From contig REDR01000055.1 of assembly GCA_007693385.1 (NCBI GenBank), forward strand, positions 62,001 to 126,000: a DNA stretch of 64,000 bases. The letters are read 5' to 3'. Made by a program: the position numbers and the translations under genes. The stretch is from Anaerolineaceae bacterium. Its GTDB lineage: Bacteria > Chloroflexota > Anaerolineae > Aggregatilineales > Phototrophicaceae. Positions 1 to 64,000 of this stretch are shown here, piece after piece; positions within the stretch are counted from its first letter, which is position 1; every line of letters begins with the position of its first letter. The notes under the pieces are model-generated. The model was not told the origin of the DNA, made no database searches, and worked only from the letters and a program-made list of their open reading frames with translations.

Positions 1-1304
<1,304 letters not shown>

Positions 1305-1327
1305 AGCTTAACATCTTTCATAATGTT

Positions 1328-1357
1328 TTGTTCGTTTGGCAAACATTGTACTATAAT
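1328..1357 (+). promoter_or_regulatory. putative sigma-70-type promoter for the REC-histidine kinase
   Basis: TTGTTC (1328-1333) and TATAAT (1352-1357) are separated by 18 bp, about 90 bp upstream of the kinase start. The -10 is perfect and the -35 is only fair. No experimental support. Confidence 0.45.
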
Positions 1358-1448
1358 CGTGTATCACTTGCACGGATTCATAATACGTGTAGCCTAGAAA
1401 AATACGCAGGCAATAATCGCTGATAGCTTCAGCAGAGAGCGAAAGTAC

Positions 1449-3074
1449 ATGAGACACCAACCGCCGCTAATTTTAATCGCGGACGACCAGAAACCGACGG
1501 CGACAATGCTGGAGCGTATTTTTGAATACGAGGGCTATCAAGTAAACTGCGTATACGACGGCGAAAGCGCCATCAAAGCCGCCCACAAGCTCCTGCCTGA
1601 CCTGATTATACTCGATGTTAACATGCCGGTTGTCAGTGGATTTGACGTGTTAACGCATCTGCGTGAGGCGGATCAGACCGCGAAAATCCCCACCATTCTC
1701 ATCACCGCGATGGGTGATTTAACGCACATGCTACACGGTCTGAAAATCGGCGCGGACGATTATATTCGCAAGCCTTTTCATCCCAAGGAATTATTGGCAC
1801 GGGCAGAAAGCAAGATGAAATCGCGACAGTTGGAAGAAGCCCTGCATCGCAAAACGCGCGAAACAGAGGTATTGCTACGCATCAGCGAAGAGCTAAGCCG
1901 ACACATCGAGATTGAACCGCTCATTGAGATCATCCTGTATGTCGTGCTAGACCTGATTCCGTGCGAGAGAACCTTCTGTCTATTTCTGTCCGAAGACCAT
2001 GAAATAATCCTGCAAAGATGCGCCGCGCCTGATTCGCAGGATGAGCTATTGCCGCTCGACGATCATCTGCTCCATTCACTTGTTAATCACCCGCGCCCGA
2101 TGCAGTGGCAAGCGCAAACCGACATCATATCACCCTACGCCAACGGCATGATTATACCGATCTTGTTTCAAGATAAAGTGCGGGCTTTGCTCGGTGTACT
2201 GGGTAACGCTTCATGTGAAGAAGACTATCTGCAGTTATTGACCGGCATCAGCCGTCAGGCGGCACTCGCGCTACAGAACGCCGAACTGCACGAGATCAAA
2301 AGGCGCTATGCCAGCGATCTCGAAAAACAGGTTGACGAGCGCACACAAGAGCTAGAATCCACACAAAGGATGCTGGTTCGTTCCGAGAAGCTGGCGTCAA
2401 TCGGACGGTTAGCATCAGCTATCGCGCATGAAATCAATAATCCGCTTCTGCCGATCAAACTTGATCTTGAGGGCATTCTGGAAGACATCAAAGCCGATAA
2501 ACCCGTCGATATGCAAGACATAGAACATATTCTCGGCAACGTTGAACGCATCGAGAACACTGTGGAAAACTTACTCGGGTTCACCGGCAATAAACAGGTG
2601 GATTCCGCCAAGTTCGGACTGGTTGATTTAACCCACATCATGGCCGGTATCATCCGCTTGAATAGCAAGCTACTACAACAGGAGAACATCACCGTCCAAA
2701 CAGACTTTTCATCTCTGCCGGAGATATACGGCAACCGCTACCAGCTCGAATACGTCTTCATGAACCTGACGCTAAACGCCCGCGACGCGATGCCACAGGG
2801 TGGCACGCTGGCCTTCAAGGCGTGGCAGGCGGATAACCGCGTCATTATCACCGTGACCGATACCGGCGTAGGTATCGAGCCGCAAATGATTGACACGATA
2901 TTTGAACCGTTCACATCAACCAAAGCGGACGGGAACGGTTTGGGGCTGTACATCAGCCATGACATCATGCAGAAGCATAACGGCACAATCGAAGCAGAAA
3001 GCCACGTCGGACAGGGCACGACGTTCACGCTTGTATTCCACACAGATGACGAGAAAAGGCTATTAGAACCCTAG
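1449..3074 (+). CDS. cytoplasmic hybrid: receiver domain + GAF-like domain + histidine kinase
   Basis: A 541-residue signalling protein without membrane segments. An N-terminal receiver domain (about 7-122) has the acidic pair D12/D13, phospho-acceptor D56 in ILDVNMP and the conserved Lys in IRKPFHPKELLARAE. A GAF-like region follows (about 140-280), then a coiled coil (YASDLEKQVDERTQELEST), a HisKA domain with the phosphorylated His in IAHEINNPLLPIK, and an HATPase_c domain with N box NLTLNARDAMP, G1 DTGVGI and G2 GNGLGLYI. The order receiver-then-kinase suggests that an upstream kinase phosphorylates it and so controls its own kinase output. No cognate regulator is adjacent. Its 3' end overlaps the convergent TPR gene by 12 bp. 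The signal is unknown. Confidence 0.88.
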   Translation: MRHQPPLILIADDQKPTATMLERIFEYEGYQVNCVYDGESAIKAAHKLLPDLIILDVNMPVVSGFDVLTHLREADQTAKIPTILITAMGDLTHMLHGLKIGADDYIRKPFHPKELLARAESKMKSRQLEEALHRKTRETEVLLRISEELSRHIEIEPLIEIILYVVLDLIPCERTFCLFLSEDHEIILQRCAAPDSQDELLPLDDHLLHSLVNHPRPMQWQAQTDIISPYANGMIIPILFQDKVRALLGVLGNASCEEDYLQLLTGISRQAALALQNAELHEIKRRYASDLEKQVDERTQELESTQRMLVRSEKLASIGRLASAIAHEINNPLLPIKLDLEGILEDIKADKPVDMQDIEHILGNVERIENTVENLLGFTGNKQVDSAKFGLVDLTHIMAGIIRLNSKLLQQENITVQTDFSSLPEIYGNRYQLEYVFMNLTLNARDAMPQGGTLAFKAWQADNRVIITVTDTGVGIEPQMIDTIFEPFTSTKADGNGLGLYISHDIMQKHNGTIEAESHVGQGTTFTLVFHTDDEKRLLEP

Positions 3075-3980
3075 AACCGTCCACGAGCCGACGAATTCAG
3101 CCTCATCTATTTCGCCCTCCGCGAAATCGGCGGCGACATCGGTTGGCGTGCCGATTGTGTTCCAAACTTCGTCATTTTCGCAGTCAATGACGCGAACACC
3201 AATCGCTTCCGTCTCCGCGTCGATGATGCCGAGATTCTGGCTGAAGGCGACTAGCGCCGACTGTATTGTATCGCGCAGAGATTCGTCAGGATCGCTACAG
3301 ACCGAGACGATCTGCGTCACGCCCAGATTAGTCTCCATCACGTCCAGCACATCTTCAGCCAGCACTTGCGACGAGAAAATATCGCTCAGATCAGCCACAG
3401 TTTGCGCTTCTACTGCCGCTTCCGGCTCGTCATCGTCCTCTGGCGGCAAAAACACCACCGGCAGAGTTGGCTCGGCGGCATCACCGGCGACGGCTGGCGG
3501 ATCATCGGCATCATCCGTGTCACGACTGTTCAGCACTAGAAAGCCGACCACCACCAGTAACAGGATGACCGCCACGATCAGCAGGCGACGGAACCATGTG
3601 TTGCCACCTTCGACTTTCTCCGGCTCATCATCGAAGAAGTCGTCTTCGTCGTCCGCTTCATCGTCATCATCCAGATCAGCAAATATGTCGTCATCCAGAT
3701 CAAGCGGTCGGGATTGCTCCTCCGCCATTTCCTCATCCGGATAGTAAGCCATAAGATCAGCTAGGCCGGGATATTTCGGCTCAAGATCACCGACACGGTT
3801 CAGCGCTCGCCGCGCTTCGTCCGCGTCTTCTAGCGCATGAGCATAAATCCACCACGCATCCGCGTTATCTTCATCATCCGCCAGAACGGATTGAATAATT
3901 TCTCTCGCTTCTTCTAGTTGCCCATCTTCAATAAGTTGAAACGCCCGCGATAACGCATCGTCTTGTCTCACTTCTGCCAT
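3063..3980 (-). CDS. TPR-containing single-pass membrane protein with acidic linker
   Basis: A 305-residue protein with N-terminal tetratricopeptide-like helices (about 8-80; repeated A-x-x-x-I-x-x-G-x-x-x-E-A patterns), a very acidic low-complexity stretch (about 95-120, mostly Asp/Glu), one transmembrane segment (about 130-152, RRLLIVAVILLLVVVGFLVL) and a C-terminal domain of about 150 residues that would lie outside the membrane. The TPR part is therefore probably cytoplasmic. The ATG at 3980 is preceded by an AAGGAG ribosome-binding site. I do not recognise the C-terminal domain and assign no function. Similar TPR-plus-membrane architectures are frequent in Chloroflexota (family knowledge). 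Confidence 0.75.
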   Translation of the reverse strand: MAEVRQDDALSRAFQLIEDGQLEEAREIIQSVLADDEDNADAWWIYAHALEDADEARRALNRVGDLEPKYPGLADLMAYYPDEEMAEEQSRPLDLDDDIFADLDDDDEADDEDDFFDDEPEKVEGGNTWFRRLLIVAVILLLVVVGFLVLNSRDTDDADDPPAVAGDAAEPTLPVVFLPPEDDDEPEAAVEAQTVADLSDIFSSQVLAEDVLDVMETNLGVTQIVSVCSDPDESLRDTIQSALVAFSQNLGIIDAETEAIGVRVIDCENDEVWNTIGTPTDVAADFAEGEIDEAEFVGSWTVLGF

Positions 3981-4078
3981 CTGTCATCACTCCTTAGCGT
4001 GGCCGACTTGATTGAAGTTTACATCGGAAGGCGGCAATCCTGCAACTGAGGTTAACCGGAACACGGTCATTTTCCAAC

Positions 4079-4106
4079 AAAAAAGGCAGTCAATACCATG
4101 ACTGCC
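4079..4106 (-). terminator. Rho-independent terminator of tRNA-Leu
   Basis: On the minus strand GGCAGTCA and TGACTGCC form a perfect 8-bp stem (4085-4092 with 4099-4106) followed by a run of six T (4084-4079). It lies 8 nt past the 3' end of the tRNA. Confidence 0.9.
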
Positions 4107-4114
4107 TCGTGCGA

Positions 4115-4196
4115 TGCCCTGGAGAGGATTTGAACCTCCACCCCGTTAAGGACACGGCCCTCAACCGTGCGCGTCTACCGATTCCGCCACCAGGGC
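4115..4196 (-). tRNA. tRNA-Leu (anticodon GAG)
   Basis: An 82-nt class II tRNA read on the minus strand. The acceptor stem GCCCTGG pairs with CCAGGGC plus discriminator A. The D arm contains GGCGGAATCGGTAGAC. The anticodon stem CACGG/CCGTG holds the loop TTGAGGG, giving anticodon GAG, which reads CUC and CUU. A variable arm is present, and the T arm contains GGTTCAAATCC. The terminal CCA is not encoded (the genome continues TCGC). It has its own promoter and terminator, so it is a monocistronic tRNA gene facing away from plsX. Confidence 0.97.
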
Positions 4197-4209
4197 GCTT
4201 AACACAGCC

Positions 4210-4237
4210 ATTATACATTTTGCCGTTAGCGTGTCAA
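4210..4237 (-). promoter_or_regulatory. promoter of tRNA-Leu
   Basis: On the minus strand TTGACA (4237-4232) and TATAAT (4215-4210) are both perfect sigma-70-type boxes with a 16-bp spacer. The -10 ends 13 nt before the mature tRNA 5' end. This near-ideal promoter suggests a standard housekeeping sigma factor and supports using the same consensus elsewhere in the window. Confidence 0.9.
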
Positions 4238-4306
4238 TCCTTTTGCGGTGTCGCAGTTTACTATAGAATGGATGTTAAACAACATCACACAATCGAGGGA
4301 ATATTG

Positions 4307-5326
4307 ATGATGCGTATTGTTGTAGACGCGATGGGTAGCGATAATCGCCCCCAGCCCGATGTCAAAGGTGCAATTGACGCCGCCAAACAGTTCAAAGACG
4401 ATGAGATCATTCTGGTCGGCCCGCAGGATGTCGTGGCCGCTACGATAGCGAAACACGGCGCACAACCGGATAACTTGCGCGTCGTTCATGCCGGAGAAAT
4501 CATACAAATGTCCGACAAGCCCAGCACCGTCGGCAAAGACAAACCGGAATCGTCGATGCATGTCGGTTTGGGGCTGGTGAAATCCGGCGATGCGGACGCC
4601 TTCGTGACTGCCGGCAATACCGGCGCGGCTCATGCCATCGCTATGTTGTTCTCGCTCCGGAGAATCCCCAACGTCAAGCGCCCTGCCCTCGCGCTGATTT
4701 TCCCGATACATGAAAAGCCGGTCATCTTCCTCGATGTGGGCGCGAATGCCGAAGCTCGCGCCGATTGGCTGGCGCAATACGCGATCATGGGCAGTGTGTA
4801 CGCCAGCAACGCACTCGGTTTGCGTTCGCCAAAAGTCGGCTTAGTATCCAATGGTGAAGAAGAAGGCAAAGGCACAGCCGTCATACAAGAAGCCGGACGC
4901 CTCATCAAGCAATTACCGCTTGATTTCGTCGGCAACATCGAACCTGCCGACATACACGGCGGATTAGTCGATGTTGTGGTGGCTGACGGATTCACCGGCA
5001 ATATCCTAATCAAGACGTTTGAATCCGCCACGCGCTATCTCGGTGAGGTCATCCGCAAAGAGATCAAAGCGTCGTTCATTTCATCCATAGGCGGATTGCT
5101 GGCACGCGGCGCATTCCAGCGCGTTCGGCAAAAGGTCAATGCTGACGAGATCGGCGGTGCGCCATTGCTCGGCGTCAATGGCGTGGTCATCATCGCGCAC
5201 GGCAGTTCGGACGCTAAATCAATCAAGAACGCCATCGGACAGGCGCGTATCGCCGTGCAGGGACAAGTCGTGCAGAGCATCACCGATAAGATGCAAGCCT
5301 TCAATCGTATTCAGCAGGAGAATTAA
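4307..5326 (+). CDS. plsX: phosphate acyltransferase PlsX
   Basis: PlsX converts acyl-ACP to acyl-phosphate for the first acylation of glycerol-3-phosphate in phospholipid synthesis. The frame is open upstream through the tRNA on the other strand, but the protein begins at the ATG-ATG pair 4307/4310: GAGGGA (4295-4300) is correctly placed and the family start MRIVVDAMGSDNRP follows. This gives 339 residues, normal for PlsX. Other family segments are SDKPSTVGKDKPESSMHVGL, VTAGNTGAAHAIAMLF and the C-terminal GGAPLLGVNGVVIIAHGSSD. It is the first gene of the operon plsX-fabF-TPR-trmFO-aminotransferase-hflX. Confidence 0.97.
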   Translation: MMRIVVDAMGSDNRPQPDVKGAIDAAKQFKDDEIILVGPQDVVAATIAKHGAQPDNLRVVHAGEIIQMSDKPSTVGKDKPESSMHVGLGLVKSGDADAFVTAGNTGAAHAIAMLFSLRRIPNVKRPALALIFPIHEKPVIFLDVGANAEARADWLAQYAIMGSVYASNALGLRSPKVGLVSNGEEEGKGTAVIQEAGRLIKQLPLDFVGNIEPADIHGGLVDVVVADGFTGNILIKTFESATRYLGEVIRKEIKASFISSIGGLLARGAFQRVRQKVNADEIGGAPLLGVNGVVIIAHGSSDAKSIKNAIGQARIAVQGQVVQSITDKMQAFNRIQQEN

Positions 5327-5332
5327 AAGCGC

Positions 5333-6598
5333 GTGGACTTGTTACGCAACGGACGCCCCCGCGTCGTCATCACTGGCTTAGGCGCTGTGACCGCGCTCGG
5401 CAATGTGCCCGCCCTGTGGCACGCCGTCGTCGAGGGCGTTTCCGGCATTAAGCGCCTGCAAACGATCAATGTCGATCATGTGCCGGTCAAAATCGGCGGC
5501 GAGGTACGCGACTTTGAAGCTCCGGCGTTCGTTGATCGCAAAGAGTTACGCCGCATGGGACGCGCTTCACAATTCGCGGTAACGGCGGCGCATGAAGCGC
5601 TAGAGGATGCCGGACTGGGTGGCGACGCCTTAGCGATTGACAGCGAGCGAGTCGCGGTTGTCATCGGCACATCGCTGGGCGCCCATGAGATGTCCGAGCA
5701 AGCGACGTACAAATACAAGACATCCGGCTACAAAAAGCCGAACCCGCTATCGTTAATCAACGCCCTGCCCAATATGCCATCGCACTACATCAGCCGCTTC
5801 TGGGGCTTACTGGGGCCAATCACCACGCCGTCAACGGCGTGCGCGGCGGGCACACAATCCATCGGCGAAGCCGCCGAGATGATCCGCTTTGGTCGCGCTG
5901 ATGTCGCTGTCGCTGGCGGTGTGGAAGCGATTTTGCAAGACTACACCATCGCCGGTTTTGACGCGATGAACGCGCTAGCACGCGGTTACAACGACGATCC
6001 GCAAAGCGCCAGCCGTCCATTCGATAAACATCGTTCCGGCTTTGTATTCAGTGAAGGTTGTGGCATCGTTGTGCTGGAAAGCCTAACCCACGCACGACGG
6101 CGCGGCGCGAACATCTACGCGGAGGTGCTGGGGTATAGCGCTTCGTCGGATGCCTACCATGTCGCGGCGCTCGATCCCAGAGGTGACGGCGCGGCGCGGG
6201 CGATGCGCTGGGCGCTTGAGAACGCGCATATCAACGCGCACGAAATCGACTATATCAACGCGCACGGTACAGCAACGCCGGCCAACGATGAGATGGAAAC
6301 ACGCGCCATCAAGCAGGTTTTCGGCGATCATGCCTACGATATGACGATCAGTTCTACGAAAGGCGTGTTAGGACACGCGCTCGCCGGTTCAGGCGCGATT
6401 GAGGTCGTGATAGGCGCACGCATCATCACAGATCGCGTCATACCGCCAACGATTAATTTAGAAACACCCGACGAAAACTGCGATCTGGATTACACGCCGG
6501 GAGCCGCCCGCCCGTATACCGGCGACGGGCATATCTTATCTAACAGTTTCGGGCTGGGTGGACAGAATGCGTCCATCGTTCTAGGTCGGATTCCTTGA
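5333..6598 (+). CDS. fabF: 3-oxoacyl-ACP synthase II (FabF)
   Basis: A condensing enzyme that extends acyl-ACP with malonyl-ACP in fatty acid synthesis. The 421-residue protein has the complete Cys-His-His catalytic set: about C170 in TPSTACAAGTQSIGEA, H311 in NAHGTATPANDEMET and H348 in GVLGHALAGSGAIE, plus the C-terminal NSFGLGGQNASIVL. The start is taken as GTG at 5333, 6 nt after the plsX stop, with CAGGAG about 12 nt upstream; TTG at 5339 is an alternative. Co-transcription with plsX links chain elongation to acyl transfer into phospholipid. Confidence 0.96.
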   Translation: MDLLRNGRPRVVITGLGAVTALGNVPALWHAVVEGVSGIKRLQTINVDHVPVKIGGEVRDFEAPAFVDRKELRRMGRASQFAVTAAHEALEDAGLGGDALAIDSERVAVVIGTSLGAHEMSEQATYKYKTSGYKKPNPLSLINALPNMPSHYISRFWGLLGPITTPSTACAAGTQSIGEAAEMIRFGRADVAVAGGVEAILQDYTIAGFDAMNALARGYNDDPQSASRPFDKHRSGFVFSEGCGIVVLESLTHARRRGANIYAEVLGYSASSDAYHVAALDPRGDGAARAMRWALENAHINAHEIDYINAHGTATPANDEMETRAIKQVFGDHAYDMTISSTKGVLGHALAGSGAIEVVIGARIITDRVIPPTINLETPDENCDLDYTPGAARPYTGDGHILSNSFGLGGQNASIVLGRIP

Positions 6599-6599
6599 T

Positions 6600-7835
6600 A
6601 TGTCGGACTCCCTGCAATCGGCCTACAATTATCTAGAACACGGAGACTATCGCCGCGCCGCACAGGTCATTGATCGTCTGGCCGCACGCATGGCCGGAGA
6701 TCGTCAACTCGAGATGCTCAAAGCCAGATACGCCCACATGACGCAGGATCATAACGCCTGTATCGCTATTTTGGAGGCGCTTCCCGACGATGACGCTCAG
6801 ACCAACATTTTATTGGGCGATGCCTATTTCGCCAAATACAAACAAGCGCCAGTCGGCCATTCGCGCCGCGATGACGCCGAAGAAGCGCTCCGCCGCTACC
6901 ATCGCGTCATCAACGACCCCGGCGATTACAACGATTTAGCATGGGTTTACTATCGCATCGGTCAAGTATTCAAAGCGCTAGATCAACGCGAAAGCGCCAC
7001 CCACTATTTCCGTCATGCGTTGAACATGCCAGCCATCACGCCCGCCGTAAAATCATACGCTTACGAGCAACTGGCGCAATATGAACTGTACGACCTGCGC
7101 GACTTCAAGCAGGCGCTCAGTCTAATTGATCTGGCGATTGCCGTCTATGAAGTAGACGCGGGGCGCGACTGGTTAGTACGGGCACATCTATTCCGCGCCC
7201 GCATCTTGCAGATGCTCAAACGGCATCAGCAAGTGGTACAGGCGGTCAATACCGCGCTACAACAGGCAAAGATCTGTTTTGAAAGCGATATGAACGCGCT
7301 GTCCGATGCTTACTTCAACGCGGGAGAGATACTAGATCGCAGTGAGGGCTACGAAGCGCATAGCGCCGCCCACATGCGACAATACCTCAAATTACGCCCG
7401 CAACCGGAAGGCATCGACATCTCATGGGCACGCGCCAACGAAGTGATCGCCCATACAGAATTTGCCGAAGGACGCTACCAGACTGCCCTGCAAGCCTACG
7501 AAGCTATCCTGCAATATAACCCTTATCATCCATGGCAGACCAGCATCTACTACTACATCGCACGCTGTCACTATCATCAAGGCCATTACCACGCCGCGAT
7601 TGCTACCATCAATCAGTTGTTAGACAACGCGCAAGATGACAAAATAGAGATCACAGATTTTCGTATATATGATATGCTAGGAAGCGCACAATTCGCTTCA
7701 GGCGACTATCGATCAGCCGCCATATCTTATCAAACCGCGCTGGCGATGGCGCCCGAACAACCGGAGATTATCGACAAGATCACGCTTTACTGGCATTACT
7801 CGCTTCAACTGGCTAAAGATCAAGAAGAAAGTTAA
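6600..7835 (+). CDS. tetratricopeptide repeat protein
   Basis: A 411-residue, apparently soluble protein made almost wholly of TPR helices. Recognisable repeats include YNYLEHGDYRRAAQVI near the N-terminus, the stretch around YYRIGQVFKALDQRESATHYFRHAL, FAEGRYQTALQAYEAILQYNP and SGDYRSAAISYQTALAMAPEQPE at the C-terminus. There is no signal peptide or enzyme motif. It starts one nucleotide after the fabF stop and ends three before trmFO, so it belongs to the same transcript. It is presumably a protein-interaction scaffold; the partner is unknown. Confidence 0.85.
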   Translation: MSDSLQSAYNYLEHGDYRRAAQVIDRLAARMAGDRQLEMLKARYAHMTQDHNACIAILEALPDDDAQTNILLGDAYFAKYKQAPVGHSRRDDAEEALRRYHRVINDPGDYNDLAWVYYRIGQVFKALDQRESATHYFRHALNMPAITPAVKSYAYEQLAQYELYDLRDFKQALSLIDLAIAVYEVDAGRDWLVRAHLFRARILQMLKRHQQVVQAVNTALQQAKICFESDMNALSDAYFNAGEILDRSEGYEAHSAAHMRQYLKLRPQPEGIDISWARANEVIAHTEFAEGRYQTALQAYEAILQYNPYHPWQTSIYYYIARCHYHQGHYHAAIATINQLLDNAQDDKIEITDFRIYDMLGSAQFASGDYRSAAISYQTALAMAPEQPEIIDKITLYWHYSLQLAKDQEES

Positions 7836-7838
7836 ACG

Positions 7839-9209
7839 ATGACCGATATTAACGTAATCGGCGGCGGGCTGGCCGGCTCAGAAGCCGCATGGCAACTAGC
7901 GGAGAGAGGTGTCAGCGTTAAGCTGTACGAGATGCGGCCACAACGCAAGACCGGCGCTCACGTCTCCGACAGGTTAGCGGAATTGGTTTGTAGCAACTCG
8001 CTCGGCTCGAAGCTGTATGATCGTGCAACCGGACTGCTACAAAACGAACTGCGGATGTTGCGTTCGCATTTGATGGCTTGCGCTGGCGAGGCCGCAGTGC
8101 CTGCGGGCGGTGCGCTCGCTGTAGATCGTGAGGTTTTCGCCGAACTGGTCACCAGTTCATTGACCGCGCATCCCCGAATTGAGGTCATCCGCGAAGAAGT
8201 GACGGAGATACCGGATACGCCGACCATCATCGCCACCGGGCCGCTAACATCGGAGAAACTATCCGCGCAGATACAGGCCATCACCGGATCACAGTATCTA
8301 TATTTTTACGATGCTATCTCGCCCATCGTCACGCTAGAAAGCATCAACATGGATGTTGCATTTCAGGCCAGCCGCTATGAACGCGGCGAAGATTCTGCCG
8401 GAGACTACATCAACTGCCCGATGAACGAAGCCGAATATCAGCGATTTGTAGAAGCTCTGCGCGAAGCGGAAACAATCGAACTGCGCGACTTCGAGCGCGA
8501 AGACCCGAACTTCTTCGAGGGGTGCATCCCGATTGAGCAATTAGCCAAACGTGGCGATGATACGCTGGCCTATGGGCCGATGCGCCCTGTTGGGTTACGT
8601 GACCCGCGCACCGGCAAGCGTCCCCATGCAATCGTCCAGCTCCGGCGCGACAACATCGCCGGTAGTCTGTATAACATCGTCGGCTTCCAGACCAATATGA
8701 AATGGGGCGTACAGGCCGAAGTACTGCGGCTAATCCCCGGACTGGAAGATGCCGAATTCATCCGGCTCGGCCAGATGCACCGCAACACGTTCATCAATGC
8801 GCCGGTTCTGCTGTCCGCGTCGATGGGCTTCCGCCAGCGTGACGACCTGTTCTTCGGCGGCCAGATCACCGGCGTCGAAGGCTATGTCGGCAACGTCGCC
8901 ACCGGATTAGTCGCCGCAGTCAATATGTACCGCCACCTATCCGATCAAACGGCATGGCACCCGCCACAGACGACGATGCTCGGCGCATTGTGTCATTACG
9001 TGTCGCACGCCGAGCCGCAGAACTTCCAACCGATGAAAGCCAACTTCGGCATCTTGCCCGACGTTGTGCCGCACGTCAGAAACAAGCGTCAGCGCTATCA
9101 TGCTTACGCCGAACGCGGGTTGAACCACATGTTGGAATCCATACAGGCGATGGGTGATCCGTTCTATGATGGCGTAAGCGTGCCTGACGTGTTGAATGTG
9201 GTAAAATGA
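7839..9209 (+). CDS. trmFO: methylenetetrahydrofolate-tRNA-(uracil-54-C5)-methyltransferase TrmFO
   Basis: A folate- and FAD-dependent enzyme that makes ribothymidine at tRNA U54. The 456-residue protein opens with the FAD-binding [19 protein letters not shown], then YEMRP and [10 protein letters not shown], which are signatures of TrmFO (formerly Gid). Further family segments are [53 protein letters not shown] and a second flavin-binding stretch [19 protein letters not shown]. TrmFO replaces TrmA mainly in Firmicutes-like and several deep lineages, consistent with a non-proteobacterial host. The start is 3 nt after the TPR gene stop. Confidence 0.97.
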
Positions 9210-9213
9210 TTCT

Positions 9214-9276
9214 ATGCAAACAAATATTGATGAAAGTCGCATCACGCGACGATTGATGAAAATAAAGGGTTTTTGA
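9214..9276 (+). CDS. possible 20-codon upstream frame abutting the aminotransferase
   Basis: ATG at 9214 opens a 20-codon frame (start MQTNIDESRI, then TRRLMKIKGF) whose TGA directly touches the ATG of the aminotransferase (TGAATG). It occupies nearly the whole 67-bp gap after trmFO and overlaps the AAAGGG that probably serves the aminotransferase. I see no terminator hairpin, so it is not an attenuator of the kind seen elsewhere in this window. It could couple translation or be chance. Confidence 0.25.
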   Translation: MQTNIDESRITRRLMKIKGF

Positions 9277-10443
9277 ATGCCACAACAAGCGGAACGCCTA
9301 CTCAAACTGCCGCCTTACGTGTTTTCAGTCATCGGAGACCGCCTGCGCCAGATGCAACGGGACGGTATTGACGTGGTACGTCTGGACATCGGCAACCCCG
9401 ACATGCCGCCACCGCCCGAAGTCGTTGAAGTCCTCTACAAATCCGCGCGGGATGGTGGCAATCACGGTTATACTGGCTATCGCGGTTTCGCCGGATTCCG
9501 GGACGCAACCGCCGAATATTACAAGAAGCGGTTCGGCGTTGATTTGAACCCCGATACTGAAGTGTTGCCGCTAATCGGTAGCAAAGAAGGCATCGTCAAT
9601 CTATCGCTGGCCTATCTCGATAAAGGCGACATCGCGCTCGTTCCCGACATCGGCTATCCGTCCTATTCGATGGGGGCAATGCTGGCCGGTGGCGAAATAC
9701 ATTGGTTGCCCACCCGTGCCGAGAATAACTTCGAGCCGAGTATCGACGCGATACCGGAAGATGTATTACGTCGCGCAAAACTATTGTGGGTGAACTACCC
9801 GAATAACCCTACCGGCGCGACAGTGGACTTAGCGTTTTATGATCGCATGGCGGCATTCTGCAAGCAGAACGATATTTTGCTGGTATCGGATAACCCCTAC
9901 ATGGACGTGACATTCGGGGATTATCAAGCGCCCAGCGCTCTACAGGCGTCCGATACGACGAATGTGCTAGAGTTCTTCTCGTTCTCCAAGAGCTATAACA
10001 TGGCTGGCTGGCGATTGGGTGTCGCGGTGGGTTCGGCGCAAGCCATTGATGATCTTTTGCGTGTCAAGAGCAATGTTGATAGCGGTCACTTCAAGCCGAT
10101 ATACGAAGCCGGTGTACGCGCTTATCAGGTATCGCAAAAATGGATTGATGATCGCAACGCGGTCTATCAACATAGGCGTGATCGCATCATGGACGCGCTA
10201 GCCTCCATCGGCTTATCAGCAGAAGTCCCGCGCGGCTCGCTTTACGTTTGGGCGCGAACGGAAGATATGCCCTCCGCAGAATATGTCGAACGCGCCCTGA
10301 CTGAAGCTCACGTCTCCATCGCACCCGGCGCGGCCTATGGCGATGGCGGCGAAGGTTTCGTCCGCATCAGTCTCGGAACACCTGACGAGCGGCTACAGAC
10401 AGCGCTCAACAGATTATCAACGTGGTATCAGCAAAGGCGATAA
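9277..10443 (+). CDS. class I/II PLP aminotransferase, LL-diaminopimelate aminotransferase-like
   Basis: A 388-residue fold-type I aminotransferase. Visible motifs are the substrate loop DIGNPDMPPP, YTGYRGFAGFR, PDIGYPSY, the PLP-binding Asn region VNYPNNPTGA, and the PLP lysine in FFSFSKSYNMAGWRLGVAVG; the terminal carboxylate-binding Arg is probably in FVRISLGTP. Overall it resembles DapL-type enzymes common in Chloroflexota and cyanobacteria, which make LL-diaminopimelate for peptidoglycan and lysine. Alanine/aspartate or aminoadipate aminotransferases share these motifs, so substrate is uncertain. The last possibility matters because homocitrate synthase and homoaconitase genes occur at 53 kb. 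The gene lies inside the plsX-hflX operon. Confidence 0.8.
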   Translation: MPQQAERLLKLPPYVFSVIGDRLRQMQRDGIDVVRLDIGNPDMPPPPEVVEVLYKSARDGGNHGYTGYRGFAGFRDATAEYYKKRFGVDLNPDTEVLPLIGSKEGIVNLSLAYLDKGDIALVPDIGYPSYSMGAMLAGGEIHWLPTRAENNFEPSIDAIPEDVLRRAKLLWVNYPNNPTGATVDLAFYDRMAAFCKQNDILLVSDNPYMDVTFGDYQAPSALQASDTTNVLEFFSFSKSYNMAGWRLGVAVGSAQAIDDLLRVKSNVDSGHFKPIYEAGVRAYQVSQKWIDDRNAVYQHRRDRIMDALASIGLSAEVPRGSLYVWARTEDMPSAEYVERALTEAHVSIAPGAAYGDGGEGFVRISLGTPDERLQTALNRLSTWYQQRR

Positions 10444-10446
10444 TAC

Positions 10447-11817
10447 TTGACTAAAATCAACAACTATCATGTATCAGCCACACCCATCGAGCGTACTTAT
10501 CTGGTGGGAATTCATGTGCGCGGCACAGACCCGTTACTCACCGTCGATGAATCACTGCAAGAACTCAAAATGCTGGCACAGACTGCCGGCATGGAAGTCG
10601 TCGGCAGTACATACCAGATCGTACAAAAAATCGAATCAGCGACGTTCATCGGCTCTGGCAAAGTACAGGAAGTGATCGAAGATGTGCAGATGCTAGAGGC
10701 GCAATCGGTCATATTCGATGAGGAGCTATCGCCGCGCCATCAGCGTGAGTTAGAAAAACGCTTCGGGCAGGACATCAAAGTGATAGACCGCACGACGCTG
10801 ATTCTCGACATCTTCGCGCAACACGCCCGCACCCGTGAGGGATCGCTACAAGTCGAACTCGCACAATACGAGTATCGCCTGCCCCGCTTAACGCGACAAT
10901 GGACACATCTCGCCCGTCAAGCGGGTGGCGGTGGTTCGCGCAGTGGTAATGCAGGAGTCGGTCTGCGTGGGCCGGGCGAAACACAGCTAGAAGTTGATCG
11001 CCGCGAAATCGGGCGTAAGATCGACAAACTGAAAGAAGATATTGAGCGCGTGCGCCAACACCGTGAGCGCCACCGCCAGCAACGGATTAAAGACCGTGTG
11101 CCGGTGATCGCGCTCGTGGGTTATACCAATGCCGGAAAATCGACACTATTTCGGGCGCTAACCGGCGCGGATGTATACGCCGCCGACCAGTTATTCGCCA
11201 CGCTCGACCCGACAACGCGGCGCTTAGAACTAGCCAGTGGCCGCCACACGGTCATCACCGATACCGTCGGTTTCATCCAGAAGTTACCAACAACGCTTAT
11301 TCTCGCCTTCCGCGCAACACTCGAAGAAATCGCCGAAGCCGACGCGATCATTCATGTTGTTGACCTCACCCACTCAAACTACATCGAGCAATATGAAGCG
11401 GTAGAGGATACGCTGGCCGAACTAGATGTGCCTTCTATCCCGCGAATACTTGTCGGCAATAAGACGGATAAGCTAGATAATCCAGCAGAAGCCGAAGACC
11501 TCATATCGCGCATTCAGCTAGATGAGAACTACAAGGGCAAAGTCACCCTGTCGGCTATCAACCGTCAGGGTATCGAGGCATTACTGGAACAAATAGAGGA
11601 TACGCTGATCGAGATGACGAAGCGCGTCACGTTGTTGATTCCACACGAGCGCGGCGACATCACATCATTGATGCACAACGCCGGTATCGTGCAGAGTCAA
11701 TCGCATGTCGAACATGGTGTATTGATAGATGTCTGGGTGACACCTGAGATGAGAGAGAAATACAGTCAATATCTGCATATAGAACAGGAAGAGCCGTCCG
11801 ATGTTCAGGAAGATTGA
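10447..11817 (+). CDS. hflX: GTPase HflX
   Basis: A ribosome-associated GTPase that splits or rescues stalled 70S ribosomes. The 456-residue protein has the HflX N-terminal domain (VQEVIEDVQMLEAQSVIFDEELSPRHQRELE, written here only as a family region), the glycine-rich linker RQAGGGGSRSGNAGVGLRGP followed by GETQLEVDRREI, then the G domain with G1 GYTNAGKST, G2 TLDPTTR, G3 DTVGFI and G4 NKTD. Its start is TTG at 10447, 3 nt after the aminotransferase stop. Family length is about 420-460. Confidence 0.95.
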   Translation: MTKINNYHVSATPIERTYLVGIHVRGTDPLLTVDESLQELKMLAQTAGMEVVGSTYQIVQKIESATFIGSGKVQEVIEDVQMLEAQSVIFDEELSPRHQRELEKRFGQDIKVIDRTTLILDIFAQHARTREGSLQVELAQYEYRLPRLTRQWTHLARQAGGGGSRSGNAGVGLRGPGETQLEVDRREIGRKIDKLKEDIERVRQHRERHRQQRIKDRVPVIALVGYTNAGKSTLFRALTGADVYAADQLFATLDPTTRRLELASGRHTVITDTVGFIQKLPTTLILAFRATLEEIAEADAIIHVVDLTHSNYIEQYEAVEDTLAELDVPSIPRILVGNKTDKLDNPAEAEDLISRIQLDENYKGKVTLSAINRQGIEALLEQIEDTLIEMTKRVTLLIPHERGDITSLMHNAGIVQSQSHVEHGVLIDVWVTPEMREKYSQYLHIEQEEPSDVQED

Positions 11818-12049
11818 CGAATCACGATTTCTGTCCCGTCTACTACAGAATACGTCCAACACACTAGCGCGACAACGCGGTTTGCCCGTCGTCATCGGCA
11901 TCGTATTGATTTTTCTGAGCCTCATCGCGCAGTCGTTAAACGTCGCAATAGATCATCCTTTGTTGGCTGTTGTAGGCATTATATTGCATCATGTCGGTGT
12001 CCTGATTGCGATCATTGGATTGTTGATTTCCATACCGCTAGGTAAATGA
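11801..12049 (+). CDS. small two-helix membrane protein
   Basis: An 82-residue product overlapping the 3' end of hflX by 17 bp in another frame. A basic N-terminus with LARQRG is followed by two hydrophobic segments (about 29-47 and 57-79: VVIGIVLIFLSLIAQSLNV and VVGIILHHVGVLIAIIGLLI). The overlap, orientation and clear membrane pattern support a real last gene of the plsX-hflX operon. I do not recognise the family and assign no function. Confidence 0.65.
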   Translation: MFRKIDESRFLSRLLQNTSNTLARQRGLPVVIGIVLIFLSLIAQSLNVAIDHPLLAVVGIILHHVGVLIAIIGLLISIPLGK

Positions 12050-12136
12050 AGAAGTAATCAGGACACCGAATTGACTGCGGTGTTGCTACGAGTTTAACTG
12101 ATCTTTTGTCTTCAGTTGTGTAATGACTATGCGAAA

Positions 12137-13966
12137 TTACTGTGTCGGTACTTCGATGTAGAAGGTCGATCCGTCACCCGGACAGCTTTCCAGATAAACT
12201 CGTCCACCGTGATTTTCGACCACCGTCTTGACGATGCTCAGTCCCAGACCGGAGCCGGTGACGTGTTCGACACCGGGCTGTTCGCCACGAAAGAAGCGAT
12301 CAAACACCTGATCTTGCTGACCTTCCGGTATCCCGACGCCGCCATCCGACACGCTAAAGCGGATATTCCCGTCGTCAACGGTCACGCACACCCGCACCGG
12401 ATTATCTTTAATCGTGAATTTGATGGCATTCTCAATCAAATTAATGATCGCTCGCTCGAATTGCTTGGCATTACCGCGAAAATCCGGTAGATCGTCGGCA
12501 AAATCCGCCACGATTTCGACTTCGTGATCGTCAATAAAATAGCTTAGTTCAGACAACGCATTGTTGACGATCTCATACGGCGAGCAACGCTCATCAACAG
12601 CAGACGGCGACGACAGGCGCTCAATATCCAGAATCCCCTGAATGATGCGCTCCATACGGGCAAGTTGCGCCTCTACCACGCTCAACGACTGCTGTAATTC
12701 CGCGACATCGGCCACCTGTTCATGCTCTTTCATCAGCTCGACATGGGCAGATGCTCCCATCAACGGGTTTTTAAGATCGTGGCTGGCAATCCGCACCATC
12801 TCACTACGCAGACGACCTAATTCCCTCTGCTCTTCAAATAACTGACTATGCGAAATCGCAATCGCCGCCTGTGAACTAAGCAATTCCAGCGCGTAAACGT
12901 CGTTCGCATCAAAAAGATGCCCTTTCCGACTTGTTATGACCTCTAAAGCACCGATTATCTGATCGCCATAGCGCAACGGAACGCAAATCACCGAGCCAAA
13001 AGTATCCCGTGCCAACGGCAGATCATCCGTTTTGCGCCAATCCCGCGCATAGTTTTCTACGAAGATCGTGCGCTCCGACTGCACACATTCACCGATCACC
13101 CCCTGACCGAAAGCGATATTGAGATCAATATATTGTTGCGGTAGGTTATGCGCGGTGACGACAGTCAAGATCGTTTCGTTTTTTTTGGTCAAGCAGATGC
13201 ACACGCCATCCGCCCGCAACCAACCAGCCGCCCGCGTCGCAATGGCGTCTAGCACCGTGCGTAGCGATAACAGGCTAGAAATCGCCAGACCGATCTGATA
13301 GATCGTCTCCACCTGTGTATCACGCTGGGAAAGCGGATTGATGATCTCCTGTTTGATAAGCCCAAAGCTGAGGGTCAGCACGCCGAAGCACGAGACAACA
13401 TTAGAAAGCGAATGGGCGACGACATCCGGCTGAACGAACGCGCCACCTTGCCCCACCACGAAGACCGCCACCCCGATCATCATCAGTTGTGTCTTGAGCT
13501 TACGCCGATAGCGCCAGATGATAAACAGGCTGAATGTGTTGAATAACAGCGACGACAGCAAAAAAATCGGCTGAAAACCATCGTACAGCAGTTCATCAGT
13601 GATAACGATGAGCAACAAGCGATAGCCGACAATGAAAACCAGCCCTGTGAATATCACAAAGCGAATATAGCGACTTTGCAGGCCAACCAGCGCCGTAGAT
13701 ACCCAGTACAGCGTCATGCTGGACGCCACGAAGCCGATCTCTAGCGCGATACCGGCATAATCCGATAGTAGCGGAATCGCGCCGGTCAACGAAGCGAAAT
13801 TGAACAGAAACGCCCCGAGATTCCAGACCAGCACGGCAAACAAGAAATAACTAAACGCCTGATTGAGCGGTAAGCGCGAATCGTACCAGAGGATGATGAC
13901 CAGAAAAGCCATCGACAAACTGAGCGTTACACCATTGATGACCAGCGTCAGCGCACTGAGCGTCAT
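12137..13966 (-). CDS. membrane histidine kinase with 7-TM input domain and GAF domain
   Basis: A 609-residue sensor kinase. The first ~210 residues contain about seven hydrophobic helices resembling the 7TM histidine-kinase N-terminal domain, ending with FGLIKQEIINPLSQRD. A GAF domain (about 225-365) includes GVIGECVQSERTIFVENYARDW and ICVPLRYGDQIIGALEV. HisKA follows with the phospho-His in RIASHDLKNPLMG, and HATPase_c has N box ERAIINLIENAIKFT, G1 DGGVGIP and G2 GSGLGLSIVKTVVENHGG. It lies 25 bp downstream of an OmpR-type regulator on the same strand, so the two are almost surely a cognate pair. The signal is unknown. Confidence 0.92.
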   Translation of the reverse strand: MTLSALTLVINGVTLSLSMAFLVIILWYDSRLPLNQAFSYFLFAVLVWNLGAFLFNFASLTGAIPLLSDYAGIALEIGFVASSMTLYWVSTALVGLQSRYIRFVIFTGLVFIVGYRLLLIVITDELLYDGFQPIFLLSSLLFNTFSLFIIWRYRRKLKTQLMMIGVAVFVVGQGGAFVQPDVVAHSLSNVVSCFGVLTLSFGLIKQEIINPLSQRDTQVETIYQIGLAISSLLSLRTVLDAIATRAAGWLRADGVCICLTKKNETILTVVTAHNLPQQYIDLNIAFGQGVIGECVQSERTIFVENYARDWRKTDDLPLARDTFGSVICVPLRYGDQIIGALEVITSRKGHLFDANDVYALELLSSQAAIAISHSQLFEEQRELGRLRSEMVRIASHDLKNPLMGASAHVELMKEHEQVADVAELQQSLSVVEAQLARMERIIQGILDIERLSSPSAVDERCSPYEIVNNALSELSYFIDDHEVEIVADFADDLPDFRGNAKQFERAIINLIENAIKFTIKDNPVRVCVTVDDGNIRFSVSDGGVGIPEGQQDQVFDRFFRGEQPGVEHVTGSGLGLSIVKTVVENHGGRVYLESCPGDGSTFYIEVPTQ

Positions 13967-13991
13967 GACGATAACTCAGCTTGTCTTGGCA

Positions 13992-14705
13992 TCATTGCGC
14001 GGCGTGTATTGTGCCCGGCGTTTGCTTCTCGAAGCGATAGCCGATGCGGTGTTCCGTCAAAATGTATGTCGGGTTGGAGGGGTCTGGCTCGATTTTGCGG
14101 CGTAGCTGGCTAATGTACACGCGAGGATAGTAAATATCGTCGATATACTCCTCACCCCATACCTGCTCAAGCAGGTCGCGCTGAGATACCACCCGCCCCG
14201 AATTCTCCATCAAGACCGCCAGCAGTTTGAACTCCGTCGGCGTCAGATGGACGCGAGAGCCACCAACATAAACATGGCGGCGGTGCAAGTCAACGCTGAG
14301 ATATTGGTCATCATAGCCCTGTTCCGGTTCGTTACCGCTAACCTGCACCCGACGCAAGATCGCCTTAACGCGGGCGGCGAATTCCTTCAGGCCAACAGGT
14401 TTAATCAAATACTCATCAGCACCAGCGTTCAAACCTTCTACGATGTCGTCTTCTTTAGTGGCCTGTGCGGAAAGCATCATAACTGGCGTGTCGGCTACCT
14501 CACGAATGCGGCGGCACACCGTCAGCCCGTTCATCTCGCCCGGCATGGCAATATCCAGCACAACAAGGTCGGGGCGCTCCGCATGGAACGCCCGCAGACC
14601 GTCTAATCCGTTAGCGCACAGAACAACGCCATAGCCCTCATTCTTGAGCTTGACGCCTAGCGCATCACGAATAACCTGTTCGTCATCAACAATTAAAACT
14701 TTCAT
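13992..14705 (-). CDS. OmpR/PhoB-family response regulator
   Basis: A 237-residue regulator. The receiver domain (1-120) has D7/D8, phospho-acceptor D51 in VVLDIAMPG, the Ser/Thr switch in VMMLSAQ and the Lys in EYLIKPVGLKEF. The winged-helix effector domain (about 135-230) contains VHLTPTEFKLLAVLMENSGRV, RDLLEQVWGE, a recognition helix VYISQLRRKIEPDP and the wing YILTEHRIGYRF. First gene of the pair with the 7TM kinase. The promoter boxes just upstream predict a transcript that starts at, or within a base of, the ATG, i.e. a leaderless mRNA. Confidence 0.95.
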   Translation of the reverse strand: MKVLIVDDEQVIRDALGVKLKNEGYGVVLCANGLDGLRAFHAERPDLVVLDIAMPGEMNGLTVCRRIREVADTPVMMLSAQATKEDDIVEGLNAGADEYLIKPVGLKEFAARVKAILRRVQVSGNEPEQGYDDQYLSVDLHRRHVYVGGSRVHLTPTEFKLLAVLMENSGRVVSQRDLLEQVWGEEYIDDIYYPRVYISQLRRKIEPDPSNPTYILTEHRIGYRFEKQTPGTIHAAQ

Positions 14706-14712
14706 GCTTTAC

Positions 14713-14742
14713 AGTGTAGCATCAGCAGGCCACATTAAACAA
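14713..14742 (-). promoter_or_regulatory. predicted promoter of the OmpR-type regulator (leaderless transcript)
   Basis: On the minus strand TTGTTT (14742-14737) and TACACT (14718-14713) are 18 bp apart. Only 7 nt (GTAAAGC) separate the -10 from the ATG, so the A of ATG is the expected +1. No Shine-Dalgarno sequence is present, consistent with leaderless translation. Confidence 0.5.
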
Positions 14743-14746
14743 GTAC

Positions 14747-15805
14747 TTAGCGCAAATGCGACAGGATCGCGCCGGTAAATTCACCGGTACTGATGCTATC
14801 CGATACAGCAATATCGGCGGTGCGGGCACCATCAGCCAGCGCACCCTCAATGGCGGCTTCGACGGCCTGCGCCTCCGCTTCCAGTTCCAGACTGTAGCGC
14901 AACATCATCGCCGCGCTCAAGATCATGCCTGTCGGATTCGCCTTCCCCTGTCCGGCGATGTCCGGCGCGGAGCCGTGAACCGGCTCATACAGCCCGAAGC
15001 GATCCGCACCCAGCGACGCCGAGGGCAACATGCCCAGCGATCCGGCCAGCACAGAGGCTTCATCGCTCAGGATGTCACCGAACATATTGCCCGCCAGCAC
15101 TACGTCAAAGCTGGCCGGTCTGGTCAATAGGTGCATCGCGCAAGAATCGACCAGCGCGTGCTGTAACGACACATCGGCGTAATCCTCATGCACTTCCGCC
15201 ACCGCCCGCCGCCATAATCGCATAGATGCCAGCACATTCGCCTTATCAACCGATGTCAGGCTCTTGCGCCGTTTCTGCGCCGCGCGAAAGGCGACATGCG
15301 CCACGCGCTGGACTTCATCACGTGAATAGATCATCGTGTCGTGGGCGGTGTCGCCCTCCCCCGCCTCCTGACGTTGCCCGAAGTAGATTCCGCCCGTCAA
15401 CTCCCTGACGAACAGGATGTCCACCCCTTCCAGCAGTTCCGCCCGCAAAGGCGCAAACGCGCTCAGCGCCGGATACGCTTTAACCGGACGCAGATTAGCG
15501 AACAGCCCGAAATGCTTACGAATCGCCAGAAGCCCCTGCTCCGGACGTACATCTGCCGTCGGGTCGTCCCACTGCGGGCCACCGACCGCCGCCAGCAATA
15601 TCGCGTCGGACTGTTCCGCCGCCTTGAGCGTTTCCGGCGGCAACGATGTACCGGTCTGGTCAATCGCCGCGCCACCGATCAACGCTTCATGATAGATGAA
15701 CTCATGCCCGAACTTGGTCGCCACCTGATCGAGAACCTGCCGCGTCGCGGCGGTGATCTCCGGGCCGACGCCATCGCCGGGCAATAAGGTTATGTTTGCT
15801 TTCAA
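14747..15805 (-). CDS. leuB: 3-isopropylmalate dehydrogenase
   Basis: A 352-residue beta-decarboxylating dehydrogenase. Visible features are the N-terminal [13 protein letters not shown], substrate-binding Arg residues around [16 protein letters not shown] and [11 protein letters not shown], a metal-binding Asp region [22 protein letters not shown] (shown in part), and the NAD-specificity stretch [22 protein letters not shown]. It oxidises 3-isopropylmalate for leucine. In an operon with citramalate synthase it probably also handles 3-methylmalate for isoleucine (known of such enzymes). It is the last of nine genes in the branched-chain operon, 15 bp after cimA. Confidence 0.96.
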
Positions 15806-15820
15806 TGTTGTTTCTCCTCG

Positions 15821-17416
15821 TTAGCGATGAGAGGTGAGCGCCATCGCCGGTTCTTTGCTCCCCATGCAAACGCCGTACTCAACACTATCAACCAGCGCCA
15901 ACCAGCTCGCATGGATGATATTCGTGCCCGCGCCGACGGTACTCCAGCGCCGGTTGCTACTTTGCGTGTCGATCAATACACGGGTGGTCGCCGCCGTCGC
16001 CCGTCCACTGTCCAGAATACGCACTTTATAATCCGCGAGTTGGAAGTCTTCAATTTCAGGATAATGCGGTGTCAACGCCTTACGCAAAGCCAGATCGAGT
16101 GCATTCACCGGGCCGTTACCTTCTGCCGCCGTATGCACCACTTCATCACCGACACGCACCTTAACCATCGCCTCCGACAGCGAGCCGCGCTGACGACGCT
16201 CCTCAACCAGTACGGTGAAGTCGATCAATGTGAAAATCGGCTGATATTCTGGCTGGGCGCGATGCAGACGGATAGCGATTGACGCCTCCGCGCCTTCAAA
16301 AACGTAGCCTTTGCTTTCCAGCGCCTTGATCTCATCCAGCACTTGCACCGCTTCTTGACTGGACACATCCAGACCGAACTCCTCCGCCTTGCTAAGCACG
16401 TTACCCCGCCCTGACAGGTCAGAGACCAGCACGCGCATCTTGTTCCCGACAAGCGACGGGTCAATGTGCTGGTAGCTATCCACATTGCGACGAATCGCGG
16501 CGACGTGAATGCCGCCCTTGTGGGCGAAGGCGCTCTTGCCGACATAAGCCGAATGATCGTCCGGCGCGAGATTGGCGACTTCCGCCACCGTGCGCGATAA
16601 GCGCGTCAGCACCGCCAGATTGTCCGGCGGCACGCAATCATAGCCCATCTTGATCTGCAAATCGGGGATGATGCTACACAGGTTCGCGTTGCCGCATCGT
16701 TCGCCGTACCCGTTGATCGTGCCCTGTATTTGCGTCACGCCACAGCGCACCGCCACGATAGAATTCGCCACCGCTAGCTCGCCGTCGTTGTGCGTGTGGA
16801 TACCCAGCGCAACATCGGGGAAAGCTGATTTGACCGTTTCAACGTAGGCTTCAATCTCCCATGGCATCGAGCCGCCGTTTGTATCGCACAGCACCAGCCA
16901 ATCCGCGCCGCCTTCCACCGCCGCACGGAGCGTCGCCATGCCATAATTTTCATCGAGCTTGACGCCATCGAAGAAATGCTCGGCATCATAAATCACTTCT
17001 TTACCGAGCGACTTCAGATAAGCGACGCTATCGCGGATCATCCGCAAGTTTTCATCCGGCGTGGTCTGCAAGACATCCGCGACGTGCAACATCGACGTTT
17101 TGCCGACCACAGTCACGACGGGCGTCTGCGCTTCCACCAGCGCCTGAATATTGGGATCGTCGGCCGGCTGGCTGTTCTTGCGGCATGTCGAGCCGAACGC
17201 CGCGATCTGTGCATGGCGCAGGTCAAGGTCTTTGACCGCCTCGAAATAGGCGGCATCCTTCGGGTTAGAACCCGGCCAGCCGCCTTCGATGTAGTGGACG
17301 CCGAGATCATCCAGTAACCGCGTGATCTTCAGCTTATCCGCCACAGAGAGCGAGATACCCTCGCGTTGTGTGCCATCGCGCAGGGTTGTGTCGTAGATAA
17401 ACACGCGCATCATCAA
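15821..17416 (-). CDS. cimA: (R)-citramalate synthase
   Basis: A 531-residue DRE-TIM metallolyase that condenses pyruvate and acetyl-CoA, opening the threonine-independent isoleucine route. It begins RVFIYDTTLRDGTQREGI and has YIEGGWPGSNPKD, AFGSTCRK, YDAEHFFDG, LVLCDTNGGSMPWE and metal ligands in GIHTHNDGELAVANS. The GSTCRK and EHFFDG segments separate CimA from 2-isopropylmalate synthase in this superfamily. A C-terminal LeuA-type regulatory domain (about 390-530) is present, so feedback inhibition, presumably by isoleucine, is likely. The start is one of three consecutive ATG codons and overlaps the leuD stop (ATGA). LeuC, LeuD and LeuB in the same operon would complete the route to 2-oxobutyrate. 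Confidence 0.93.
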   Translation of the reverse strand: MMMRVFIYDTTLRDGTQREGISLSVADKLKITRLLDDLGVHYIEGGWPGSNPKDAAYFEAVKDLDLRHAQIAAFGSTCRKNSQPADDPNIQALVEAQTPVVTVVGKTSMLHVADVLQTTPDENLRMIRDSVAYLKSLGKEVIYDAEHFFDGVKLDENYGMATLRAAVEGGADWLVLCDTNGGSMPWEIEAYVETVKSAFPDVALGIHTHNDGELAVANSIVAVRCGVTQIQGTINGYGERCGNANLCSIIPDLQIKMGYDCVPPDNLAVLTRLSRTVAEVANLAPDDHSAYVGKSAFAHKGGIHVAAIRRNVDSYQHIDPSLVGNKMRVLVSDLSGRGNVLSKAEEFGLDVSSQEAVQVLDEIKALESKGYVFEGAEASIAIRLHRAQPEYQPIFTLIDFTVLVEERRQRGSLSEAMVKVRVGDEVVHTAAEGNGPVNALDLALRKALTPHYPEIEDFQLADYKVRILDSGRATAATTRVLIDTQSSNRRWSTVGAGTNIIHASWLALVDSVEYGVCMGSKEPAMALTSHR

Positions 17417-18030
17417 TCCCCCGCTTGCGTGGTGCGGACGCGCCCCGCGTTCTGTTCTTCGTACTCGTTGATGTGGTCATCAAGCTCCAACAAATACCCC
17501 ATCTGATCCACACCGTTGAGCAGGCAGTATTTTGAAAAGCCATCAATCGGAAACTTAACCGCCCGCCCGTCCGGTAGCACGATCTGTTCTTGCTCAAGAT
17601 TGACGATGATCGCGGTATCCGGTTCTTCTTCCGCGAGACTGAGCAATTGCTGATACGTCTCCTCGTCCACCACGATGGGCAGTAGGCCGTTTTTCAGCGA
17701 ATTGTTGCGGAAAATATCCGCGAAGTAGGTGCTGATGACCGCCTTAAAGCCCGCGCCCATCAACGCCCACGGCGCATGTTCCCGCGAGCTACCACAGCCG
17801 AAGTTATGGCCGCCCACCAGAATCGCCGCCGATGCGTACTGCGGCTGGTTCAGCACGAAATCCGGCTTGGGCGAGCCGTCGGACTCATAGCGCCAGTCGG
17901 AGAAGCACGCCTCGCCCAGCCCGTTCTTATCGGTCACTTTGAGGAATCGCGCCGGGATGATCTGGTCGGTGTCAATATCGTTGATCGCCAACGGCGCCAT
18001 TGTCCCCTGAAACGTCTTAATCGGTTCCAT
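17413..18030 (-). CDS. leuD: 3-isopropylmalate dehydratase small subunit
   Basis: A 205-residue swivel-domain subunit of isopropylmalate isomerase. It shows IDTDQIIPARFLK, the conserved HNFGCGSSREHAPWALMG and the segment ADIFRNNSLKNGLLPI, all typical of the longer bacterial LeuD (about 200 residues). It pairs with LeuC directly upstream, whose stop codon shares one base with the leuD ATG (TAATG), so equal synthesis through coupling is expected. The same heterodimer probably also isomerises citramalate. Confidence 0.96.
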   Translation of the reverse strand: MEPIKTFQGTMAPLAINDIDTDQIIPARFLKVTDKNGLGEACFSDWRYESDGSPKPDFVLNQPQYASAAILVGGHNFGCGSSREHAPWALMGAGFKAVISTYFADIFRNNSLKNGLLPIVVDEETYQQLLSLAEEEPDTAIIVNLEQEQIVLPDGRAVKFPIDGFSKYCLLNGVDQMGYLLELDDHINEYEEQNAGRVRTTQAGD

Positions 18031-19463
18031 TAAACTATCACCTCCCGTTCGAGCATCTGGCGCGGATCGGTGATCGCACCATTGATAGCGGTTGCGACAG
18101 CCGTCAACGGGCTGGCAAGGAATGTCCGCCCGCCTTTACCCTGACGACCTTCAAAATTGCGGTTACTGGTACTCACCGCGTATTCGCCCGGCGCCAGTTG
18201 ATCGCCGTTCATGGCAATGCACATACTACATCCGGCCTCGCGCCATTCCGCACCGGCTTCTTTGAATACCTGATCCAATCCTTCGGCTTCCGCCTGCGCT
18301 TTCACCTGCTGGGAACCGGGCACAACCATCATGCGGACATCTTCCGCCACGCGATGCCCGCGTAGCAAGCTGGCCGCCTCGCGCAGATCGGAAATGCGCG
18401 AATTGGTACAACTACCCAGAAACACCACGTTCACCGGCTGGCCGAGTAAGCTCTGGTTCGGTTGCAAGCCCATATAGGTCAGCGCCTTGTCCAGCGCCAC
18501 CCGCTCGCTCACATCCGATGCGCGGTCAGGATCGGGTACGCGGGCGTCAATCGGCATCCCCATGCCGGGATTCGTGCCGTATGTAATCATCGGCGTCAGC
18601 GTGTCAGCAGACAGCACCACTTCCGCGTCAAACTGTGCATCATCATCAGTCGGCAACGTGCGCCAATCGTTCACCGCATCCATCCACGCCTGACCGCGTG
18701 GTGCGTAGGGTCTACCGGCGATGTATTCAAATGTGGTATCATCCGGCGCGACCATACCGGCACGCGCACCACCCTCAATCGACATATTACAGATCGTCAT
18801 GCGCCCTTCCATGCTCAAAGCACGGATCGCGCTCCCCATGTATTCCAGCACATAGCCGGTGCCGCCGCCAACGCCGATCTTAGCGATCACCGCTAGAATG
18901 ATGTCTTTAGCGGTCACCCCGTTGGATAGCGTCCCGTCAACACGTATCGCCATCGTTTTCGGCTTACTCTGGAGCAGGCATTGCGTCGCCAGCACATGCG
19001 AGACTTCGCTAGTGCCGATGCCGAAGGCCAGCGCTCCAAATGCGCCGTGTGTGCTGGTGTGGCTGTCGCCGCAGACGATAGTCATGCCCGGCTGGGTTAA
19101 CCCCTGCTCCGGGCCGATGACATGCACAATACCCTGCTTTTCCGTCCCCAGCGCGTATAACGGGATGCCGAAGTCTTCACAATTGCGCGTCAGCGTGTCC
19201 AACTGCTTGGAGGCTTGCACGTCCAGCACCGGAATGATGCCGTCGAGATTGCGCGGCGTCGTCGGCGTGCTGTGATCCATCGTCGCCAATGTGCGATCCG
19301 GGCGGCGCACCGGTAGGCCGCGCTCACGCAGGACGGTGAATGCCTGCGGCGATGTCACCTCATGGATCAAGTGCAGATCAATATACAGCACCGCCGGCGA
19401 GTCGGCAGTCTGCGGTTTAACAACATGACGATTCCATACTTTTTCAAACAGTGTTTGACCCAT
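18030..19463 (-). CDS. leuC: 3-isopropylmalate dehydratase large subunit
   Basis: A 477-residue aconitase-family subunit carrying a [4Fe-4S] cluster. Seen are [51 protein letters not shown] (in part), and the cluster cysteines in [14 protein letters not shown] and [16 protein letters not shown]. It lacks the LeuD swivel domain, which is encoded next. It follows leuA by 19 bp in the branched-chain operon. Length is normal for bacterial LeuC (465-475). Confidence 0.97.
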
Positions 19464-19482
19464 TACTGATCTATTCCCTTAA

Positions 19483-21090
19483 CTAACTGGATGTAAAATT
19501 GATTGTAGCCGCCTGACCTTCGGGCTGTGTGTCGCCGTGCCCCGTGACGGCCAACATCCGATTGAGCGCCGCCAGATACGCCTTCACGCTCGCCACGACG
19601 ACATCGCTATCCGCGCCATAGCCGCCGAATGTCTTGCCTTGCGCCTCGATGCGGACGGTGACCTCGCCCAGCGCGTCAATGCCTTCCGTGACGCTGTGAA
19701 CGCTATACTCCATCAAGACGGTCTCGGCCTTAACGACGCCATCAACCGCCTTATAGCAAGCATCTACCGGGCCGGTACCAACCGCCGCATTGACGTAATT
19801 CTCCCCGCTCGCTTTAGACAGTTTAACCGTCGCGGTGGGCATTCCCATCGTGCCGCACATCACCTGAATATCGGTCAGGCTGTAGAATTCTTCCGGCTTG
19901 TGGAACTCATCAGCGATCAACGCTTCCAGATCAGCGTCGGTGACGTTCTTCTTGGCGTCGGCCAGATTCTTGAAGCGCTTGAAAACCTGATTCAGCGCGT
20001 CGCCTTCCACCTGATAGCCCAATTCACCCAGCCGAACTTTCAGCGCGTGGCGTCCGCTATGCTTGCCCAACACCAGACGGCTCTTCTGCAAGCCGACGGA
20101 TTCCGGCGTCATGATCTCGTAGGTGCTGTGATGTTTCAGTACGCCATCCTGATGAATACCGGCCTCATGCGCGAAGGCGTTATCGCCGACAACCGCTTTA
20201 TTCGGTTGGACGCGCATACCGGTGTAATTGCTCACCATGCGGCTACTCTTCATGATCTCCCGCGTGTTGATGTTGGTGTTGAGCTGGTAATACTGCGGAC
20301 GAGTGTGAATCGCCATAGCGACCTCTTCCAGACTGGTATTACCGGCACGTTCGCCGATGCCGTTGATCGTCACTTCGACCTGACGCGCCCCAGCACGCAC
20401 ACCAGCTAGCGTGTTAGCCGTCGCCAATCCCAGATCATTATGACAGTGTATCGACCAGATCACACCGCTACCCGGCCCGGCGCCCGGAGTCTCCGCGATC
20501 AAGCTGGAGATTGTCTCGTGCCATTCATCCGGCGTGACGTAGCCGACGGTATCCGGAATATTGAGCGTCGTCGCGCCACATTCAACCGCCGCCGCGCACA
20601 CCTCAATCAAAAAGGCGGTTTCCGTGCGTCCGGCATCCATCGGGCTGAACTCGACATCATCGCACAGGCTACGCGCTAGCGTGACCGCCTCTCTCACCCG
20701 TGCGACAGCCTGCTCACGGGTGAGGCCGGTCTGGTATTGCAAATGAATATCTGACGTACCGAGAAACGTATGGATACGCGGATGCGCCGCATCCTTGATC
20801 CCTTCCCAACAGGTCAATATGTCGCTTTCGACAGCACGCGCCAGCCCGCAGATCACCGGGCCGCCTTCTTTGCCGATTTCTTTGGCAATACGTTGCACGG
20901 CGGCCAGATCATCCGGCGACGCCGCCGGAAAGCCCGCTTCGATGATGTCCACGCCGAGTCGTGATAACTGGCGGGCAATCTCTAGCTTTTCGGCACTGGA
21001 TAACGTCGCGCCCGGGCTTTGTTCGCCATCACGCAAGGTTGTATCGAAGAAAACGACGGTATTCTCATCTTTTATACGATGCTTGACCAT
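19483..21090 (-). CDS. leuA: 2-isopropylmalate synthase
   Basis: The committed enzyme of leucine synthesis, condensing 2-oxoisovalerate with acetyl-CoA. The 535-residue protein starts [20 protein letters not shown] and has [32 protein letters not shown], the metal ligands in [18 protein letters not shown] and the [14 protein letters not shown] signature. The C-terminal alpha/beta LeuA regulatory domain (about 390-520) is complete, so feedback inhibition by leucine is expected. A 131-bp gap separates it from ilvC, the widest inside the operon; it holds one short reading frame (see 21114-21173) but no obvious terminator. Confidence 0.97.
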
Positions 21091-21113
21091 TGGATTGTGT
21101 CCTTTCGTTTGTT

Positions 21114-21173
21114 CTACCGGTCAAAGGGTGATGCTAACTTAACAGTAAGGTCGGTAAGGCCATCTTCAGCCAT
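21114..21173 (-). CDS. possible 19-residue small frame upstream of leuA
   Basis: In the ilvC-leuA gap, ATG at 21173 opens a 19-codon frame ending in TAG, with a purine-rich AAAGGGGG about 8 nt upstream. It holds three Leu codons in its middle (L-T-D-L-T-V-K-L). Unlike the operon-head leader it has no dense run of regulatory codons and I find no following terminator. It may be a translated spacer or chance. Confidence 0.25.
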
Positions 21174-21221
21174 CGCACATCACCCCCTTTCCGGCATTCG
21201 GTACGTCATCATCAGGCATGT

Positions 21222-22232
21222 TTACGACTCCTGCTTGATCTTCTTGGCATTCAAGAACGGCATCAAATCGCGCAGATTCACGCCGACATCTTCCAGCAAC
21301 AGGTCATGTTCACGCTGACGGCGGGCGCGGAAGTTGGGCGTGCCGTCTTCATTCTCTTTGATCCAATCACGGGCGAACGTGCCATCCTGAATGCGCTGTA
21401 GCACGTCGGCCATCTCCTCTTTGACGGCATCCTCAAAGCGATCACCGACCACATAGCCGCCATATTCTGCCGTCTCGCTGACGCTATACCACATATAGCT
21501 GAGGCCGCCCTCATACATCAGATCGACGATCAGCTTTAGCTCGTGCAGACATTCAAAATATGCGACTTCCGGCTGATAACCGGCTTTGACCAGCGTCTCG
21601 AAGCCAGCACGGACGAGTGCGGTCACGCCGCCACATAGTACCGACTGCTCGCCGAACAAGTCCGTTTCCGTCTCTTCTTTGAACGTGGTCTCGATCACAC
21701 CGGCACGGGTACACCCTATCGCCTTCGCATAAGCCAGCGCACGGTTTTTCGCCTCGCCTGTCGTGTCGCGCTCGACGGCAATCAAACCGGGGACGCCCGA
21801 ACCTTCTTGATACAGTTCGCGCACGCGATGCCCGGGGCTCTTCGGCGCGATCATCGCCACATCGACATTTTCCGGCGGCTGAATCGTCTTGTAATGGATG
21901 TTAAATCCGTGCGAGAACATCAACATCGCGCCCGCTTTAAGGTTATCGGCGACGTGATCGGCGTAGATTTTCGGCATCTTGGTATCCGGCGTCAGCAACA
22001 TCACGATATCTGCCGCTTTGGTCGCTTCGGCCACAGACGCCACCTTCAAACCCTCCGCTTCAACCTTAGCGCGACTTCTGCTCCCTTCGTGCAGGCCGAC
22101 GATCACATTACAGCCGCTTTCATGAGCATTCAGCGCGTGCGCGTGCCCCTGACTACCGTAGCCAATCACCGCAATCGTCTTGCCTTCTAACACCGACAGG
22201 TCAGCGTCTTTGTCGTAGTACATCACAGCCAT
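21222..22232 (-). CDS. ilvC: ketol-acid reductoisomerase
   Basis: A 336-residue class I (short) KARI that isomerises and reduces acetolactate or acetohydroxybutyrate. The N-terminal Rossmann domain has [19 protein letters not shown] and the cofactor loop [16 protein letters not shown], in which the basic and Ser residues indicate NADPH. The knotted helical domain shows [15 protein letters not shown], the Mg-binding D/E in [14 protein letters not shown], and [19 protein letters not shown]. The start is ATG at 22232 with AAGGGG upstream. The gene is in the ilvE-ilvB-ilvN-ilvC-leu operon, 82 bp after ilvN with a hairpin in between. Confidence 0.97.
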
Positions 22233-22235
22233 CTA

Positions 22236-22310
22236 TCAATTCCCCTTCTTGCAAAAAGTCAAGTAAATAAACGGGGGTTGTTTTGAACCAACCCCCACGA
22301 GATCAAGCAT
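22236..22310 (-). CDS. possible 24-residue small frame between ilvN and ilvC
   Basis: ATG at 22310, 4 nt after the ilvN stop, opens a 24-codon frame that begins M-L-D-L-V-G-V-G and ends 3 nt before the ilvC ATG. The stem-loop at 22273-22296 lies inside it, so ribosomes here would disrupt that hairpin. It could be an internal leader controlling ilvC read-through, but the branched-chain codons are few. Speculative. Confidence 0.3.
   Translation of the reverse strand: MLDLVGVGSKQPPFIYLTFCKKGN
22273..22296 (-). terminator. stem-loop between ilvN and ilvC (weak or conditional terminator)
   Basis: On the minus strand GGGGGTTG (22296-22289) and CAACCCCC (22280-22273) form a perfect 8-bp stem with an 8-nt loop, followed by the T-rich but interrupted CGTTTATTTACTT. 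It could terminate part of the transcription, block 3' exonuclease or mark an RNA processing site so that ilvEBN and ilvC-leu are expressed at different levels. Confidence 0.5.
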
Positions 22311-22314
22311 ATTA

Positions 22315-22878
22315 TCAGATTAAAACGCCGTTAGAACCATTAGATTGATCGCCACGCACATTGACCGGTTCATACTGCGTGTCCTGAATACGGGTACCAC
22401 GCCCCATCGCTACTACGCCGGTGCGTACCATCTCCACGATTCCAATCGGGCGTAGCTGGTCGATGACAGTCTCGACGACGGCTGAACTAGCGGTCACTTC
22501 AACGATGGTGACTTCATGCCCCATATCGACGATACGCGCCGGATAGCGTTCACAGACTTCGGTCACATGATTATAGGCATCGGCGTTCTCCGTGCGGACT
22601 TTGACCAGCGCCAGATCGCGGCTGATATGCGGCTCATTAGACAAATACTTCACATCAATCACATTGACCAGCTTCTTGAGGTTCTCGACGATTTGCCGCA
22701 CGTCATTACGTTCCACATCAATGACGATGGTCATCCGCGAGACGTGCGCCTTGTGCGTCCGTCCGACGGTCAGACTATCCACGTTATAATTGCGCCGCCG
22801 GAACAGACTCGCCACGCGATTCAGCACGCCGGGCTTATTCTCGACCAGCGCGACCACTGTTTGCTTATTTTCGCTCAT
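22315..22878 (-). CDS. ilvN: acetolactate synthase small (regulatory) subunit
   Basis: A 187-residue ACT-domain protein that activates the catalytic subunit and confers valine feedback. The N-terminal ACT domain contains [22 protein letters not shown] and NVDSLTVG; the second half has [18 protein letters not shown] and the ALS_ss_C region. It overlaps ilvB upstream by 4 bp. Length is close to the typical 160-180. Confidence 0.96.
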
Positions 22879-24581
22879 ACCGTTTGAACCTCTCCGGGTT
22901 TGGGACGACGGATCATCTTATCCAGATCAGCGCCAGTCGGCACCATCGGATACACAATATCTTCTTTTTGCACCACATACTCAATCAGCACCGGGCCATC
23001 CACGCTACGCGCAAATTCTACGGACTCCGCCACCTGCTCACGGTTGGTCACGCGCATCGCCGGTATGCCGAACGCCTCCGCCAGTTTACAGAAATCAGGG
23101 CTGACCATCGGCGTCGCGTGATAGCGCTCTTCATAGAACATCTCTTGCCACTGCCGCACCATGCCCAGAAAGCCGTTGTTGATGATGGCGATATTCACGT
23201 TGATACGTTCTTGAACCGCCGTTGCTAGCTCACACATCGTCATCTGGAAACCGCCATCGCCGACAATCGCCCAGACTTCTTCTTCCGGCTTGCCGAACTT
23301 CGCGCCGATAGCCGCCGGAAAGCCGAAGCCCATCGTCCCCAGACCGCCACTGGTCAACATCGTGGACGGGCGACGATGCGGGTAATATTGCGCTTCGATC
23401 ATCTGATGCTGGCCGACATCGGTCACGGTGAGCGCCTCGCCGCCGGTATGATGCCACAGGTCATTGATAACCTGCGCCGCCAGCATTCCCTCGCCGTTGT
23501 ATGTCTTGAGGATGTCGCGCTCGTCACAATCTTCCTGCCATTCGCGGATTTGCCCCATCCATGCCTGATGAGCGCCCGCCTCCACGCCGGGCAAAAGCTG
23601 GTCGATGACCGTCCGCAAATCTCCGGCGATGCCAACATCTACTTTGACGTTTTTATTCAATTCTGACGGGTCAATATCGACGTGTATCTTCTTTGCATTC
23701 GGGGCGTATGTCTTGAGGTTGCCAGTCACTCGATCATCAAAGCGCATCCCCAACGCGATCAGCAAATCGGCGTTCTGGATAGCATTATTCGATGTGGCCG
23801 TGCCGTGCATCCCCATCATCCCCAATGATAGCGGATGATCTTCGGGTAGGCCGCCCTTGCCCAGCAAGGTCAACGTCACCGGAATCTGACCGCGTTCGGC
23901 TAGCTCGCGTAGTTGCGTCGTTGCACCGGACATCAAAATACCATGTCCGGCCAGAATAAGCGGGCGCTCCGCCTCGTTAATCAGCCTGCAAGCCGCCGCC
24001 ACATCCTCAGCATCGGCGACCAGATTCGGCTGGTATCCGGGTAAGACGACATCATATTCAGGATAAACGAAATCGATCTTCTCATTCTGTATATCTTTTG
24101 GAATATCAATCAACACCGGCCCTTGCCTGCCGGAGCGAGCGACGTGGAACGCCTCTTTGATCGTGTATGCCAATTCGTGAATATCGGACACCAGATAGTT
24201 ATGCTTGGTCACCGGCAACGTGACGCCGGTCACGTCAGTCTCTTGAAAGGCATCCGTGCCGATGGCGGGACGCGGCACCTGTCCGGTGATCGCCACAACC
24301 GGCACCGAGTCCATCATCGCCGTCGCCAGACCGGTTACGAGGTTCGTCGCGCCCGGCCCACTGGTTGCAATACACACCCCAACTTTGCCGGTTGCCCGTG
24401 CGTACCCATCCGCCATGTGCGAAGCGCCCTGCTCGTGGCGTACCAGTACATGGTGAATCTGCGGATACTTGGTCATCGCGTCATAAGTCGGTAAAATCGC
24501 GCCACCGGGATAGCCGAACATCACGTCCACGCCCTCCCGCAACAGACACTCCATGACGATTTCCGAACCACTTAGTAACAT
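22875..24581 (-). CDS. ilvB: acetolactate synthase large (catalytic) subunit
   Basis: A 568-residue ThDP/FAD enzyme making acetolactate and acetohydroxybutyrate. The catalytic Glu lies in [21 protein letters not shown] contacts around GHGILMSGA and GMHGTATSN, and the ThDP-Mg motif is [18 protein letters not shown] followed by [18 protein letters not shown] precedes the ATG at 24581. It is the second gene of the operon, 36 bp after ilvE, translationally coupled to ilvN. Confidence 0.97.
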
Positions 24582-24617
24582 CAGCCTAGCTCCTTAAAAC
24601 TCAAAACAATACAACGC

Positions 24618-25544
24618 TTACGATTGACGGGCATAACTCAACCAGCCGTGACGGTCTGGCTTTTTGCCGGATGTAATATCGAAGAAATCTTGCTGAACAG
24701 CCTTACAGACCGGGCCGGGCTTACCCTCCCCGATTGGCAGGCGATCTACCGAGCGAATCGGCGTGATCTCGGCGGCGGTGCCGGTGAAGAACAACTCATC
24801 AGCCAGATAAAGCATATCACGGGCGATCTGCTGGAAGCGGACTTCGTAGCCGAAATCCGCGAGTAACGTCAGCACCGTGTCGCGGGTGATCCCCATAAGA
24901 ATAGACGCCCAGTTGCCCGGCGTATAAACCACGCCATCTTTTACCAGAAATAGATTTTCGCCCGCGCCTTCGCTGACGTAGCCGTAAATGTCCAGCCCGA
25001 TACCCTCGACAAAGCCGTTATCGCGGGCTTCCATCGTGATGAATTGGCTGTTGATATATTGCCCGCCGATTTTCGCCAGCGAAGCGCCGGTATCTGGCGC
25101 CAACCGCCGCCACGAACTGACCTGCACATCAACGCCTTCTTCGACGGCTTCGTTGCCGAGATAGCGCCCCCATTCCATCGCCATGATGTAGACTTCCGTC
25201 GGCGTTGAGCGTCCCTCTAAGCCGAGCGCTCCCGCACCCCGAAACACCACAGGCCGGATATAAGCCGAGTCAAAACCGTTACGGTCAATCAATTCTAAGA
25301 TGGCGCTATCTAATTCGTCGGACGTATACGGCTGTTCAATGCGAGCGATGCGACAACCGTCAATCAAGCGCTTGGTATGTGGCGTTAAACGGAATACAGC
25401 CGGGCCGTCGGGCGTCGCATAGGCGCGGATGCCTTCAAATACGCTGGAACCATAGTGCAGTGCATGTGTGGTTACGTGTACGTTCGCATCTTCCCAGTCA
25501 ATGAATTGCCCGTTGTGCCAGACATATTTTTTACTCATCTTCAA
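24618..25544 (-). CDS. ilvE: branched-chain amino acid aminotransferase
   Basis: A 308-residue fold-type IV PLP enzyme for the last step of Ile, Leu and Val synthesis. Visible features are VWHNGQFIDWEDANVHVTTH (family start), HYGSSVFEGIRAY, the PLP lysine in GASLAKIGGQYINSQ, and EGAGENLFLVKDG. D-amino-acid transaminases share the fold, but the GSSVFEGIR motif and operon position indicate IlvE. It is the first structural gene behind the Ile/Leu/Val-rich leader and attenuator at 25572-25809. Confidence 0.96.
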   Translation of the reverse strand: MKMSKKYVWHNGQFIDWEDANVHVTTHALHYGSSVFEGIRAYATPDGPAVFRLTPHTKRLIDGCRIARIEQPYTSDELDSAILELIDRNGFDSAYIRPVVFRGAGALGLEGRSTPTEVYIMAMEWGRYLGNEAVEEGVDVQVSSWRRLAPDTGASLAKIGGQYINSQFITMEARDNGFVEGIGLDIYGYVSEGAGENLFLVKDGVVYTPGNWASILMGITRDTVLTLLADFGYEVRFQQIARDMLYLADELFFTGTAAEITPIRSVDRLPIGEGKPGPVCKAVQQDFFDITSGKKPDRHGWLSYARQS

Positions 25545-25571
25545 AACCTTTCATTGAGAAATAATATCTAC

Positions 25572-25602
25572 AAAAAAAGCCTCCCGTTCTTGGGAGGCTT
25601 TT
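25572..25602 (-). terminator. ilv leader: attenuator terminator of the ilv-leu operon
   Basis: On the minus strand GCCTCCC (25598-25592) and GGGAGGC (25585-25579) form the core of a stem that extends to 11 bp with flanking AAAA/TTTT and has a 6-nt loop, followed by seven T (25578-25572). It sits 28 nt before the ilvE start and downstream of the leader frame, so it decides whether RNA polymerase enters the nine-gene operon. Confidence 0.92.
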
Positions 25603-25647
25603 CCGAAGTTTTGTAACCAAGTTACACTGCGCAATCAGCTCCCAAGA
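25588..25647 (-). promoter_or_regulatory. antiterminator pairing of the ilv-leu attenuator
   Basis: TCTTGGGAG (minus strand, 25647-25639), beginning one nucleotide after the leader stop codon, is a perfect 9-nt complement of CTCCCAAGA (25596-25588), which forms the 5' arm and loop of the terminator. The two pairings exclude each other. A ribosome at the leader stop codon would cover the first strand and allow termination. One stalled in the Ile/Leu/Val run would leave it free and allow read-through. Confidence 0.85.
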
Positions 25648-25648
25648 C

Positions 25649-25738
25649 TTATAACCCGTCGTTAATAATAAGGACGAGTACAAGTACGTCTACAATAATG
25701 TCTACGTTGGTTTCGGGAAGGTGATTACTGCTTGTCAT
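25649..25738 (-). CDS. ilvL: ilv-leu operon leader peptide (29 residues)
   Basis: ATG at 25738, TAA at 25651-25649. Residues 12-25 read V-D-I-I-V-D-V-L-V-L-V-L-I-I: twelve branched-chain residues in fourteen positions, with another Leu as the last residue. Codons are mixed (GTA, GTC, ATT, CTT, CTC, TTA), so shortage of any one of the three charged tRNAs could stall ribosomes. An in-frame TAA two codons upstream fixes this as the first possible ATG; its ribosome-binding site is poor (AATAAG). Peptides of this composition precede ilv operons of enterobacteria. Too short for automatic gene callers. Confidence 0.88.
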   Translation of the reverse strand: MTSSNHLPETNVDIIVDVLVLVLIINDGL

Positions 25739-25780
25739 ATCGACTTATTCGCATTTCGCAATTTTTGACCTATGCAGGAT

Positions 25781-25809
25781 AGCTTAACGGCGTTTTTGAT
25801 TTCTGTCAA
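25781..25809 (-). promoter_or_regulatory. promoter of the ilv-leu operon
   Basis: On the minus strand TTGACA (25809-25804), a 17-bp spacer and TAAGCT (25786-25781). The expected transcript starts near 25774, giving a 5' region of about 36 nt before the leader ATG and about 230 nt before ilvE. Confidence 0.7.
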
Positions 25810-25839
25810 CTAATCACGTACAAAACTATCAAGTTCGGA

Positions 25840-25862
25840 CACAATGACCGCGACTCATTGTG
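25840..25862 (-). terminator. inverted repeat after argH (weak terminator?)
   Basis: CACAATGA and TCATTGTG form a perfect 8-bp stem around a 7-nt loop just past the argH stop and before the ilv promoter. There is no T run directly after it, so termination would be weak or factor-assisted; it may instead be an operator. It marks the border between the arg and ilv-leu operons. Confidence 0.4.
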
Positions 25863-25875
25863 CAACAAACACAAC

Positions 25876-27255
25876 TCACACGCTAAAATCACGCATCCAT
25901 GCCCGCGCACGGTCAATCTGCTGGCGCACCGCTACCGGCGCGGTGCCGCCATCGGCCACACGCCGCCCCATAGCGCGGTCAAAGTCCAGCCACTCGAAGA
26001 CATCCGCCCCGAAGGATGGATGTGCCGCTTGATAATCTTGCAGGCTCAAATCGTTGAACGAACACGCCCGTTCCGCGCATAGATGCACGATGCCGCCGAT
26101 GACGTGGTGAGCTTGCCGGAACGGTAGTCCCTTGTCAACCAGATAATCGGCCAATTCCGTCGCCAGTAATTCCCCACCCAGACTATCGCGCATCCGTTGC
26201 GGGTTCAACTTCAGCGTGCTGATGATGGCGGTCAGCACCGGAAGCAGATCGCTGAGCGTATCCACACCGGCGAAGATCGGCTCTTTATCTTCCTGCAAAT
26301 CCTTGTTGTAACCACTCGGTAAACCTTTGAGCGTGGTCAGCAGGCCGGTCAGCAAGCCGACCAACCGGCCACTTTTGGCGCGGGCTAATTCCATCGGGTC
26401 GGCGTTGCGCTTCTGCGGCATCAGGCTAGAGCCGGTACTATAGCGATCATCCAGCGTGACGAAGCCGAAAGCCGGATTGCTGTACAGGATCAAGTCCTCA
26501 GCGAAGCGGCTCAGATGCACGCCGGTCATCGTCAGCGCGTACAGCGTATCGGTCACGAAGTCACGATCACTGACCGCATCCAGACTATTCTCCGCGATAG
26601 CGCGGAAGCCAAGCTCGGCGGCCATCCAGACACGATCTACCGCGAACGGTGAGCCGGCCAGCGCTCCGGAGCCAAGCGGCAGAACCGCGCTACGGTCATA
26701 CGCATCGCGCAGGCGCTGACGATCTCGCGTCAGCATCCAGAAGAAGCTCATCAGCCAGTGTGCGGTAGAAATCGGCTGGGCTGGCTGGAGATGCGTATAG
26801 CCGGGCATCACTGTCTCGGTATGCTCGGCAGATTGCGCGATGAGCGCGGTCTGCATATCGGCTAACAGGCCGTCGATATACCGGATCGCCCGCATGACCC
26901 ACAATCGAAAATCCGTAGCGACCTGATCGTTACGGCTACGTCCGGTGTGTAATTTGCCGCCCACCTCACCGACGATCTCCGTCAAGCGACGCTCGACGGC
27001 GGTGTGGATGTCTTCATCACCTTCCGCCAGCACGAAATCGCCGCTTTCAAACTCAGCGCGTACCTGCTTCAATCCGGCCTGTATGGTCTGCGCCTCTTCC
27101 GGAGTCAGCACGCCAGCACGCGCCAACGCCCCCGCATAGACGATGCTACCTTCGATGTCTTCCGCGTAGAAGCGGCGGTCAAAGCCGATGCTATCATTCA
27201 GTTTCCGCAACAGGTCATCCGGTTGTTGACTGAAGCGCCCACCCCATAAAGCCAT
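25876..27255 (-). CDS. argH: argininosuccinate lyase
   Basis: A 459-residue member of the fumarase/aspartase superfamily that splits argininosuccinate into arginine and fumarate. Seen are the start LWGGRFSQQPD, DEDIHTAVERRLTEIVG, KLHTGRSRNDQVATD, GYTHLQPAQPIS and the superfamily signature GSSLMPQKRNADP containing the mobile catalytic Ser. Length is typical. It follows argG by 23 bp on the same strand and is therefore under the Arg-rich leader upstream of argG. Confidence 0.97.
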   Translation of the reverse strand: MALWGGRFSQQPDDLLRKLNDSIGFDRRFYAEDIEGSIVYAGALARAGVLTPEEAQTIQAGLKQVRAEFESGDFVLAEGDEDIHTAVERRLTEIVGEVGGKLHTGRSRNDQVATDFRLWVMRAIRYIDGLLADMQTALIAQSAEHTETVMPGYTHLQPAQPISTAHWLMSFFWMLTRDRQRLRDAYDRSAVLPLGSGALAGSPFAVDRVWMAAELGFRAIAENSLDAVSDRDFVTDTLYALTMTGVHLSRFAEDLILYSNPAFGFVTLDDRYSTGSSLMPQKRNADPMELARAKSGRLVGLLTGLLTTLKGLPSGYNKDLQEDKEPIFAGVDTLSDLLPVLTAIISTLKLNPQRMRDSLGGELLATELADYLVDKGLPFRQAHHVIGGIVHLCAERACSFNDLSLQDYQAAHPSFGADVFEWLDFDRAMGRRVADGGTAPVAVRQQIDRARAWMRDFSV

Positions 27256-27278
27256 GAATTTCTGTCTCCCTATCGTGA

Positions 27279-28541
27279 TTAGTCGCGCTTGAACTTCGAG
27301 TAGTCCGGTTTACGATACCGGCTCTTGCCGCCGCCGTCGATATTGAGCAACGCCTCAACTTTCATCGGCAAGCCGAACAAATGAATGAATCCCTCCGCAT
27401 CTTGCTGATTATAGACATCTTCTTCACCAAACGATGCGAAGTCCTCACGATACAGGCTATAATTGCTCTGGCGTCCGGCAATGATGATATTGCCTTTGTA
27501 CAGCTTAAGGCGCACCACACCGGTGACTTGCTCCTGCGTCACCTCCACAAAAGCGTCTAACGCTTCGCGCAGGCGCGTGTACCACATCCCGTTATACACC
27601 AGCTCCGCGTACTTGACGGATACAAAATCCTTGAAATGCATGGTGTGTTTATCCATGCAAATACTTTCTAGCGCCTGATGCGCCCGCAGTAGCAAGGTTC
27701 CGGCGGGCGTTTCGTAAACGCCATGACTTTTCATGCCAACCAGCCGATTTTCCACGATGTCGGCGCGGCCAACCGCATGTTTACCGGCTAACCGATTCAG
27801 CGCCCGATACAGCGCGACGGGCGCCATCGCTTCGCCGTTAACGCTGACCGGCCGCCCCTTCTCGAAGCCGATTTCCACATATTCCGGTTCATCAGGCGCG
27901 GCTTCCGGGCTGACGGTCAGCTTGAACATCGCCTCTTCCGGTTCATTCCACGGGTCTTCCAGCAAGCCGCCCTCATGACTCATGTGAAAGATATTGCGGT
28001 CACGGCTGTAGATGTCTCTTTCGGTCTGCGCTACCGGAATCCCGTAGCGGGTGGCATAGGCCAGCGCATCCTCGCGGCTACGAATATCCCATTCGCGCCA
28101 CGGGGCGATGGTCTTTAGTTTGGGGTTAAGCGCCATCGTGGTCAACTCAAAGCGCACTTGATCGTTTCCCTTGCCGGTGCAACCATGCGCGACGGCATCC
28201 GCGCCTTCGGCCTCCGCGATTTCGACCATGTGCTTGGCGATCAAAGGCCGCGCGAACGATGTACCCAGCAGATAATCGCGCTCGTAGATCGCGCCCGCCT
28301 GCATCGTCGGGAACACAAAATCTTCTAAGAATTCTTCCTGTAAATCGCGGATGTACAACTTTTGAGCGCCGGAGGCCAACGCCTTCTCCTCTAGGCCGTC
28401 CAATTCGTCATCCTGCCCTAGATCAGCCGTGAAGCAGATCACTTCACAGCCGTAATGCTCCTTGAGCCAGGGCACGATGACCGATGTATCCAGCCCGCCG
28501 CTATACGCCAGAACCACCTTACCAACTTTCTCACCTGCCAT
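27279..28541 (-). CDS. argG: argininosuccinate synthase
   Basis: A 420-residue ATP-dependent enzyme joining citrulline and aspartate. The PP-loop [11 protein letters not shown] lies at the N-terminus, followed by [30 protein letters not shown] and [15 protein letters not shown]. The frame is open 48 codons further upstream, but that extension would run through the leader terminator. The start at ATG 28541 is chosen because a strong GAGGAGG lies at 28559-28553 and the family start follows directly. First gene of argG-argH. Confidence 0.96.
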
Positions 28542-28560
28542 GTTTTTTTGATCCTCCTCA

Positions 28561-28593
28561 AAAATATAAAACCCCGAAGCGATTGCTCGGGGT
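28561..28593 (-). terminator. attenuator terminator of argGH
   Basis: On the minus strand ACCCCGA (28593-28587) pairs with TCGGGGT (28577-28571), with a possible inner GC-rich extension, followed by TTTATATTTT (28570-28561). It ends only 2 nt before the argG Shine-Dalgarno sequence, so it lies between the leader peptide and the structural genes. Confidence 0.85.
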
Positions 28594-28669
28594 CTGCTTG
28601 TCTGTGATAAGCGTCGCGCTTCATCCAGCGCATGGACACGCCAAGACCCCGTACATATGAAAAGTACGG
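28588..28669 (-). promoter_or_regulatory. argGH attenuator: alternative 1:2 and 2:3 pairings
   Basis: Strand 1, CCGTAC (28669-28664), includes part of the last Arg codon and pairs with strand 2, GTACGG (28654-28649), 6 bp with a 9-nt loop. Strand 2 also provides CGGGGTCT (28651-28644), a perfect 8-nt complement of strand 3, AGACCCCG (28595-28588), which is the 5' arm of the terminator. A ribosome stalled at the Arg codons would cover strand 1, so 2:3 forms and blocks the terminator. With ample Arg-tRNA the ribosome leaves, 1:2 forms, and the terminator folds. This is the trp-attenuator logic. Confidence 0.83.
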
Positions 28670-28719
28670 CGACGACGGCGCTCATGGCGGCTTTCGCTAT
28701 AGTCTACGCTTACGTTCAT
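28621..28719 (-). CDS. argGH leader peptide (32 residues, Arg-rich)
   Basis: ATG at 28719, TGA at 28623-28621. Residues 11-18 read R-H-E-R-R-R-R-R (codons CGC and CGT), six Arg in eight positions; the rest of the peptide has none. The frame ends 80 nt before the argG start, upstream of the terminator. The predicted promoter puts +1 at the ATG itself, so the peptide is probably translated from a leaderless mRNA; there is no ribosome-binding site. An upstream in-frame ATG at 28731 overlaps the -10 box and is unlikely. Regulatory role inferred from codon content and RNA pairings. Confidence 0.82.
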
Positions 28720-28726
28720 GCGCCCA

Positions 28727-28754
28727 AGCATAGCGCGGGAAGATGATTTTTCAA
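28727..28754 (-). promoter_or_regulatory. promoter of argGH
   Basis: On the minus strand TTGAAA (28754-28749), 16-bp spacer, TATGCT (28732-28727). Seven nucleotides (TGGGCGC) separate the -10 from the leader ATG at 28719, so transcription is expected to start at or next to the A of that ATG. Confidence 0.65.
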
Positions 28755-28820
28755 TGCCTAAACCATACGAAAGCAGATACAAAGTTGCACAAACCGAGTC
28801 CACCTCACCCTAAAACAATG

Positions 28821-28850
28821 TTGGAATATTTACGCGAACCCCGCTACAAT
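28821..28850 (+). promoter_or_regulatory. promoter of the 101-residue protein gene
   Basis: TTGGAA (28821-28826), 18-bp spacer, TACAAT (28845-28850), 43 bp upstream of the ATG at 28894 and divergent from the argGH promoter, whose -35 lies about 65 bp away. Confidence 0.6.
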
Positions 28851-28893
28851 TTACGCATGGCAAGGTCATCAAGAATTAGGAAAGCTAATTATC

Positions 28894-29199
28894 ATGGATA
28901 AAGTCGAGATACTGAAAAAACGTGACGAAAAGACAATCCCCCACCTGAAGCAATATGCGCCGGTGTGGATTGTGGATGAAGTCGTGATGGAAGAAGAGGA
29001 CGCGGTGCAGTTCAACGTCGTGTTCCGTCACAACCGCTACCAATGGGTGAATCGCCGCTATCGTTACGACGGCTTTAACAACGTGCTATACCACAAAGGC
29101 CAGCGCGTCATCAGCGAAGATGAAGCCGTCGATGTGCAGGAGCAAGACGCTTATATTTCCACGATTATCGAAGACACACCTAACGCTTACGGCGGTTAG
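28894..29199 (+). CDS. conserved-looking small soluble protein of unknown function
   Basis: A 101-residue, charged, probably cytoplasmic protein, rich in Asp, Glu and aromatic residues (HNRYQWVNRRYRYDGFNN in the middle). AGGAAAG precedes the ATG and a good promoter lies upstream, so it is very likely real. It is divergent from argGH and its 3' end overlaps the convergent glycosyltransferase gene by 20 bp. I recognise no family; no signal peptide, metal-binding Cys or membrane segment is present. Confidence 0.7.
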   Translation: MDKVEILKKRDEKTIPHLKQYAPVWIVDEVVMEEEDAVQFNVVFRHNRYQWVNRRYRYDGFNNVLYHKGQRVISEDEAVDVQEQDAYISTIIEDTPNAYGG

Positions 29200-30439
29200 A
29201 TCGTCGCGCCCGAATGACCGCCGTGAACGTCTCGAACAGGCGGTCAGCGATGCGTGACCATAAATACTGCTGGGCAACGACCACCGCGTTATTGCCCAGC
29301 ATATCTCTAATCGTCGGTTTCGCACATAGCGTTATCATGTGTTTGGCTAAAGATCGCGGGTCGCGTACCGGAATATGGAAGCCGGTTTCGCCGTCTCTGA
29401 CCAGAAACGCCAGCCCACCGACCTCCGACGCGATCACCGGCGTGCCCATCGCCATCGCCTCCAGTGCCACCATACCAAAAGATTCATAATCTGAAGGCAC
29501 GATGACCGCAGTCGCGGCGGCGTAATACACCGGCAACTGCTGGTGACTCTTCGCGCCTAAGAACTGGATCGTGTCCGTCAAGCCATAGCGATCAACCGAC
29601 GACTTAAGGTGCGCTAGCTCTTGGTCGGCGCTGTCGTCGGGGTTGCCGCCGATAATGGCGACCTGCAACGAAGGCAACATCGATGGACAACCGCGCTGGA
29701 TCAAGTCGATAGCCTGCACGATAGTGTCCACCGCTTTTAATGGCTCGATGCGCCCGACAAACAAAAAGAGTGATTTCCCCGCGTCGAATCCCAGTGATTG
29801 CCGCGCATCAGCCAGCGATAACGGCGAGAAACGGTCAGGATCGACGCCGGGCGGGATGATGTCGATTTTGCGGCGATCAGCGCGATACAGCCACAATAAC
29901 TGCGCCTGCTCCGCTTGTGTCGCGGCGATCAAGCGATCCGCCCACTGCACGATTTGCGTTTCGGTAGCGATCCGCACATCAGGCAGATTAGCCTCCCCCG
30001 CGCCGATGCGCTTCTTCATCTCGCCCAGCGTGTGGAACATCTGCACGAACGGCACACCCCACACTTCACGCAGTTTATTCGCCACCCACCCACTCAGCCA
30101 GTAATGGCTATAGATGATCGGGTAAGCGATATTATTCTTGGTCGCATACGCGATGACCGATGCCGCGAACTGTGATAGATACGGGTATATCTCATCAGGA
30201 TTGAGTGGCGCAACTGGCCCGGCCTTCACATGAATCACGCGCACACCCGCGCCCAGTGATTCGTCAACGTAGGGCTGATCGCTGTCAATCCTGCGCGTAA
30301 AAATATCGACACTAACCCCCCGCGCCGCGAATTCACGGGCGATTTCGCGGACATAGACGTTCATGCCGCCTGTTTTTTTGCCGCCAAGCGAAGCCAATGG
30401 GCTGGTATGCACACTCAACAGCGCTATGCGATCAAACAT
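29180..30439 (-). CDS. GT4-family glycosyltransferase (MshA/sucrose-synthase-like)
   Basis: A 419-residue GT-B retaining glycosyltransferase. The N-terminal HTSPLASLGGKKTGGMNVYVRE is the nucleotide-sugar loop shared by MshA and sucrose-phosphate-synthase relatives. The C-terminal domain has FLFVGRIEPLKAVDTIVQAI and the acceptor/donor E-x7-E motif in PSDYESFGMVALEAMAMGTPVIA (shown in part). The family uses UDP- or ADP-activated sugars. Mycothiol synthesis is possible only by analogy; no other mycothiol gene is nearby. It is 17 bp downstream of the GNAT/FemAB-like gene and probably co-transcribed. Confidence 0.85.
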   Translation of the reverse strand: MFDRIALLSVHTSPLASLGGKKTGGMNVYVREIAREFAARGVSVDIFTRRIDSDQPYVDESLGAGVRVIHVKAGPVAPLNPDEIYPYLSQFAASVIAYATKNNIAYPIIYSHYWLSGWVANKLREVWGVPFVQMFHTLGEMKKRIGAGEANLPDVRIATETQIVQWADRLIAATQAEQAQLLWLYRADRRKIDIIPPGVDPDRFSPLSLADARQSLGFDAGKSLFLFVGRIEPLKAVDTIVQAIDLIQRGCPSMLPSLQVAIIGGNPDDSADQELAHLKSSVDRYGLTDTIQFLGAKSHQQLPVYYAAATAVIVPSDYESFGMVALEAMAMGTPVIASEVGGLAFLVRDGETGFHIPVRDPRSLAKHMITLCAKPTIRDMLGNNAVVVAQQYLWSRIADRLFETFTAVIRARRSNRRKR

Positions 30440-30456
30440 CTGAAAGTAGCCTTGCC

Positions 30457-31449
30457 TTAAGAATCAGTCGTCAGTCGGTAAATGACAGTATCCTTACCGC
30501 CCATGTGATACTTGTAAACCTCATCACCGCGCAGGAAATCAAACACTTTGTAGCCGTTCTCGATGGCATATTTTATATTATGCGCTAAAAGCACGATGCC
30601 CGGACTCAGATGGCTATAATCATCCAATGCCAGACCGGAGTTATACACCAGAATCCGCCCGTTGTAGTCGAAGTTCAGGTATGCGGCGGCGTCATCTCCA
30701 TCAACCGTCAGGAAATTCAGTTGTAGCCAGCCGTTCGCCATCGCCAGCCGCACAAAGCGCTTGAAGAATGTGACGTGTTGCTCATCTTTCAAAAAGTCGG
30801 CTTTCTCCGGATCACTGGCCGCCATCAACACCATGAAACGCGCTAGTGCGTCCTCTAAATCATGTGTCTCGTCCAGCGTATACCACGTTATGTCTTCTTC
30901 TCCGCCGATGGCGCGGCGCAATTTCCGGCGCACCTCATGCCGTTGCTTCTTATCCAGCAGAGTCAGATAGCCGTCCCATTTGTCAGGCAATTCGATCAAC
31001 GGGCAGACTTCGTGTTCGCTGACCTGCACCGCCGCACCATTTGATCGCAAACAGTCGGCGAAGTCGGTCAGGGTCGGCGAACCTGCCGGAATATTGAGCA
31101 GATCAAGCGCCATCTTCTGCTCGCCGATATACTGCACTATTGCCTGTAGCACAGCGCCCGATTTCGTCGCATCGACGATCAAATCCAGATAGTCGGTCAC
31201 GTCCTCACCGCCGATGATCCGATAAACACCATCGACATCAAACAGCGGTGCGATGCCCATTAACTGGCCGGAATCATCGCGGCAGACCAACACTGTAGGC
31301 GCATCCGCCGGGGCGTAAGCATCCCACCATGTTGACTGCCATTCCCACGTCAGAAAGATGTCGTCGGCGTAACTGCGCCGCAATAGATCGTTCCATTCCG
31401 GTTTTAGTGTTTGAAAGATGTCGATTGTCCGGTGTGCTTCTATGTTCAA
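30457..31449 (-). CDS. GNAT-fold protein of the BioF2/CelD-FemAB type
   Basis: A 330-residue protein. The start FQTLKPEWNDLLRRSYADDIFLTWEWQSTWW matches the acetyltransferase_6 family (BioF2-like, CelD/BcsL), as do KKQRHEVRRKLRRA in the middle and YNSGLALDDYSHLSPGIVLLAHNIKYA near the C-terminus. Such proteins transfer acyl or aminoacyl groups in exopolysaccharide, cell-wall or lipid modification. It precedes a glycosyltransferase on the same strand, so a cell-envelope or extracellular glycan role is likely (inference). Substrate unknown. Cytoplasmic, no signal peptide. Confidence 0.78.
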   Translation of the reverse strand: MNIEAHRTIDIFQTLKPEWNDLLRRSYADDIFLTWEWQSTWWDAYAPADAPTVLVCRDDSGQLMGIAPLFDVDGVYRIIGGEDVTDYLDLIVDATKSGAVLQAIVQYIGEQKMALDLLNIPAGSPTLTDFADCLRSNGAAVQVSEHEVCPLIELPDKWDGYLTLLDKKQRHEVRRKLRRAIGGEEDITWYTLDETHDLEDALARFMVLMAASDPEKADFLKDEQHVTFFKRFVRLAMANGWLQLNFLTVDGDDAAAYLNFDYNGRILVYNSGLALDDYSHLSPGIVLLAHNIKYAIENGYKVFDFLRGDEVYKYHMGGKDTVIYRLTTDS

Positions 31450-31650
31450 GATGTGTATCCGTCCTCGTGTGGCAACATTTCAACGTGCGCATATTTTATC
31501 CACATTAGATCAGCGCAGTATTAGACGCGACGTGCAGATACAAACGCACCAGACTTTCATCAAACTATCATGCGGAGCGTGCCATAAAAGTTTGCCGGTT
31601 GATGTGCTAAGATTGAAGCATATCCGATACAGGAAACCTGAAAGACAGCG

Positions 31651-34131
31651 ATGAAAAAAAAGTTGCGGGGACTCAAGCGACAGGCGATTCAACTCGATTT
31701 TAACCTCTATCGCGTCGAAGTCCCGATGGTGGATACACCGCGTCACCGCCTGAGTGTGATTGATATGTGGCCGGAAGGCAAAGACCGCACCATCGTATTC
31801 GTGCATGGTTATGCCGGTTGTGCGGAAACATGGGAGTACCAGATCAATCATTTTGCACGTTATTATCGCATCATCGCGCCGGATTTACGCGGGCACGGCC
31901 AGAGTGACGCCCCTTTCACGCGCTATACGATGGATGAGCTGGTCAGCGATCTGCAAAGCATCGTCACCGAGCGCGACCTGCCGGAAAAGTTCATACTGGT
32001 CGGTCACTCGTTCGGCGGGGCAATCTGCGTTGAATACGCCAATCGCTACCCGAACCGGCTGGAAAAGCTGGTATTGATCGCCACCGCCGGCGAATATCCC
32101 CTGCCCCGCCGCGCGATATGGGCGTATCGCATCCCGAGCTGGTTTTATCGCCTGTGGTGGGACTATCGCCCCAGCTATAACGCCGAAGTACACGTCATGA
32201 AGCGTATGGCCTACAACAATATGCGGCGCTGGCGTGGCTGGCCGCTTCTGCGTAACCTGACCGTGCCGACGCTGGTCATCACCGGCGAAGCCGACAATTA
32301 CTTCCCGCGCTGGGTATTTGAAGAGGCCGCCGGAATGATCCCCTCTGCCGAGCGCGTCGAGATCGGCTCCGCCAAGCACAAAGTTCAGCTAGAGCGCCAT
32401 GAGGCGGTCAACCGCGCGATACACCGTTCGATTGATCCCGACTTCGAGAAAGCGTCATGGCGCGATGACCTGTCGTCTGATCTAGGGCGCAAGCGACCAT
32501 GGATCACCAGCTACAGCAAAGAAACGCCGACGACCATCCCGATACCACGTCAGCCGGTTGATAAATTTCTGGAGAGCGCGGCGGACTGGGCGCCACGCAA
32601 GACCGCGACGATTTTCTTCGGCCAGAAGATGAGCTACCAACAACTGAATACCGCCGTCAATCGCTTCGCCAATGCGCTCATCAGGCTGGGATTGCAGGCC
32701 GAAGAGCGCGTGATGATCGTTCTACCTAATTCGCCGCAATTCCTCATCGCGTATTATGGCATCATGCGGGCGGGCGGCACGGTGGTATTACCCAATCCAG
32801 ACGCCAGCACCGCGCAGATTTGCCAGCAGATCAAGGAGACGGACGCCCACACGTTCATCACCCTGCGATCTTACGCGAATCTGGCGACGAAGGTCAAAGC
32901 GCTGGCATGTGTGGAGAACGTCATCTTCACCAGCGTACGCCCCATCGTACCGGATAACGAATACAGCGAAATCATCGAACAGCGCGACGACATCTATGAG
33001 CAATCTTACGCGCTCGGGCGCGGCATGAACGAGATGATGCGCACCATGCCGGAAACCGCACCGGAGATCAACGTGCCATATACCCGACGTGCGCTGATTA
33101 TCTACACCAACGGCATCATGGACAGGCCGAAAGGCGTCTGCCTGACACATCTCAATCTGGTGGCGAATACGTTACAGGTACGCCACTGGATACCCGACCT
33201 ACAGTTCGGCAAAGAGACGTTTTTAACCGTGTTACCGCTATCCCACAGCTACGGCATGACCGCCGCCATGAATTTACCGGTAGCTATCGGCGCGACGATG
33301 GTCTTGTTGCCGGGCTTCGAGTTAAAACAGGCACTCAACCATATCAAAAAATACCGGCCAACCATCTTTCCGGGTGTGCCTTCTATCTATACCGCCATCA
33401 ATCACGCGCCGCGCATACGCTCTTATCGCCTATCCTCCATCAAAGCGTGTATCAGTGGCGCGGCACCGTTACCCATCGAAGTACAGGAAGAATTCGAGCG
33501 CCTGACACGCGGGCGATTGGTCGAAGGCTACAGCCTGACCGAGTGTTCACCGATCACGCACGCTAATCCGCTTTACGGCGTCCGCAAAGTGGGATCAATC
33601 GGCGTGCCGATCCCCAATACCGACGCCAAGATCATTGATCCGGCAACCGGCGAAACGCAACCGCCGGGCGTCATCGGCGAATTAGCGATACGCGGGCCAC
33701 AGGTGATGCAAGGTTACTGGCGCGACAACGACGAGACAGCCGACACCGTGCTGATTGATGACTGGCTACATACCGGCGACATCGCCGTGATGGACCCCGA
33801 CGGCTACTTCAAGCTCATCAGCAGGAAGCGCGATACGATCATCTCCGACGGGCATAACGTCTATCCGCGTGATGTCGAAGAAGTGCTGTATGAAAATAGC
33901 AAGGTGCTAGAGGCGGCAGTCGTCAGCACGCACGCGGCAGACGGCACGCATAAAATCAAGGCGTTCGTCGTGCCCAAGCCGAACAGTTCATTGTCGGAGA
34001 TGGAACTGTTTGATCTTTGCCGCCGCCGCTTAGAGCCGTATGCCGTCCCCGACCAGATCACATTGCGCGACGAATTGCCCAAATCATTCATCGGCAAGGT
34101 ACTCAACCGTCTTTTGATAGAGGAGGCGTAA
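31651..34131 (+). CDS. fusion of alpha/beta hydrolase and acyl-CoA synthetase-like AMP-forming ligase
   Basis: An 826-residue two-domain protein. Residues ~25-265 are an alpha/beta hydrolase with oxyanion region VHGYAGCAETWEY, nucleophile S120 in VGHSFGG, acid near D215 (TGEADNYFP) and a possible His in SAKHKVQLERH. Residues ~300-826 are an acyl-adenylate-forming ligase with YSLTECSPITH, the hinge HTGDIAVMDPDGYFKLISR, DGHNVYPRDVEEVL and catalytic Lys in KSFIGKVLNR. The phosphate-binding loop, usually YTSGTTGxPKG, reads YTNGIMDRPKG here, which is unusual. A natural role would be releasing and reactivating an acyl group; the patatin-like gene starts 4 nt downstream. No carrier domain is fused, but a free ACP gene lies at 37.7 kb. 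Confidence 0.85.
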   Translation: MKKKLRGLKRQAIQLDFNLYRVEVPMVDTPRHRLSVIDMWPEGKDRTIVFVHGYAGCAETWEYQINHFARYYRIIAPDLRGHGQSDAPFTRYTMDELVSDLQSIVTERDLPEKFILVGHSFGGAICVEYANRYPNRLEKLVLIATAGEYPLPRRAIWAYRIPSWFYRLWWDYRPSYNAEVHVMKRMAYNNMRRWRGWPLLRNLTVPTLVITGEADNYFPRWVFEEAAGMIPSAERVEIGSAKHKVQLERHEAVNRAIHRSIDPDFEKASWRDDLSSDLGRKRPWITSYSKETPTTIPIPRQPVDKFLESAADWAPRKTATIFFGQKMSYQQLNTAVNRFANALIRLGLQAEERVMIVLPNSPQFLIAYYGIMRAGGTVVLPNPDASTAQICQQIKETDAHTFITLRSYANLATKVKALACVENVIFTSVRPIVPDNEYSEIIEQRDDIYEQSYALGRGMNEMMRTMPETAPEINVPYTRRALIIYTNGIMDRPKGVCLTHLNLVANTLQVRHWIPDLQFGKETFLTVLPLSHSYGMTAAMNLPVAIGATMVLLPGFELKQALNHIKKYRPTIFPGVPSIYTAINHAPRIRSYRLSSIKACISGAAPLPIEVQEEFERLTRGRLVEGYSLTECSPITHANPLYGVRKVGSIGVPIPNTDAKIIDPATGETQPPGVIGELAIRGPQVMQGYWRDNDETADTVLIDDWLHTGDIAVMDPDGYFKLISRKRDTIISDGHNVYPRDVEEVLYENSKVLEAAVVSTHAADGTHKIKAFVVPKPNSSLSEMELFDLCRRRLEPYAVPDQITLRDELPKSFIGKVLNRLLIEEA

Positions 34132-34134
34132 ATC

Positions 34135-35016
34135 ATGCGAGCTAAAATCGGACTGGTACTGGGCGGCGGCGGCAGTCGTGGATTAGCCCACATCGGCGTT
34201 CTGGACGTGTTACACCGCGAAAACATCCCGATTGATTTCATCGTGGGTACCAGCATGGGGGCGATCATCGGCGTCAGCTACGCCAACGGCATGACACCGC
34301 GCGAAATCGCACAGGACATGACCGAAAGCGGCGGCACAAATATCTTCAACATGAACCTATTCAGCGCCAAAGCCCGCCAGCGCGATCTACAACGCAAGCT
34401 AGAGACGACGCTATCCGGCAAGACATTCGACGACCTGAACATCAAAACCGCGCTGATGACCGCCGATATGCTATCCGGAGAGGAAGTCGTCTTACAACAG
34501 GGCGAATTGATACCGGCGATTTTAGCCAGTTGCGCGGTACCGGCGGTCTTTCCGCCCGTCGAGATAGGCGATAGGCAGTTGGCCGACGGCGGCGTTATCG
34601 ACAGCTTAGCCACCGGCACAGCCTTCGCGCTGGGCGCGGAGCGCGTGATCGCGGTAGACGTTTATCCGCCACTCGATAGTGATGATCCGTGGGTTGATCC
34701 GGTCAGTTCGATTGTTGGCGTCAACTTACCGTTTAATATCTTGCCGATTTCCGATTGGACGAAAACACCGAGCATGGCGTCATCTATGTGGCGGGCGGTG
34801 CGCGTCATGACGTGGTATCTGCATGAACAACGCCTGAAGCTACATCCGCCGGACGTATTACTGCGCCCCGACGTGGGCGATTATGGCTCGCTGGACTTCA
34901 CCGATCTTGAAGGGCCGTTAGCCGCCGGACGGTTGGAAGCCCTGCGCCACATCGAGAAGATCAAAGCGCTGACTATGCCGAATCATCCGGCGACACCGGC
35001 ACGCATGACATCATAG
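34135..35016 (+). CDS. patatin-like phospholipase (RssA/YchK type)
   Basis: A 293-residue Ser-Asp dyad lipase. The N-terminal LGGGGSRGLAHIGVL forms the oxyanion loop, the nucleophile is in GTSMG (about residue 44), and the Asp is in LADGGVID. It has no signal peptide, so it acts on cytoplasmic membrane lipids or acyl esters. AGAGGAGG within the end of the preceding fusion gene serves as ribosome-binding site; the 3-nt spacing indicates one operon. The pair suggests lipid hydrolysis followed by acyl activation (inference). Confidence 0.9.
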   Translation: MRAKIGLVLGGGGSRGLAHIGVLDVLHRENIPIDFIVGTSMGAIIGVSYANGMTPREIAQDMTESGGTNIFNMNLFSAKARQRDLQRKLETTLSGKTFDDLNIKTALMTADMLSGEEVVLQQGELIPAILASCAVPAVFPPVEIGDRQLADGGVIDSLATGTAFALGAERVIAVDVYPPLDSDDPWVDPVSSIVGVNLPFNILPISDWTKTPSMASSMWRAVRVMTWYLHEQRLKLHPPDVLLRPDVGDYGSLDFTDLEGPLAAGRLEALRHIEKIKALTMPNHPATPARMTS

Positions 35017-36420
35017 CGCCTCAGTCGCCGGTATCAGATAACCTTCACGATATAGCGTCTCGACTTCCTCAGCGCTGATGCCGTGCGCGTCCGCCGACGC
35101 GATAGTGAAGCCATCCGGGAAGTTATCAAGCAGTGCGTTGAGGTGGCTCAAGTCACGGTAGTTCGCGTAGAAATCATGATAGACGCCGCGCTGACCACGA
35201 TAACACCAGTACGGCAGGCGATAGCGTGTGCGCTCGTCGCGCGGGGGATGCTGATATGTCATCGGCGCGGCCACCGTCGCGTTGAGGATAGCGTCGGCAT
35301 ATTGCCGCAACTGACGCGCTACGCCGTAGTGTGCCCGTAGATAATCCAGCGTGGCGGCGGATGTGCGCTGGCCGGTACGGATGATGTCGGCGGCGATGCG
35401 TGCGGCAGAGGTGATGTCGTCATAATCAACTTTATGAAGCAGATCGTCCGGCAACAATTCGCGGTGCGTCGATATTCTGGCGGCGATGGCCGGTGTGCCA
35501 CATCCTAGCGATTCGTAGACCGAGTTCCCGAACGATTCCGGAAAATACCCTAACGAGAGCGTCACCGCGCCTAAACTATAATATTGCGGCATCAAATGTT
35601 GAGGAATCCAGCCATGAAGCGCCACGTTATCGCGCAGGCCACGATCATCAATGAAAGCGTCAATTTCCGCGTAAAATTCGCGCAATTCCGGCGATAGTTG
35701 CGAGTCCATCCAGCGCGGTATCAACGCGACAACATCGCGGAGGCCGTGTTCATGCACTAGACGATCAACCAGCGCGAGAGTCTGCCGTATGCCTTTTGAC
35801 TCTTCGGGGCGATGCGGATGTAACACGACGGGACGCGACGCATCTAGCGTAATGTAATCAAAAATTTCTGCTGGCGGCGTCGGCTTAAAAACGTCCCAGT
35901 CAATGCCGTTGTGTATCACGGTGATGCGCTCCGCTAATTCGGGGAAGAAGCGCCCCACCGTACTCAGATAATATTCCTGTGAATAGCGCGAAATCAAAAT
36001 CAGTTTACTCGCCGCGAACTGAAAACTGCCGAGCAACGTCTCCGGATAGACATTATCGCGCAATGAGATAACCGTCGGTATATCGCGGTAGACGAACGGG
36101 AACAAGAATTCGCCATCGTGCATGTAAAAACGATCCGCAGTGGTTAGAAAGTCACCGACATCCTGCACCATATTCGCCATATCAAAGGCAGGCACGGCGT
36201 AAGGTTGCGGGAATGGTTGCTTAAAGCGCAGGATCGGATGAACGGTGACGTTTTCATGCCATTTGAAGGTATCACGCGAATCCGTGATGCGGGCGCACAG
36301 GATCGTCACCTGATGTCCGGCTTCGCCCAGATATAGCGCAACAGCCTTCAAATGCTTGGACGCGCCCCCCGTGATGTACGTCGGGAAAAGCGGATTGATA
36401 GAAAACATGACGATATGCAT
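35011..36420 (-). CDS. GT4-family glycosyltransferase
   Basis: A 469-residue GT-B glycosyltransferase, convergent with the patatin gene (6-bp overlap). The N-terminus FSINPLFPTYITGGASKHLKAVAL is the usual glycine-rich nucleotide-sugar loop. The C-terminal domain has VVLHPHRPEESKG and the E-x7-E region LGYFPESFGNSVYESLGCGTP. About 80 additional C-terminal residues (from DERTRYRLPYW) are not part of the core fold. Donor and acceptor are unknown. Confidence 0.83.
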   Translation of the reverse strand: MHIVMFSINPLFPTYITGGASKHLKAVALYLGEAGHQVTILCARITDSRDTFKWHENVTVHPILRFKQPFPQPYAVPAFDMANMVQDVGDFLTTADRFYMHDGEFLFPFVYRDIPTVISLRDNVYPETLLGSFQFAASKLILISRYSQEYYLSTVGRFFPELAERITVIHNGIDWDVFKPTPPAEIFDYITLDASRPVVLHPHRPEESKGIRQTLALVDRLVHEHGLRDVVALIPRWMDSQLSPELREFYAEIDAFIDDRGLRDNVALHGWIPQHLMPQYYSLGAVTLSLGYFPESFGNSVYESLGCGTPAIAARISTHRELLPDDLLHKVDYDDITSAARIAADIIRTGQRTSAATLDYLRAHYGVARQLRQYADAILNATVAAPMTYQHPPRDERTRYRLPYWCYRGQRGVYHDFYANYRDLSHLNALLDNFPDGFTIASADAHGISAEEVETLYREGYLIPATEAL

Positions 36421-36519
36421 GATAATTGTCCCGTTTTAATGTATGATCGATACCATCACGAATGTGAAAGACAAGAATTCGACAGACAATGTAACGTGGA
36501 TGATAAGGATAAGCAACCC

Positions 36520-36909
36520 ATGAGCCAGCCAACCATCGACGGACAGATCACGTTTATCTATGTCAGCGATCTGAGCGCATCGGCGGATTTCTACGAGCGC
36601 CTGATGGGGTTCAAGTTGTGGTTAGATCAGGGCACATGCCGCATCTATCGGGTTATCGCCGATGCGTATATCGGTATCTGCCAGACCAGCGCCGCATCCA
36701 AAGGACGCGCCCGCCAGCAACCGGACAACATTATATTGACCATCGTGACGGCGGATGTCGATGGCTGGTATAACTGGCTACGCGAACAAGGGGCGGCGCT
36801 AGAACATCCGCCGCAGACTAACGACAAATACAACATCTATCACTGCTTCCTGCGCGATCCTGACGGGCATCTGGTCGAGATTCAGCGCTTTTTGCACGAC
36901 ACAGATTAG
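36520..36909 (+). CDS. VOC-superfamily (glyoxalase/dioxygenase fold) protein
   Basis: A 129-residue single-module VOC protein. ITFIYVSDLSASADFYERLMGFKL at the N-terminus and CFLRDPDGHLVEIQRF at the C-terminus are the paired beta-alpha-beta-beta-beta signatures; the final Glu (VEI) is a typical metal ligand. The frame stays open 56 codons upstream, but those overlap the divergent glycosyltransferase start; AAGGA before ATG 36520 and the domain boundary fix this start. Could be a glyoxalase, resistance protein or isomerase; not resolvable. Confidence 0.8.
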   Translation: MSQPTIDGQITFIYVSDLSASADFYERLMGFKLWLDQGTCRIYRVIADAYIGICQTSAASKGRARQQPDNIILTIVTADVDGWYNWLREQGAALEHPPQTNDKYNIYHCFLRDPDGHLVEIQRFLHDTD

Positions 36910-36993
36910 AAATCAATGACTGTGCTGTTGAACGTCATCAGCTTGAAATTATAATGGTCGAGAGTATCGGGCAAGGCTACGGATGGTTATCGT

Positions 36994-37650
36994 ATGATTG
37001 ATTTACCCCTTTTCCCACTGAATCTTGTATTGTTTCCGGGTATGCCGCTTAACTTGCACATCTTTGAAGAGCGCTACAAAATCATGATTGGCGAGTGCAT
37101 CGACGGGCGCAAGCCGTTCGGCGTCGTCCTGATCGCCAACAAACAGCCGGACACATCCCGCCGCGCCGCGCCATGTCTCATCGGCTGTACCGCGCAGATT
37201 ACCGGCGTTCAGCCATTGCAGGAAGGCCGCATGAACATCACCGCCATCGGCAAAGACCGCTTTCAAGTCGAGACTTTCCGGCACGATAAGCCGTATCTGT
37301 CCGGCGACGCCAACCTGTACCCGCTAGCGGCGGACATCTCAGCGCAGACGCGCCACATCAGCGCCAACCTACGCCACCGCCTCAAGCGCTATCTGGATAT
37401 CTTGCAACGCACCCGACAGGGGCAATTCCAGACCGCCAACATCCCGCGAAATCCGGTCACGTTGGCTTATCTATCGGCGGTCTTGTTGCAGGCCGAACAG
37501 GACGAAAAACAGAGCCTACTAGAAGCGGATAGTCTGGATGATCTCATCCGACAACTGAACGACATCTACCGCAACGAAGTCACCCTATTAGATGTGCTGA
37601 TGAACCCGCCGGACGATCTCGACTCGAACGGCACATTCTCTTTGAATTGA
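36994..37650 (+). CDS. LON N-terminal (substrate-binding) domain protein
   Basis: A 218-residue protein matching the stand-alone LON_substr_bdg / PUA-like family: LPLFPLNLVLFPGMPLNLHIFEERYKIMI at the start (family hallmark, here only cited), then FGVVLI and a helical C-terminal half. It lacks the AAA+ ATPase and protease domains of Lon, so it is not a protease. Stand-alone members are conserved in many bacteria without an established function. It lies upstream of ACP and polyprenyl synthase genes on the same strand, with a 59-bp gap. Confidence 0.85.
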   Translation: MIDLPLFPLNLVLFPGMPLNLHIFEERYKIMIGECIDGRKPFGVVLIANKQPDTSRRAAPCLIGCTAQITGVQPLQEGRMNITAIGKDRFQVETFRHDKPYLSGDANLYPLAADISAQTRHISANLRHRLKRYLDILQRTRQGQFQTANIPRNPVTLAYLSAVLLQAEQDEKQSLLEADSLDDLIRQLNDIYRNEVTLLDVLMNPPDDLDSNGTFSLN

Positions 37651-37709
37651 TGGTCTTGAGTTGACGATCAAGTGAGACGGCAAGCCACACCACACACAAG
37701 GAGCGAACC

Positions 37710-37943
37710 ATGCGTGAGCAATTGCGCCGATACATCCGCGAAGAACTGATGAAAGCGCCTGATTACGATTTGCAGGACGACGAGGAACTCATATCCGGCG
37801 GATTGATCGACTCGCTGGAATTGGTCAAGCTACAGTTATTCATCGAAGAAGAATTCGGCTTGCTCATTGACGATACTGATATGACCGTCGATACCGCCAA
37901 TAGCGTTGACGCCATCATCCGCCTGATCGAACAGGCACAATAA
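37710..37943 (+). CDS. acyl carrier protein-like protein
   Basis: A 77-residue, strongly acidic four-helix carrier protein. The phosphopantetheine Ser lies in GGLIDSLELVKLQLFIEEEFG (about S35), where DSLE replaces the DSL(D/E) of ordinary ACP, and helix III ends VDAIIRLI. AAGGAG precedes the ATG. It is not beside the fatty-acid operon (plsX-fabF at 4-6 kb), so it may be a dedicated carrier, for instance for an envelope lipid or a small acylation pathway. It lies 24 bp before a polyprenyl synthase. Confidence 0.9.
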   Translation: MREQLRRYIREELMKAPDYDLQDDEELISGGLIDSLELVKLQLFIEEEFGLLIDDTDMTVDTANSVDAIIRLIEQAQ

Positions 37944-37967
37944 CAGACCAACACGAAAGTTAAACTC

Positions 37968-39053
37968 ATGAAATTCGACGCGCTAATCCAAGCGGTCAGC
38001 AACCGGCAACAGCAGATCAAGCAATATTTGAGTGAAGAGCGTAACCGGCTTCAGTTCAAGAATACACATTTACAGGAAGCGGTCTACAGCTACGTCAACG
38101 CGGGCGGCAAGTCATTGCGTCCGGCGGTATTGATGTTCGCCTGTGGCGCGGTAGGCGGCGACGAAGTGCAGGCATTACCGGCGGCGGCGGCTGTCGAGTT
38201 ATATCACACGTTCACGCTGGTACACGATGACATCATTGATCGTGACGAGATGCGGCGCGGTGTGCCCACCGTACACACGCAATTCAGCGCCCGCGCCCGT
38301 CAAGAGATGGGATACGATGCGGCCACTGCTGAGCATTACGGTCTGGCGGTGGCGATTCTGGCCGGTGATTTACAGCAAGGTTGGGCGGCGTCGCTGTTAC
38401 CGGATTTACATACCACATACGGCCTGCCGCCCGCGTTGGCGCTGAATCTAGTCAGCGAATTATTCCGCCGGACGCAGATCACGCTCATTAACGGCGAGAC
38501 AACCGACATTTTACAGGCTGAATTACCCGTCGAGGCGGTCAGCGAGGCCGATGTGCTGAATATGCTGTGGGAAAAAACCGGCATCCTGTATCAATTCGCC
38601 GGACGTGCGGGCGCGGCTATCGGCCTGCGTGAGGCTGATCTCAACCATCCGACGGTACAGGCTGTCGGGGAGTTCACCGGCAAATGCGGCACCGCTTTCC
38701 AGATACAGGATGACATTCTCGGCATCGTCGGCGACGAGAAGCGTGTCGGCAAGCCGATAGGCTCCGACATCCGCGAGGGCAAACGAACCATCATCGTGTT
38801 GAACGCTCTGCCGCGCATGAGCGAGGCCGACCGTGACTTCATGCTGAAAACGCTGGGCAATGACTCAGCCAGCGAAGCCGACATCAAGCGGGCGACAAAG
38901 CTACTGGACGACGCGGGCGGCATCCAGCACGCCCGTGACCTATCCAGACGATACATCGCGGAGGCCATCGGTCATCTGGAGGTGTTGCCGCCTTCCGCCC
39001 ACAAAGACCTGCTTCTGCTGTGGGCGGACTACATCACCGAGCGCGACCTGTAG
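37968..39053 (+). CDS. trans-polyprenyl diphosphate synthase
   Basis: A 361-residue isoprenyl synthase. The first aspartate-rich motif is DDIIDRDEMRRG (DDxxD) and the second DDILGIVGDE. GGKSLRPAVLMFACGA and the chain-length region LYHTFTLVHDD are also present. Small residues upstream of the first motif suggest a long or medium chain (geranylgeranyl to octaprenyl), but length cannot be set from sequence alone. Likely product uses are quinone side chain, carotenoid or undecaprenyl-related lipids. Confidence 0.92.
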   Translation: MKFDALIQAVSNRQQQIKQYLSEERNRLQFKNTHLQEAVYSYVNAGGKSLRPAVLMFACGAVGGDEVQALPAAAAVELYHTFTLVHDDIIDRDEMRRGVPTVHTQFSARARQEMGYDAATAEHYGLAVAILAGDLQQGWAASLLPDLHTTYGLPPALALNLVSELFRRTQITLINGETTDILQAELPVEAVSEADVLNMLWEKTGILYQFAGRAGAAIGLREADLNHPTVQAVGEFTGKCGTAFQIQDDILGIVGDEKRVGKPIGSDIREGKRTIIVLNALPRMSEADRDFMLKTLGNDSASEADIKRATKLLDDAGGIQHARDLSRRYIAEAIGHLEVLPPSAHKDLLLLWADYITERDL

Positions 39054-39086
39054 CCGCGCTCCCGTCTATTTCACATAATCCGGTGA

Positions 39087-40856
39087 TTAGCCGGCCATCG
39101 TGTACATGCTGGTATACAGGCCGCCCTGTGCCAGCAATTCTGTATGCGTGCCGCGCTCCACAACCTGACCATGATCCATCACAAGGATCATATCCGAGCT
39201 GGTGATCGTGCTGAGGCGATGCGCGATGACGAAACTGGTGCGCCCTTCTAACAGGCGTGCCAGCGCGTCCTGAATCAGCTTTTCGGTCTGCGTGTCGATG
39301 TTGCTGGTTGCCTCATCCAGAATCAAGATGCGTGGATCAGCCAGAAGCGCCCGCGCAAATGAGAGTAATTGCTTCTGCCCGACGGATAGCAACGTACCAC
39401 CCTCCCGGATTTCGGTCTGGTAGCCTTTCTCCATGTTGGTGATGAAATCGTGTGCGCCGACAGCCTTCGCCGCTTCGATCACTTCTTCGTCCGTCGCGTT
39501 CAGCCGTCCATAGCGGATGTTATCCATCACCGTGCCAGAGAACAAATACGTGTCCTGCAAAACGACGCCCATCTGACGGCGCAAACTGCTCTGTGTATAG
39601 TCGGTCACGTCCAGACCATCCACCAGCACGCGCCCCTGTGTCGCTTCGTAGAAGCGCATGACCAGCTTCACAATGGTACTTTTGCCCGCGCCGGTATGCC
39701 CCACCAGCGCCACCGAGCTACCCGCCGGTACGCTCAAGTCAATTTGATGCAACACCAACTCACCGGCGGTCTGGCCGTCATACGAGAAGCTGACGTTCTC
39801 AAAATAGACATGCCCCTCAATCGGCGGGAGGTCTTTAGCGTCCGGCTTGTCTTTGATCTCCACTTCGGTATCCAGCAACTTGAAAATCTTATCGCCCGCC
39901 GCCATCACCGACTGGAAGATGTTATAGCGCTGTGCCAGCATACGAATCGGGAAGAAGAATTGATCGATATACAGCACGAAAGTCAACAGGGTGAAGATGG
40001 TCAATTCCTGCCGCAGAACCAGCGTGCCGCCCACCGTAATGAGCAGACCAGTCGCCACCCCGCCGACTAGCTCAATACTCGGGAAGAAAAGCGCCGTCAC
40101 CAGTGAAGCGCGGCTATTGGAGCGCCGATGCTTCAGGTTGATGTCATCGGTGAAACGATGATAGTTGTGCATTTCACGGTTGAACGCCTGCGTCACGCGC
40201 ACACCGTTGAACGACTCCGACAATTCCGCATTGACGCGGGCGTTGGTCTCGCGCACGCGCAGATAAGTGCGCCGCGCATAGATGCGCCAATAATTGGCGA
40301 TGATCGCCAGCACCACAACCGCCCCCATCGAAACCAGCGTCAACGGCAGGTTAATCACCACCATCACGCCGATGATGCCGAATAAGATCAGCACATCGCG
40401 GAATGTACCGACGACGGCGAACGTGATCGCCTCCCGCAATACTTCCACATCGCTGATGACGCGGGCGATCAGGCGTCCGGTTTCATAGCGCGAAAAGAAC
40501 GAGATGGACAGATCGTTGATATGCTCAAACAGATCATCACGCATCTGCTGAATGGCACGCTGTCCCGCCGCCGCCATCAATAGAATCTGCACGCGGAAGC
40601 CAATCGCACCCAGAGCCTGCACCACCAGATAAGCCAGCACCCCGACCCCGATCAGCGTCAGGTCACCATTGCGGACGCCCTCATCCACCGCGAATCCGAC
40701 CAGCGGCGGCCCGACCACCTGCGCCAGCACGCTGAATAACGTCGCCAGCATCGCCCAGTAGATGCGGCGTTTATGCGGCGAGAGATACCCCCACAGCCGC
40801 CGCGTAATATCCCAATCGAACGATGCGTTTTCTACTTCATTTTGCGTCAAAGACAT
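39087..40856 (-). CDS. ABC exporter half-transporter, subunit with canonical Walker B
   Basis: A 589-residue type IV exporter subunit: six-helix transmembrane domain (about 30-320) fused to an ATPase domain (about 345-585). Walker A is GHTGAGKST, Q-loop VLQDTYLFSG, signature LLSVGQKQ (LSVGQ instead of LSGGQ), Walker B ILILDEATSNID with catalytic Glu, and switch VIAHRLST. Its non-standard signature complements the non-standard Walker B of the neighbour, so the two form a heterodimer with one degenerate and one active ATP site, as known for TM287/288 and BmrCD. Substrate unknown; drugs or lipids likely. Confidence 0.93.
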   Translation of the reverse strand: MSLTQNEVENASFDWDITRRLWGYLSPHKRRIYWAMLATLFSVLAQVVGPPLVGFAVDEGVRNGDLTLIGVGVLAYLVVQALGAIGFRVQILLMAAAGQRAIQQMRDDLFEHINDLSISFFSRYETGRLIARVISDVEVLREAITFAVVGTFRDVLILFGIIGVMVVINLPLTLVSMGAVVVLAIIANYWRIYARRTYLRVRETNARVNAELSESFNGVRVTQAFNREMHNYHRFTDDINLKHRRSNSRASLVTALFFPSIELVGGVATGLLITVGGTLVLRQELTIFTLLTFVLYIDQFFFPIRMLAQRYNIFQSVMAAGDKIFKLLDTEVEIKDKPDAKDLPPIEGHVYFENVSFSYDGQTAGELVLHQIDLSVPAGSSVALVGHTGAGKSTIVKLVMRFYEATQGRVLVDGLDVTDYTQSSLRRQMGVVLQDTYLFSGTVMDNIRYGRLNATDEEVIEAAKAVGAHDFITNMEKGYQTEIREGGTLLSVGQKQLLSFARALLADPRILILDEATSNIDTQTEKLIQDALARLLEGRTSFVIAHRLSTITSSDMILVMDHGQVVERGTHTELLAQGGLYTSMYTMAG

Positions 40857-40874
40857 GACAATATACCCATACCC

Positions 40875-42800
40875 CTAGTCGCCGGTCTGCCCCATGATGA
40901 TGCGTAACTCGTTCACGTCGAAATCGAGCTTGTCATCCATGAAGCTATCCGGTAATTGACCGACTGCCCGCAATTCGCGCCGCACCCGATCCTGATCTTC
41001 CATCTGCATTTCATACACTTCGGCGTAATAGCCACCCTGCGCGATCAAGTCTTCATGCTTGCCACGCTCCACGATGCGCCCATCACGCAGGACGAGAATC
41101 TGATCGGCGTTCTGCACGCTGGTCAGTCGTTGCGCGATAATCAGCGTCGTGCGCCCCTCCATCAAAATATCGAGCGCCTGCTGAATTTGATGTTCGGTCT
41201 TGGTATCCACGCTACTGGTCGAATCATCCAGAATGAGGATGCTAGGATTAACCAGCAATGCCCGCGCAATCGCCAACCGTTGTTTCTGCCCACCGGAGAG
41301 CGTCACGCCGCGCTCACCGACCAGCGTATCGTAACCATCGGGAAACTCCATGATGAAGGGGTGCGCGTTGGCCGCCTTCGCCGCCGCGATAACTTCCGCT
41401 TCGCTGGCTTCTGGCCGCCCGTACAGGATGTTCTCGTGAATAGAGGCCGAGAACAGCAGTGAAGTCTGTAGCACCATGCCGACATTACGCCGCAATGATT
41501 CCAGCGTCACATCGCGCACGTCTACGCCATCCACCGTCACCCGCCCCGCGCTGACATCGTAAAAGCGCGGGATCAGATTCACCAGCGAGCTTTTGCCGGA
41601 GCCAGTCGGCCCCAGAATGGCGACCACTTCGCCGGGCTTCGCCGTAAAGTTGATGTCTTCCAGCACATCTTCCGCCGTGTTGGAATACTGGAAGGCGACA
41701 TTCTCAAACGCCACCAGACCGCGCACGCTCTCTAACGTGACGGCTTCCGGCTTATTGACCACACGCTCCGGCGCGTCGATGATCTCAAAAACACGTCGCG
41801 CACTGCTGATCGCCTGTGTCATCAATAGAATGACGAACCCCAGAAAGCGGATGGGCTGTGCCAGCAGTAAAACATACGCATTGAACGCCACGATCAAGCC
41901 AACCGTCACCCCGCCCACACCGGCACGTTCCATCCAACCGCCGAAAAACAGTACCAACGCCGTCGAAAAAGCGATAATCAACGCGCTCATCGGTAGATAA
42001 GTCGCCCACTGACGGATCAAGTCCATGCGCTCGTGGTACATACGGTCATTGTCTTTAGCGAAACGCTGTACCTCGTAATCCTCACGGTTGAACGCTCGCA
42101 CCACTTCCGCGCCTAGCGCGTTCTCCTGCAAGTGATTGCCCAGCTTTTGCAGGCGCTCCATGATCTTCTTCCACAATGGGCTAACCATCATGGCGAAATT
42201 CCGCGACAAAACCGCCAACGGGATGATCGGCAACAGCGCGATCACCGCCAGCGTCGGACTCGTGCCGAACATCATCAGCGTGACGCCGATGAACAGTAGT
42301 GCGGTATTCAGGCCGTCGATCAAGCCGAATGCAAAAAAGCGCTGAATTTCGTCAACGTCACTGATCGCACGGGTGATGAGCGTGCCCGTCTGCGATTCGT
42401 CGTGATAGGTGAACGACTGGCGCTGAACCTTGTCGTATACATCATTGCGGATGTCATAGGCGATATAATGTGACAGGATTTCACCAAAGTAGCGAAAGAT
42501 GAAGCCGGTCAAACCGCGCAACACACCCAGCCCGACAACCAGTAAACCGGCCATCAGCATGTAGTTCGCATTGCCGTATTCAAAGCCGAATGTTTCGATC
42601 ATATCGGCAAATAGCGGCGGCATCACACCCAGAAGCGGCATCACGCCGATGATTCCAATATCGATCACGTCTCGCAAGATAGCGGGAATCGAAATCGCCA
42701 AAATGTTACTACCAACCACGCCGAAGAACGCCAGAAACGCCCAGAGTTTATACGGCTTCAGGTAGCTAATCATGCGTTTCCACACGTCAAAAGTCTGCAC
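40875..42800 (-). CDS. ABC exporter half-transporter, subunit with degenerate Walker B
   Basis: A 641-residue partner, encoded 18 bp upstream of the other subunit. Six transmembrane helices precede an ATPase domain with Walker A GPTGSGKSS, Q-loop VLQTSLLFSA, canonical signature LSGGQKQR, but Walker B ILILDDSTSSVD where Asp replaces the catalytic Glu, and switch IIAQRLTS where Gln replaces His. The site built from these elements and the LSVGQ of the partner should bind but hardly hydrolyse ATP. The C-terminal tail ends with DKLDFDVNELRIIMGQTGD. Confidence 0.93.
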   Translation of the reverse strand: MQTFDVWKRMISYLKPYKLWAFLAFFGVVGSNILAISIPAILRDVIDIGIIGVMPLLGVMPPLFADMIETFGFEYGNANYMLMAGLLVVGLGVLRGLTGFIFRYFGEILSHYIAYDIRNDVYDKVQRQSFTYHDESQTGTLITRAISDVDEIQRFFAFGLIDGLNTALLFIGVTLMMFGTSPTLAVIALLPIIPLAVLSRNFAMMVSPLWKKIMERLQKLGNHLQENALGAEVVRAFNREDYEVQRFAKDNDRMYHERMDLIRQWATYLPMSALIIAFSTALVLFFGGWMERAGVGGVTVGLIVAFNAYVLLLAQPIRFLGFVILLMTQAISSARRVFEIIDAPERVVNKPEAVTLESVRGLVAFENVAFQYSNTAEDVLEDINFTAKPGEVVAILGPTGSGKSSLVNLIPRFYDVSAGRVTVDGVDVRDVTLESLRRNVGMVLQTSLLFSASIHENILYGRPEASEAEVIAAAKAANAHPFIMEFPDGYDTLVGERGVTLSGGQKQRLAIARALLVNPSILILDDSTSSVDTKTEHQIQQALDILMEGRTTLIIAQRLTSVQNADQILVLRDGRIVERGKHEDLIAQGGYYAEVYEMQMEDQDRVRRELRAVGQLPDSFMDDKLDFDVNELRIIMGQTGD

Positions 42801-42836
42801 GTCTAACTCCCCAACTGTGCATAGGACAACATCTTA

Positions 42837-42866
42837 AGCATATATTTCAAATTGGATTTTTTTCAA
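42837..42866 (-). promoter_or_regulatory. putative promoter of the ABC exporter operon
   Basis: On the minus strand TTGAAA (42866-42861), 18-bp spacer, TATGCT (42842-42837), 36 bp upstream of the exporter start at 42800; the same box sequences as at argGH. Confidence 0.5.
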
Positions 42867-42908
42867 ATGGTGTCCCCATCTTAACACAGCATGGATCGGT
42901 TATCGGCC

Positions 42909-44336
42909 TTATTTGGTCTTAAAAAGCAAACGCCCCAGCAAGCGCACCCCCCAGCCGGAAACACCCTTGAACAATTCATCAATGACCAGACCGGAGGCCG
43001 CCTTCTTGACAACATCGCTATAAGATGGGTACGGATGCATCAACCCGACCAGCCCCGACAGGCTGATTTTGCCTTTGACGGCCAGCAGAAATTCGAAGAT
43101 CATCTCACCGGCACGTTGCGAGACGACAGTCGCCCCGATCAAACGCCCGCCACCGAGATAAACCATCTTGATGAACCCTTCCGCATCGCCTTCGATCAGT
43201 GTACGGTCACCATCGCGTAGCGAGAAATGCCGCACCTTGACTTTATCGCCGTGACGTTCGCGGGCTTGCGCTTCCGTCAGGCCGACATGGGCGATTTCAG
43301 GATCGGTGAACGTCACCCACGGCACGTTCTCGTCATGGCCGTTGCTGTTGATAAAAGGCAATGTCGCGTTGCGTCCGGCGATGCTGGCCTGAAAACCGGC
43401 ATAATGCGTGAATTTCGGCCCCTGTGTGCAGTCCCCCACCGCATAGATATGTCGGGCGCTCGTCCGCAAGAATTTATCAACGATGATGCCATCCGGCGCA
43501 TAATCAACGCCCGCCTTTTCCAGATCAAGCGCGGTGTTCGGCGTGCGGCCAACCGCGACCAACAGCATATCACCGGTGAACGTCTGCCCGTCCTTCAACG
43601 TCAGCGTGATGTCGCGCTCGCCGCCCTGTTGCGCCGCCGCCACCAGACCGGACACGAAGCGCACCCCCTCACGCGCCAGTATCGGTTGGATGACCTCCGC
43701 GACTTCCGGTTCATCGCGTGGCAACAAGCGCTCATCAATCAACACAACCTCCGCGCCAAGACGAGCGTGCGCCTGCGCCATCTCCACACCAATCGGCCCG
43801 GCGCCGATCACCAGCAGACGCTCCGGCAGGCGATCATTGTCGAATATATTGCGGTTGGTCTTGTAAGCGACATCCGCCAGACCATCAATCGGCGGGATTG
43901 TCGGGCGTGCGCCGGTGGCGATGATGACTTTCTTCGCGCTCAAGCGGCGATCTCCGACAGCCACCGTATGCGGATCAACGAAACGCGCCTCACCGATGAT
44001 GACTTCGACATTGTAGTTCTTCCCGAAGACTTCCGGCGTCTCATGCTGGTAAATCTCGTCTATGGTGGCCTGCACGTAAGCGCGAACCGCCGCCATATCG
44101 ACCTGTGGCGGGCTGGTGGTGATGCCGTATTTAGCCGCCTCACGGACGGTCTGCGCCATCTTGCCGACTTTGAGTAGCGCCTTGCTAGGCACGCATCCCG
44201 CCCACGTGCAATCACCGCCTAAATGCTCGCGCTCGATCAGCGCGACGCGCCCGCCCACTTTGCCCATAAAACCGGCGGAGGTCAGTCCCGCCGCGCCGCC
44301 GCCGATCACGATTAAATCATACGGTCTGGCCGTCAT
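42909..44336 (-). CDS. FAD-dependent pyridine nucleotide-disulfide oxidoreductase (mercuric reductase/lipoamide dehydrogenase family)
   Basis: A 475-residue flavoprotein. FAD site VIGGGAAGLTSAGFMGKVGG, redox disulfide in GGDCTWAGCVPSKALLK (CxxxxC), NAD(P) site VIGAGPIGVEMAQAHARLG, second FAD motif YAVGDCTQGPKFTHYAG and a dimerisation domain with MHPYPSYSD, in which the usual catalytic HxxP...E pair reads H...D. The WAG(C)V variant of the redox motif is typical of the MerA-like group rather than E3. There is no heavy-metal domain and no mer gene nearby, so mercury reduction is unlikely. The TVP38 gene upstream overlaps by 20 bp; this pairing of a disulfide reductase with a TVP38 protein recurs in bacteria. 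Confidence 0.88.
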   Translation of the reverse strand: MTARPYDLIVIGGGAAGLTSAGFMGKVGGRVALIEREHLGGDCTWAGCVPSKALLKVGKMAQTVREAAKYGITTSPPQVDMAAVRAYVQATIDEIYQHETPEVFGKNYNVEVIIGEARFVDPHTVAVGDRRLSAKKVIIATGARPTIPPIDGLADVAYKTNRNIFDNDRLPERLLVIGAGPIGVEMAQAHARLGAEVVLIDERLLPRDEPEVAEVIQPILAREGVRFVSGLVAAAQQGGERDITLTLKDGQTFTGDMLLVAVGRTPNTALDLEKAGVDYAPDGIIVDKFLRTSARHIYAVGDCTQGPKFTHYAGFQASIAGRNATLPFINSNGHDENVPWVTFTDPEIAHVGLTEAQARERHGDKVKVRHFSLRDGDRTLIEGDAEGFIKMVYLGGGRLIGATVVSQRAGEMIFEFLLAVKGKISLSGLVGLMHPYPSYSDVVKKAASGLVIDELFKGVSGWGVRLLGRLLFKTK

Positions 44337-45108
44337 GTTGATCTACTCCCATCAAATCCTGTGCTTTTCGTGCATTGAGATAGCGCGATATGCCGATACT
44401 CACGATGAATATGAACAGCGAAAAGGCGAATACAGCCGGGTTCAAGCTGATGTCGCCCTGTGTGATGTCGCCTTCGATAGACGCGCCAATGCCGACGAAC
44501 GCGAACGTACCCGCAATGTTGCCGACAGCCGTCGCGGTGATGAACGGCAAAAACGCGATCCGCAACACGCCCGCGAAGAAGCTCACCGCGTCATAAGGCA
44601 TATACAATAGGCGCATCGTCAACGTGGACTGAAACGGGTTGCGGCGCATCAAGCCGGAGAAGCGACGCAAAGGCGACAGGCGATCATCTTCTGCGATGGG
44701 CTGTGCGCTATCCGGCGCGAACCAGCGTCCCGCCGCATACGGCACAACCGCCGACAGCGAACCGGCGATCAATCCGTAGACGAAGCCCAGCGCTAACCCG
44801 TAGATGTTGCCGGCCAGCACCGTCAGCAATGACGCGGGGAAGAAGATAAGCGGGCGGAGCATGTACACCGTCAGGTAGATGAGTGGGCCGTACCATGTAG
44901 CGACTAGCACATCGCGCAGTTGGCGGATGCCGTCCTCAAATGTCAGATCATTCTGCACCATGTACTGCCGTGCCACAACAAACAAAATCAGCCAGAAGGC
45001 AATCGCGCCGACCTGTGCCCGATGCGCCACCGCCCAACGATATATCCCGGTCATCTGCGCCAACCTGTCACGTTCTAACGAAAAATGCGCCGGACTCGCG
45101 TCCGGCAC
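44317..45108 (-). CDS. TVP38/TMEM64 (DedA-like SNARE-associated) membrane protein
   Basis: A 263-residue integral membrane protein with about five to six hydrophobic segments. The core VYMLRPLIFFPASLLTVLAGNIYG and the later GRLLYMPYDAVSFFAGVLRI-type stretch (here RLLYMPYDAVSFFAGVLRI) match the VTT domain, whose re-entrant loops contain F/Y-x-P and a conserved Gly and Arg. VTT proteins act in lipid or ion handling at the membrane. Its start region has a long cytoplasmic N-terminus. Overlap with the downstream flavoprotein indicates coupled translation. Confidence 0.85.
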   Translation of the reverse strand: MPDASPAHFSLERDRLAQMTGIYRWAVAHRAQVGAIAFWLILFVVARQYMVQNDLTFEDGIRQLRDVLVATWYGPLIYLTVYMLRPLIFFPASLLTVLAGNIYGLALGFVYGLIAGSLSAVVPYAAGRWFAPDSAQPIAEDDRLSPLRRFSGLMRRNPFQSTLTMRLLYMPYDAVSFFAGVLRIAFLPFITATAVGNIAGTFAFVGIGASIEGDITQGDISLNPAVFAFSLFIFIVSIGISRYLNARKAQDLMGVDQHDGQTV

Positions 45109-45164
45109 ACTACAGGTTAATCATCGTGCATGATGGGATGATTAAAAAAGGCCGTAAAAACAGG

Positions 45165-46157
45165 TTACTTATCGCGGGTGATGGCGAAGCCGTTCATGAA
45201 TTGCTTCTGCAACAATAAGAACAGGATCAACGGCGGGATAGATGCGACGATGCCCGCGCTCATCAACAGGCCGTAATTGGTAAACTGACCGGATAGCGAC
45301 GCACTCCGCACGCCCACCTGAATCATCTGTTCCGGCGATGTCACATCTTGCAGGATGAACGTCGGCCAGATGTATTGATTCCACATATAGATAAACTGGA
45401 TCATGGCGTGCGCCGCGATAACGTTCCACGACATCGGGATCAGCACCGCGAACAGGAAGCGGAACGCCCCCGCGCCGTCCATCTGTGCCGCCTCCGCCAA
45501 TTCTTTGGGGATGTTGGTGAAGTGCTGACGGAACAGAAATGCCCCTATCGCGCTGGCTAAAAACGGCATCGTCAGCGCCAGCTTGGGGTTGGACTGTCGC
45601 CAGCCGAGATCAACCATCAGATCGCGCAACGGCTTAATGATGATCTCCGTCGGCATCAGCAAGGTCAACAACACGACGAAGAACAGAACCCACTTGCCCG
45701 GAAATCTGAAATACACAAAAGCCAGCCCGGCTAGCAACGCGAGCAAAGTCTTGCCAATGACGACAACCAGCGTGACCACCGTTGTATTATAAATTAGCTG
45801 GCCGAAATCAAAGCGGCTCTGGCCGGATGTTTGCGCCCCCGCCCCGCCGAGCGCCGCCGTTGAGGTATCCGGCGCACCGAACAGCACCGCGATATTATTG
45901 GGCAGGCTACCGAGTGGCGTGCGTAAAAATTCGCTCAAAGATTCGCGTTCACCGCCGGGCGGAAACAACACCGGCGGCGCCTGTAACGATTGCAGGATGT
46001 CCAATGTAGATACTTGCAAAGCATACAGCGCTGGAATCATGATGACGAAGCAGACAATAGATAAGCCGATATGCGTCAGCCAGCGCGTTCTGGTACGCGG
46101 ACGTGGCAGGCGCATATTTGTTTCTAGCGTTTGTCGTTTGGCGTCCGTCTCTTGCAT
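45165..46157 (-). CDS. carbohydrate ABC transporter permease, MalG/UgpE type
   Basis: A 330-residue inner-membrane permease with about six helices. The EAA loop that contacts the ATPase is seen in PKELAEAAQMDGAGAFRFLFAVLIP (EAA-x3-G), with MIQFIYMWNQYIWPTFIL downstream. An extra periplasmic stretch of about 80 residues (LFPPGGERESL...) follows the first helix. It is the second permease of a UgpB/A/E-like set; no ATPase gene is in this cluster, so a shared ATPase encoded elsewhere (MsmK/UgpC type) is expected. Confidence 0.9.
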   Translation of the reverse strand: MQETDAKRQTLETNMRLPRPRTRTRWLTHIGLSIVCFVIMIPALYALQVSTLDILQSLQAPPVLFPPGGERESLSEFLRTPLGSLPNNIAVLFGAPDTSTAALGGAGAQTSGQSRFDFGQLIYNTTVVTLVVVIGKTLLALLAGLAFVYFRFPGKWVLFFVVLLTLLMPTEIIIKPLRDLMVDLGWRQSNPKLALTMPFLASAIGAFLFRQHFTNIPKELAEAAQMDGAGAFRFLFAVLIPMSWNVIAAHAMIQFIYMWNQYIWPTFILQDVTSPEQMIQVGVRSASLSGQFTNYGLLMSAGIVASIPPLILFLLLQKQFMNGFAITRDK

Positions 46158-46171
46158 GATGAACCCTCCAC

Positions 46172-47782
46172 TTAGTCCGCGTATGTGACGCGGGTTTCGA
46201 GATAGCGGAACTGCAACAGCGTGATTCCCGCCACCAGAACGAACAGAACTATTGACTGCGCGGCGACGTTACCCAGTTGTATCGCGCCGGAACGAAACGT
46301 ATCTTCATAAACCTTATAGATCAATACATTGGCCGCACGGCTCTGCCCATCAGCCAGCAATGGGCCGCCTCCCGGAAATAGCGTATCAATGACGCCGTAA
46401 ATGCCGTAAAACGAATACGTGACATTCGCCACCAGCAAGAAGAACGTATAAGGCGACAGAAGCGGAATGGTAATTTTGAAGAAGCGTTGCAAGACGTTCG
46501 CGCCGTCGATTTGCGCCGCTTCCAGCAAGTCACGCGGGACGTTTTGCAGACCAGCCACATAGAATATGATATTGAATCCCAGTATGTTATAGACTGCCGC
46601 CGCGATCAGCACCCATGGCGCTACCGTCGCATCGGTGATCCAGCGCACGGTATCCGCGCCGATGCTGTTGAGCATGTGGTTAATCAGGCCGGAGCGATCA
46701 TCACGAAACATCGAGATGAAAATGGCGGCAGTCACCACGGGCGATAGCGCATACGGCCAGATCAACAGCGTGCGGTACACATTCGCCCCGCGCACCCGTT
46801 GCGAAGCCAGCAATGCGATCAACAGCGCCACCGACATACTCAACACCACAACCGCCACCGTGACGGTGATCGTCGTCATGAAGCTATTTTGATAAACGCT
46901 GTCGTTCATCAAATTGACATAATTGTTCAGGCAGTCGAAAGTCGGCTCTGCACCGCGCCCGCGCCTTTCGCGCAATAGTGACTGCGCGGCGATGCGAAAG
47001 CTCGGATAATACAGAAAAACCAGCAGACTGAGCAGTGTGGGAACAAGCAAAAGAAGCGGCGTTGACCACCCCTTGAAGTAGCCGGATGTGCTATCGGTGC
47101 TTTTGCCGCGTCGCCTCAGTGTGAATGTCCATGCGGGTATCAATACGACTAGCGCACCGATGAGCGTGATCGCGTAGCCCATCCACCGCGCCGTCGGGTC
47201 TACATCCCCCGCAAACGTGCAGTGACGGGTCGGCACGACCAGCAATTGCGAACCAACCGCGCCCGCGATTGCCCCCACCGCCAGCCCGCGCCACATCCAA
47301 CGCCGCGCGGTTGGTGTGCCCAGCGCCTGCCGTGTCTCTTTGCTCAGAAAAAGGCGGGTGTCGATGTCCAGCAGATAAGAAGCTACCACCACCCCGACCA
47401 GCAAGGATAGCAAGACAATCGCCATCGACGCCTCGAACAGGAAGAACACGGCGGCCACCGCCACGCCCGACCAGAACGCGCCCGGCAAGATGCGCGGCAC
47501 GGTGATGATCTTCTGTCGCTTCACGAACACGAAAGCGGTCACCAGCCCACCAAAGACCGCACCAATGCCCAGCGACGCGAATAATGCACTCGTCTCTACG
47601 TCGCCATAATAATTGACGATGTAGGCGATAGCTGAAGGCGTACTCATGACCGCATCCCACAGAAGCCGGAAAAACGGCTCGAACCCGCGCCACTCTTGCA
47701 GGATGAACCACCCCAGAAAGAGAACCGTAAAAATCGCTACCGCACGCGCCCACAGCCGGTCAAATCGGATGTTATCTTGCAT
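46172..47782 (-). CDS. carbohydrate ABC transporter permease, MalF/UgpA type, with N-terminal membrane extension
   Basis: A 536-residue permease. The C-terminal ~290 residues form the binding-protein-dependent transport domain, with the EAA loop in PRDLLEAAQIDGANVLQRFFKITIPLL and YSFYGIYGVIDTLFPGG. The first ~230 residues carry about five additional hydrophobic helices, more than in most UgpA proteins (about 290 residues) and reminiscent of, but not clearly homologous to, the MalF extension. It starts 88 bp after the binding-protein gene, with a hairpin in between. Confidence 0.88.
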   Translation of the reverse strand: MQDNIRFDRLWARAVAIFTVLFLGWFILQEWRGFEPFFRLLWDAVMSTPSAIAYIVNYYGDVETSALFASLGIGAVFGGLVTAFVFVKRQKIITVPRILPGAFWSGVAVAAVFFLFEASMAIVLLSLLVGVVVASYLLDIDTRLFLSKETRQALGTPTARRWMWRGLAVGAIAGAVGSQLLVVPTRHCTFAGDVDPTARWMGYAITLIGALVVLIPAWTFTLRRRGKSTDSTSGYFKGWSTPLLLLVPTLLSLLVFLYYPSFRIAAQSLLRERRGRGAEPTFDCLNNYVNLMNDSVYQNSFMTTITVTVAVVVLSMSVALLIALLASQRVRGANVYRTLLIWPYALSPVVTAAIFISMFRDDRSGLINHMLNSIGADTVRWITDATVAPWVLIAAAVYNILGFNIIFYVAGLQNVPRDLLEAAQIDGANVLQRFFKITIPLLSPYTFFLLVANVTYSFYGIYGVIDTLFPGGGPLLADGQSRAANVLIYKVYEDTFRSGAIQLGNVAAQSIVLFVLVAGITLLQFRYLETRVTYAD

Positions 47783-47816
47783 GATGCTTCCCCCGACAAC
47801 CCTACTTAAAAGAAAA

Positions 47817-47845
47817 TGGGACGAGCAAACACCACGCCCGTCCCA
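47817..47845 (-). terminator. hairpin between binding-protein and permease genes
   Basis: On the minus strand TGGGACG (47845-47839) pairs with CGTCCCA (47823-47817), followed by TTTTCTTTT. It probably ends most transcripts after the abundant binding protein and lets a fraction continue into the permease genes, a usual arrangement in such operons. Confidence 0.75.
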
Positions 47846-47870
47846 CTATTTTTACCACTGAATGGGGCTT

Positions 47871-49217
47871 TTATTCAAAATCTAGGTTGTAATCCAGCAA
47901 TTCTGCCTCAGCGCGACCTCTAGCGGTGGTCAGAATAGCGCGGATTTCATCCCGAGTCTGTAGATTGCCATCGAGAATTTGCTGGGAGGCGGCGATCAAC
48001 TGGTTACGCACCTCCGTTGACGGGCCAATCACCGCGCCCGCCGTCGCCACATTCGCCTGCGATTCGACTAACTGCGTCACCGGAACGAAGAAGAACGGGT
48101 TCTCGTCGTAGTAGCCTTCATCAACCAACTGATTGTAAGAACTCTCGCGGATGGGGATGTAGCCGGTACCCTGATGCCATTTGATGTCATTGGCGGTGCT
48201 GGTCAGGAAGAAGACAAAATCCGCCGATGCACGCATCTCCTCTTCGGTCTGGTCGATCATCACCCACACGCCACCGCCGCCAACGGTGACGCCATTTGTC
48301 GCGTCTTCATGCGGTAATGGCAGGTACGTCACGCCGAGTCCGAACTGCGCGAAATTCTGAAACAAAGTCAGGCCGGCGCTACTGTTGATGTGAATCGGCG
48401 TGCGCTGGGTGAGGAAAGCGACGCCTTCACCGTTGTTGTCGCCGATGCGTCCGGTATAGGTGTAAAAGCCGTTAGCGTCCAGTTCATCCCACCACACCAT
48501 CGCATCCAGCACTTCGTCACTGTCGAAGAAAACTTCCGTCGCCCGTGCGTCGCGCCCGTTGCCATTATTGACGAACAGCGCGTTGCCCATCGACACCCAC
48601 TGCTCGATGAACCACGTGGACATCGGCCAGTTAACGCACGCATCAAAGCCGAGATCAGCCGCCATCAGCGCTTCACAGGCGGCGGTCACATCCGCGAAAG
48701 TACGCGGCGGATCATCCGGATCAAGACCGGCGGCCTCGAACGCGTCCGTGTTGTAATACATGATCGGGTTCGACAGATTCCACGGCAAGCCCCACAGTTG
48801 GCCGTCGATCACATACGAACCCAGCACGGAGGGCAGAATGTCGTCCAGTGACGCCAATTGTTCTTCCGTCGCCAGCTCACTGATCGGCACGAAGTAGCCG
48901 AAGTCTACCGCCTGCTGTGTCAATCCACTCTCAACCTGTACCACGTTGGGCGCTTGCCCCAGATCGGCATTATCCAGCGCACTCAGGAATATTTCGTTGT
49001 AGTCAGAATCGGCGTTTGTCGAATACGAATTAACGCGCACATTCGGGTAGATCGTCTCGAATTCATCGATGATTTCCTGAATCACAAGCGGACGCAGATC
49101 ATCGCTGAAGATATGCACGAAGTTGATCTCGATGATGTCATCCTGCGCGGCCACCTGCACCGCCAGCAACAGGCCAAGCGAGAAAATCAAAAGCAAAGAA
49201 GTCAATATTTTATTCAA
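47871..49217 (-). CDS. extracellular solute-binding protein, family 1 (UgpB/MalE-like)
   Basis: A 448-residue exported binding protein. A signal peptide is clear (KILTSLLLIFSLGLLLAVQVAAQ, about 24 residues) with no lipobox Cys, so it may be processed by signal peptidase I or stay anchored by the uncleaved helix. The mature part has the SBP_bac_1 pattern, with PWNLSNPIMYYNTDAFEAAGLDPDDPP as the domain hinge region and VMIDQTEEEMRASADFVFFLT later. UgpB-like features suggest glycerol-3-phosphate or an oligosaccharide; the ligand is not certain. First gene of its operon. Confidence 0.9.
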   Translation of the reverse strand: MNKILTSLLLIFSLGLLLAVQVAAQDDIIEINFVHIFSDDLRPLVIQEIIDEFETIYPNVRVNSYSTNADSDYNEIFLSALDNADLGQAPNVVQVESGLTQQAVDFGYFVPISELATEEQLASLDDILPSVLGSYVIDGQLWGLPWNLSNPIMYYNTDAFEAAGLDPDDPPRTFADVTAACEALMAADLGFDACVNWPMSTWFIEQWVSMGNALFVNNGNGRDARATEVFFDSDEVLDAMVWWDELDANGFYTYTGRIGDNNGEGVAFLTQRTPIHINSSAGLTLFQNFAQFGLGVTYLPLPHEDATNGVTVGGGGVWVMIDQTEEEMRASADFVFFLTSTANDIKWHQGTGYIPIRESSYNQLVDEGYYDENPFFFVPVTQLVESQANVATAGAVIGPSTEVRNQLIAASQQILDGNLQTRDEIRAILTTARGRAEAELLDYNLDFE

Positions 49218-49543
49218 CGTTATTTCTCCTCAATATCCAATATCAAAGCATCAGCGTATTAAAGTAACACGCCGTCACCAAAAGAAAGGCAACAACTATT
49301 TAAGCAGAGATTAAACCATATTTAAGCATCTGGCAAAAAGTCGTTGAGAATCGGCGGTCAATAGTGCGTGTGGAAGCAACATAGGCGTAATGCAACATAA
49401 ACGTAACGGAATGCATTGCGCCCCTACAGTCTGAGCGAAAATCTGTAGGGGTGTAGCGTGCCGCGTTCATCCATTCTCATAGATTTAAGGCGATGAATTG
49501 ACTATAATAGGGTGTTGATGGTAAGTGAGGAGGCTTTGAAGTT
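49218..49543. other. intergenic region between binding-protein and 2-hydroxyacid dehydrogenase genes
   Basis: This 326-bp divergent region has no convincing gene. It contains promoter-like TATAAT at 49503-49508 ahead of the dehydrogenase (its -35 is poor), a strong GAGGAGG ribosome-binding site near 49528, and the inverted repeat described separately at 49421-49451. The left half is AT-rich and presumably holds the promoter of the binding-protein operon, which I could not define. Confidence 0.6.
49421..49451. repeat. perfect inverted repeat, 9-bp arms (CCCCTACAG / CTGTAGGGG)
   Basis: CCCCTACAG (49421-49429) and CTGTAGGGG (49443-49451) flank a 13-nt loop. Preceding GCG and following TG extend the appearance of a dispersed GCGCCCCTACAG-type intergenic repeat. 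No T run follows in either direction, so it is not an obvious terminator. Confidence 0.6.
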
Positions 49544-50551
49544 ATGCGCGTTGCGATATTCAGTACCAAGCCGTATGACCGCGATTTCTTGAACGAGATG
49601 AACGAAGGGCATAACCACGATTTCACATTTTACGAGCCGCGATTGACGGCGGAAACTCGTGGGCTAGCGGAGGGATTTCCGGCGGTTTGTGCGTTCGTCA
49701 ACGACCAGCTACCCGCCGACACCATCGCCTATCTAGCGGAGCGCGGCCTCAAGTTGATTGTGTTGCGCTGTGCCGGTTTTAACAATATCGACCTGAACGC
49801 CTGTGATGAGCATGGCGTCACCGTATTGCGCGTGCCCGCGTATTCGCCGCACGCCGTCGCGGAGCATACGCTCGGCCTGATATTGACGCTCAACCGCAAG
49901 ATACACCGCGCCCACAACCGCACCCGCGAAGCGAATTTCTCGCTGGATGGTCTGCTCGGGTTTGATCTGCACGGGCGCACCGTCGGCGTGATTGGTACCG
50001 GCAAGATCGGCGCGGTTTTCATCAACGTGATGAAAGGTCTCGGTTGTCACATTCTGGCGTATGACCCCTACCCCAACGAATCGCTCGGCGTGCAGTATGT
50101 CGCGTTAGACGAACTGCTGGGGCAATCGGATGTTATCTCATTGCATTGTCCGCTAACGCCGGAGACATACCACCTCATCAACCCGGACACCATCGCGCAG
50201 ATGAAGCGCGGCGTCATGCTCATCAACACCAGTCGCGGCGCGTTGATCGACACGCAGGCGGTGTTGGATGCGCTGAAAGATGAGCAGATCGGCTATGTCG
50301 GACTCGATGTCTATGAAGAAGAATCCGACCTGTTCTTTGAGGATTTATCAGATCGTATCGTGCGTGATGATGTATTCATGCGCCTGATGACCTTCCCCAA
50401 CGTGATCGTGACCGGCCATCAAGCATTCTTCACGCAGGACGCGCTCCGCGCCATCGCCACGACGACGGTCAACAACGTCACCGCATTTGAAAAAGGCGAC
50501 ATCAACCCGGAAAATCAAGTCATGGCCGAAAAGGTGATCCGTTCCAGCTAG
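49544..50551 (+). CDS. ldhA: D-2-hydroxyacid dehydrogenase (D-lactate dehydrogenase-like)
   Basis: A 335-residue NAD-dependent dehydrogenase. The N-terminus [18 protein letters not shown] is shared with fermentative D-lactate dehydrogenases; the NAD fold has [10 protein letters not shown], then [17 protein letters not shown], the catalytic Arg in [12 protein letters not shown], Glu in GLDVYEEE and His in [10 protein letters not shown]. It would interconvert pyruvate and D-lactate. Other 2-oxoacids are possible. A strong GAGGAGG lies upstream of the ATG. Confidence 0.9.
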
Positions 50552-50620
50552 TGCAAAGAATGCGATCATCCAGAAAGCGATAAACTCAGCACGCTCACCA
50601 GTCAAGGGACAGGATTCAAG

Positions 50621-52828
50621 TTGAACGTATTGAAAATATTCAAACGATCTACTGCCGAACAAACAGAGACCAGCCGCCAACTCGGTATGTTTGGCGGGGT
50701 GTTCGTCCCCACCATGCTCACTATTCTCGGCGTCATTTATTTGCGTGTCGGTTGGACGGTGGGCAATGCCGGATTAGGCGGCGGCCTGTTTATCATCATG
50801 CTGGCAACCCTCATCACGCTATTCACCACACTCTCGATCTCGTCCATCGCCACCAATATTCGTGTAGGCGCGGGCGGTGCGTTCTCCATCATCTCGCAAT
50901 CGCTGGGCGTGGAGATGGGTGGGAGCATCGTCACGCCGCTTTATGTGGCGCTGTCAATTTCGATAGCTTTTTATGTGTTCGCTTTCACCGAAGGCTGGAT
51001 GAAGATATTCCCCGAACATCCCGAAGTGGTCGTCGTGCTGGCCTGCTTCACACTGATGTTTGCCGTCGCCTACGTCAGCGCCAACTTCGCCACGCGCATC
51101 CAGTATTTGATCGGCGCGGTGGTGCTGGTATCGCTGTTTTCGGTGTTTCTGGGCACGTTCGCCATCGCCGACACCCCCGGCCTGACCGAGACGCCGGTGC
51201 TGATCGGTGACTTCCCCAGTGGCGACTTCTGGCACATCTTCGCGGTGTTCTTCCCCTCGGTCACCGGCATTCTAGTCGGCGTGAATATGTCGGGCGCATT
51301 GAAGGACCCGCGCCGCGACATCCCACGCGGCACACTGTTAGCGGTGCTGGTCGGGTTGGTACTCTATGTCGGGCTGGCGATCTGGCTGTCATTCAAAGCG
51401 ACGCCCGATGAACTGGTCGAGAATTTAATCATCGTCGTGGACAAAGCCCTGTACGGCCCGGCGATTCTGGCCGGCATTCTGGCCGCCACATTCTCATCAG
51501 GATTGGCCGCACTGGTCGGCGCACCGCGCGTTATGCAGGCGCTAGCCGAAAGAGATGTGATCCCGGGCGGCGGCTTCCTAAAATACGAGAACGCCAAAGG
51601 CGAGCCGCGTCCGGCGCTGTGGATGACCGGCGCTATCGGGCTAGCGGCGACGTTCTTCGGCTTACTCACCGGCGGCTTGAACGCCATCGCCCCCCTGATG
51701 ACGATGTTCTTCCTCATCACGTATAGCGTGCTGAATGGCGTTATCTTGATTGAGCGTGCGCTAGGGTTGGTCAGCTTCCGTCCGACTTTTGCCGTACATT
51801 GGATCATACCGCTACTCGGCTTCGTCGGTACGATTTGCGTGATGTTTCTCATCAATGCGCTGTTCAGTCTGGTTTCGCTGATCGTGGTTTTCGCACTATA
51901 CGCCTATCTATCGCGCCGCCAACTCACCGCGCCATGGAGCGATGTCCGCAGTGGTCTGTTCGTCACCTTCGCGGAATGGGCGGCCAAGCGCGTCGGCAAA
52001 TCATTGAGTGGGCAAGAACGCGCATGGAAGCCGAACCTGCTGGTGCCGGTCATATCGAATGATGACCTGCTCGGCAGTTATCGCTTTCTACGGGCAATCA
52101 CCTATCCACGCGGATCGGTGCATGTCGTCGGCATCCACCGCACCGACGAAGCGGATAAAATCAGTGAGATACCGAGTACGATAGAGGCGTTCAATCAGGA
52201 TAAAATTTTCGCCCGTAGCGCCTCGCTATGTATGGAAAATTACAAAGAAGGTCTGGTCAGTTCTATTGACCTGCTGAGCGGGGTATTCTTTCGCCCGAAT
52301 GCGCTGTTCATGACGGTGCATCCTGACCACGATCAAACAGACCTGCAATACATCTATGACCGCGCCAAAGCCAACGAGATGGGCGTCATCCTGTACACCG
52401 AACACCCGATCACCAGTACCGGACGCGAACAGACCATCAATATCTGGGTGCGCGAACAGAGTCCATCATGGGAGATACGCCTGCACCTGAGTAATCTCGA
52501 TCTGGCGTTACTGCTGGCTTATCAAATTTCGCGCAATTGGAACGGCCACATCAACCTGATAACCGTCGTTCAGGATGAGAAAGAGAAAGCCAACGGCGAA
52601 AAGTTCTTCCGCGATATGATAACGTGGGGGCGTATGCCACGCGGCACGCAGGGCATCGTATACGTCGGGACTTTTGATGAGGCACTATCCAGAGCGCCCA
52701 AAGCCGACCTCAGCGTGTTCGGATTACACAACAACATCGACATCGCGTTCATGTTCCGCGTCATGCATGAGGCGCGTTCGTCGTGTATTTTCGTGCGCGA
52801 TTCCGGCTACGAGAGCGCCCTCGCGTGA
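50621..52828 (+). CDS. SLC12-like (cation-chloride cotransporter / amino acid permease superfamily) transporter
   Basis: A 735-residue membrane protein with about twelve helices (residues ~25-435) and a soluble C-terminal domain (~450-735). The first helix region GMFGGVFVPTMLTILGVIYLR and IRVGAGGAFSIISQSLG resemble the NKCC/KCC family; VFFPSVTGILVGVNMSGALKDPRRDIPRGTL is the conserved APC helix 6 area. Bacterial relatives carry amino acids or K+/Cl-. The start is TTG at 50621 with AGGA 6 nt upstream; the family match begins about 20 residues later. It is 69 bp after ldhA and upstream of the lysine leader promoter. Confidence 0.85.
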   Translation: MNVLKIFKRSTAEQTETSRQLGMFGGVFVPTMLTILGVIYLRVGWTVGNAGLGGGLFIIMLATLITLFTTLSISSIATNIRVGAGGAFSIISQSLGVEMGGSIVTPLYVALSISIAFYVFAFTEGWMKIFPEHPEVVVVLACFTLMFAVAYVSANFATRIQYLIGAVVLVSLFSVFLGTFAIADTPGLTETPVLIGDFPSGDFWHIFAVFFPSVTGILVGVNMSGALKDPRRDIPRGTLLAVLVGLVLYVGLAIWLSFKATPDELVENLIIVVDKALYGPAILAGILAATFSSGLAALVGAPRVMQALAERDVIPGGGFLKYENAKGEPRPALWMTGAIGLAATFFGLLTGGLNAIAPLMTMFFLITYSVLNGVILIERALGLVSFRPTFAVHWIIPLLGFVGTICVMFLINALFSLVSLIVVFALYAYLSRRQLTAPWSDVRSGLFVTFAEWAAKRVGKSLSGQERAWKPNLLVPVISNDDLLGSYRFLRAITYPRGSVHVVGIHRTDEADKISEIPSTIEAFNQDKIFARSASLCMENYKEGLVSSIDLLSGVFFRPNALFMTVHPDHDQTDLQYIYDRAKANEMGVILYTEHPITSTGREQTINIWVREQSPSWEIRLHLSNLDLALLLAYQISRNWNGHINLITVVQDEKEKANGEKFFRDMITWGRMPRGTQGIVYVGTFDEALSRAPKADLSVFGLHNNIDIAFMFRVMHEARSSCIFVRDSGYESALA

Positions 52829-52835
52829 TGCGATC

Positions 52836-52864
52836 TTGACAAGCGCTGGCTCTGCGGTTATATT
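52836..52864 (+). promoter_or_regulatory. promoter of the lysine (homocitrate) operon
   Basis: TTGACA (52836-52841), 17-bp spacer, TATATT (52859-52864): near-consensus. Expected +1 about 52871, 18 nt before the first ATG of leader peptide 1. A second TATAAT at 52883-52888 lacks a matching -35. Confidence 0.85.
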
Positions 52865-52888
52865 CTGCCCCATTGATGCCGGTATAAT

Positions 52889-52951
52889 ATGGTAAAAATA
52901 ATGGTAATGTCGATCAGCAAGCAGGCCAAGAAGCACACCCCTGAACGCTAA
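52889..52951 (+). CDS. lysine operon leader peptide 1 (up to 20 residues)
   Basis: Three in-frame ATGs (52889, 52901, 52907) open a frame ending at TAA 52949-52951. From the last ATG it reads M-S-I-S-K-Q-A-K-K-H-T-P-E-R; from the first it gains another Lys. Three AAG codons stand in five positions. No good ribosome-binding site is seen, so the start is uncertain. The sequence K-x-x-K-K-H-x-P is repeated in leader peptide 2, and the nucleotides around AAGAAGCACA also match, indicating duplication. Confidence 0.75.
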   Translation: MVKIMVMSISKQAKKHTPER

Positions 52952-53026
52952 GTTCGGGCTTTTTGCTTGCGCGGATCACATCATCCCACTAGCGATAGCA
53001 ACAGCGCCCGAAACGGGCGCTTTTTT
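52940..53026 (+). terminator. lysine attenuator 1 with alternative pairings
   Basis: Terminator: GCGCCCG (53004-53010) and CGGGCGC (53014-53020), then six T (53021-53026). Antiterminator: TTCGGGC (52953-52959), starting 2 nt after the leader 1 stop codon, is a perfect complement of GCCCGAA (53006-53012) in the terminator 5' arm. A protector hairpin CCTGAAC/GTTCGGG (52940-52946 with 52952-52958, one G-U pair) spans the stop codon and sequesters the antiterminator strand. Ribosomes stalled on the AAG codons would cover the first arm and favour read-through. Confidence 0.83.
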
Positions 53027-53046
53027 GTTTTGAGGAGAGAGACAAC

Positions 53047-53097
53047 ATGACTTTGCACGACATCAAGAAGACCAAGAAGCACATCCCACCGGACTAA
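53047..53097 (+). CDS. lysine operon leader peptide 2 (16 residues)
   Basis: ATG 53047, TAA 53095-53097, product M-T-L-H-D-I-K-K-T-K-K-H-I-P-P-D. Four AAG codons lie in five positions. A strong ribosome-binding site GAGGAG (53032-53037) is well spaced, so translation is very likely. The frame begins 20 bp after terminator 1, so it is only transcribed when attenuator 1 is passed. Confidence 0.85.
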   Translation: MTLHDIKKTKKHIPPD

Positions 53098-53182
53098 CCC
53101 TCTGGATTTTTGCGCTTCTCCGGTCAAGCTATAGGCCAGAACGCACAACCGCCGCCAGATGGGTTCATCTGGCGGTTTTTTT
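53098..53182 (+). terminator. lysine attenuator 2 with alternative pairing
   Basis: Terminator: CCGCCAGATG (53152-53161) and CATCTGGCGG (53166-53175), 10-bp stem, GGTT loop, then seven T (53176-53182). Antiterminator: CCCTCTGG (53098-53105), directly after the leader 2 stop codon, pairs with CCAGATGGG (53155-53163) as 5 + 3 bp with one bulged T. A second CCAGA at 53136-53140 could pair with the same strand as a protector. A ribosome on the stop codon would cover the antiterminator strand. AAGGAG of the next gene follows at about 53200. Confidence 0.8.
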
Positions 53183-53214
53183 ATCCCGATCAACTTTTTA
53201 AGGAGTAACACACG

Positions 53215-54348
53215 ATGCCATTTGAGCATTACAGCATCATCGAAAGCACATTGAGAGAAGGCGAACAATTCAGCACCGCCACGTTTTCAACCGCCGACAA
53301 ACAACAAATCGCCGCCATGCTGGACGATTTCGGCGTGGAGATGATCGAGATGACATCGCCCTGCGCTTCGCCACAGAGCGAGTCCGACATTCGCGCCGTC
53401 GTCGATATGGGATTGAATGCGCGTATCCTCACCCACATCCGCTGTCACCGTGATGACGCTCTGCGGGCGCTGGATACCGGCGTACATGGCGTCGATGTCG
53501 TCATCGGCACATCGCCACAACTGATGCAACACAGTCACGGCAAAAGCATCCGGCAGATCATCGACACCGCATGGGATGTTTTGAGCTTCATCCGCGAACA
53601 AAGGCCGGATATCATCCTGCGCTTCAGCACCGAAGACTCCTTCCGTAGCCGCGAATCCGACCTGTTGCGCGTGTATCTGGCCGTCGCCGATATGGGGCTG
53701 GTAGATCGGTTGGGCGTGGCCGATACCGTCGGCGTCGCCTCCCCCGATCAAGTGGAGCGACTGGTCGGGCAGTTGGTACGCCTGACCGGATTAGATGTCG
53801 AGTTTCACGGTCACAATGATAGCGGATGCGCTATCGCTAATGCGTGCGCCGCGCTCGTCGGTGGCGCGACCCACATCGACACATCCGTTCTCGGCATCGG
53901 AGAGCGCAACGGCATCACACCACTGGGGGGGCTGGTGGCGCGGCTGTACACGCTGAACCGCGCCTACGTGGAAAAATATCATCTGCCGTTATTGCCAGAA
54001 CTCGATGCACTGATCGCGTCGCTATGTCAAATACAGATTCCGTTCAATAATTACATCACCGGCGCCAGCGCATTCATCCACAAAGCCGGTATCCACGCTA
54101 AAGCGGTGCTGGCCGATCCGACGACATACGAAGCGATCAATCCGGCTGATTTCGGGATGCGGCGCGAAATCAGCATCGGCCACCGCCTGACCGGATGGAA
54201 TGCGGTACGTGACCGCGCCGACCAGCTCGGCCTGACGATTGACGACGATAACCTGCGACAGATCACGCGGCGCATCAAAGCGCAGGCTGATAACGCGCCG
54301 CTCGGTCTGGATGAAGTCGATCATCTGCTACGGGAGAATGCGCGATGA
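53215..54348 (+). CDS. homocitrate synthase (LysS/LYS20 type)
   Basis: A 377-residue DRE-TIM metallolyase that condenses 2-oxoglutarate with acetyl-CoA, first step of the alpha-aminoadipate lysine route. Family segments are [49 protein letters not shown]-like [16 protein letters not shown], metal ligands in [15 protein letters not shown] and [14 protein letters not shown]. The REGEQF and THI-C motifs distinguish homocitrate synthases from LeuA and CimA, both also in this window; similarity to the Thermus enzyme is extensive from memory. The C-terminal LeuA regulatory domain is absent. NifV is a less likely alternative as no nif gene is near. Confidence 0.9.
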
Positions 54349-55601
54349 CCGGCTATACATTTGCGGAGAAAGCATTGGGGCGGGCGGCAGGTGGCCTGAC
54401 GGTACGCGCCGGTGAGGTGGTTGATGTGACGCCGGATTTAGTATTCAGCCACGATAATACCGCCGCCATCCGGCGCATCTTTCAGGACGAAATCGGCGCG
54501 ACGACGATCAAGCATCCGGAGCGCGTCGCGTTCACGCTCGATCATGCCGTGCCCGCGCCGACCACCCGCCACGCGCAAAATCACGCTGAGATACGCGAAT
54601 GGGTGCGCCAGCAGAACGTCGCGCACTTCTTTGAAGTCGGGCGCGGCATCTGTCATCAGGTCATCAGTGAAGAGGGGTTGATACTGCCCGGCGAACTGAT
54701 CTTCGGCTCGGATAGCCACACGACGCATTTCGGCTGGCTGGGCGCGTTCGGGATGGCCGTCGGGCGTACTGAGATGGCGGCGCTGTGGTTGACCGGCCAG
54801 ATATGGCTTCAAGTACCCCGCGCCCTGCGAATCTGGCTGGATGGTCGCCCGCAACCGTACACCACCGCCAAAGATGTCGCCCTGCATATACTGGGCAGAT
54901 ACGGCGCGGACGGCGGGCAATATCGCAGTGTGGAATTCGCGGGGAATGCTATCACCCATTTATCGCTATCGGAACGCGCCGTGCTGACCAACATGATGGC
55001 CGAATTCGGCGCGATGAACGCCTACATGCCGCCTGATGATGCGGTGTTCGACTATCTTCAGCCGCATCAAGAACGCGATTATACGCCGCTATATCCCGAC
55101 GCCGACGCCGTTTACGACGAGACGCACCACATTGACATCAGCGCCCTGACGCCGCAGATCGCCCGCCCCCATCGCCCCGATAACGTGGTCGCGCTCGACG
55201 AAGTGGCCGGGACACCGGTACAGCAGGCTTTCATCGGCACATGCACCAACGGACGCTATGAGGATTTATGCGCGGCGGCGGAAATCCTGCGCGGGCAACG
55301 CGCCCGCATCCGCTTGATCGTCATTCCCGCCAGTTCGCACGTGTTGGAGCAAGCCGCCCGTTCCGGCGTGCTAGCTGATCTGATCTCAGCCGGTGCCACC
55401 ATCAGCACGCCCGGATGTGGTCCGTGCATGGGCAATCACATGGGCGTACCCGCGCCGGATGAAGCCACCATCAGCACCGGCAATCGCAACTTTCGCGGGC
55501 GCATGGGCACCCGCGAAGCCGATATTTACCTGTCGAATCCGTACGTTGTGGCCGCCAGCGCCATCACCGGACGCATCACCGATCCACAGGAGGTACTGTA
55601 A
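54345..55601 (+). CDS. homoaconitase large subunit (LysT-like)
   Basis: A 418-residue aconitase-family large subunit. Seen are [33 protein letters not shown]-like [33 protein letters not shown], and the [4Fe-4S] Cys in [14 protein letters not shown] and [15 protein letters not shown]. At about 418 residues it belongs to the short archaeal/Thermus-type LeuC/LysT group, unlike the 477-residue LeuC at 18 kb. Being sandwiched between homocitrate synthase (4-bp overlap) and a matching small subunit (1-bp overlap) argues for homoaconitate as substrate. Confidence 0.88.
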
Positions 55602-56095
55602 TGACCACGACCACGCATCGCGCATGGGTTTATGGCGATAACGTCAATACCGATGTCATTTTTCCGGGCAAATACACGTACACCGTGCGCGAGCCGGAGC
55701 AGATCGCCCGCCATGCGCTTGAGGACTTAGACGCCGATTTCGCATCAAATGTACAATCCGGCGATGTGATCGTCGCCGGACGCAATTGGGGCTGTGGCAG
55801 TAGCCGCGAGCAAGCCGTCACCGCGTTGAAATATTGCGGCGTGCGCGTCATCATCGCGCAGGCGTTTAGCGGGCTATATTTTCGTAATTGCATCAATCAG
55901 GGGATTCACCCCATTCTGTGCCCACCCGACTTCAACAAATCGATCAAGACCGGCGACACTGTTCTGATTGACTATGCGAAGGGTGTAATCAGCGCGAACG
56001 GCGAGACGTTCAACATCCCGCCGCTATCGCCGACAGTGCGCCATATCTTATCTGCTGGCGGACTGGTCGCTATGCTCAAAGCGCGATCCGGTTAA
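55601..56095 (+). CDS. homoaconitase small subunit (LysU-like)
   Basis: A 164-residue swivel-domain subunit: YGDNVNTDVIFPGKYTYTV, GDVIVAGRNWGCGSSREQAV, AQAFSGLYFRNCINQGIHPI. The short length and PGKYTYT loop, which contacts the substrate side chain in this family, separate it from LeuD (205 residues, PARFLK) at 17 kb. It completes the heterodimer with the preceding gene. The operon ends here; genes for homoisocitrate dehydrogenase, LysW and LysX-Z are not in this window. Confidence 0.88.
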   Translation: MTTTTHRAWVYGDNVNTDVIFPGKYTYTVREPEQIARHALEDLDADFASNVQSGDVIVAGRNWGCGSSREQAVTALKYCGVRVIIAQAFSGLYFRNCINQGIHPILCPPDFNKSIKTGDTVLIDYAKGVISANGETFNIPPLSPTVRHILSAGGLVAMLKARSG

Positions 56096-56110
56096 GCTCA
56101 TCGCGCTGAT

Positions 56111-57367
56111 TCAAGCCCAATTTTCGATCTGATGCTTCACATCCATCATGAAGGCATCCGCCGTCGCGCCGTCCAGAATACGATGATCGAAGCTGAAACT
56201 AGCGTAAGCACACGGACGAATGGCGATAGCGTCACCGATCACCTTCACGCGCTTCTCGATGACGCCGATCCCGACGATGCCCACCTGCGGCTGATTGATG
56301 ATCGGCGTTCCGATGAGGCTACCGGATGCGCCGTGATTGGTGATGCTGAACGTGCCGCCCTGCACTTCGTCGGGGCGTAGTTTATTGGTACGGGCGCGGT
56401 CTGCCAGGTCGTTGATGGCACGGGCAAGGCCGAGCAGGTTCATCGTGTCCGCATCGCGGATCACCGGCACCAGTAAGCCGTGCGGCACAGCTACCGCCAC
56501 GCCGATATTGACCGCTTTCTTCAACACGATGCCGTCGTCCGTCCACGACGCATTCGCCATCGGGTGCGCCTTCAGTGCGCCAGCCACCGCGCTCACCAGA
56601 TACGGCATATAGGTCAGTTTTACGCCGTCCTGTGCATAACGCGCCTTGTGCGCGGCACGGTGCGCCGCCACCGCGCTATAGTCAAATTCAAACACAGTGG
56701 TCACATGCGGGCTGACGCGCTTGCTCATGACCATGTGTTCAGCAATCGCGCGGCGCATACCGGAAAGCGGCTGAATTTCGTCATCACCGGTGATCGGCAC
56801 GGCGGGCGGTTGTGTGGATGGCTTCGCCGGTGCGGGCGAAGGTTTTGTCTCGGGCTTGGTCTGTGGCGCGGGTGCGGACTGTCCGCCCTCCATATAGGCG
56901 ATCACATCGCGCTTGGTTACGCGGCCATCGCGCCCGGTGCCGGTGATCTGCGTCACGTCAAGATCATGTTCGCGCACCATACGGGCGACTACCGGACTGA
57001 CGCGCACGCCGTCAAACGTCCGCCCACCAGCAGGCGCATCAATGGCATCAGATTGCGCCGCTTCCTGTGGCGCAGGCGCGGATTCGGCGGGCGTATCATC
57101 CGCCGCCGTTGTTTCTTCGACCTGCTCCCCCGCCTCACCGATGACGGCCAGCACCGACCCCGCCGTGGCGGTCTGTCCGGCGGGCACCATAATCTTGAGT
57201 AGCGTGCCCGCCACCTCCGCGTTAATCTCAACCGTCACTTTGTCGGTCTCGACCTCCAGCAAGGCGGCGTCCTCCTGCACATAATCGCCTTCGCTCACCA
57301 ACCAGTTGATGACGGTGCCCTCATCGACACCTTCTCCCATTTCGGGCATGATAACATTCATAGACAT
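56111..57367 (-). CDS. dihydrolipoamide acyltransferase (E2) of a 2-oxoacid dehydrogenase complex
   Basis: A 418-residue E2. Lipoyl domain (1-75) with the lipoyl-Lys in EVETDKVTVEI, an Ala/Pro/Glu-rich linker, peripheral E1/E3-binding domain (about 122-155, VRVSPVVARMVREHDLDVTQITGTGRDGRVTKRD, cited as a region), a second Pro-rich linker, and a catalytic domain ending with the His of FDHRILDGATADAFM and the Asp. It forms the core that passes the acyl group to CoA. It lies 24 bp downstream of the E1 fusion on the same strand; E3 is not in this operon. Confidence 0.93.
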   Translation of the reverse strand: MSMNVIMPEMGEGVDEGTVINWLVSEGDYVQEDAALLEVETDKVTVEINAEVAGTLLKIMVPAGQTATAGSVLAVIGEAGEQVEETTAADDTPAESAPAPQEAAQSDAIDAPAGGRTFDGVRVSPVVARMVREHDLDVTQITGTGRDGRVTKRDVIAYMEGGQSAPAPQTKPETKPSPAPAKPSTQPPAVPITGDDEIQPLSGMRRAIAEHMVMSKRVSPHVTTVFEFDYSAVAAHRAAHKARYAQDGVKLTYMPYLVSAVAGALKAHPMANASWTDDGIVLKKAVNIGVAVAVPHGLLVPVIRDADTMNLLGLARAINDLADRARTNKLRPDEVQGGTFSITNHGASGSLIGTPIINQPQVGIVGIGVIEKRVKVIGDAIAIRPCAYASFSFDHRILDGATADAFMMDVKHQIENWA

Positions 57368-57391
57368 CAGATCGCCCCCGTTTAATCGCGC

Positions 57392-59818
57392 TTATTTATC
57401 AAAGAACGGATATTTTTTAGGATTCGCTTCGTTCATCATGTCATAAACCGCGTCGAAGATCGTCTCACGGTTCGGCTTGGAGAAGTAATCGCCATCCGTG
57501 CCGTATGCCGGGCGGTGCGGTTGACCGGATAACGTGCGCGGTGCGGAATCGAGCCAGTCGTAGCCGCCCTGTACTTCCAGAATTTGCTGGAGCATGTAGG
57601 CCGTCGTCCCGCCGGGCACGTCCTCATCGACGCATAGCAGGCGGTTCGTCTTGCGGAGCGACTCGACGATGACGCCGTGACGATCAAACGGCAATAGCGA
57701 TTGGACGTCGATCACCTCGACCTCGATGCCGTGTTCGCTCAACAGGCCGGCGGCTTCCAGCGCGATGAAGCAGGTCGCGCCATACGTCACCAGCGTGACC
57801 GCATCGCCCGCCCGCAGGATTTCCGGTACGCCTAACGGCACGGTGATGTCGCCGAGATTTTGCGGCAGACGCTCTTTCTTACGGTAGCCGTTCAGCACTT
57901 CGACCACCACCGCCGGATCATCACCCTGCAACAGCGTATTGTAAAAACCGACAGCGCGGGTCATATCACGCGGGACAAGTACGTGCATCCCGCGCACCAG
58001 ATGAATCAGCCCGGCCATCGGCGAACCGGAATGCCAGATGCCTTCCAGACGGTGGCCGCGTGTCCGCACGATCAACGGCGCGGCCTGACCGTTGGCGGTG
58101 CGCCAGCGCAAAGTCGCCACATCGTCAGATAGCAGTTGCAGTGCGTACAGGATGTAATCGAGATATTGAATCTCAGCGATGGGACGCAATCCACGCAGGG
58201 CTAAGCCGATAGCCTGCCCGATGATGGTCGCTTCGCGGATGCCGGTATCAGCCACACGGGACGCACCATATTTCGCCTGCATCCCGGCCATCGATTGATT
58301 CACCCCGCCTAGATAACCGGTATCTTCGCCCATCGTCAGCAGGCGCGGCTCACGCCCGAAGGCGATGTCAAAGTAGCGGTTGAGTATCTCAAAACCGTTG
58401 ATCTTCGCGCTATCCGGCGCATATTGCGGCGCGTTCGCGGCGACGCGGGACGGTGAAAGCGGCGTTTCGCTGTAGAGATAGGCGCTGAAGATGTCCTGAT
58501 AATCCGGCAAAGTGTCATCGCGCCACGCGATCAGATCATCGCGGGATGGGATCATCTCATCGCGGGTCAGCCGCAACGCGCTGAACACCGCCTCCATGAT
58601 ATCGCGGCGGCGCGGATAACGCGACTTCATCATCCCCGCGATAACGCGCTCCAGTGATTGGCGGTGCGCGGAGTAACTGGCAATGTCTTCAATAAGCGCC
58701 TTCACTTCTTCGCGTTCAACGTCAATGGACTGCACGAAGTTCCGCCACGCGGCGCGTTGTTCAGCCCGCACCGCTTCACGATCCTGCTTCTCGTATGCCG
58801 TTAACGCCTCATCAGTGGTGATGCTCTCCGCGATGATCCATTCGCGCATCTGCTTAAGGCAATCATGCTCGGCTTCCCATTGCAGGCGCTCTTTTGATTT
58901 ATAGCGCTCGTGACTGCCGGACGTGGAATGTCCTTGCGGTTGTGTCAATTCGATGACGTGGATGATCGACGGAACGTGATGCTCGCGGGCGAGACGGGCG
59001 GCGCGTTCATACGCCATCACCAGCCCGACATAATCCCAGCCGTAGACCGTGTATATATCAAAACCGGCGCTCTCTTCGTCCTCGCGCTGGAAGCCAGCCA
59101 GCAGACTCGACAGGTCGGATTTCAGAATTTGATGCTCATTGTGAACCGAAATGCCGTAGTCGTCATCCCAGATGCTAATAACCGCCGGAACGCCTAGCAC
59201 GCCGATAGCGTTCAGCGATTCCCAGAACATGCCCTCCGCACAACTAGCGTTGCCTATCGTGCCGAACGCGACTTCGTTTCCATCGCGAGAGAAATTGATG
59301 AACGGCTTGAGTTCGTCGAGTTCGCGGTACAGTTGGGAGGCCTGTGCTAACCCTACCAGACGCGGCATCTGTGCCGCCGTCGGCGAAATATCGGCGGATG
59401 AATTATACTGCGCCGTTTGATCGCGCCATGTGCCATCCGGGTTGATGTTACGGCTAGCAAAGTGCGCGTTCATCATGCGTCCGGCGGATGCTGTATCGGC
59501 GTCCACGTCCGTATGCGCGTATAACTGCGCGAAGAACGACGCGACGGATACTTCACCCAGCGCCATCATCAGCGTTTGATCGCGGTAGTAACCGCTACGG
59601 TTATCGCCCTTTTGAAAAACGCGAGCCATCGCCAACTGTGGCACTTCTTTACCGTCGCCGAAAACGCCGAACTTCGCCCGCCCGTTCAGCACTTCTTGAC
59701 GACCTATCAAACTCACCTGACGGCTACGATAAGCCACGCGATAATCTTCGATGATTTCTTCCGGCGTGAGTAAATCAAATATATTGGGTGAACCAAGATC
59801 GGGAAGATTTACGTCCAT
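57392..59818 (-). CDS. fused E1 alpha-beta component of a branched-chain-type 2-oxoacid dehydrogenase
   Basis: An 808-residue ThDP enzyme with both E1 subunits in one chain: alpha-like part ~1-400, beta-like part ~470-808 (start RLLTMGEDTGYLGGVNQ; IQYLDYILYALQLLSDDVATLR; C-terminal transketolase domain with DVQSLLPFD). The phosphorylation-loop area TQPQGHSTSGSHERYKS is present. The ThDP-Mg motif, normally GDG...NN, reads G-N-A at 189-191 with S-C-A-E-G following, and D-D-D-Y-G-I-S at 218-224. This is an Asp/Asn exchange on both sides that may compensate. Likely substrate: branched-chain oxoacids, but pyruvate cannot be excluded. The operon is GntR-E1-E2; AGGAAGG precedes its ATG. Confidence 0.9.
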   Translation of the reverse strand: MDVNLPDLGSPNIFDLLTPEEIIEDYRVAYRSRQVSLIGRQEVLNGRAKFGVFGDGKEVPQLAMARVFQKGDNRSGYYRDQTLMMALGEVSVASFFAQLYAHTDVDADTASAGRMMNAHFASRNINPDGTWRDQTAQYNSSADISPTAAQMPRLVGLAQASQLYRELDELKPFINFSRDGNEVAFGTIGNASCAEGMFWESLNAIGVLGVPAVISIWDDDYGISVHNEHQILKSDLSSLLAGFQREDEESAGFDIYTVYGWDYVGLVMAYERAARLAREHHVPSIIHVIELTQPQGHSTSGSHERYKSKERLQWEAEHDCLKQMREWIIAESITTDEALTAYEKQDREAVRAEQRAAWRNFVQSIDVEREEVKALIEDIASYSAHRQSLERVIAGMMKSRYPRRRDIMEAVFSALRLTRDEMIPSRDDLIAWRDDTLPDYQDIFSAYLYSETPLSPSRVAANAPQYAPDSAKINGFEILNRYFDIAFGREPRLLTMGEDTGYLGGVNQSMAGMQAKYGASRVADTGIREATIIGQAIGLALRGLRPIAEIQYLDYILYALQLLSDDVATLRWRTANGQAAPLIVRTRGHRLEGIWHSGSPMAGLIHLVRGMHVLVPRDMTRAVGFYNTLLQGDDPAVVVEVLNGYRKKERLPQNLGDITVPLGVPEILRAGDAVTLVTYGATCFIALEAAGLLSEHGIEVEVIDVQSLLPFDRHGVIVESLRKTNRLLCVDEDVPGGTTAYMLQQILEVQGGYDWLDSAPRTLSGQPHRPAYGTDGDYFSKPNRETIFDAVYDMMNEANPKKYPFFDK

Positions 59819-59888
59819 CGTCTACACACCTTCCTACTCAAAATAACTTTACGTACAAGGGGAAAACGTCTGTAATTTTTGTAGTTTT

Positions 59889-60554
59889 CTACGCTTCAGC
59901 ATCCAGTAAACCGGCGAAGACCTGCACCGGATCACCCAGATGATGTAGCAACAACGCAACCGCATGATCGGTCTGACCATCGCGGCAAGCCGCCACAATC
60001 TCGCGGTGTTGATCTTGGGATTCCGCCAGATAATCCTGATCCAGATAGTGATGCAACAGATAACGGGCGACGTTGTTATACAGCGTCTTGACCGTCATCA
60101 ATAGGCGCGGCATCTGCGCGGTATGATAGAGCGCCGCGTGAAATTCCCAGTTGAGTTCTGCCCATTGCGTCATGTCTTCAGTGTAGTCAATGCGACTCAG
60201 GATGTTCTCAAATTGCAGATAATCGGCGGGTTTCATAGCGGGGATCGCACGCCGCAAGGCGATAGGCTCTAAGGCGCTACGAATGGTGTAAATCTCCGAC
60301 ACTTCATCAAGCGTCAGGCTAGAAACCATCGCGCCGCGATTAGCCATCATCCGCACCAGCCCCTCCGCCTCTAGCTTGACCAGCGCCTCGCGTACCGGAA
60401 TCTTGCTCACGCTGAATTCGTTGGCGATTTCATCTTGTTTGAGCGACTGTCCGCCGCGTAGCCGCCCCTGCAAAATAGCAGAGCGCAAAGCATCCGCGAT
60501 TAGCTCGGCGGTGTTCTTGGATTTCAAGCTGGTGTCTTTGATGCCTAATGTCAT
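59889..60554 (-). CDS. GntR-family transcriptional regulator, FCD (FadR) subgroup
   Basis: A 221-residue regulator. Winged HTH (about 15-75): IADALRSAILQGRLRGGQSLKQDEIANEFSVSKIPVREAL is the family signature region. The FCD ligand domain (about 90-210) has the metal-binding residues spread over ELNWEFHAALY and HREIVAACRDG...HH. The frame remains open 78 codons further upstream, but that would run through the palindrome and tandem repeat; ATG 60554 gives the standard family length. It is 70 bp upstream of the E1 gene on the same strand, so it probably controls its own operon in response to a carboxylate such as an oxoacid. Confidence 0.92.
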   Translation of the reverse strand: MTLGIKDTSLKSKNTAELIADALRSAILQGRLRGGQSLKQDEIANEFSVSKIPVREALVKLEAEGLVRMMANRGAMVSSLTLDEVSEIYTIRSALEPIALRRAIPAMKPADYLQFENILSRIDYTEDMTQWAELNWEFHAALYHTAQMPRLLMTVKTLYNNVARYLLHHYLDQDYLAESQDQHREIVAACRDGQTDHAVALLLHHLGDPVQVFAGLLDAEA

Positions 60555-60579
60555 GTAAAAATCCTGAGTTATCACACTG

Positions 60580-60601
60580 GTATAATCGTATACGATTATA
60601 C
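60580..60601. promoter_or_regulatory. perfect 22-bp palindrome, likely operator of the GntR regulator
   Basis: The half-site GTATAATCGTA is followed directly by its exact complement TACGATTATAC. The centre ATCGTATACGAT fits the GT-N-AC type sites known for GntR/FCD proteins. Each arm contains TATAAT, so on either strand it overlaps a perfect -10 box; binding would block transcription of gntR-E1-E2 (minus) and possibly of a plus-strand transcript. It lies 25 bp upstream of the regulator start. Confidence 0.8.
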
Positions 60602-60681
60602 TGTAACGCGAATCGGCGCGTCGGTCAAGGAAATCGGCGCAGTCGTGGCGCGAATGCGTTATAATGGGTTGTGTGAAAATT

Positions 60682-60717
60682 CGCCGCAGATCGCGCCGCA
60701 GATCGCGCCGCAGATCG
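60682..60717. repeat. 12-bp unit repeated three times in tandem (CGCCGCAGATCG)
   Basis: Three exact copies of CGCCGCAGATCG at 60682-60693, 60694-60705 and 60706-60717, followed by CGC of a fourth. They lie in the probable 5' untranslated region of the following kinase gene, after a TATAAT at 60660-60665. In frame with the kinase they would read as R-R-R-S repeats. Confidence 0.9.
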
Positions 60718-60744
60718 CGCCCTATAAACCCAGAGGTGGAATTT

Positions 60745-62619
60745 ATGCGTATTCTCGTAGTCGATGACAACGAACCCCAATTCGTCATGATTACACGACT
60801 ATTGCTGGCTTTTCGTCAGGATGTCGAATTTGAATATGCATCGAACTATCAGGACGCGCTGAAGGCGGTGGATGGCGAGCGCTTCGACGTGTTCCTGATC
60901 GACTATGATCTAGGCGGCGAAAGCGGCATCGAGTTGATGAAGCAACTGCGGCGCGACGGACACGACGCCCCCATGATCTTGCTGACCGCGCACGGTAGCC
61001 GTGACGTTGATCTGCAAGCGATGGAAAGCGGCGCGGTGGATTATCTGGATAAAGGCGAGCTACGCGCCGCCATTCTGGAGCGCTCCATTCGCTACGCGGT
61101 GCGCTATCACGAGAGCCTACGCCGCATCAAAGAGAGCGAGAACCGCCTGCGCCGCGTGCTGGGCGCCCTCCCCACCGGCGTATTCATCGCACAGAACGAA
61201 TCTTTCGCTTTCGTCAACGATGCGCTGTGCCAGATGACCGGCTATACGCCCGACGAGTTATTCGATTACCCTGTCGAGAATCTGCTGGGGCAATCGGTAG
61301 CGGCGACGCTGGATCAATGCGCGGCGGGCGATGCGCCGCGTGACGATGAAATCCAGTTCCGTACCGCAAGCGGTGATGTGCGCTGGCTACAGATCACGCT
61401 ATCGCGGATGCAATACGAAGGCGAACAGTCCGTCCTCGGCGCAGTGACCGACATCACCGAGCGCAAGATAGCCGAACGACACGAACACGAACAGCGCACA
61501 CTGGCCGAAGCGCTTCTGGATACTTCCCGCGCCATCAACAGCACGTTAGCGATTGATGAGGTGCTGTATCGTATCCTCGATAATCTGCGCCATGTCATCC
61601 CGCACGATGTCGCCACCATCACCATGATTGAAGATGGTTACACGCGGGTGGTCGGCTATACCGGCGATCTATACGAGCGCGAGATACGCAAAACGCACAT
61701 CGCCATTGAGGACACGCCGGAATTAGGCTTGATGATCGAGCGACGCACGCCGCTTCTCATCCGCGATCTACAAAATGCGGTCAACGTCAAGATGTTCAAA
61801 GGAATGCCGCAATTGCGCTCTTACCTCAGCGCCCCGTTGATCGCCGCCGATAGCGTGATCGGGTTCATCAACCTGCTCACCTCAGCGCCGGAGTTCTTCG
61901 ATGAAGGACACGCGGATCGCTTGCAGATTTTCGCCAATCAGGTTGTCGGCGCGTTACAAAACGCGCAGGAATACGAGAAAGCGGGTGAAAAAGCCGCCAA
62001 CGACGAGCGTCAACGCCTGGCGCGTGACCTGCACGACGCGGTGAGTCAAACGCTATTTTCAGCTAGCGTCATCGCGGAGAGTCTGCCGCGATTGCGCCAC
62101 AACGAGACGGCATTCGAGGAAGGTCTGCGCCGTATCTCGCGCATGAGTCGCGGGGCGCTGGCCGAGATGCGAACGCTCCTGCTAGAATTACGTCCGCAGG
62201 CGCTCGTCAACACCGATTTTGATATTCTGTTGCAACATCTGGTCAACGCCGCTAAAAGCCGCGTTGAAACGGAGATTGATCTGGTCATAGAGGCTGAAAA
62301 GATTGTATTGCCGCCCGATGTAAAGGTAGGATTTTATCGCATCACACAGGAAGCACTGAACAACATCATCAAACACGCACACGCCACAAAAGCGCTGATC
62401 CATGTTACCGATGACGAACACCGAACCGCTATCACCATCACCGACGACGGGCGCGGCTTTGATCTCAACGCGATCTCTAGCCATAGCATGGGCTTACGCA
62501 TCATGCAGGAACGCGCCGCCAAGATCGAAGTAGACCTAACAATCGACAGTCAACCGCAAGCGGGTTCGCGCATTAACGCGACCTACCCCAAAGGGAGGCA
62601 CGATGAGCGAGAAAATTAA
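60745..62619 (+). CDS. cytoplasmic receiver-PAS-GAF histidine kinase, NarX/HisKA_3 type
   Basis: A 624-residue protein with an N-terminal receiver domain (1-120; D7/D8, phospho-acceptor D53 in FLIDYDLGG, Lys in DYLDKGEL), a PAS domain (about 130-250; GVFIAQNESFAFVNDALCQMTGY), a GAF domain (about 270-410; ISALPEL-like IAIEDTPELGLMIERRTPLLI), a HisKA_3 domain with the phospho-His in RLARDLHDAVSQTLFSASV and an HATPase with DDGRGFD. The start at ATG 60745 follows AGAGGTGG; an upstream in-frame extension (Arg/Ser-rich, through the tandem repeat) would start within the -10 box and is rejected. Paired with the NarL-type regulator (17-bp overlap). Confidence 0.9.
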   Translation: MRILVVDDNEPQFVMITRLLLAFRQDVEFEYASNYQDALKAVDGERFDVFLIDYDLGGESGIELMKQLRRDGHDAPMILLTAHGSRDVDLQAMESGAVDYLDKGELRAAILERSIRYAVRYHESLRRIKESENRLRRVLGALPTGVFIAQNESFAFVNDALCQMTGYTPDELFDYPVENLLGQSVAATLDQCAAGDAPRDDEIQFRTASGDVRWLQITLSRMQYEGEQSVLGAVTDITERKIAERHEHEQRTLAEALLDTSRAINSTLAIDEVLYRILDNLRHVIPHDVATITMIEDGYTRVVGYTGDLYEREIRKTHIAIEDTPELGLMIERRTPLLIRDLQNAVNVKMFKGMPQLRSYLSAPLIAADSVIGFINLLTSAPEFFDEGHADRLQIFANQVVGALQNAQEYEKAGEKAANDERQRLARDLHDAVSQTLFSASVIAESLPRLRHNETAFEEGLRRISRMSRGALAEMRTLLLELRPQALVNTDFDILLQHLVNAAKSRVETEIDLVIEAEKIVLPPDVKVGFYRITQEALNNIIKHAHATKALIHVTDDEHRTAITITDDGRGFDLNAISSHSMGLRIMQERAAKIEVDLTIDSQPQAGSRINATYPKGRHDEREN

Positions 62620-63241
62620 AGTGATGGTAGTGGACGATCATCAGGTCGTCAGGCAGGGATTTTCGATGTTTTTACAGGCTTTCGACGATTTGCACCCCGT
62701 CGGCGAAGCCGCCAACGGACGCGAAGCAATTGAAATGTGTCGGACGCTGAGGCCGGATGTCATCCTCATGGATATGATTATGCCGGAGATAAACGGCATC
62801 GAAGCCATCAAGCGGATATTAGAGGAATTTCCCGACACGCGCATCATCGCGCTGACCAGTTTTAACGACGACAAAGAACTGATCCAGAGCGCGTTGCAGG
62901 CCGGTGCGATTAGCTATCTGTTCAAGGATATTTCCATTGATGAACTAGCAGAGACCATCCGCAAAGCTTACGCCGGTCAATCCGTGCTCGCGCCGGAGGT
63001 CACCAAGTTATTGATCCAACTGACACGCACACCCAGCCCGCAGGAATTCAATCTGACTCCGCGAGAGCTGGAAGTGCTGGAATTGCTGAGTCAGGGCTTG
63101 AACAATAAAGAAATCGCGGAGAAACTAATCCTTAGCCGCTCGACTATCAAGTTTCACGTCAGCAGTATCTTGAGTAAGCTATCGGTCAGCACGCGGACGG
63201 AAGCGGTATCTATCGCCCATCAGCATAAACTGATCGACTAG
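62603..63241 (+). CDS. NarL/LuxR-family response regulator
   Basis: A 212-residue regulator. Receiver domain with D11/D12, phospho-acceptor D57 in VILMDMIMPEING and Lys in SYLFKDISIDEL; C-terminal LuxR helix-turn-helix (about 148-210) with LTPRELEVLELLSQGLNNKEIAEKL followed by LSRSTIKFHVSSILSKL. It overlaps the preceding kinase gene by 17 bp, so the two are a co-translated pair. Targets unknown. Confidence 0.95.
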   Translation: MSEKIKVMVVDDHQVVRQGFSMFLQAFDDLHPVGEAANGREAIEMCRTLRPDVILMDMIMPEINGIEAIKRILEEFPDTRIIALTSFNDDKELIQSALQAGAISYLFKDISIDELAETIRKAYAGQSVLAPEVTKLLIQLTRTPSPQEFNLTPRELEVLELLSQGLNNKEIAEKLILSRSTIKFHVSSILSKLSVSTRTEAVSIAHQHKLID

Positions 63242-63426
63242 CGCGGGCATATTTTGGCGATGATACGACGAAACCAAACCAACAAGATGTGTGAACTGGT
63301 CATCTGGTCAGTTAGAAACCGTCCATGTAGCTATTGGTACGGCGCACACACATCAGTTAGAATCAATATGTACTCGATCTGGACATACCTGTGCAAACAG
63401 GATCATGGTCCCCTCTTAAACCAAGG

Positions 63427-63456
63427 AAGTCCCCTGTTTGGCTAGGCGGGGGACTT
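63427..63456. other. stem-loop AAGTCCCC / GGGGACTT in the region before the FecR-domain gene
   Basis: AAGTCCCC (63427-63434) and GGGGACTT (63449-63456) form a perfect 8-bp stem with a 14-nt loop. No T run follows (TCGCAT), so it is at best a weak terminator for the two-component pair; it may be a 5' structured element of the next gene. The rest of 63242-63525 shows no convincing gene. Confidence 0.5.
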
Positions 63457-63525
63457 TCGCATATACGGCAATTAACAAATCAATAAGCCATGCAGGGCTT
63501 AATCGCGGAAAATATGGAGATGCAC

Positions 63526-64000
63526 ATGAAAAGATTATTACTGATTTTAATGGTTATATGGCCGTTGACGGTGCAGGGCGCAAGCGTGGAACAGGATCAA
63601 CTGGCCGCGACGCTGGAAGTGCTGGCCGGTAGTGTGACCGTTCAGCGTGTGAACACCACCAATCCAATCGAAATCCGCTTTGAGGCCGTCGTCGGCGTCG
63701 GCGACATCATCCGCACCGATGACGAAGGCCGCGCCCGCATCACGTTCTTTGCTGATGGCACGGACACCGAAATTCTGCCCAACAGCGAATATCGCATTGA
63801 CGAATTCAACGCGGTCACCGAAACCGATTTCACCCTGTCAGCCAGTGTGCTACTCGGCCAGACACGCCAGCGCTTAGGCCGCATCCTCAGCCCGAATTCA
63901 TCGTATGATGTGTCCACACCTTCGATGACTCTGGCCGCACGCGGCACGGAATTCGACATCCGCGTTGAGGTCGGCGGACGCGCCGCCATGCTGGTGACAT
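63526..64000 (+). CDS. exported FecR-domain protein, N-terminal part (cut by window edge)
   Basis: 158 residues are visible. The start ATG 63526 is preceded by GGAG 6 nt upstream (an ATG at 63520 has no spacing). The signal peptide MKRLLLILMVIWPLTVQGA is followed by a FecR-type domain: LEVLAGSVTVQRV, VGVGDIIRTDDEGRARITFFADGTDTEILPNSEYRI, and TPSMTLAARGTEFDIRVE near the window end. Here it is probably a secreted or surface FecR-like domain, not the iron-citrate sensor: no sigma factor or TonB receptor is near. The continuation is unknown. Confidence 0.82.
   Translation, partial: MKRLLLILMVIWPLTVQGASVEQDQLAATLEVLAGSVTVQRVNTTNPIEIRFEAVVGVGDIIRTDDEGRARITFFADGTDTEILPNSEYRIDEFNAVTETDFTLSASVLLGQTRQRLGRILSPNSSYDVSTPSMTLAARGTEFDIRVEVGGRAAMLVT

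Follow-up and report, generated by a model that had tools for sequence, protein, structure and literature searches.

Candidate lysine-codon transcription attenuators in series upstream of homocitrate synthase in Anaerolineae

In the window, by which we mean the whole 64-kb stretch of DNA analysed here, the homocitrate synthase (HCS) gene is preceded by two lysine-rich leader peptides, each with its own predicted terminator. Sequence comparison makes it very probable that these are two transcription attenuators of the trp/his type in series, both reading the supply of Lys-tRNA. Textbooks usually depict leader-peptide attenuation as one device acting alone. Judged from sequence, the units show every trait of trp/his-type attenuators that can be tested at that level, and the doubled lysine form is apparently undescribed.

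Layout and proposed mechanism of the leader region

The region contains the following features, where strands 1 to 4 are those of the alternative hairpins 1:2, 2:3 (antiterminator) and 3:4 (terminator).

52836..52864, plus strand: sigma-70-like promoter, TTGACA-17-TATATT, predicted by consensus match alone (11 of 12 positions)
52889..52951, plus strand: leader peptide 1, MVKIMVMSISKQAKKHTPER and stop, which aligns with the SKKAKK leaders of relatives
52940..52958, plus strand: unit 1 hairpin 1:2, CCTGAAC gcTAA GTTCGGG, with the stop codon in its loop; this helix covaries in relatives
52953..52959, plus strand: unit 1 strand 2, TTCGGGC, the predicted 5' side of the antiterminator, from the 2:3 pairing of relatives and nascent folding
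53006..53012, plus strand: unit 1 strand 3, GCCCGAA, which pairs with strand 2 and is also in the 5' arm of terminator 1
53003..53027, plus strand: predicted terminator 1, AGCGCCCG AAA CGGGCGCT (hairpin 53003-53021), with a T run at 53021-53026
53032..53037, plus strand: Shine-Dalgarno sequence of leader 2, GAGGAG, a strong ribosome site by sequence
53047..53097, plus strand: leader peptide 2, MTLHDIKKTKKHIPPD and stop, from sequence and covariance-model matches
53089..53105, plus strand: unit 2 hairpin 1:2, CCGGA cTAACCC TCTGG, with the stop codon in its loop
53098..53105, plus strand: unit 2 strand 2, CCCTCTGG, from sequence; the helix covaries at the family level
53155..53163, plus strand: unit 2 strand 3, CCAGA-T-GGG, which can pair with strand 2 over 8 bp, with one bulge
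53151..53182, plus strand: predicted terminator 2, an 11-bp stem (hairpin 53151-53176) with a T run at 53176-53182 and family-level covariation
53215..54348, plus strand: HCS, the predicted regulated gene (TIGR02146, 424.8 bits against a cutoff of 413.55)
54345..55601, plus strand: large subunit of the homoaconitase/3-isopropylmalate dehydratase family, LysT-like (NF001614 and TIGR02086, above cutoff)
55601..56095, plus strand: homoaconitase-family small subunit, LysU-like (TIGR02087, above cutoff)

An earlier note on this DNA had listed a near-consensus promoter, two Lys-rich leaders and two terminators with HCS downstream, and this base-level description was borne out. So were its alternative pairings, a perfect 7-bp duplex in unit 1 (TTCGGGC at 52953-52959 with GCCCGAA at 53006-53012) and the bulged one in unit 2. 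The 1:2 hairpins with the stop codon in the loop were absent from that description and are present in each unit, so that both window units carry the complete strand set 1:2, 2:3 and 3:4. Leader ORF 1 ends in SISKQAKKHTPER before its stop; its start is uncertain, as in-frame ATGs occur at 52889, 52901 and 52907 and there is no clear Shine-Dalgarno sequence. Leader 2 is preceded by GAGGAGAGAG. By a stringent definition, no further intrinsic terminator was found on the plus strand of the 64 kb, and looser terminators numbered 7 in the 1-kb region compared with 1.0 ± 1.1 in shuffles.

With ample Lys-tRNA, the ribosome would reach the leader stop codon and cover strand 2; strand 3 would then pair with strand 4, and RNA polymerase would terminate. 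When Lys-tRNA is scarce, the ribosome would stall on pairs of AAG codons and mask strand 1, leaving strand 2 to capture strand 3 as an antiterminator, and transcription would go on. One transcript would be tested first at terminator 1 (about 53026) and again at terminator 2 (about 53182). We infer that the leaders are translated, that ribosomes stall within them and that termination takes place at both sites in vivo, with the two gates acting in series. Having two gates might multiply repression and widen the dynamic range.

A T-rich stretch follows strand 2 of unit 1 (52958-52968 in the window) and ends in GCTT in most relatives. Upstream of strand 3 lies GCGAA, with which the stretch can form a conserved inner segment of the antiterminator; it also gives hairpin 1:2 the look of a terminator. 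The sequence would allow the T run after hairpin 1:2 to serve as an extra terminator; since the stretch (TTTTTCGCTT) pairs with GCGAA in many relatives, we do not claim one.

Distribution, tandem arrangement and covariation among relatives

The window genome belongs to the Anaerolineae (Chloroflexota), and records related to it carry the titles Anaerolineae, Aggregatilineales or Phototrophicales. In most relatives, HCS lies within a lysX-lysY-lysZ-lysJ-hcs operon (gene names assigned from translations) and is not preceded by a separate leader. An initial look upstream of HCS in relatives was mostly empty because the gene is internal to the operon there. The few relatives with a stand-alone HCS operon have K-rich leaders, several of them in tandem.

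The covariance model R1 was built from the first units of five relatives, with the window excluded from training. In a whole-genome search, it matched in 78 of the 98 genomes of the window's family. Matches set aside as false were two in G034 and those at G015:C357, G036:C20:348949, G056:C12, G028:C200:1671 and G128. The 84 reviewed family loci stand directly before lysW (76) or directly before HCS (8), and none elsewhere; both are genes of the alpha-aminoadipate lysine pathway. The earlier note had proposed a covariance search upstream of HCS; the tandem order was found again across many genera, ahead of HCS as well as lysW, and beyond the family. Placement before HCS holds in the window; as a specificity of the element it does not, since the element is commonest before lysW. 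We therefore rejected the idea that the element belongs to HCS, lysW being the usual downstream gene.

The wider model R2 matched in 91 of the 154 genomes of the order. Its matches were also scattered over families in the class, with leaders before HCS (KKSKKQKPD and stop) or lysW (TKKGKKSK and further residues to the stop). A phylum sample outside the class gave no model matches, a weak absence given that the model and filters were tuned to the family. The window genome itself has exactly four model matches, which form two tandem pairs, one before HCS and one before lysW. The latter (G000 contig C10:95703-95983, or L163:604-884) lies directly upstream of lysW and encodes one peptide that ends in FSKKTKKAITRT before its stop and a second, MRQLTATKKAKKHSKHPIFSGLRCDF and stop.

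At about 36 of the 84 family loci, unit 1 is separated from the gene by another Lys leader that has a terminator too, and R2 revealed six more family tandems (G019, G030, G060, G045, G096 and G097). Leader 2 starts a median of 20 nt past the end of the unit 1 model in the family loci. As this gap leaves no room for a promoter, transcription of unit 2 by read-through of unit 1 is the simplest reading of the sequence. A single unit ('U1 only') is found in many relatives, including most genomes of genus g22. Tandems whose second Lys unit is of another kind occur elsewhere in the order (families f2, f4 and f7) and in the class (f42).

The earlier note had remarked that one of the two units looks like a duplicate of the other. 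Across the family this does not hold, as unit 2 is a distinct conserved type with a consensus peptide of about DSKKKQSKKPD-RSG and stop. The two types also differ in geometry: strand 2 comes after the stop codon in unit 1 and lies at or overlaps it in the family's unit 2, and the units may accordingly differ in set point. For the window's own lineage, duplication is possible, because window unit 2 scores closer to the unit-1 model (45.2 bits) than to the unit-2 model (29.7 bits).

At nine loci (L221, L222, L223, L224, L226, L229, L231, L233 and L235), which belong to other lineages, the pairing sequence of the second Lys leader is unrelated, GGCGAT with ATCGCC close to a GCGCCC terminator. The doubled design is thus kept there, and the sequence of the second unit has been replaced or has diverged beyond recognition.

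The earlier note had staked its reading in advance on compensatory changes in the alternative pairings of relatives, and these were seen in 2:3 of both units. In unit 1, the position adjoining the GGG core (-1) is CG in 40 cases, TA in 32 and TG in 9, with one mismatch; one position further out (-2), the pairs are CG (33), AT (20), TG (11), TA (6) and GC (5). In an alignment that was not fitted to this helix, 82.3% of cells were paired, compared with 73.9% after shuffling and at most 54% in slid controls. The 1:2 helix of unit 1 covaries as well. In unit 2, 90.7% of the 2:3 cells were paired, the covariation score was 0.224 against 0.147 in shuffles, and changes on both sides occurred at four pairs; the terminator (3:4) of this unit covaries independently. 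Cognate 2:3 duplexes reached -21.3 kcal/mol, compared with -17.4 kcal/mol for non-cognate ones, a value as low as the former occurring in 0 of 5000 permutations. Although the 2:3 pairing controls do not remove relatedness among the sequences, so many distinct pair types point to compensation having occurred repeatedly.

Modelled folding of the proposed switch and the status of the second window unit

We folded the nascent RNA up to the terminator loop with a ribosome mask at either the last Lys codon or the stop codon. With the ribosome at the last Lys codon, antiterminator 2:3 formed in 84 of 84 first units and in 94% of second units; at the stop codon it formed in 25% and 19%, respectively. 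The expected geometry, in which a stalled ribosome frees strand 2 and a ribosome at the stop codon covers it, was found in most units. In a few exceptional relatives (e.g. G004), the stop codon of leader 1 comes right after KKT, too early for the ribosome to cover strand 2.

At equilibrium, the mean terminator probability of full units with the ribosome at the stop codon was 0.95 for unit 1 and 0.98 for unit 2, and with the ribosome stalled it was 0.56 and 0.82. Window unit 1 behaved as a sharp switch, with a terminator probability of 0.01 in the stalled state and 0.97 at the stop codon. Window unit 2 gave 0.99 in both states and thus showed no equilibrium switch. According to this model, opening of window unit 2 needs 2:3 to form before strand 4 is made, that is, kinetic folding, and the unit may be leaky or mostly closed. 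The equilibrium result for unit 2 is the main weak point in the modelled case for both window units being adjustable.

One window unit alone might work as an attenuator, the other being a degenerate copy or a plain terminator. This explanation draws on the terminator of unit 2 outcompeting 2:3 at equilibrium, on its weak match to the unit-2 model and on the many relatives with a single unit. However, both window leaders keep their lysine pattern (KxxKK and KKxKK), a strong ribosome site precedes leader 2, and nascent folding forms 2:3 in both window units. The second unit is, moreover, independently conserved and covarying in relatives. We consider a single working unit unlikely and prefer two adjustable attenuators in series.

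Lysine codons and the signal probably read by the leaders

The earlier note had also made its case depend on conserved Lys codons. In the alignment of relatives, the four core positions of leader 1 hold Lys in 321 of 340 cells, and the unit 2 peptides are Lys-rich in about 36 loci. The regulatory Lys codons of leader 1 (84 loci) are AAG in 93% of cases, compared with 47% in the genes that follow them (p about 1e-48); in the genes of the window, the AAG share of Lys codons is 50%. The preference could come from the decoding tRNA or from avoidance of A runs, both of which are possible.

These data also bear on another reading, in which the peptides work not through Lys-tRNA supply but as proteins, or as arrest peptides whose specific sequence responds to a ligand in the exit tunnel, such as free lysine. 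Conservation of the SKKAKK motif is tighter than codon counting alone would require, which speaks for this reading. Yet the N-terminal parts vary freely, the unit 2 peptides differ in spacing at equal Lys content (KKKQSKK, KTKCSK and KKTKK), and a mechanism at the peptide level has no need of the AAG bias of the motif codons. Action through the peptide itself is distinctly improbable, and sensing of Lys-tRNA remains the preferred reading.

It is highly improbable that the two leaders read different signals, such as Lys and His or Pro. The window peptides contain KKHTP and KKHIP, in which KKH is followed closely by Pro; in relatives, however, the position after KK is T, N, P, C, Q or R, so that His is not conserved there and Lys alone is. 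We rejected His or Pro co-sensing on these grounds. A further alternative, that the ORFs arose by chance and the hairpins are just ordinary terminators between genes, could appeal to short ORFs being common, with many in this region. It has next to no probability and is already refuted by the comparative data: genome-wide, the model matches only in front of lysine genes, the Lys codons are conserved, and the pairings show compensatory changes.

Relation to known attenuators

The units share with the trp and his attenuators of enterobacteria a short ORF holding codons for the pathway product, the alternative hairpins 1:2, 2:3 and 3:4, and an intrinsic terminator before the first structural gene. 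They differ in that the codons are for lysine instead of Trp or His and that two units, each complete, follow one another. Unlike the enterobacterial attenuators, unit 2 of the family has strands 1 and 2 inside the last codons of the leader, where they adjoin or overlap the stop codon. Lysine leader-peptide attenuation is known from Thermus thermophilus, which likewise uses the LysW/alpha-aminoadipate pathway; there the leader is single.

An Rfam search of the window and ten relatives found no riboswitch or leader family, the only match being a tRNA elsewhere in the window. Our literature search, which covered few subscription journals, found no match for lysine leader-peptide attenuators in Chloroflexota or for tandem attenuators of the same amino acid. 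The earlier note had known of no tandem leader-peptide attenuator for lysine. For lysine none was matched, but mgtCBR of Salmonella is known to have tandem attenuators that respond to ATP and to proline, two different signals (mgtM/mgtP; PMC3641672). This is the closest described case: its 5' region carries two leader ORFs, and the choice of hairpin set by each governs elongation into the operon. Its stem-loops are unlike intrinsic terminators and it serves a virulence operon, whereas the lysine units have predicted intrinsic terminators, precede genes for biosynthesis of the sensed amino acid and both read that same amino acid. Tandem riboswitches are well known (reviewed in PMC9481103) and also repeat a sensor on one transcript, the sensor being an aptamer there and a translating ribosome in the lysine units. 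The ermB gene is induced through two leader peptides, ermBL and ermBL2 (PMC8274638); it shares two leader peptides before one gene, but its control is drug-driven translational attenuation and not transcription attenuation by amino-acid supply.

We slightly favour the broader view that these elements form an Anaerolineae-wide RNA family, in which two non-identical Lys attenuators in series on LysW/alpha-aminoadipate genes give a steeper or wider-range response than one would. Single and double versions occur naturally in this lineage ahead of the same genes, in dozens of genomes each, so that the benefit of a second attenuator for the same signal (gain, range, noise or kinetics) is directly testable. 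The findings bring lysine into amino-acid attenuation in a phylum whose regulation is sparsely documented; the models can be used to annotate lysine regulons in uncultured Chloroflexota.

Elsewhere in the window (16.3-21.0 kb, minus strand; G000:C81:78319-83048) lie two more HCS/isopropylmalate-synthase-like genes, which have 30% identity to HCS and no Lys leader match. Two divergent genes are separated by a 12-bp sequence in perfect tandem repetition (CGCCGCAGATCG, 3.3 copies, 60682-60721). Their mechanical ORFs both cross this repeat, so the true starts are probably further in.
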